Notes under the pieces: generated by a model
The model's input: only the letters and a program-made list of their open reading frames with translations
Database searches by the model: none
Told to the model about the DNA's origin: nothing
Program-made: the position numbers and the translations under genes
Assembly (NCBI GenBank): GCA_017958935.1
Contig: JAGDBR010000035.1
Span: forward strand, 1-10,116
Source of the DNA: Lachnospiraceae bacterium
Lineage (GTDB): Bacteria > Bacillota_A > Clostridia > Lachnospirales > Lachnospiraceae
Reading direction: 5' to 3'
Length of the DNA stretch: 10,116 bases
Part shown: positions 1 to 10,116 of the stretch, one piece after another
How positions within the stretch are numbered: the first letter of the stretch is position 1
How the letters are laid out: every line of letters starts with the position of its first letter

Positions 1-23
1 AAAACGGTCCGGGAACAGAACTG

Positions 24-56
24 AAAAGACCGCTGCGTGAATGCAGCGGTCTTTTT
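24..56. terminator. Bidirectional intrinsic terminator between convergent genes
   Basis: A perfect 13-bp stem is formed by 24-36 (AAAAGACCGCTGC) and 43-55 (GCAGCGGTCTTTT), with a 6-nt loop. The plus strand ends in five T's and the minus strand in four. On the minus strand it is the first classical terminator after the pcrA stop at 115. On the plus strand it would end a gene lying left of the window. Confidence 0.85.
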
Positions 57-60
57 CCGT

Positions 61-107
61 GTGCGCTTCGCCGCCGCATCGGGCGGTTCGGCGCACTTTT
101 TCTTTTT
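61..107 (+). terminator. Second tandem terminator, plus orientation
   Basis: Positions 61-96 fold into a long imperfect hairpin. GTGCGC (61-66) pairs with GCGCAC (91-96), and after a two-base internal mismatch 70-75 pairs with 82-87. It is followed directly by T5-C-T5 (97-107). The orientation of the T tract means it acts on plus-strand transcripts entering from the left. Together with the hairpin at 24-56 it makes a double stop facing the pcrA 3' end. Confidence 0.65.
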
Positions 108-114
108 GCGCGGT

Positions 115-2505
115 TTACCCGTCGATTTTCTTCAGCTTCGCGAAGCTTGCGAACATCCGTTTTTCGCCGTATTCATCGAAATTCACGGCGACCTCGTAAT
201 CCTTCTTCCCGTCGACGATCTCCAGGACCGTGCCGCAGCCGAACTTGACGTGCTGCACGCGGTCCCCGACGCCGTAGTCCAGGCCGACGGCCTTTTTTAC
301 TTCAAACGTCCGTCCGAAGGTCGCGGGCTTCGGGGGTGTGAACGGCTTCTTCGGGGCGCCGCCCGACGTGCCGGATCCGATGCCAAAAGCACCGCCATAG
401 GAGCCGCTGCCAAAGCCGTAGCCGCCTGATCCGCCGTAGGATCCTCCCCCGGCGCCTTGCTTGAAGCTGAAGCCCTTGTAGCCGCGGTCTTCGTCCGCGC
501 CGTACGCGCTCCTGCCGCTCCGGCGCTCCGTCATCCGGCCGTCGGTGTCCAGCATGTCTTCCGGGATCTCCTGCACGAAGCGGGAGGGCTTATTGTTGCG
601 CATCTCACCGTTCACGGTCCGCGCGCGCGCGCCGGAAATGAACAGCTCCTTCTGCGCCCGCGTCATGCCGACGTAGCACAGCCGCCGCTCTTCTTCGATG
701 TCCATGTAGTCGCCCGAACTGATCGACTGGTAGGACGGGAACAGGCCGTCTTCACAGCCTGCGAGGAAGACCGTCGGGAACTCGAGTCCCTTCGAGGAAT
801 GGAGCGTCATCAGCAGCAACTTGTCGTCGTTCTCGGACACGGCGTCCACGTCCGCGACCAGCGCGATCTCCTCCAGGAAATCGGACAGGGTCGGCTCATG
901 GTCGCCGTCGAAGTTTTCCTGGAAATCCGTCGCCTTCGAGATCAGCTCTTCGATGTTCTCCTTCTTCTGTTCCTTTTTCTCGTCCTCAAAGTCTTCCAGC
1001 GTCGAATAATAGTCCGTCTTGTCAATGACCGCGCGGATCAGTTCGTCGAACGCGACCGCTTCCCCGCTCGGCCGTCCGTCGGGCAGCAGCCCGGCCTGCT
1101 CGCGCAGTTCGCCGATCAGGTGGGCGAAAGCCGAAAGCTTCGTCCGCGCACGCTCGACGCCCGGGATCTCGTCCGTGTACCGCAAAGCTTCCAGCAGGGA
1201 GAGCCCGTGCTGCGCCGCGTACGCACCGACCTTGTCGAGCGTCGTGTCGCCGATGCCCCGCCGCGGGACGTTGATGATCCTGCGCGTCGAAATGTCGTCG
1301 CGGCCGCCGGCCACGGTCTTCAAATACGCGATCAGGTCCTTGATCTCCTGGCGCTGGTAGAAGTTCACGCCGCCGACGATCTGGTACGGGACGTTCTGCA
1401 GGAGGCACCGTTCTTCAAACAGGCGGGACTGCGCGTTCGTCCGGAACAGGACCGCGTAATCCTTGTACTGCGCGCCGCTCCGGACGCCCCGCACGACGGT
1501 GCGGACGACCTCCTCAGCCTCCTGGTAGGCGTTGTCATAGAACTTGAAATGGACGGGGATGCCCTCGCCGAGGTCGGACCACAAATGCTTCTCCTTCCGG
1601 CCGCGGTTGTGCCGGATCACGGCGTTCGCGGCGTCCAGGATGTGCGTCGTGGAGCGGTAATTCTGCTCCAGCTTCACGACCTTCGTGCCCGGGAAATGCG
1701 ACTCGAACTCCAGGATGTTCCGGATGTCCGCGCCGCGGAAGCGGTAGATCGACTGGTCGTCGTCGCCGACGACGCAGAGGTTCCGGTGCTTCTTCGAAAG
1801 CAGCCACACGAACTGGAATTGCGCTTCGTTCGTATCCTGATACTCGTCCACGAGGATGTAGCGGAAGCGGTCCTGCCAGTATGCAAGGACCTGCTCGTTC
1901 TCTTCGAACAGCTGCACGGTCTTCAGGAGCAGGTCGTCGAAATCGAGCGCGTTGTTCTTCTTCAGCATCTTTTCGTACGCGTCGAAGATCTCTGCTTCCT
2001 TCTGCGCACGGTAATCGGACCCGGCCTCCTCCAGCTTGTCCTGCGGCGTCAGCATCTCGGTCTTCGCGTCCGAGATGTAATTCACCATCGCGCGCTCGCG
2101 GTACATCTTCGGGTCCAGGTCGAGCTCCTTCAGCACGCGCCGCACGGCCGCCCGCTGGTCATCCGCGTCGTAGATCGTGAAGTCGGTGTCGTAGCCGAGC
2201 CGGTCAATGAACCGGCGCAGGATCCTGACGCAGGTCGAGTGGAAGGTCGCGACCCACACGGAGTCGCCGAAGTCCACGAGCTTCTGCACGCGCTCCTTCA
2301 TCTCGTCCGCGGCTTTGTTCGTGAACGTGATCGCGAGGATGTTGTAAGGCGGGACGTTCTTCTCTTCAATGAGATAGGCGATCCTGTGCGTCAAAACGCG
2401 CGTCTTGCCCGCGCCCGCGCCCGCCAAAATAAGAAGCGGTCCCTCGGTGTGAAAGACCGCCTCTTTTTGAGGTTCATTCAGCAATGCGTACTTTTCGTCG
2501 TGCAT
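115..2505 (-). CDS. pcrA: ATP-dependent DNA helicase PcrA/UvrD
   Basis: This is a superfamily 1A 3'-5' DNA helicase of 796 residues, acting in nucleotide excision repair, replication restart and conflict resolution with RNA polymerase. All signature motifs are visible: the Q motif near 9-17; Walker A AGAGAGKT at 28-35 (K34); motif Ia TFTNKAADEM near 60-69; Walker B VDEYQDTN at 219-226; motif III GDDDQSIYRFRGAD at 247-260; motif IV QNYRS at 281-285; motif V TLHSSKGLEF at 567-576; and motif VI YVGMTRAQ at 611-618. A Gly/Ser/Tyr-rich linker (about 683-716) leads to a C-terminal Tudor-like domain (about 740-796, GDRVQHVKFGCGTVLEI), the RNA-polymerase contact module of Gram-positive PcrA. Length is slightly above the usual 720-760 because of the linker. 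The ATG at 2505 fits family N-termini, but it has only a weak AGG about 12 nt upstream. It lies 62 nt behind the SPFH gene and is probably co-transcribed with it. Confidence 0.96.
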   Translation of the reverse strand: MHDEKYALLNEPQKEAVFHTEGPLLILAGAGAGKTRVLTHRIAYLIEEKNVPPYNILAITFTNKAADEMKERVQKLVDFGDSVWVATFHSTCVRILRRFIDRLGYDTDFTIYDADDQRAAVRRVLKELDLDPKMYRERAMVNYISDAKTEMLTPQDKLEEAGSDYRAQKEAEIFDAYEKMLKKNNALDFDDLLLKTVQLFEENEQVLAYWQDRFRYILVDEYQDTNEAQFQFVWLLSKKHRNLCVVGDDDQSIYRFRGADIRNILEFESHFPGTKVVKLEQNYRSTTHILDAANAVIRHNRGRKEKHLWSDLGEGIPVHFKFYDNAYQEAEEVVRTVVRGVRSGAQYKDYAVLFRTNAQSRLFEERCLLQNVPYQIVGGVNFYQRQEIKDLIAYLKTVAGGRDDISTRRIINVPRRGIGDTTLDKVGAYAAQHGLSLLEALRYTDEIPGVERARTKLSAFAHLIGELREQAGLLPDGRPSGEAVAFDELIRAVIDKTDYYSTLEDFEDEKKEQKKENIEELISKATDFQENFDGDHEPTLSDFLEEIALVADVDAVSENDDKLLLMTLHSSKGLEFPTVFLAGCEDGLFPSYQSISSGDYMDIEEERRLCYVGMTRAQKELFISGARARTVNGEMRNNKPSRFVQEIPEDMLDTDGRMTERRSGRSAYGADEDRGYKGFSFKQGAGGGSYGGSGGYGFGSGSYGGAFGIGSGTSGGAPKKPFTPPKPATFGRTFEVKKAVGLDYGVGDRVQHVKFGCGTVLEIVDGKKDYEVAVNFDEYGEKRMFASFAKLKKIDG
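358..459 (-). repeat. Low-complexity Gly/Ser/Tyr linker in PcrA
   Basis: Residues about 683-716 of PcrA are almost only G, S, Y, A and F, with repeated GGSYGG / GSGGYG / GSGSYGG units. Such disordered linkers commonly separate the helicase core from the Tudor-like tail in Bacillota, but this one is long and tyrosine-spaced. The reading frame is intact across it. Confidence 0.7.
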
Positions 2506-2525
2506 ACTGTGTAAAAACCTAAAGG

Positions 2526-2566
2526 GTCATCTAAGATCTTCCCGCAAGCGGGTGCCTCCTGATGAC
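2526..2566 (-). promoter_or_regulatory. Structured pcrA leader with orphan Shine-Dalgarno and mini-ORFs
   Basis: Between the SPFH stop and the pcrA ATG, the minus strand has GTCATC (2566-2561) able to pair with GATGAC (2531-2526), enclosing a CCCG-CTTG-CGGG hairpin (2552-2541 region). A perfect AGGAGG (2560-2555) sits far from the pcrA ATG (49 nt) but only 7 nt before a TTG at 2547. That TTG opens a six-codon frame ending in TGA, and the TGA overlaps ATG ACC CTT TAG (2530-2519). The function is inferred: a coupling or attenuation leader is possible, as is chance. Confidence 0.3.
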
Positions 2567-2567
2567 G

Positions 2568-3608
2568 TTATCCGATCTGCTGGCCGCAGAACGGGCAGAA
2601 CTTCGCGCCCGGGATCACGAGCTTCTGGCCGCAGAACGGGCAGAATCTTGCGATCGGCTGGCCGTCTTCGGCCGTCTCGACCTTCACGTCGGGCGTGACA
2701 GGCGCCGGTGCCGGTGCCGGAGCGGGAGCCGGAGCCGGGGCTGCGCCGCCGTTCAGCTGGCCCGCAAGCTGCTGGCCCATCGCAAGGCCGGCTGCCATCT
2801 GCGCCATCGTGGTCGCGGTGCTGTCGCCGCCGTTCTCATTGTCCAGGCTGTTCGCGAACTGGACCTGCGTGTAATGCTGGGTGTCGCCGACCATCGCTGC
2901 GCCTGCGGCCTTCTCCTGCATCTCGCGGACGGATTCCGGATAGGAAACGCTCTGGATCGTATAATTCGTGCAAGCCATGCCGAACTGGGAGAACTCTTCG
3001 TTCAGCGCGGCGGTGATGTCCTTCGAGATGTCGTACGCGTTTGCCTGGATATTGAACATATCCTTGCCGTCCTTCAGGATGTACTTCATCAGGAGCTGGT
3101 CGTTGATGGAGCCGATGCGGTGCTTGATGTCGTCGATCGTGAAGCGCTTCTGCGCGCCCGCGACCTTCTCCAGCAGGACCGTGTAGTCGCCGACCTTCGT
3201 CGTGAAGGTGCCGAACGCACGGATCGGCATGCCGCCCGGGAGACCCGCGACCGGCAGGTTCAGCGCATTCTGCGTGCCCCAGTTCACCACAAACTCTCTC
3301 GTGTTGACGAACAGGACTTCCGCGCGCAGGCCCGAATCAAAACCGAACTTCCAGCCCTTCAGCGTGCTCAGGAAAGGAATGATCTGCGACTGGATGTCGT
3401 ATTCGCCTTCCTCTGTGAAGATGCCTTCGATGCGACCCTGGTACAGGAAGATCGCGTCCTGAGCCGGACGGATGATGAGCTTGCTGCCTCTCTTGATCTC
3501 ATCATTGTTCCATTTATAGAAAATGGAATTGTCGTCCATGTCAGCCCATTCCACGACGTTCAGCAGCTGGCCGGAAACCACGTCTTTAATGCTGTCAAAT
3601 AAACCCAT
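2568..3608 (-). CDS. SPFH-domain protein with C-terminal zinc ribbon (YdjI-like)
   Basis: A 346-residue protein of the 'virion core protein'/YdjI-type SPFH (band-7) family. Residues about 1-240 are the SPFH region: an N-terminal MGLFDSIKDVVS helix, then a beta-rich core and an alpha-helical stretch. Residues about 255-288 are a Met/Ala/Gln-rich helix, and 289-303 form an Ala-Pro repeat linker. The tail holds two CPFCG knuckles (C323/C326 and C338/C341), which make one four-cysteine zinc ribbon. In Bacillus subtilis, YdjI works with membrane zinc-ribbon proteins and the PspA homologue in membrane-stress response. I infer a similar membrane-scaffold role, although no PspA gene is in view. There is no signal peptide. 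The start at 3608 is secure: AAGGAGG lies 5 nt upstream, behind a clear promoter. The family is confident; the precise function is not. Confidence 0.88.
   Translation of the reverse strand: MGLFDSIKDVVSGQLLNVVEWADMDDNSIFYKWNNDEIKRGSKLIIRPAQDAIFLYQGRIEGIFTEEGEYDIQSQIIPFLSTLKGWKFGFDSGLRAEVLFVNTREFVVNWGTQNALNLPVAGLPGGMPIRAFGTFTTKVGDYTVLLEKVAGAQKRFTIDDIKHRIGSINDQLLMKYILKDGKDMFNIQANAYDISKDITAALNEEFSQFGMACTNYTIQSVSYPESVREMQEKAAGAAMVGDTQHYTQVQFANSLDNENGGDSTATTMAQMAAGLAMGQQLAGQLNGGAAPAPAPAPAPAPAPVTPDVKVETAEDGQPIARFCPFCGQKLVIPGAKFCPFCGQQIG
2700..2745 (-). repeat. Ala-Pro repeat encoded by GC-rich 6-bp units
   Basis: Degenerate GCCGGN/GAGCGG-type units encode the alternating Ala-Pro stretch (residues 289-303 of the SPFH protein). 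This is an extended, rigid spacer between the SPFH body and the zinc ribbon. Copy number may vary between strains by slippage. Confidence 0.6.
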
Positions 3609-3613
3609 AATAA

Positions 3614-3620
3614 CCTCCTT
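3614..3620 (-). promoter_or_regulatory. Shine-Dalgarno of the SPFH gene
   Basis: The minus strand reads AAGGAGG, 5 nt before the ATG at 3608. It is a near-perfect anti-16S match and fixes the start codon. Confidence 0.85.
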
Positions 3621-3659
3621 GGTAAGTTATTGTCATCGCAATAGGATTCCCTATGAATG

Positions 3660-3688
3660 ATTATAAACAACTCTTCCGGACTTGTCGA
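3660..3688 (-). promoter_or_regulatory. Sigma-A promoter of the SPFH-pcrA unit
   Basis: On the minus strand, TCGACA (3688-3683) lies 17 nt before a consensus TATAAT (3665-3660). The expected transcription start is near 3653, giving a leader of about 45 nt that contains the AAGGAGG. No terminator is seen between the SGNH stop (3762) and this promoter, so read-through from upstream is also possible. Confidence 0.75.
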
Positions 3689-3761
3689 TACTTTTTTTCC
3701 GGATATCGGCGCCCGGCCTGCCGCCTGAAAGCGGTGTCCACGGGCTTTCCGCGCGTTCCGC

Positions 3762-4772
3762 TTACGGGATCTCGTACCTCAGGCCCGCGTGGTCTTCCCA
3801 GAGGTGCATCTGGGTCGCCATCGTCTGCGCCCAGAGGAAATAGAAGTCCTTGTTGTAGTGCGCGTGATCGTGCGAATTGATGTATTTGAAATCCGCGTAC
3901 GGCGTCGCCGACACGTAGATCGCGCCGGTCTCGTCGCAGACCTGCCTGATGCGGGCGTTGAAGTCCGGGATCATGAAGAAGCGGTAGAAATACGGACGCG
4001 CTTCCTCCGGACACGGCAGGATCTCCATCAGGTAGATGACGCTGTTCGGGTTGATCGCGTGGTACTGCTGCACCATCTTCAGGTAGTCCTGGTAGAAGCG
4101 CTCGTTGCTGCCGTTATAGTAGCCGATGTCGTTCAGGCCCATGATGAAGAGGGTCTTCGGGGCGTACAGGTACGCCTGCTCGAGCGCGAACGGCGTGATC
4201 TGCTCGACCGAATTGCCGCTGCGGTACTTGACTTCCTTCTCGGACATGACACCGCAGTCCACGGCATTCTTCGCGCGGGAGTTGCCGATGACGATGCAGT
4301 GCGAGAAGAGCGCGCGCAGGTACGGGATGTCCGTGTCGTCGCAGTTGTAGACGACTTCCCGCGGGATAAGGTGCGAGCCTGCGAGCGGCGCCGTCAGGGC
4401 CGCCCATTCCGCTTCCTTCGAAGACTCCGCGACGGACGACTCGTAGATCGAGGCGGCGATGCTGTTCTCGATCTCGATGCTCTCCTGGATGCTCGACTGC
4501 CGGATCGATTCCTCGATCGACACGGATTCTGCAATGGACTCCTTGCGGCTCGCCTCGATCGAGCGCATCGCGCGCACGACCTCGCCGACGTCCGCCTCCT
4601 CGAGCGACTTCAGCGCTTCGACGGCGGTCTCGTCGACCGGGGCGACCGACGTGTCGGACGCGATCGCCGGATTCGACAGGTACGCCGCTCCGACAAGGAG
4701 GGCGAACGCGCAGCCGATCACCGCGAAATACCGGCCTTTCATTCTGCTTTTCGGTGCTTTCTTTTCGCTCAT
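3762..4772 (-). CDS. Membrane-anchored SGNH/GDSL-type hydrolase with Ser/Glu/Ile repeats
   Basis: A 336-residue protein. The N-terminus is basic, followed by one hydrophobic segment (about 14-32), which predicts a signal anchor with an extracellular body. Residues about 64-120 form a low-complexity, probably helical or coiled-coil stalk rich in ESI/SIEES units. The C-terminal half (about 138-336) looks like an SGNH hydrolase: block I reads IGNSRA (S165 as nucleophile, GNS in place of GDS), the block III-like motif is MGLNDIG (N214, D215), and the C-terminal D-x-x-H is D302/H305 in SHDHAHYN. Such proteins deacylate or esterify cell-envelope glycans or lipids; the substrate here is unknown. Its ATG directly follows the MATE stop (TGA-ATG), and its AAAGGAA Shine-Dalgarno lies inside the MATE 3' end, so the two are translationally coupled. 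The hydrolase call is moderately strong and the substrate is open. Confidence 0.78.
   Translation of the reverse strand: MSEKKAPKSRMKGRYFAVIGCAFALLVGAAYLSNPAIASDTSVAPVDETAVEALKSLEEADVGEVVRAMRSIEASRKESIAESVSIEESIRQSSIQESIEIENSIAASIYESSVAESSKEAEWAALTAPLAGSHLIPREVVYNCDDTDIPYLRALFSHCIVIGNSRAKNAVDCGVMSEKEVKYRSGNSVEQITPFALEQAYLYAPKTLFIMGLNDIGYYNGSNERFYQDYLKMVQQYHAINPNSVIYLMEILPCPEEARPYFYRFFMIPDFNARIRQVCDETGAIYVSATPYADFKYINSHDHAHYNKDFYFLWAQTMATQMHLWEDHAGLRYEIP
4413..4583 (-). repeat. Degenerate ESI/SIEES repeat stalk
   Basis: Residues about 64-120 of the SGNH protein repeat Ser-Ile-Glu and Glu-Ser-Ile/Val units with roughly 4-6 residue spacing. This fits an extended acidic helix or coiled coil lifting the catalytic domain off the membrane. 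It is encoded by degenerate GA/TC-rich repeats (GATCGA and ATCGAT types recur in the DNA). Confidence 0.6.
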
Positions 4773-6200
4773 TCAAGCTTCCTTTACGATATTCTGGATC
4801 CAGATGTTCTTCCGGATCATCAGGACGCCGATGCCCACCTTGATGAAGTCGGCAAGCGCGACGCATACGTAGATCCATACGGCCGGCACCGCCGTGAAGC
4901 GGCTCAGCACGAAGGCGATCGGGATGCTGACGGCCCAGATCATCAGACAGTCGTAGACAAAGGTCAGCATCGTCTTTCCGCCGCAGCGCAGCGTGAAGTA
5001 ACAGGCGTTGTTAAAAGCGTTCTGCGGCGCGAAGCACGCGTACGCGAGCAGGAACGACGTCGCGATCGCGCGGACCTCTTCCGTCGTGTTGTAGACCTTC
5101 GGGAAGACGCCCGAGACCGCGACGAGCAGGGCGGACGTGACGAGGCTCATCACGACGTTCGTGAAGAGCATCTTGTTGTCCGTGTCCTTCGCGTCCTGCA
5201 GTCTGCCGGCGCCCAGAAGCTGACCGACGATGATGCCGACCGAGCTGCCGAACGACAGGAAGACGACGTTCAGGCAGTTGTTCACGGTGTTCGCGATGTT
5301 CAGCGCCGCGACGACCGCGAGGCCGCGCATCGAGTAGCACTGCGCGAGGAAAGAGATGCCCGTCGACCACAGCGCTTCGTTCGCGAGGATCGGGAACCCC
5401 TTCGTGATGTAATCCTTCAGATAAGTCCTGCGTACCTTCACGGTCCGGTACAGGCCGGCGACCCAGGTGTGCTTTTCTTTGTGCGTGTGCGCGTAGATCA
5501 CGACGATCAGGACTTCGACGACACGGGAAATGAGCGTCGCGGCGGCCGCGCCGACGACGCCGAGCGCCGGCAGGCCGAAATGTCCGTAGATCAGGACCCA
5601 GTTCAGGAACAGGTTCGTCGTGACGGCGATGAGACTCGCCTTCATCGGCAGCAGCGTCTCGCCGCATTCGCGCAGCGTCGACGCGTAGACCTGCAGCAGC
5701 ATGAACGGCAGGAACGACAGGACGATGAGCCGCATGTACGCCTGACCGAAGCCGAGCGTCGCGAGCGCGTTCTCGCTGACGCCCTCTTCGTTCAGGTAGA
5801 GGCCGATCAGCGGCGCCGAAAACAGCAGAAGCACTGCGGTGGCAAGCGCCGTCAGCATGACGCCCGTCCACAGCTTCATCCGGAAGGAGTCCCGGACGCC
5901 CTCGTCGTCGCGCTTTCCGAAGAACTGCGCGGTGAAGATGCCCACGCCGGACAGCCCGCCGAACACGCACAGATTGTAGATGAATATCAGCTGGTTCGCG
6001 ATCGAGACGCCCGTCATCTGCTCCGTGCCGACGGCGCCGACCATCACGTTGTCCAGAAGACCGACGAAATTCGAGATGCCGTTCTGCACGATGATCGGGA
6101 CCGCGATCCCGAAGACCAGCCGGTAGAAGTTTTTATCGCCGATGAACCGCTCGCGGAAGGGTTTTCCGCGGGAGGCGTCGGTAAAGGTCATGTTCGCCAT
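4773..6200 (-). CDS. MATE family efflux transporter
   Basis: A 475-residue polytopic membrane protein of the multidrug and toxic compound extrusion family (NorM/DinF fold), which exports cationic drugs or metabolites using Na+ or H+ gradients. About 12 hydrophobic helices are visible in two MatE halves (about 27-235 and 265-460) joined by a basic loop (HTHKEKHTW, KVRRTYLKD). Typical features are VPIIVQNGISNFVGLLDNVMVG in TM1-TM2 (D50 in TM1), the LRECGETLLPM loop near 176-186 and FGSSVGIIVGQLLGAG near 317-332. Length is normal (440-480). The start is ATG 6200; a second ATG at 6191 is possible. Neither has a Shine-Dalgarno, and a strong promoter lies only 9 nt upstream, so the mRNA is probably leaderless. 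The stop abuts the SGNH start, indicating one operon. The substrate cannot be told from sequence. Confidence 0.93.
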   Translation of the reverse strand: MANMTFTDASRGKPFRERFIGDKNFYRLVFGIAVPIIVQNGISNFVGLLDNVMVGAVGTEQMTGVSIANQLIFIYNLCVFGGLSGVGIFTAQFFGKRDDEGVRDSFRMKLWTGVMLTALATAVLLLFSAPLIGLYLNEEGVSENALATLGFGQAYMRLIVLSFLPFMLLQVYASTLRECGETLLPMKASLIAVTTNLFLNWVLIYGHFGLPALGVVGAAAATLISRVVEVLIVVIYAHTHKEKHTWVAGLYRTVKVRRTYLKDYITKGFPILANEALWSTGISFLAQCYSMRGLAVVAALNIANTVNNCLNVVFLSFGSSVGIIVGQLLGAGRLQDAKDTDNKMLFTNVVMSLVTSALLVAVSGVFPKVYNTTEEVRAIATSFLLAYACFAPQNAFNNACYFTLRCGGKTMLTFVYDCLMIWAVSIPIAFVLSRFTAVPAVWIYVCVALADFIKVGIGVLMIRKNIWIQNIVKEA

Positions 6201-6209
6201 GATCAGAAA

Positions 6210-6238
6210 ATTATACTACAAACAGTGGAAGAAGACAA
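6210..6238 (-). promoter_or_regulatory. Sigma-A promoter of MATE-SGNH operon, leaderless arrangement
   Basis: The minus strand has TTGTCT (6238-6233), a 17-nt spacer and TATAAT (6215-6210). Only 9 nt separate TATAAT from the ATG at 6200, so transcription should start 3-5 nt before the ATG or on it. It lies just after the stop of the ATPase-like gene (6263), with no terminator between. Confidence 0.75.
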
Positions 6239-6262
6239 GTTTTCGCGCGCAAAGCCGGGGTT

Positions 6263-7510
6263 TTACGCTTCCCGTCCCGCGAAATACACGTTCAGGACGG
6301 CAAAGACCGACCATGCGACGGTGATCAGCAGCACGGGTCCGGCCGACAGAAGGCCCAGACCGGCGAGGACGGCCGCGGCGGCCGTCGCGGCCGCACCGGC
6401 GATCAGGCCGGTACGCGCGGTCTTCACCGTCTTGCGCGCCAGGGAAACAGCCTGTTCGTACCGGTCCGGGTCCGGATCCGGCATGAAGAAGCCGGCTTCC
6501 TTCGGCGCTTCCAGCGTTTCATGGCCTTCCGGGTAGACGCCGCAGCGCGCGAGCGCACCGGTCCCCGACTGAAATGCCAGCGGGACCGCAAAGGCGGATA
6601 CGAGCGGGCACGCAGCCGCAAGCAGCGCTGAGCCCCTGCGGATCCAGTCCGGGAAAGCGCTGCCCGTGATCAGCGGCGGCAGCACTGATACGAGCACGGC
6701 GCAAAGAAGCAGGACGGCGGCCAGGATCTTCGACAGCCGGACCGCGGTCCGCTCCGTCTTCCCGGGCTTTTCGCCCGCCTGTTTGAGCCGCGCGGAGAGT
6801 TTCTGCAGCATCGAATCTTCGGCTGTCTTCCCGGCGCGTATGATCAGCGGCCCCCGGCCGTTCACGAGGCCCGAGACGACTATGCTCCCCTTCCGGATGC
6901 GCACGGGGTCTGAGCCGCCGCTCAGCAGGGAAAGGTCCCCTTCCGAAGCGCCCTCCTCGACGACGCCGTCCAGCGGAACGGTCTCCGACGGACCGACCAG
7001 GATCAGGTCGCCCGGAACGGCTTCATCCGCCGGCAGCTTCACGAAGTCATTGCCGCGCCGCGCGAAGACTTCCTGCGGCAGCGCGTTCTCGTCCGGCAGC
7101 GCCCGCCGCCGGATGCCCGAAACGACCAGGCTCAGGACGAGGTCTCCCGCCGAGAACAGCAGCATGACGGCCGCCGCTTCCGTATGGTCGCCGAGCGCGA
7201 AGAGCGCAAGGCACGCCAGCGTCACGAACACCGGGCTTTCGAGCAGCCTGCCCTTCGTCAGGCAGTCCGCCGCGCGAAGCAGCACGTCGAAGCCCGCCAG
7301 CAGGAAGGCCGCGAACGAGAGCGACGCCGTCAGCGCGGTCCGCGCCCACAGCGCCTCGATCCTGTACAGGATCCCGCCGTAGCGCAGGAAAAGCAGCACC
7401 GCGAACAGCACGGCCCCGATGCAGATCCGGATCAGTTTGCTCTTCTGTTCTTTCGTCATCCGTCCATGCCGGCGCATCCTCTTCCGCTCATCGCGCCGGT
7501 CCTCCGTCAT
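6263..7510 (-). CDS. P1B-type metal ATPase-like protein lacking P and N domains (predicted pseudo-pump)
   Basis: A 415-residue membrane protein (from ATG 7510) homologous to heavy-metal P1B ATPases (ZntA/CadA/CopA type), but catalytically gutted. After a very basic 25-residue tail come four helices (about 26-42, 60-79, 93-106, 111-131). An A-domain follows (about 138-238) with the PGDLILVGPSETVPLDGVV signature at 166-184. TM5 (260-281) and TM6 (294-314) come next, TM6 with a CPx-like ACPL (C301, P302), and then the usual GTGALARCGV...HETLE segment. Where family members have the DKTGT phosphorylation motif and some 250 residues of P and N domain, the sequence reads GFFMPDPDPDRYEQ. It then joins directly to the family's last two helices (368-387, 391-410). 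The A-domain TGE is SGGS here (197-199). The frame is intact and codon use matches neighbours, so this is not an obvious wreck. An in-frame GTG at 7591 lies upstream of the promoter and is unlikely to be used. Confidence 0.8.
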   Translation of the reverse strand: MTEDRRDERKRMRRHGRMTKEQKSKLIRICIGAVLFAVLLFLRYGGILYRIEALWARTALTASLSFAAFLLAGFDVLLRAADCLTKGRLLESPVFVTLACLALFALGDHTEAAAVMLLFSAGDLVLSLVVSGIRRRALPDENALPQEVFARRGNDFVKLPADEAVPGDLILVGPSETVPLDGVVEEGASEGDLSLLSGGSDPVRIRKGSIVVSGLVNGRGPLIIRAGKTAEDSMLQKLSARLKQAGEKPGKTERTAVRLSKILAAVLLLCAVLVSVLPPLITGSAFPDWIRRGSALLAAACPLVSAFAVPLAFQSGTGALARCGVYPEGHETLEAPKEAGFFMPDPDPDRYEQAVSLARKTVKTARTGLIAGAAATAAAAVLAGLGLLSAGPVLLITVAWSVFAVLNVYFAGREA

Positions 7511-7519
7511 TTGTCTTTT

Positions 7520-7528
7520 ATTATACCA
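7520..7528 (-). promoter_or_regulatory. Extended -10 promoter of the ATPase-like gene
   Basis: The minus strand reads TGG-TATAAT (7528-7520), a TGn extended -10. The -35 region (TATCCG at 17 nt) is poor, as extended -10 promoters tolerate. TATAAT ends 9 nt before the ATG at 7510, so the transcript would carry about 3-5 nt of leader. No usable Shine-Dalgarno precedes that ATG. An in-frame ATG at 7477 has GGAAGAGG, but with too little spacing. Confidence 0.65.
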
Positions 7529-7562
7529 CTTTCCCGCGGTTTCGGATAGTCTGAAAGAAAGA

Positions 7563-7584
7563 CACAAAGATTTCACAAAGATTT
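7563..7584. repeat. Perfect 11-bp tandem repeat abutting CIRCE
   Basis: CACAAAGATTT occurs twice head-to-tail (7563-7573 and 7574-7584). It ends exactly where the CIRCE operator begins. The 11-bp period is about one helical turn, and the pair lies roughly 50-70 bp upstream of both divergent transcription starts. It may be a transcription-factor site; this is inferred from geometry only. Confidence 0.55.
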
Positions 7585-7611
7585 TTAGCACTCACTCTTG
7601 ACGAGTGCTAA
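7585..7611. promoter_or_regulatory. CIRCE operator (HrcA binding site)
   Basis: A perfect consensus inverted repeat: TTAGCACTC (7585-7593), a 9-nt spacer (7594-7602), then GAGTGCTAA (7603-7611). HrcA represses class I heat-shock genes through this element. It overlaps the hsp20 -35 hexamer, so bound HrcA would block RNA polymerase directly. hrcA itself is not in the window. Confidence 0.95.
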
Positions 7612-7626
7612 CAAAAGTGGTATAAC
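7598..7626 (+). promoter_or_regulatory. Sigma-A promoter of hsp20 inside CIRCE
   Basis: TTGACG (7598-7603), a 17-nt spacer, and TATAAC (7621-7626) preceded by TGG (extended -10). The -35 spans the CIRCE spacer and the first base of its right arm. The expected start is near 7633, leaving a leader of about 79 nt. Confidence 0.85.
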
Positions 7627-7696
7627 AGGGGTGTCCGATGAGGAGAGGCTATCCGATCCCCGTCCGGCAACCGAAAAAATAACCGCAACGACATAG

Positions 7697-7703
7697 AAGG
7701 AGG
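7697..7703 (+). promoter_or_regulatory. Shine-Dalgarno of hsp20
   Basis: AAGGAGG lies 8 nt before the ATG at 7712, in an A-rich unstructured context. I see no complementary pyrimidine stretch in the leader that would form an RNA thermometer on this site. Confidence 0.85.
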
Positions 7704-7711
7704 AAAAAACA

Positions 7712-8143
7712 ATGTTTATGCCCAGTATTTTCAGAGATAATTTTGTAGAGGACTTTTTCGATGATTTCAACCGCCCGCTGCGCGGCAAGGGTCCTGCGAT
7801 GAACAACATCATGAAGACCGACGTGGTCGAGAACGAGAACGGCTACGAGATCAGCATCGATCTCCCGGGCTATAAGAAAGAGGACGTGACCGCCGAACTG
7901 AAGGACGGCTACATGACGATCAGCGCCGAGTCGAAGAAGGAAAACGAAGAGAAGGATCAGAACGGCCGGTTCATCCGCCGCGAGCGCTTCGTCGGCAGCT
8001 GCTCCAGAACGTTCTACGTCGGCGATGCCGTGACCGAGGAAGACATCAAGGCGAAGTTCGAAGACGGCGTCCTGAAGGTCTCCGTTCCGAAGAAGGTCGT
8101 TCAGCCGGAGATCCCGGAGAAGAAGGTCATCGCGATCGACTGA
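7712..8143 (+). CDS. Small heat-shock protein, Hsp20/alpha-crystallin family
   Basis: A 143-residue cytosolic ATP-independent chaperone that binds unfolding proteins and hands them to DnaK/GroEL. The alpha-crystallin domain runs from about residue 34 (MKTDVVENENGYEISIDLPG) to 128. It ends in the diagnostic GVLKVSVPKK (119-128). The N-terminal arm is short and Phe/Asp-rich. The C-terminal tail carries the I-x-I oligomerisation motif as IAI (140-142). Length is typical for bacterial Hsp20 (140-155). The ATG at 7712 has AAGGAGG 8 nt upstream. The gene stands alone on the plus strand between a CIRCE-controlled promoter and a strong terminator, so it is a monocistronic HrcA-regulated unit. It is divergent from the ATPase-like gene. 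Confidence 0.95.
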   Translation: MFMPSIFRDNFVEDFFDDFNRPLRGKGPAMNNIMKTDVVENENGYEISIDLPGYKKEDVTAELKDGYMTISAESKKENEEKDQNGRFIRRERFVGSCSRTFYVGDAVTEEDIKAKFEDGVLKVSVPKKVVQPEIPEKKVIAID

Positions 8144-8183
8144 CCGCTTTCAGTTGACATTTGATTTCCGATCCCCCATACGG

Positions 8184-8213
8184 AAGGCCCCGGGAAACCC
8201 CCGGGGCCTTTTT
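8184..8213 (+). terminator. Intrinsic terminator of hsp20
   Basis: An 11-bp perfect stem is formed by AAGGCCCCGGG (8184-8194) and CCCGGGGCCTT (8200-8210), with a 5-nt loop; T's at 8209-8213 follow. It lies 41 nt after the hsp20 stop. On the minus strand only two T's follow the stem, so it would end the aldo/keto reductase transcript weakly at best. Confidence 0.92.
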
Positions 8214-8225
8214 CATGTCCTGTGC

Positions 8226-8253
8226 ACGGCCAAAAGAGCGCTTCTCCGGCCGT
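8226..8253. repeat. Inverted repeat between convergent hsp20 and AKR genes
   Basis: ACGGCC (8226-8231) pairs with GGCCGT (8248-8253), with an inner GAG/CTC stem. It follows the AKR-HMA stop (8271) on the minus strand but has no T tract, so it is a possible 3' stabilising hairpin rather than a classical terminator. Confidence 0.3.
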
Positions 8254-8270
8254 TCCTTGCGTCTGATTTT

Positions 8271-8489
8271 TCAGTTTTCTTCCGCTATGCCCTTCAGCAC
8301 GTAATCCGCGTCCGCGATCACCGCGGCCAGTTTCTCATGATCCAGCGGCGCAGCCGAGACGACGACGGTCGTATTTGTCCTGCAGTCCGACTCCACGCTC
8401 TCCACGTCAAACGCCCGCCTGATCGCCTCGTTCACGTGGCGCTCGCAGTTATGGCACATCATTCCTTCCACATTCAGTACGGTCTTCAC
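8271..8489 (-). CDS. Possible independently initiated HMA copper-chaperone-like protein (in-frame internal start)
   Basis: The last 72 codons of the AKR-HMA frame form a whole HMA domain (beta-alpha-beta-beta-alpha-beta length, GMMCHNC site). They begin with GTG at 8489, 7 nt after GGGAGGAG (8504-8497). The resulting product, beginning M-K-T-V-L-N-V-E-G-M-M-C, has the usual N-terminus and size of free-standing clostridial HMA proteins. Internal translation would give a soluble metal chaperone beside the fusion. This is inferred from the start signals; it is not certain that the ribosome uses them. Confidence 0.45.
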   Translation of the reverse strand: MKTVLNVEGMMCHNCERHVNEAIRRAFDVESVESDCRTNTTVVVSAAPLDHEKLAAVIADADYVLKGIAEEN

Positions 8490-9404
8490 GGTTTTTCTCC
8501 TCCCTGTTTCCTCTTCTAAAGACAGTCTCCTGTCGATTTCTTTTAACATTTCTTCCGGCAGTCCGCCTTTTTCCGCAGCCGCGGCGTTCGCCCGGATGTG
8601 CTGTGGATCGGCGGAACCCACGATCCGCACCGACACGGCCGGATTCGACAGCGCGTAGCGCAGCAGCAGCTCCGGCACGGTCTCGTTCTCCCCGCAGAGT
8701 TCCCCGAGCTTCGCGCGCTCGAGCCGCACCGCGTCTTCCGGGAAATACTTCTTCAGGATCCCGCGGGCAATGACCCCGTAACCCTGCTTCGAAAGCGCGT
8801 CGATCTCGCACCGGCTGACCTGCGTCAGCGGTCCCCACACCATCTGCACGGTGTCGAAGACGCCCCAGCCCATCATTTCCGCCGTATAGGCTTCCTGGTG
8901 CTTCGTCGGGTACATCTCCTGCCCGAGCGACCCGTTCTTGAAGCTGATGCCGATCGCGTCGACAATCCCCTGCGCCTTCAGCTCTTCCAGATAGCGCACC
9001 GCGTCGTCGTCCTTCCCGCCCGGCAGGTCCGGCGGTGTCACGCAGTGGATCTGCAGCAGCTCCAGGTGGTCGGTGCGCAGCCGCCGCAGGCTTTCTTCCA
9101 GGTTCTTCCGGAACTGTTCCCGCGTGAAGATGTGCGCCGGTCCCTCGCCCGACAGGTTGCAGGCGCATTTCGTCGCCAGCGCGTATTCCTGCCGTCTGCC
9201 GCTGATATAGCGCCCGATCAGCTCTTCGCTCATGCCGTAGTCCGGCGAGGTGTCGATATAGCGGAGGCCCGCGTCGAGCACAGTGTTCAGGATCTCTTCC
9301 GCGCGGTCGTGGTTCTTCGGGACGCGAAGCTCCATCGCGCCGTAGCCGAGCGGCGTGACCGGTATGCCGGTCCTGCCCAGTGTCGTCATTTCCATGCTGC
9401 TCAT
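8271..9404 (-). CDS. Aldo/keto reductase fused to a C-terminal HMA metal-binding domain
   Basis: A 377-residue protein. Residues about 5-300 are a complete NAD(P)H-dependent aldo/keto reductase TIM barrel. The catalytic tetrad D51, Y56, K79, H120 sits in YIDTSPDYG, ALATKC and ELLQIH. The cofactor-binding tail is RIVGSADPQHIRAN (260-273). Residues 306-377 are a heavy-metal-associated (HMA) domain with the GMMCHNC metal site (C317, C320), as in copper chaperones such as CopZ. AKRs normally end near 300-330, so this is a fusion. The junction (about 286-308) is encoded by locally AT-richer, purine-rich DNA that resembles an intergenic region, and it contains a strong Shine-Dalgarno. ATG 9404 has GGGAAAGG directly against it; ATG 9395, 8 nt after AAAGGA, is the better-spaced start. 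The gene is 46 nt behind the DUF1015 gene with no clear promoter, so co-transcription is likely. The AKR substrate is unknown. Confidence 0.88.
   Translation of the reverse strand: MSSMEMTTLGRTGIPVTPLGYGAMELRVPKNHDRAEEILNTVLDAGLRYIDTSPDYGMSEELIGRYISGRRQEYALATKCACNLSGEGPAHIFTREQFRKNLEESLRRLRTDHLELLQIHCVTPPDLPGGKDDDAVRYLEELKAQGIVDAIGISFKNGSLGQEMYPTKHQEAYTAEMMGWGVFDTVQMVWGPLTQVSRCEIDALSKQGYGVIARGILKKYFPEDAVRLERAKLGELCGENETVPELLLRYALSNPAVSVRIVGSADPQHIRANAAAAEKGGLPEEMLKEIDRRLSLEEETGRRKTVKTVLNVEGMMCHNCERHVNEAIRRAFDVESVESDCRTNTTVVVSAAPLDHEKLAAVIADADYVLKGIAEEN
8497..8504 (-). promoter_or_regulatory. Internal Shine-Dalgarno at the AKR/HMA junction
   Basis: The minus strand reads GGGAGGAG, 7 nt before GTG 8489. 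It encodes Gly-Arg-Arg of the fusion linker (rare AGG/AGA arginine codons for this GC-rich window), which suggests that it exists as a ribosome site rather than for its amino acids. Confidence 0.6.
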
Positions 9405-9450
9405 CCTTTCCCGGCGCCGCAGGCTTTTTACGCCTTCGCGCCGTATGCGT

Positions 9451-10116
9451 TTACCGCTCGATCTCGTGCAGGAGAAGGCCCGAGCGCAGCTTCGGCTCGA
9501 ACCAGGTGCTCTTCGGGGGCATCAGCAGTCCGTGGTCCGCGACCGCGAACAGTTCGTCCATCGAGGTCGGGTACATCGAGAAGGCCGCCGCGCAGTCTTC
9601 GCCGCAGCGCCTTTCAAGCTCCCGGAGGCCCCGGATGCCGCCGATGAAGTCGATCCGCGGGTCGGTCTTCGGGTCTTCGATGCCGAGGACGGGGCCGAGG
9701 ACGTTGTCCTGCAGGACCGACACGTCGAGCCCCCGGACCGGGTCGTCCGACAGCAGCGCCTGCTTCGCGTCAAGCCGGTACCAGCAGCCCTCCAGATACA
9801 GGCCGAATTCGCCCTTCTTCGAAGGCCGCACCGGCGCGTCGCCCTCTTCCTTCCGGATCTCGAACCCTTCCGCCAGTTTTTCCAGAAAAGCGTCCGCGCT
9901 CAGCCCGTTCAGGCTCTTCAGGACGCGGTTGTAGTCCATGATGTGAAGGTGTGACGCCGGAAACAGGACCGACAGGAAGAAATTGAACTCTTCCGTGCCG
10001 TCGCAGTCCGGGTGCGCCTCGCGCCGCTTCAGCGCGACCTTCACGGCGGAAGCCGCCCGGTGATGGCCGTCGGCGATGTAGGTGCACGGCACGGACGCGA
10101 ACGCCTCCGTCAGAAA
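9451..10116 (-). CDS. DUF1015 family protein, 3' part (5' end outside window)
   Basis: The open frame enters from the right edge and gives 221 residues to the TAA at 9451; a nominal GTG at 10092 is an internal valine, not the start. The YIADGHHRAASA motif at the beginning of the visible part is the hallmark of DUF1015 proteins, which older annotation called Spo0J/ParB-like because ADGHHR resembles the ParB/sulfiredoxin-fold nuclease motif. Family members are usually about 400-450 residues, so roughly half is missing. The C-terminal motifs MDYNRVLKSLNG, DNVLGPVLGIEDP, MYPTSMDELFAVAD and LLMPPKSTWFEPKLRSGLLLHE are also family-like. The biochemical function is unknown. In clostridia the gene often neighbours serine-biosynthesis genes (serC/serA), which would lie outside this window. 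It is followed 46 nt later by the AKR-HMA gene. Confidence 0.88.
   Translation of the reverse strand, partial: FLTEAFASVPCTYIADGHHRAASAVKVALKRREAHPDCDGTEEFNFFLSVLFPASHLHIMDYNRVLKSLNGLSADAFLEKLAEGFEIRKEEGDAPVRPSKKGEFGLYLEGCWYRLDAKQALLSDDPVRGLDVSVLQDNVLGPVLGIEDPKTDPRIDFIGGIRGLRELERRCGEDCAAAFSMYPTSMDELFAVADHGLLMPPKSTWFEPKLRSGLLLHEIER

Follow-up and report, generated by a model that had tools for sequence, protein, structure and literature searches.

P-type ATPases are defined by a phosphorylated aspartate, and the locus described here raises the question of what a member of this superfamily is when it carries no such residue. The gene lies on the minus strand, from 7510 down to 6263, of a 10,116-nucleotide stretch of Lachnospiraceae DNA (contig JAGDBR010000035.1), which was analysed at its full length and is called the window below. 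An original prediction, made from the letters of the window, had described a pseudo-pump from which the ATP-binding and phosphorylation region was excised. We asked whether this gene is an error of assembly, a pump in decay or a protein that has been kept without its engine.

Gene and domain content of the pseudo-pump

The frame of the pseudo-pump was found to hold 415 codons without any internal stop, in agreement with the long intact frame described before, and translation probably starts from the ATG at 7459, the point where a homologue (P0003, see below) begins too (Table 1). In Pfam, the protein matched PF00122 in the A-domain region (E 2.5e-34, above cut-off), which makes it by descent a member of the P-type ATPase superfamily; the sole other row, DUF4191, was sub-threshold, and the PF00702 hydrolase (P/N) domain was not found in it by Pfam. 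Both PF00122 and PF00702 were found in the full-length relative L065. Against the NCBIfam model TIGR01525 the protein scored 135.3 bits, below the cut-off of 346.25, with residues 95-340 as the best stretch.

Structure modelling, which had been proposed as a check, was performed with AlphaFold2 and the family alignment. The resulting model (pLDDT 92.6, pTM 0.85) together with PF00122 and PDB matches supported the claim that the eight helices of P1B ATPases (MA, MB, M1-M6) and the A-domain fold are kept; the confidence in this fold comes from the family alignment, and AlphaFold on the two short proteins alone reached a pLDDT of 45. The predicted product thus corresponds to a zinc/cadmium P1B-2 ATPase reduced to its membrane part and its actuator (A) domain, with the P and N domains missing.

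Table 1. Features in and around the pseudo-pump gene. Residues are counted from the ATG at 7510.
Feature	Position	Strand	Basis or remark
SPFH/Band 7 protein with C-terminal zinc ribbon (below Pfam cut-offs)	2568-3608	-	Pfam; between uvrD and GDSL-like gene
MATE transporter	4773..6200	-	Directly downstream of pseudo-pump; syntenic anchor shared with relatives holding full-length pump
Pseudo-P1B-ATPase gene	6263..7510	-	415 codons from ATG 7510; 398 from likelier ATG at 7459
Helix M6, residues 390-414	6269..6343	-	Model and alignment; family metal-binding Asp is Thr397 in both short proteins
Helix M5, membrane part, residues 362-384	6359..6427	-	Model and alignment; family Lys is Thr376 (Glu in P0003)
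Excision junction, residues 334-349, EAPKEAGFFMPDPDPD	6464..6511	-	Alignment; probable remnant of last P-domain strand
Helix M4, residues 286-322, broken at ACPL	6545..6655	-	Model and alignment
ACPL (CPx motif), residues 300-303	6613-6602	-	SCPC in full-length rows
Helix M3, residues 251-282	6665..6760	-	Model
A-domain strands, residues 147-226	6833..7072	-	Pfam and model
SGG replacing dephosphorylation motif TGE, residues 197-199	6914..6922	-	Alignment; TGG in P0003
Helix M2, residues 109-137	7100..7186	-	Model and alignment; Glu111 (ZntA E202) kept, Asp123 at ZntA E214
Helix M1, residues 92-105	7196..7237	-	Model and alignment; shared new Cys100
Helix MB, residues 54-85	7256..7351	-	Model and alignment; shared new Cys83
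Helix MA, residues 20-44	7379..7453	-	AlphaFold2 model and alignment; shared new Cys30
Extended -10 element TGGTATAAT, putative pseudo-pump promoter	7520..7528	-	By eye; poor -35
Perfect match to presumed CIRCE operator (HrcA site), overlapping hsp20 promoter	7585..7611	+	1 match, 0 expected in 200 shuffles
hsp20 promoter TTGACG-17-TATAAC	7598-7626	+	By eye
Aldo/keto reductase and C-terminal heavy-metal-associated domain in one frame	8271-9404	-	PF00248 and PF00403

A second short protein and the excision junction

Two protein searches were carried out against 5.8 billion proteins, scoring being limited to the 7,995 and 7,998 candidates with the most shared words. One of them returned 69 matches, namely the window's own protein (P0002), P0003 and 67 others of 447-726 aa with at most 37% identity. 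P0003 is a protein of 410 aa, 66% identical to the window protein and encoded on another contig (12,212 bases); it is likewise without P and N domains in Pfam, and the two proteins share the excision, the dead A-domain loop in the form (S/T)GG, CPL and Thr397. The closest homologue is thus itself short, so that the refuting case named in the original prediction, in which every close homologue would be full-length, did not arise. A search for homologues of 400-450 residues with a PDPDPD-type junction, as suggested before, was successful as to length and excision, although the junction of P0003 reads otherwise. Within the reach of these searches, the short pseudo-pump family is one of two members.

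Other searches added no third member. A region search with the end of P0003 returned P0003 alone and missed the window's own protein, which makes it a weak negative. P0015, P0047, P0048 and P0050 were considered as possible intermediates and rejected, each of them keeping DKTGT. Scans of genome contigs for further short members gave no match in one case and two loci in another, L002 and L001, the latter coding for a full-length pump of 629 aa, and a viral scan for the short pseudo-pump was without a match. Among family genomes, 16 of 397 matched at E <= 1e-55, all with frames of 625-659 aa and one with an internal stop; each of the 15 genus genomes gave a match at E <= 1e-5, and their best frames, one per genome, measured 506-877 aa, except for 415 aa in G919, which has stretches read N. 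Stricter cut-offs gave no match in 295 relatives (E <= 1e-64) or in 343 family genomes (E <= 1e-62), a result that reaches no diverged short form below the cut-offs; the genomes shown for these scans repeat those of the 397-family and 15-genus scans, and an empty scan of this kind carries no weight unless it includes a known positive.

The junctions of the two short proteins differ, that of the window protein being 12 residues shorter. In P0003 the junction keeps VLEKCGLVLMADDPERIEK, which aligned with AADIVLMDDD of the family, the end of the P domain, P0003 still reading CGLVLMADDP there, and EAGFFMPDPDPDRYEQ of the window is the same stretch in a more decayed state. Since this stretch aligns with the family and P0003 keeps a fuller version of it, the PDPDPD of the window protein, which had been read as an acidic/proline linker, is probably not a designed linker but a relic, the degraded last strand of the P domain.

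Loss of catalytic and metal-binding residues

The short proteins were compared with full-length rows from 18 of 19 loci (L051 was left out, as the antisense frame had been taken). The DKTGT phosphorylation motif was present in 18/18 of these rows and absent from both the window protein (P0001) and P0003, so that the predicted absence of the aspartate and of the whole ATP-binding and phosphorylation region was confirmed by both Pfam and alignment. By length against nine full-length genus proteins (623-679 aa, each with DKTGT and TGE), about 225-280 residues were lost in frame, taking with them DKTGT and the N domain as well as the greater part of the P domain. In the A domain, the TGE motif, with Glu in all 18 rows, reads SGG in the window protein as predicted (residues 197-199, bases 6922-6914) and TGG in P0003. 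CPC, also invariant in the 18 rows, is CPL in both short proteins, with Cys and Pro kept and the second Cys lost; the CPx motif of P1B ATPases is therefore present in the window protein as CPL, and the CPx-like ACPL noted earlier was located in helix M4. Both motif losses of the original prediction were real, but the losses turned out to be more numerous than two, as CPC to CPL, M5 Lys to Thr/Glu and M6 Asp to Thr have to be added.

The metal site of ZntA consists of C392, C394 and D714, and K693 acts as a built-in counter-ion, according to PMC6305203 and PMC8880997. C392 is kept as Cys301 in the window protein, and C394, D714 and K693 correspond to Leu303, Thr397 and Thr376 (Glu in P0003), so that the P1B-2 combination of CPC, M5 Lys and M6 Asp was not found. 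Both short proteins lack the second cysteine of CPC, the lysine of M5 and the aspartate of M6, so that pumping is ruled out and normal zinc handling appears unlikely; with the DKTGT aspartate and TGE gone, there is no phosphorylation cycle either. Invariant columns of the 18 rows were kept in both short proteins at 33 of 90 positions in the N-terminal part and at 4 of 22 in the C-terminal part. In all, 106 residues were common to the two short proteins and found in none of the 18 rows, including three new cysteines (Cys30, Cys83 and Cys100), of which Cys100 replaces a Thr of the full-length rows.

These residues could be taken for a remodelled passive metal or thiol site, made of Cys100 on M1, Cys301 on M4, Glu111 and Asp123, through which the protein would serve as an ATP-independent metal channel or a metal sensor. 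The new cysteines are shared and Cys301 is kept, Glu111 is retained at the position of the exit residue E202, and Asp123 stands at E214 of the funnel. An ungapped alignment put Cys100 opposite residue 191 of ZntA, a single helical turn away from M187, the residue capping the metal site (PMC6305203). However, two of the three ZntA ligands and K693 are gone, D348 of the funnel is Val257, and none of the proteins scanned in the window was recognised as a metal regulator; we consider such a site unlikely. An ATP-independent metal channel of the ordinary kind, one of the roles proposed at the outset, is disfavoured by the loss of two ligands and the counter-ion lysine in both proteins. The two other roles proposed there, a sensor and a membrane partner of another pump, are retained as candidates.

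Gene order and origin of the locus

Ten stretches from nine genus genomes were compared with eight window proteins; by UvrD, the nearest genome reached was G900 (67%, or 63% by tblastn). The order pump - MATE - GDSL on one strand, followed by band7 and UvrD where the contig reaches, was found in G920, G930, G926 and G925, with gaps between pump and MATE of about 170 bases, 1.8 kb, about 145 and about 300 bases, respectively, and 62 bases in the window. In G900 this order recurs, with other genes spanning about 10 kb inserted between the pump and MATE, and extra genes were also seen there between MATE and the GDSL gene (L062:2313-5397). The stretch of G919 holds pump, band7 and UvrD, those of G921 and G923 the pump only, and that of G924 the pump and an HMA match. 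The band7-uvrD pair was seen in L062, L063, L065 and L066. An ArsR-family regulator and a small HMA protein stand in front of the full-length pump in L065 and L070 by Pfam and in others by eye; the window differs from these relatives in having no arsR-hma directly in front, and a perfect CIRCE element and hsp20 are found in that place. The HMA part of the window's aldo/keto reductase protein matched separate short stretches near the pump in L065 and L068.

A tree was of no use for placing the short pair: with 4.8 plus 4.0 changes per column its stem was too long, and P0001 differed from the rest in letter composition. Orthology therefore rests on synteny, and from gene order the pump most likely lost its engine where it stood. 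As the tree did not place the long branch, a xenologous replacement in place may have occurred instead of descent at the locus.

Promoter region

The pseudo-pump was originally credited with its own promoter. An extended -10 element was recognised by eye (7528-7520), but it was absent from the list of the consensus scan owing to a poor -35. The element which we take to be a CIRCE operator may also affect this divergent promoter, about 60 bases away. An exact CIRCE match was found in 0 of 70 fetched relative loci, many of them short, and Rfam gave no match within the window.

Selection on the short proteins

If the excision had killed the pump and the rest were drifting, the gene would be a pseudogene in slow decay, with its open frame being luck in a GC-rich genome. 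Several observations suit this view: none of the catalytic motifs and few of the metal-binding ones survive, the searches reached no more than two members, their stem in the tree is very long, and the window junction lacks 12 more residues than that of P0003. Codon use, claimed to be normal, was near normal, with an intact GC3 (0.84 vs 0.81-0.89 in neighbours) that speaks against decay, but the codon log-odds of 0.31 were the lowest of seven genes (0.32-0.51 in neighbours) and fell to -0.01 around codons 271-320.

The differences between the two short proteins were then set against a neutral null, in which the window gene was evolved to the same distance in 2,500 runs over five settings; these tests are at the protein level. 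Stop-free frames by themselves are not rare in this GC-rich null, as 81 of the 2,500 runs, and 0.8, 1.6 and 6.2% of a separate set of 3 x 1,000, stayed free of stops. However, 130 of 398 aligned positions differed between the proteins and 52 of these changes were conservative (0.40), a fraction reached in 0 of 2,500 runs (means 0.21-0.24, maximum 0.36). Nine full-length pairs gave 0.39-0.58, and the three at a similar distance (62-66% identity) 0.39-0.46, so that the short pair looks like full-length pairs. Identity was also uneven along the proteins (permutation p = 0.0018): it was 85% in the helix MA region (residues 18-44), 88% in the former TGE loop, 48% in M2 and 52% in M5. Clustering as strong as this was obtained in 2 of 2,500 runs, and no run matched conservative changes, clustering and a stop-free frame together.

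Selection after the loss of catalysis, the mark of a retained pseudoenzyme, is thus indicated by these protein-level tests, and slow decay is regarded as quite improbable. The prediction of a retained pseudo-pump rather than fresh decay is well supported, as P0003 shares the excision and the differences carry a signal of selection. The parts kept best by selection appear to be the N-terminal helix region and the A-domain loop.

That the protein is half of a split pump, its P and N domains being supplied in trans by another protein, would agree with a cut between whole domains and with M and A domains that keep their fold in the model, but a re-joined pump would still be without TGE, CPC, the M5 Lys and the M6 Asp, and PF00702 was found in 0 of the 8 window proteins scanned, so that we regard this as very improbable. 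A collapsed deletion in the contig, which is probably of the metagenome type, or an error of binning can practically be dismissed, as had been anticipated, since the architecture recurs in P0003, which comes from a different contig and has a junction of another length.

Discussion

We favour, as the fairly likely account, descent from a zinc/cadmium ATPase of the ZntA type (P1B-2) whose engine was lost, most likely in place, and whose remainder has since been retained as a membrane protein without catalysis. DKTGT and the N domain, together with most of the P domain, went in an in-frame loss, and TGE, one Cys of CPC (the second), the Lys of M5 and the Asp of M6 are missing as well. Two diverged lineages share this state, and their later differences look selected. 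Compared with ZntA and other P1B-2 Zn2+/Cd2+ ATPases (4umv, 4umw; syntenic L041-L044), the pseudo-pump is alike in the order of MA, MB and M1-M6, in its A-domain fold, in the CP of CPx, in Glu111 (E202) and in its position before MATE-GDSL; it differs in having no DKTGT, no N domain and almost no P domain, SGG for TGE, CPL for CPC, no M5 Lys and no M6 Asp. CopA, a P1B-1 ATPase (7r0g, an ion-uptake structure), is 21% identical and, as a complete Cu+ pump, has both the P and the N domain. Among the open-access papers listed, no title or abstract start described a P-type ATPase lacking these two domains, and passages of PMC10654040 and PMC8880997 describe none.

In pseudoenzymes and inactive transporters in general, the fold is kept, catalytic motifs are lost and selection acts on the remainder, and the pseudo-pump resembles them in all three respects. 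The retained derivative is probably a membrane regulator or sensor. The eight-helix bundle could hold a ligand or respond to a signal in the membrane, with Cys30, Cys83, Cys100, Cys301, Glu111 and Asp123 present in both short proteins. The A domain, with a former TGE loop that ranks among the best conserved stretches, would relay the signal to a partner, which might be another P-type pump offering a P domain on which an A domain can dock. This route is favoured because the N-terminal helix region and the A-domain loop are the parts best kept by selection, and a regulatory role of the A domain is guessed from that conservation.

A bolder reading, which we hold only tentatively and think rather unlikely, is that a new ATP-independent membrane protein has arisen from the P-type shell. 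It would have gained a thiol site (Cys30, Cys83, Cys100 and Cys301), would sense metal, redox or membrane state through the A domain without a P domain of its own, and would control another pump or an envelope function. A lineage that discarded the catalytic half and kept the remainder under selection would demonstrate that the membrane and A domains are able to function on their own, and the protein would offer a natural minimal system for the role of the A domain without a P domain. For the family at large, proteins named 'heavy-metal ATPase' by the A domain alone may not be pumps.
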